From positions 1 to 8,739 of the forward strand of contig JAKLKB010000184.1 in assembly GCA_023150835.1 (NCBI GenBank): a stretch of DNA of 8,739 bases, read 5' to 3'. The notes under the pieces are model-generated. The model ran no database searches. It had not been told where the DNA came from and worked only from the letters and a program-made list of their open reading frames with translations. A program made the translations under genes and the position numbers. This stretch comes from Myxococcota bacterium. Lineage in GTDB: Bacteria > Myxococcota_C > UBA6777. This document shows positions 1-8,739 of this stretch, one piece after another. Within the stretch, counting starts at the first letter, position 1. Every line of letters starts with the position of its first letter.

Positions 1-35
1 TGGGGGGAAAAAGAGCATATCTGGGGGGTGGGATG
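1..35. other. Short 3' flank of the minus-strand lipoprotein gene
   Basis: These bases follow the stop codon of the minus-strand gene. They contain two G-runs (TGGGGGG at the very start and again near base 22) separated by an A-rich stretch. I see no inverted repeat strong enough to call a transcription terminator, so transcription of the lipoprotein gene may continue beyond the window. Confidence 0.4.
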
Positions 36-2447
36 TTATTTCACATCATCGGCGGAACGCGGCAAGATTCGATATTGATCGAAAGAATAGATCACAATAC
101 CGCGCAAAACACCGATCTTATCGCCTTTTTTGGCAACATGCTTGTAAAGCGTATCGTCCACCGTCGCACCGCCCACCAGCTTAAACGCGCCGTTGGCGTC
201 TGGATCGGTGTCGACCTCCACATTCTTCAACTCCACCAACATCCCTTCGTAGGCTTCGGCTGGCGACGTGTCTGGATTGGCTTTGTCCACAGGATCGGCT
301 GGAAGATCGGCCACCGTCAACTCCGTATACTTGAGCGTTGCGGTTTGGCCTGTCTTGGTCACTTTTCCGCCTGTTCCCGCGTTAAACTGCGTGTTTTTGA
401 AGTACTCTTGCTTGCTTCCTTGAAGATCCACCACATCCCCGGGTGCCAAGGCTTCCGCAAAGTCTTTTCCGACCACCACCAATAGGCCGCCAAACTTCGC
501 AGGGAAGCTCGGATCCGCAACATAAAATCCTTTGAGGTTGGCCGAGACGTTGTAAATGCTGGAGGTGACCACAACGCCCTTCAGTTCGGCACGATCGCCT
601 TCTTTGACAAAGGTGGGGCGGGAGGCATCTTGCAGATCGGCGACAGTACGGGCTTGGGGAGGAGCTTCGCAACGGCTGCTTGTGGTGTTGCAGGTCTCTC
701 CAGTCCTACAATCCTCGTTCTTTTGACAAGTAATCACTTCGCATTTCGCCGATGCACCGCACTTTTGACCCGCAGGGCAATCTTCATTTTTGGTACACGT
801 CACTTGCGCACCCGCAATATCATCCGCAGATCGGGGCAGCACGCGATACTTGTCGAAAGAATACTGCACCGTTCCACGAAGAAACGCCAGCACATCCCCT
901 TTCTTCGGCTTAAACGCAAAGATCACATCATCGACCGAAACACCGCCCTTCAACGTAAACACGCCGTTTTTATCGGGTTCGGTCTCCACTTCGACGTTCT
1001 TGAATTCGACCAACACGCCTTCGTAGGGTTCGGACGGCGATGTGTCAGGATTGGCCTTGTCCGTCGGATCTGCCGGTAGTTCGGCGGTCGTCAAAGCCAC
1101 AGGCACGATCTTGTCTTTGGCGTTGCTGCCCGTCTTTTTGACTTCCCCACCCGTCGAGGCTTGGGCGTCGATCTGCGTATTGAAGAAGTATTCTTCCATC
1201 TTCCCCTTGATATCGACCCCATCGCCGATCGCAAGCGTCTCTGCAAAGTCTTTTGCCACCACCACCATCACACCGCCAAACTTTGCGGGGCCGTTGGCAT
1301 CGCTCACAAAAAATCCTTTGAGGTTCGCAGAGACGTTGAACACAGGCGTTGTCACCAACACACTCTTGAGGTTCAGAGCATCCCCGATGCGTGGGCGTTT
1401 GCTTGAAGCGGGATCTTGGATATCCGCAATCGTCAGATCTTGTGCAGGCGCTTCGCAACGATTTTGCGCGTTGCAGGTCTCCCCGCTGCGACAATCTCCT
1501 TGGGCCTTGCAGATGATCACTTGGCACTCTTGGAGCGTCGGCAAACAACGGGTACTACGCGAACAATCGGTGTCGCTTTGACAAGTCGGTTTGCCGCCTT
1601 CGATATCCAACGCACCACGCGGAAGGATCGTGTATTTGTCGAAGGCATAGTTCAAAATGCCCCGAACGTAAGCCAACTTCGTTCCTTTGGTCGGACGCAC
1701 ACCGCGATAAAACGTGTCGTCGACTTCTGCACCACCCACAATCTTCCACACCCCGTATTGATCGGCGTCAGCTTCCACTTCGACGTTCTTGATCTCCACA
1801 AGCATCCCCTCGTAAGGTTCGGCCTTCGAAGCATCAGGATTTTTTACGTCCGTCGGAACAGACGGCAGATCCGCCGCTGTCAACGTGACGGCTTTGATCG
1901 CATCTTTCTTGTTCTCGCTTGTCTTGGTGACAATCCCGCCCGATAGTTCGCGGGCATCGATCTGCGTGTTATAAAAGCTGCTCTCGTTTTTAAATGTTCC
2001 TGTGACGTCGATCACATCGCCAAGATCGAGGCGTGTGCTAAAGTCCGGTCCCACCGAAACCAAGATCCCGCCAAACTTGGACGGAAAACTCGGATCAGAC
2101 ACAAAAAAGCCGTTCAATACGACTTGGTTGTCTTTGCGGTCCAACACAAACATCTGCGAAGTCACCACCAACCCTTTGAGGATCACAGCCGCTTTTTCCG
2201 CAGGTCGATTCGGAGAGCTTGGGTCTTGCAGATCCATGACGCTCAAGCCGCTTGTGACGGGCTTTTCTGTCGGCGTCTGTTCGGTATTGCCCCCGTCTCC
2301 GTCTGGATTGTTGGTTCCCTCGCTTGCCACTTCTTCTGTCGTCGATGGCCCTTGAGGCCGGCATCCCGAAAACACCGCTGTCCATAAAAACAAACCACAC
2401 ACCATCAATACACACACCGAATCGCGTAATCGAACACGATCAAACAT
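36..2447 (-). CDS. Surface lipoprotein with three repeated OB-like units and two 8-Cys linkers
   Basis: This encodes a predicted 803-residue exported lipoprotein of unknown function. A short basic N-terminus and hydrophobic stretch (residues about 11-26) end in the lipobox FSGC, giving Cys29 as the lipidation site. An acidic, Gly/Thr/Pro-rich spacer follows (30-65). Three homologous units occupy about 66-284, 337-545 and 600-803. Each first half carries LKG(V/L)VVT, F(F/Y)V(S/A)D, KFGG, GD.(V/I)D..G and NTQ. Each second half carries YEG(M/V)LVE.KNVEV, VDD, RG...Y.FD.Y..LPR. This beta-rich pattern with 'GD.VD..G' and 'LRG' strands resembles OB-fold domains of the kind found beside secreted nucleases; that family assignment is inference. 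Units 2 and 3 share more (NVSANLKGF, DKANPDTSP.E) than either does with unit 1. Linkers at 289-331 and 551-593 each hold eight cysteines, probably disulfide-bonded. No catalytic domain is seen, so a binding or scaffold role is likely. I chose the start at 2447 over an upstream ATG at 2471 because AAAGGAG lies 8 bases before it. The gene is transcribed alone and divergently from the hydrolase gene. Confidence 0.9.
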   Translation of the reverse strand: MFDRVRLRDSVCVLMVCGLFLWTAVFSGCRPQGPSTTEEVASEGTNNPDGDGGNTEQTPTEKPVTSGLSVMDLQDPSSPNRPAEKAAVILKGLVVTSQMFVLDRKDNQVVLNGFFVSDPSFPSKFGGILVSVGPDFSTRLDLGDVIDVTGTFKNESSFYNTQIDARELSGGIVTKTSENKKDAIKAVTLTAADLPSVPTDVKNPDASKAEPYEGMLVEIKNVEVEADADQYGVWKIVGGAEVDDTFYRGVRPTKGTKLAYVRGILNYAFDKYTILPRGALDIEGGKPTCQSDTDCSRSTRCLPTLQECQVIICKAQGDCRSGETCNAQNRCEAPAQDLTIADIQDPASSKRPRIGDALNLKSVLVTTPVFNVSANLKGFFVSDANGPAKFGGVMVVVAKDFAETLAIGDGVDIKGKMEEYFFNTQIDAQASTGGEVKKTGSNAKDKIVPVALTTAELPADPTDKANPDTSPSEPYEGVLVEFKNVEVETEPDKNGVFTLKGGVSVDDVIFAFKPKKGDVLAFLRGTVQYSFDKYRVLPRSADDIAGAQVTCTKNEDCPAGQKCGASAKCEVITCQKNEDCRTGETCNTTSSRCEAPPQARTVADLQDASRPTFVKEGDRAELKGVVVTSSIYNVSANLKGFYVADPSFPAKFGGLLVVVGKDFAEALAPGDVVDLQGSKQEYFKNTQFNAGTGGKVTKTGQTATLKYTELTVADLPADPVDKANPDTSPAEAYEGMLVELKNVEVDTDPDANGAFKLVGGATVDDTLYKHVAKKGDKIGVLRGIVIYSFDQYRILPRSADDVK

Positions 2448-2455
2448 ACCAAAAA

Positions 2456-2462
2456 CTCCTTT
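2456..2462 (-). promoter_or_regulatory. Ribosome binding site fixing the lipoprotein start
   Basis: On the minus strand AAAGGAG lies 8 bases upstream of the ATG at 2447-2445. This site falls inside the longer frame that begins at 2471, which has no Shine-Dalgarno sequence at a workable distance. The shorter product also places the hydrophobic stretch and lipobox at a normal distance from the N-terminus. Confidence 0.8.
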
Positions 2463-2505
2463 ACTTTCCATCTCTTATCACATTCCCCGTTGAACATATG
2501 CGCGG

Positions 2506-2535
2506 ATTGTAGAAACGCCCCTCGCGCCTTGTCAA
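2506..2535 (-). promoter_or_regulatory. Sigma70-type promoter of the lipoprotein gene
   Basis: On the minus strand there is a perfect TTGACA (-35, bases 2535-2530), an 18-base spacer, and TACAAT (-10, bases 2511-2506; five of six consensus positions). The expected transcript start is near 2499, giving an untranslated leader of about 50 bases ending in the ribosome binding site. No operator-like dyad overlaps it. Confidence 0.75.
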
Positions 2536-2877
2536 GGGTGGGACCTACGCACACCACCCACAAGTATGCACCACAACCACGCCCCCGTGATCAACTTTTT
2601 TCTCTGCGGATAGGATAGGGCTTATACGGTCGGATAGAATTTGTGGGGTGTCACTCCACCCCATAGGCGTTAGGTGAAGGTGGAAACCTCGGTTTGAAGG
2701 GGTGCGAATGCGGCTTTTTTTTACCCATCGCGTCAACCCCAATCTTCGGCGAGGCGTCGAAGCGCCTGCGTAGGTTTCTCTTGCTTTTTCAGAAAGATGC
2801 ACCTTAGCTTAGAGCGAAGCGCGTCCAGAAAGTTTGCTCCATCCACCCGTCCCTTGTATCCTGCGGGGCAACGCATC
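2536..2877. other. Divergent intergenic region with one GC-rich hairpin
   Basis: About 340 bases separate the minus-strand promoter from the ribosome binding site of the hydrolase gene. A 7-bp perfect stem (TGGGGTG / CACCCCA, bases 2644-2650 and 2657-2663, 6-base loop) lies in the middle. It has no T-run after it, so it is not a standard terminator and could be an operator or leader structure. A run of eight Ts begins near 2715, also without a good preceding stem. Weak -10-like sequences (TTATAC near 2622, TAGAAT at 2635-2640) lack a convincing -35, so I do not call the plus-strand promoter. Open frames here look non-coding. Confidence 0.5.
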
Positions 2878-2883
2878 AAGGAG
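2878..2883 (+). promoter_or_regulatory. Ribosome binding site fixing the hydrolase start
   Basis: AAGGAG lies 6 bases before the ATG at 2890. The frame is open back to an ATG at 2797, but that start would add 31 residues with no Shine-Dalgarno sequence and would push the signal sequence still further from the N-terminus. Confidence 0.8.
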
Positions 2884-2889
2884 TTTCCC

Positions 2890-4896
2890 ATGCCTGCATC
2901 TACACCTCCTCGTCCCCTCCGCTGGCTAGACAAACAACACGCCCCGCAACCACCGCCCTGTTCGCCCACCGCCCCCTCTCTTTTCGACCGATCTATCCGC
3001 CAAGATCGCCTTTTCCACAAGACGCTCTATGTGTTTGCGATCTCGATGCTTGCAGGGGCCTTACTGTTTTTGGGTCTTCCCGCCATCGGATGGGCCGAAA
3101 ACAACAAGCCGATCAAGCGCATCGGGATCAATTGCCAACGCTTGACCCAAACATGGAAGATCGCTCGCTACAAGCGCCTCGAAGCCGAAGATCTCGAAGG
3201 CATGGACTGGCACCACCTTGAGATCCTACGCAACGGCATCTACGCACGCCACTATATGCCTTTTTCTCCGCCTCGACTGCGCTACTTCTTTATGGACAAA
3301 AAGACCTTTCCTTGGTATCGCGCATGGAAAACATGGAATCAACATCGCGTCAGCCGCATGGAATGGGACAACGCCTCGTTGATCTCACAAAAAGAACGCG
3401 CCTTAGGCGCGATCGACAAACGCTACCGCCTCCGACAAAAGCACCGCCTCCGCTACTTTTGCACCCAACAAGCCTCCGCCAAAGATGACGAAGATCCCCA
3501 ATGGGACCGCTTCAAACCCACCCCCTTCCCCGTCCACGTCCATTGCCAAGAGATCGATCAACAGATCCAACGATGGACAAAAACCTACCTTACCAAGTCC
3601 GACCTTTACACCCTACAGCGCAAAGGCTGGCTCCACCTCTCGCTGCTGCGCAACGGCTTGTTTGCTTACCAAGGACACCCCCTCAAAACACCGTGGCTCC
3701 AACGTTTTTATCGACGCTTTGCGTGGCATCGCAAACACCGACGCTCCAAGCCCATCACCGCCGCCATCCGCTACAACGCCCAACGCCTATTCGCCCTCGA
3801 ACAAAAGATCGGCACCATGCGCCTTTCGATCAAACAATACAACCTCGATGTCCGATGCGCGGGTTCCGACCAACCCCAAGCCCTCACCCTTCGCCAAAAA
3901 GCCGTCCTGATGGCCCTTTCCTTCCTCGGAACTTCGCGCTTCCAATACAACCGAAAAGTCCGCAACCTCCAACTGCGCGTCGCTGGACGCTCCAACGCCC
4001 TTACTGCACGCCGTATCGCCGATCGCTACGACTGTTCCGGCCTCGTCGAGTCCGTATTCCAAGGCTTGGAGATGAACCTCGCCCAACCCGCCCCCCGCCA
4101 CCATGCCCGCTACTGGAACACCAACGGCGTCAAGATCATCCTCTATAACCTGCTCCATCGCTACAACGTCACCTGCGACAAACGCGCTCCCAAGCCCGGT
4201 GACCTCGTCTTTTTCGACAATTGTTGGGATGCCAACGAAAACGGCACTTCCCGCGACGATCCACTCACTCACATCGGGATCGTCACAGGCGTTTACCCCG
4301 ATGGCACCGTTGAATTCGTCCATAACGCAGGAACAGGCTGGCGCCGTCGTATTGAGATCGGGCGATTGAATCTCAAACTGCCCTATTCCAAAGCTCACAA
4401 CAAGCCTTATCCGATGTGTAGCGGCATGGTCCCTGCCAAAGTCTTCCGCTGCTACGCCTTCCCCAAAGAAGAAGCCGCGCCTTTGCTTGCCAAACGCAAC
4501 GCATCAACCTCTTCAGAGGACGAACCCACCGAACCCACCAAGCCCGAAGAAGACAACCCCACCAAGCCCGAAAACGATGAACATCCGCCCACACAGCACG
4601 AAGAAAACAAATCCGATCCAGACCGCAGCAACGGCCAAGACGATGACGACCGCTCCACCAAGCGCCGACGCTACGCCTCACGCTCCAATTCCCCGCTCTA
4701 CGCACCTCCTCCTCCTTCCGCCCCCAAGCGCAAGCTCTCCAAGCGCAAAACCTCGAAGAGAACCCCCCGCCGATCCCGTCGTATCCGCAAAAAGAAAAAG
4801 AACACCTCCAAAAAGAAAGCCGCAAAAAACAAAAAACGCCGAACACGCCCATCCTCTGACCTCAACAGCCTCATCGACGAACACGATCCCTTGTAG
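2890..4896 (+). CDS. Exported NlpC/P60 peptidoglycan hydrolase with two YARHG modules and charged tail
   Basis: The predicted 668-residue protein is exported and probably cleaves peptide bonds in peptidoglycan. A long N-terminal leader (1-43, Pro-rich, basic end) precedes a hydrophobic segment (46-66) ending in a possible cleavage site after GWA (69); it may instead remain as a membrane anchor. A YARHG domain follows at about 96-145 with the signature RNGIYARH (114-121). A second, degenerate copy lies at about 234-280 with RNGLFAYQG (254-262). Each copy sits in a unit of about 105-110 residues bounded by cysteines (C82/C191 and C219/C323), with a basic helical stretch after it. The NlpC/P60 domain spans about 332-500. 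Probable catalytic residues are Cys382 in YDCSGLV, His461 in THIGIVTG and His478 in EFVHNAGTG. The PGDLVFFD motif (436-443) also fits. The C-terminus is first acidic (18 Asp/Glu in 543-587), then Pro-rich, then extremely basic (26 Lys/Arg in 611-653). YARHG domains are known from bacterial extracellular proteins but their ligand is unclear to me. A methyltransferase gene starts 12 bases downstream. Confidence 0.88.
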   Translation: MPASTPPRPLRWLDKQHAPQPPPCSPTAPSLFDRSIRQDRLFHKTLYVFAISMLAGALLFLGLPAIGWAENNKPIKRIGINCQRLTQTWKIARYKRLEAEDLEGMDWHHLEILRNGIYARHYMPFSPPRLRYFFMDKKTFPWYRAWKTWNQHRVSRMEWDNASLISQKERALGAIDKRYRLRQKHRLRYFCTQQASAKDDEDPQWDRFKPTPFPVHVHCQEIDQQIQRWTKTYLTKSDLYTLQRKGWLHLSLLRNGLFAYQGHPLKTPWLQRFYRRFAWHRKHRRSKPITAAIRYNAQRLFALEQKIGTMRLSIKQYNLDVRCAGSDQPQALTLRQKAVLMALSFLGTSRFQYNRKVRNLQLRVAGRSNALTARRIADRYDCSGLVESVFQGLEMNLAQPAPRHHARYWNTNGVKIILYNLLHRYNVTCDKRAPKPGDLVFFDNCWDANENGTSRDDPLTHIGIVTGVYPDGTVEFVHNAGTGWRRRIEIGRLNLKLPYSKAHNKPYPMCSGMVPAKVFRCYAFPKEEAAPLLAKRNASTSSEDEPTEPTKPEEDNPTKPENDEHPPTQHEENKSDPDRSNGQDDDDRSTKRRRYASRSNSPLYAPPPPSAPKRKLSKRKTSKRTPRRSRRIRKKKKNTSKKKAAKNKKRRTRPSSDLNSLIDEHDPL

Positions 4897-4908
4897 GACG
4901 CCCACCCC

Positions 4909-5781
4909 ATGACACCGCCCTTTTCGTGGCCGACATCACAAACTCCCGATCTTCCGAAATTTCTAGCAGCGCTCCAACGCACCGAAAGCAGCAAAGGCCG
5001 CCGCACCACGCAGACTTTTTCGATCGAAGGTACCCGCCTACTCGAACGCGCCCTTGATGAACAACAACCCTTGTTGGGCGTCCTTGTGGCCGAAGAGATG
5101 GCGCAATCTCCTACGCCCCGCGAGACCGCCCTTTTGGAACGCTTGACCCGTCTTGCAATCCCCTTGCATATCGCCCCCACCGAACGGCTCCACGCTCTTG
5201 TGCAAGGCCGCACCTTTGGGCTTTGTCTCGGCCTTGTCCGCCTCCCTCCCTCCGACGATCTTAACGATATGATAAGTTTTATGGCCCAAGCTCGCCCACT
5301 CAAAATACTCGTTCTTGTCGATGTGATGGACCCGGGGAACCTCGGCGCAATGATGCGAACAGGCGCAGCTTCCGGCATCGACGCGCTCTTGGTTTGGGGT
5401 GGAACGGATCCCTTTCACCCCAAAGCGGCTCGCACCTCGATGGGCGCGATCTTTGTCAACCGCATCTATACCCCCCATCGCTTCGTTGACTTGCTTGACA
5501 CCTTGCACGCCCACCACATCGAAACCATCGGCGCTGTTGTCGAAGGTGGCCTTTTTCCCGATGGGACGGTGCTTTCCACACGACACGCTCTGCTCATGGG
5601 CAGCGAAGCTCACGGCCTCCCCACCGACCTCCAATCTCGCTTGCTCCGCCGCTGGTCCATCCCCATGCACCAAGGCGTCGACTCTTTCTCCGTCAACGCC
5701 GCCGCCGCCATCTTGCTCTACGAAAGCCTCCGCAAACCTCCCATCACAAACAACCCTTTGCATGACTCTCCATCCGAATGA
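4909..5781 (+). CDS. SPOUT (TrmH/SpoU-type) RNA 2'-O-ribose methyltransferase
   Basis: This 290-residue cytoplasmic enzyme is predicted to methylate a ribose 2'-OH in rRNA or tRNA using S-adenosylmethionine, working as a trefoil-knot dimer. The N-terminal L30e-like substrate-binding domain (about 11-110) is marked by QTFSIEGTRLLERAL (35-49). The catalytic domain (about 132-275) shows motif 1 DPGNLGAMMRTGAASG (141-156) with the conserved Asn144 and Arg150. Motif 2 is LLMGSEAHGLP (228-238), and motif 3 is IPMHQGVDSFSVNAAAA (251-267). Motif 3 reads SFSVN where relatives usually read SLNVS, so the Asn and Ser appear exchanged. Length is typical of RlmB/TsnR-like members; the target nucleotide cannot be told from sequence. 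The start at 4909 follows a weak AGGA (4895-4898) that overlaps the stop codon of the upstream gene. The 12-base gap suggests translational coupling with the hydrolase. Confidence 0.9.
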   Translation: MTPPFSWPTSQTPDLPKFLAALQRTESSKGRRTTQTFSIEGTRLLERALDEQQPLLGVLVAEEMAQSPTPRETALLERLTRLAIPLHIAPTERLHALVQGRTFGLCLGLVRLPPSDDLNDMISFMAQARPLKILVLVDVMDPGNLGAMMRTGAASGIDALLVWGGTDPFHPKAARTSMGAIFVNRIYTPHRFVDLLDTLHAHHIETIGAVVEGGLFPDGTVLSTRHALLMGSEAHGLPTDLQSRLLRRWSIPMHQGVDSFSVNAAAAILLYESLRKPPITNNPLHDSPSE

Positions 5782-5787
5782 CATATT

Positions 5788-5868
5788 ATGGGGGGCTGCC
5801 CCATACGTACCGATGGACCGATGTTGTGGGGCTTTGCCCCACACCCCACAAGGGACCAAAGGCCCCTT
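5788..5868. repeat. GC-rich multi-hairpin intergenic element, possible 3' end of the operon
   Basis: Three hairpins follow the methyltransferase stop. The first has ATGGGG / CCCCAT arms (5788-5793, 5799-5804). The second is a perfect 8-bp stem, TGTGGGGC / GCCCCACA, with a TTT loop (5825-5832, 5836-5843). The third pairs 5850-5857 with 5861-5868 over an AAA loop, with one A-C mismatch. An ACCCC linker lies between the last two and GACCCC follows the third. Paired hairpins of the GGGGCTTTGCCCC-ACCCC kind are, from my recollection, scattered between genes in many unrelated bacteria. A short T-run (5876-5879) follows at a distance, so terminator function is possible but weak. Confidence 0.6.
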
Positions 5869-5937
5869 GACCCCATTTTGGCGAGACGAACAGTCGTGTT
5901 TCAAACCAACGACGGCTCCGCTTCAACGTCCGCGAAC
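5869..5937. other. Intergenic spacer with no clear feature
   Basis: This stretch lies between the hairpin element and the tandem duplication. I see only a minor 4-bp dyad (ACGA...TCGT near 5886-5897). Frames that cross it show no ribosome binding site and no recognisable protein. Confidence 0.4.
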
Positions 5938-6103
5938 ATGGGGGTTTTTCTTCTCTACGTCATTTCTCTTTCAAACAAGCGGCGGATCGATCGATAAGCT
6001 TTCACTTACACTCAGACTCAATGGGGGTTTTTCTTCTCTACGTCATTTCTCTTTCAAACAAGCGGCGGATCGATCAATAAGCTTTCACTCACACTCAGAC
6101 TCA
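5938..6103. repeat. 83-bp direct tandem duplication
   Basis: Two directly adjacent copies, 5938-6020 and 6021-6103, differ at only two positions: G5993 versus A6076, and T6007 versus C6090. Each begins ATGGGGGTTTTTCTTC and ends CACTCAGACTCA. Each contains GGCGGATCGATC followed closely by AAGCTT. The first G-to-A change breaks a small ATCGATCGAT palindrome present only in copy 1. 83 is not a multiple of three and no gene is evident, so this is a non-coding duplication. Confidence 0.95.
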
Positions 6104-6156
6104 TACGATGATCCGCCCGCTGAGTTATCGTAAAGACGTAGGGGCAGCCCCCGTGA
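6104..6156. other. Dyad-rich leader, possible decayed copy of the flanking repeat
   Basis: TACGAT (6104-6109) and ATCGTA (6127-6132) form a 6-bp dyad. ACGTAGGGGC (6136-6145) pairs with GCCTCTACGT (6172-6181) through 10 bp including one G-T wobble. It competes with a tighter GGGG-CAG-CCCC hairpin (6141-6151). Parts (ATACGATGATCCG, AAAGA, CGTAG, GGGCAGCC) occur in the same order as in the 71-bp repeat at the window end, suggesting a deleted copy in that orientation. That reading is inference. Confidence 0.35.
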
Positions 6157-6220
6157 CTGCCCAACAATCGGGCCTCTACGTACTGTCCTTTGCTGTGTAC
6201 ATCGCTCGGATATCGTATCA
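6157..6220 (-). repeat. Inverted, diverged copy of the 71-bp-array element
   Basis: Read on the minus strand, this 64-base segment aligns end to end with the core of each unit in the array at 8541-8739, with 12 mismatches and one single-base gap (about 80% identity by hand). The 11 bases GATACGATATC plus flanking TG and CG are identical. The hairpin arms GCCC/GGGC are kept while the loop between them is almost wholly different. The copy ends 47 bases before the start codon of the Asp-box gene and points the opposite way to the downstream array. It could be part of that gene's promoter or leader region. Confidence 0.85.
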
Positions 6221-6257
6221 TGCCTTTGTCTGGATACCCTCTGCATACACCTGTTCT

Positions 6258-6261
6258 GGAG
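6258..6261 (+). promoter_or_regulatory. Ribosome binding site fixing the Asp-box protein start
   Basis: GGAG lies 6 bases before the ATG at 6268. The same frame is open back to a TTG at 6190, but that start lies within the repeat element, lacks a Shine-Dalgarno sequence and would bury the signal peptide. A clear promoter is not visible; TATCGT near 6211 is a weak -10 candidate without a good -35. Confidence 0.75.
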
Positions 6262-6267
6262 ACCACG

Positions 6268-8550
6268 ATGCAGCGAACTCGAATGTTGTTTTGTTGTTTT
6301 TTGTTGCTTTTACCGACCTTTTGGCGTTGCACGCCTGAGACTTCAACCGAAAAGGCCCAAGAAGCCACGCCAGAAGCCCAAGCCGAACCTCAAACCGAAC
6401 CACTCCCTGAATGGGTCGAAGACAGCGGCCCGATCGAGTTTATCCCGCCAGAAGGCCCTCACGAAGTCGACACCCTGACGCCACTCATCACCTTCCCCCC
6501 TGTGCGCTATGTCGGCGATGTCAAAGCCATCCAAGGCACAGCCAAAAGCACAGCCGATCCGATCGACCACCTCGCCCTCGCCATCCAAGACAACACAAGC
6601 CTGCTGTATTGGGATGGAACAGCTTTTTCTCAACAAGACGCCAAGTGGATCCCCCTCCCCGAAAAAGACAGTTTCTCCTTTGACACTCGCGCCATCCCTT
6701 TCCAAGCGGGCAACGGCTACACCGCCTATCTTCGGGCCACCAACACCACAAAAGGCTACGCCACCCAACCCCAAAGTTGGCGCAGCGGCACACCGTGGAC
6801 CTACGCACGCAACCGTAGTCCTTGGCGCTACCTGAGCGGCCCGATAGATGGGGAGTTTACGATCCAAGGCCAGCAAGGTATCGCCTACCGGGTGCGCGAC
6901 AAAGGCGCATACCAAACGCCCCTTGGGATCGGGCCGATCTTCGCAGCCTACCGCTTCCAAGATCAACGCACCCAGATCATGCTCGGCGCACAAGGCCAGA
7001 TCTGGCGCACCACCGACGATGGCATCCGCTGGCAAAAGCTCGCCGCAGACAAAGCCCCCACAACCGATATCGAAGCGCTCTCCGCCTCCAGCGATGAAAA
7101 GATCCTGATCGCAGGTGGCGCACAAGGCCGCCTCTATCGAAGCGATGACAGCGGGGAGAGCTGGAACCCCCTTGGTGGACCACGCGGCGAGCGCATCCGT
7201 CAGATCTGTCGCGTCGATGCCAAGCGTTGGTTGGCGCTCAGTGATCAGACAACAGGCTCGGCGATCTATCGTTCGGATGAAGGCGGAAGCAACTGGACAG
7301 CGATCACGCTCCCGATCACAGATCGCCGATTTTACGGGATATCTTGCGCTGAACAGCAAAAACAAGCCGTGTTGGTGGGAGATGCGGGAGCGATCTTGTT
7401 CAGCGAACAAGCTGGCGAGACATGGACGGATCAAAGCAATACTTCGATCACCGCCGACCTGCGGGGCATTTGGCGCGATCAAACAGGCCGCTGGTTGGCC
7501 GTCGGCGCAAAAGCCCTTGTCTTGGAGAGTTCCGACGGCAAGATCTGGAAGGCGCTCTCCGGCCCCCAAACCGACGGGCCGACCCTGCACGACCTTCGTT
7601 TGCAACAGGACACCAAGCAAGGCTTCGTCTGGGGCGAACAAGCAACATGGTGGAAGACCGAAGACGGCGGAAAAACATGGAAGCCTGTTGTTGTCCCCAA
7701 CGGCGAGAGCAACGAGACTTTTTACGCGGCGCGTTTCCCACAAAGCCCTCGGGTGGGGTTTGTCGTCGGCGAAAAAAGCATCCTTTCCACCGAAGATGCC
7801 GGGCTTACATGGAAGACGCTGCGCACCGACGGGCCTTATTATAGCCTTGCTTTCCGCGACAACTTCAACGGTGTTGTGGTCGGCCATCAGCTCTGCCGCA
7901 CCGAAGACGGGGGAAAAGCATGGGTCTGCCAGCCGTTGGGGGTGGATGGACCGATGTACAGCGTGGCCTTTTCGAACGCCGAGACAGGTTGCGCGGTGGG
8001 TGCAAAGGGCGCGCTGTTGTGTACGACCGACGGGGGCCGCTCTTGGAGTCAAGGCATCCTTCCGACGGGCGAAACCATGCGCCAGATCTACTTTCTCAAC
8101 CAAGAAACAGGCTACATCGCGGGCGACAAAGCCAGTCTCTTCCGCAGCAAGGACAACGGCAAGACTTGGCTCCCTGTCGCCGTCACAGGCATCGCAAGTC
8201 AAGATATCCTCAGCGTTAGTTTTCCACTCAGTGAAGATATCGGATACATCGGCGGTTCAGGTGGCCTGTTTCTCAAAACCGAAGACGCTGGCGGCACTTG
8301 GAAAGCCGTCGCTCTCAAGACCACCCAGCCTATCCGTCTGGTCTACTTTCCGATCGGTCTTACCGACGGCTACGTCCTCGCAGGTGAAACCCAGTTGTAC
8401 CGCACCGAAGACAACGGCCAGACATGGCTCCCTCTCCCGACCCTCTCGACCCTCCCGCTCCATCGCCTCGACTTCTCTCAGTCCGCCCGCCTCGGTTTTG
8501 CCGTCGGCTCCGACGGAACCATCCTCTTGACGCGCAATGGCTTCGAGTGA
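6268..8550 (+). CDS. Exported Asp-box (BNR/Ycf48-like) double beta-propeller protein with Ig-like N-terminal domain
   Basis: The predicted 760-residue protein is secreted or surface-attached. Residues 1-20 form a signal peptide with hydrophobic core (about 7-19), followed by Cys21 and a Glu/Pro/Ala/Thr-rich spacer (22-60). If it is a lipoprotein, the lipobox FWRC is unusual because Arg replaces the usual small residue before Cys. Residues about 68-165 resemble an Ig-like domain, with the hallmark YWDG followed by W and YTAYLRATN. From about 225 onward there are 12 Asp-boxes of the type S/T-x-D-x-G-x-x-W, starting near 247, 291, 335, 378, 420, 463, 507, 544, 586, 626, 670 and 712. Several are imperfect (FSEQAGETW, RSKDNGKTW). 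Spacing of 37-44 residues fits one propeller blade each, so two propellers of six or seven blades are likely. Such domains bind glycans or act as assembly factors (Ycf48/HCF136); no sialidase catalytic set is visible, so enzymatic activity is unlikely. The gene appears monocistronic. Its TGA stop lies within a repeat element. Confidence 0.88.
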   Translation: MQRTRMLFCCFLLLLPTFWRCTPETSTEKAQEATPEAQAEPQTEPLPEWVEDSGPIEFIPPEGPHEVDTLTPLITFPPVRYVGDVKAIQGTAKSTADPIDHLALAIQDNTSLLYWDGTAFSQQDAKWIPLPEKDSFSFDTRAIPFQAGNGYTAYLRATNTTKGYATQPQSWRSGTPWTYARNRSPWRYLSGPIDGEFTIQGQQGIAYRVRDKGAYQTPLGIGPIFAAYRFQDQRTQIMLGAQGQIWRTTDDGIRWQKLAADKAPTTDIEALSASSDEKILIAGGAQGRLYRSDDSGESWNPLGGPRGERIRQICRVDAKRWLALSDQTTGSAIYRSDEGGSNWTAITLPITDRRFYGISCAEQQKQAVLVGDAGAILFSEQAGETWTDQSNTSITADLRGIWRDQTGRWLAVGAKALVLESSDGKIWKALSGPQTDGPTLHDLRLQQDTKQGFVWGEQATWWKTEDGGKTWKPVVVPNGESNETFYAARFPQSPRVGFVVGEKSILSTEDAGLTWKTLRTDGPYYSLAFRDNFNGVVVGHQLCRTEDGGKAWVCQPLGVDGPMYSVAFSNAETGCAVGAKGALLCTTDGGRSWSQGILPTGETMRQIYFLNQETGYIAGDKASLFRSKDNGKTWLPVAVTGIASQDILSVSFPLSEDIGYIGGSGGLFLKTEDAGGTWKAVALKTTQPIRLVYFPIGLTDGYVLAGETQLYRTEDNGQTWLPLPTLSTLPLHRLDFSQSARLGFAVGSDGTILLTRNGFE

Positions 8551-8739
8551 TACGATATCCGAATGATATGCACACAAAGGATAGTGCGTAGACGCCCTGT
8601 AATAGGGCAGCCTTCGAGTGATACGATATCCGAATGATATGCACACAAAGGATAGTGCGTAGACGCCCTGTAATAGGGCAGCCTTCGAGTGATACGATAT
8701 CCGAATGATATGCACACAAAGGATAGTGCGTAGACGCCC
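8541..8739 (+). repeat. Perfect 71-bp-period tandem array, truncated by the window edge
   Basis: Two complete identical units (8541-8611, 8612-8682) and 57 bases of a third (8683-8739) are seen with no mismatch. Each unit is CTTCGAG plus a 64-base core that begins TGATACGATATCCG and ends GGGCAGC. The core contains two dyads: ATATC-CGAAT-GATAT and GCCCT-GTAAT-AGGGC. The first CTTCGAG is also the end of the coding region (Phe-Glu codons), and the first TGA is its stop codon. The period is not a multiple of three and no unique spacers separate units, so this is neither coding nor CRISPR. The total copy number is unknown. Confidence 0.97.

Follow-up and report, generated by a model that had tools for sequence, protein, structure and literature searches.

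The gene for an Asp-box/BNR repeat protein in the 8,739-nucleotide stretch of DNA analysed here (the window) is bracketed by inverted copies of one small repeat. Do these repeats serve the gene, or did they arrive at its two ends independently? A first-pass annotation had described 6157-6220 as an inverted copy of the repeat at the end of the gene, and this holds: realignment of 8548-8612 with the reverse complement of 6157-6220 gave the same 12 mismatches and 1 gap. The extent given to the copy does not hold: a complete element of 114 bp lies at 6104-6217, and the 64 bp cover no more than its right half. The downstream array consists of right halves only, so only this half could be seen at that stage; the true extent of the unit was revealed by aligning family copies together with their flanks. 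The best explanation, to which we assign a probability of about 0.92, is that the repeats arose by two independent insertions from a single MITE family, about 113 bp in length and restricted to the genus of the host within the Myxococcota. The features of the window are listed in Table 1.

Table 1. Coordinates of the repeat copies, their targets and the predicted genes in the window.
Feature	Position	Strand	Evidence
Lipoprotein-like neighbour, repeated DUF5689 / ExeM-NucH N-terminal-like domains	36-2471	-	
Neighbour, YARHG + NlpC/P60 protein, basic tail	2797-4896	+	
Neighbour, SpoU-type rRNA methyltransferase	4909-5781	+	
Left TCA target duplication	6101-6103	.	Single TCA at the sister's empty site, CACAGACTCA/TGCCTTTG; family-wide TNA duplication
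Complete MITE copy, 114 bp, TACGATGATCCG to GGATATCGTA	6104-6217	+	Profile match, positions 2-113 of 113; 47-copy alignment
GTAG-tagged REP-like hairpin, GTAG-GGGCAG...CTGCCC	6138-6162	+	Alignment, pair counts; same core in tandem array behind RAYT gene
GTAG-tagged hairpin on the opposite strand, overlapping the first (GTAGAGGCCCGATTGTTGGGC)	6159-6179	-	Direct sequence reading
Right TCA target duplication	6218-6220	.	Sister's empty site
Gene for the Asp-box/BNR repeat protein, flanked by the two insertions	6268-8550	+	Open frame; PSII_BNR, Sortilin-Vps10 and BNR matches
Stop codon (TGA) of the gene, the TNA target hit by the downstream insertion	8548-8550	+	Sister GGCTTCGAGTGA/TTTCGATTTC without element
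First 71-bp tandem unit: MITE right half + CTTCGAGTGA of the gene end	8551-8621	-	Profile match, positions 51-113; exact tandem
Second 71-bp tandem unit	8622-8692	-	Exact tandem; profile match
Third tandem unit, truncated by the contig end	8693-8739	-	Tandem; profile match

The family unit reads TACGAaATCCGCCCgTtGtGTgATCGTaAAgA-GTAGGGGCAGcCCCCtGTGGCTGCCC-AAtAAtCGGGC-gTCTAC-GtACTcTCCTTtGtgTatACATCaCTCGGATATCGTA and has TNA on either side. Its imperfect terminal inverted repeats (TIRs) are about 11-12 bp long, TACGA(N)ATCCG, with TACGANATCCG at both ends, and 94.9% of the end cells are paired in an alignment of 47 copies. In the core, two GTAG hairpins of the REP type overlap in inverted orientation; their outer GTAG/CTAC and inner stem are 91-92% paired in the same alignment. 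Covariation in the core is weak, with double changes at 4 pairs, and single-strand folding of the window copies is mildly better than that of shuffled sequences (z -0.9 to -2.1); conservation of the hairpins therefore rests on pairing, not on compensatory change. There was no Rfam match in the window and no terminator-like site in 5750-6300. The downstream array is an exact 71-bp tandem repeat with starts at 8541, 8612 and 8683, and its third copy ends with the contig (C140) at 8739. Transcripts would carry a long hairpin behind the gene, which could affect mRNA stability.

Copies of the element are present throughout the host genome (7.56 Mb in 239 contigs), in which copies were counted from fetched stretches and by pattern counts. 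A 101-bp query centred on the upstream copy region gave 48 matches at E <= 0.001, 47 of them elsewhere in the genome (best E 1.5e-25), and the downstream array as query gave 53. The 14-bp end motif TNATACGANATCCG has 622 exact occurrences in the host, compared to 0 for the reversed control. A 1.08-Mb sample of the genome holds 153 copies, of which 86 are two-ended, 58 one-ended and 9 core only; by proportion, there are about 600 two-ended copies genome-wide. The same end motif occurs 155 times in the sister species (Myxococcota bacterium isolate KLAP109; genome 86% complete), 1, 0 and 0 times in three other genomes of the same family, and 0 times in three more distant genomes. In a DNA search of 116 related genomes the full unit is confined to the genus of the host, and elsewhere only short stretches around the core hairpin match. 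No match to the MITE consensus was found in plasmid and phage collections, and no published description of the family was found in the open-access literature, which falls short of the full literature and of ISfinder. Ten of 35 inspected contig ends of the host have an element within 200 bp, where 1.6 would be expected, so the MITE seems to contribute to breaks in the assembly, among them the one at the end of the window.

The first-pass annotation had proposed a scan of the genome and its relatives, and had named a dispersed REP/MITE-like family as one possible reading. The hundreds of copies in the host and the end motifs in the sister bear this reading out, and the counts, the TIRs, the TNA duplication described below and the GTAG-REP-type core identify the family as a MITE. 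The same search rules out a purely local duplication. The downstream array truly is a local tandem duplication, but with hundreds of copies across the host genome the chance that the repeats are nothing more is practically nil.

Two further groups of repeats were observed. Elements that match the MITE in length and have TACGA/TCCG ends, but with a different GTAG core, GTAGGGGCGTATGGCATACGCCC, lie in the sister at L214:365-476, L231:1940-2051 and L230:1274-1385 and in the host at C7:16490-16602, and one TIR frame thus occurs with two REP cores, GTAGGGGCAGCC... and GTAGGGGCGTATGGCATACGCCC. A second dispersed family, AGTTGAAAAGGGAAAC...GTTGTAGGGGCGGTTCGCGAACCGCCC...CGTATCGAACTGCG, has a perfect GTAG-tagged palindrome and is found at C235:12602, C201:65276, C87:124448, C99:88732 and other sites.

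The flanks of the copies show how the unit enters DNA. Among 58 full, non-tandem copies, 25 have matching 3-bp flanks (8.0 expected), and matches of 2 bp or of 4-9 bp show no excess. Where TNA is present on both sides, the middle base is the same in 42 of 56 copies, whereas 10,000 permutations gave a mean of 14.1 and a maximum of 27. Equal 3-bp TNA flanks are thus well above expectation, which indicates insertion with a 3-bp stagger. In about one quarter of the copies flanked by TNA on both sides the two middle bases differ, and about one quarter of the flanks are not TNA; presumably these exceptions result from mutation, recombination between copies, or loss.

The history of the two window copies can be read from the sister species, whose ortholog (contig G001:C17) encodes a protein 96% identical to that of the host and has the same upstream gene in the same relative orientation. 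Both insertion sites are empty there and each has a single copy of the target: upstream, CACAGACTCA runs directly into TGCCTTTG (CTCA/TGCC), and at the stop codon GGCTTCGAGTGA runs directly into TTTCGATTTC (GAGTGA/TTTC). The two window elements are therefore separate insertions; separate precise losses in the sister would explain the same sites less simply. The downstream element entered exactly in the TGA stop codon, and its right flank lies past the contig end, so that the second TGA is out of view. Each 71-bp unit includes the gene end CTTCGAGTGA, which dates the tandem amplification after this insertion; its break points are the gene end and mid-element. The likely course is that 10 bp of gene end plus half of the element were duplicated in tandem after the insertion. 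The converse case was also found, a copy present in the sister alone, where TAA is duplicated, with the corresponding host site empty (L216:19123), and three insertions are common to both species, one of which has grown to an array in the host only. Since shared and species-specific insertions both exist, the family was moving both before the two species diverged and afterwards.

Two other features lie upstream of the gene. A tandem duplication of 83 bp (98%) occupies 5938-6103 of the window, and the upstream MITE is inserted at its end; the short upstream spacer of the sister appears to hold one diverged partial copy of this 83-bp unit. A GC-rich stretch, GTGGGGCTTTGCCCCACACCCC..., lies before the gene at 5826-5948 of the window and behind the gene in the sister, and is apparently another mobile or dispersed repeat.

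The first-pass annotation had also suggested two functions for the pair. The first, that recombination between the copies flips the surface-protein gene in phase inversion, draws on their inverted orientation around it. In the sister, however, both sites are empty and the gene is collinear with its upstream neighbor, and the orientation of neighboring copies 0.3-5 kb apart in the host is random (18 the same, 17 inverted). Five genes have a copy within 100 bp of each end, near the 2.9 expected by chance, and no recombinase gene was recognised among the predicted proteins of the window. Phase inversion was rejected on the collinearity of the sister without the repeats and the random orientation of neighboring copies, and we consider it highly improbable. 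The second suggestion was a paired regulatory element, considered here as one that arose for the control of the Asp-box gene. One copy does lie just upstream of the gene and the other exactly at its end, but the ortholog in the sister has neither, hundreds of copies lie elsewhere, and flanking at both ends is near chance; this suggestion found no support either and merits equally little credence. The bracketing of the gene by two insertions is a coincidence.

The position of the downstream copy on the stop codon is part of a wider pattern, as the family is biased towards gene 3' ends and stop codons. Of 133 full copies, 20 lie exactly on a predicted stop codon, where 7.0% would be expected from TNA sites in intergenic DNA (p = 0.001, binomial), and 46% are in convergent spacers (21% expected); 2 are inside genes. 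A simple codon-usage gene finder was used for these tests. TGA and TAA are themselves TNA targets, so an insertion at such a stop codon would leave the protein intact and survive selection. Selection is the simplest reading of the stop-codon bias, a preference of the transposase itself being a possible alternative.

What moves the element presumably lies outside it. The MITE appears to code for nothing, and at a length of only about 113 bp it cannot accommodate a transposase gene. A trans-acting transposase would recognise the MITE ends and make 3-bp staggered cuts at TNA. The mover is probably of the DDE type, and an IS5-like enzyme is the best guess, as TNA targets are typical of part of the IS5 family and the host has an IS5-type remnant with a TTA duplication. 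The remnant (PF13586 match, G000:C238:23366-23521) lies in an internally deleted element with the ends GAGGGTGTTTGCG, not TACGANATCCG. This internally deleted IS5-type element was located at L143:1462-1883 (G000:C238), with the ends GAGGGTGTTTGCGAAAAAGTG and TTA on both sides, inserted at the edge of a MITE copy. It points to past activity of a TNA-duplicating IS5-type transposase in the host genome, not to movement of the MITE by this transposase. In the host, whose assembly is incomplete and fragmented, and in its relatives, none of the PF01609, PF13359, PF13340 and PF13586 transposases is flanked by MITE ends, and the IS5-type transposases found are without TACGANATCCG. A search for an autonomous element, in the form of TIR pairs with equal TNA and a spacing of 0.5-3.5 kb, gave six pairs, none of them convincing and several of them two separate MITEs.

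The first-pass annotation had pointed to transposases of the REP type, and that link has partial support. A RAYT-like gene is present on G000:C113 (~53.3 kb; L190 / L248; NCBIfam NF047646, E 8e-16, below the cut-off), and downstream of it are a diverged MITE left half and five tandem core hairpins; no upstream copy was seen in the locus. Within the reading frame of this gene, inverted REP copies make up an in-frame (GQAQI)n minisatellite. The RAYT may act on the MITE core. The whole unit has a 3-bp duplication and TIRs, and enzymes of the IS200/IS605 type are reported to be without terminal inverted repeats and without larger duplications (PMC2817692), which makes the RAYT the weaker candidate for moving it. 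Spread of the whole unit as a REPIN or BIME by the RAYT (an HUH tyrosine transposase), with the terminal repeats incidental, would account for the inverted orientation of the core GTAG hairpins and for the five tandem hairpins behind the RAYT gene. The conserved outer ends, the 3-bp duplication and the reported properties of IS200/IS605-type enzymes (PMC2817692) argue against it, as do the scarcity of core-only copies in the 1.08-Mb sample (9 of 153) and the absence of a Y1_Tnp match in the 86% complete sister genome, and we regard it as improbable. A combination of two systems, in which a DDE transposase moves the TIR frame at TNA sites, with stop codons as sites where landing is tolerated, and the interchangeable GTAG core is a live RAYT substrate, is doubtful, though less so; the tandem growth inside copies and the occurrence of one TIR frame with different REP cores are the features cited for it.

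The preferred reading, a MITE with a GTAG-REP core, can be compared with known elements. MITEs are 70-300 bp long and have no coding capacity, and their TIRs are often quoted at 15-30 bp. The host family is short, has TIRs (below the quoted 15-30 bp) and a target duplication, and occurs in multiple dispersed copies. As in GTAG REPs, a GTAG tag lies beside a GC-rich palindrome and the hairpins form inverted pairs. A REPIN would be expected to move without target duplication, whereas the whole unit here has a 3-bp duplication. The 3-bp TNA duplication agrees with that of part of the IS5 family, and the host TTA-flanked IS5-type remnant adjoins a MITE copy; the ends of the family are not shared by the IS5-type transposase genes found, the MITE ends being TACGANATCCG and those of the remnant GAGGGTGTTTGCG, and an autonomous partner with MITE ends was not found in the genomes searched.

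The closest known kind are MITEs with a GTAG-REP core, such as QMITE2 of Coxiella burnetii, which has TIRs, direct repeats and a GTAG-REP core and whose small copies are little more than the REP (PMC5896051). QMITE2 is mainly in 3' untranslated and intergenic positions and often overlaps gene ends (PMC5896051), a placement that the host family shares. QMITE2 is 150-190 bp long, with 7-11 bp duplications and 78 hits, whereas the host family is about 113 bp, duplicates 3-bp TNA, has about 600 copies and other ends, and belongs to Myxococcota. GTAG REPs generally lie behind genes, near ORF ends, and some are inside outer palindromes (PMC3733652). The host family resembles the GTAG REPs and REPINs in its inverted GTAG hairpin pairs behind genes, its tandem growth and a RAYT-like gene with adjacent hairpins (PMC3733652, PMC2817692), and differs from them in that TIRs and a target duplication enclose the unit to which its hairpins belong. 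In GTAG-15 of Anabaena variabilis, REP dimers are likewise regularly within an outer palindrome; the outer sequences are unrelated, and a target duplication is not stated in the passage on GTAG-15 (PMC3733652). ERIC also reaches hundreds of copies per genome (711 copies are reported in Photorhabdus luminescens, PMC10969869), but in sequence and host it is unrelated. Within the MITEs with a GTAG-REP core the family is new, set apart by its ends, its size, the length of its duplication, its host and its copy number.

The bracketing of the Asp-box gene is thereby explained without any gene-specific function. The Myxococcota genus has a high-copy, genus-restricted MITE family that was still mobile after two sister species split. 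Its TNA target offers a simple reason for location at stop codons, since TGA and TAA both fit the target and insertion there spares the protein. After QMITE2, the family is another MITE with a GTAG REP core, and it bears on how REPs and TIR elements combine.
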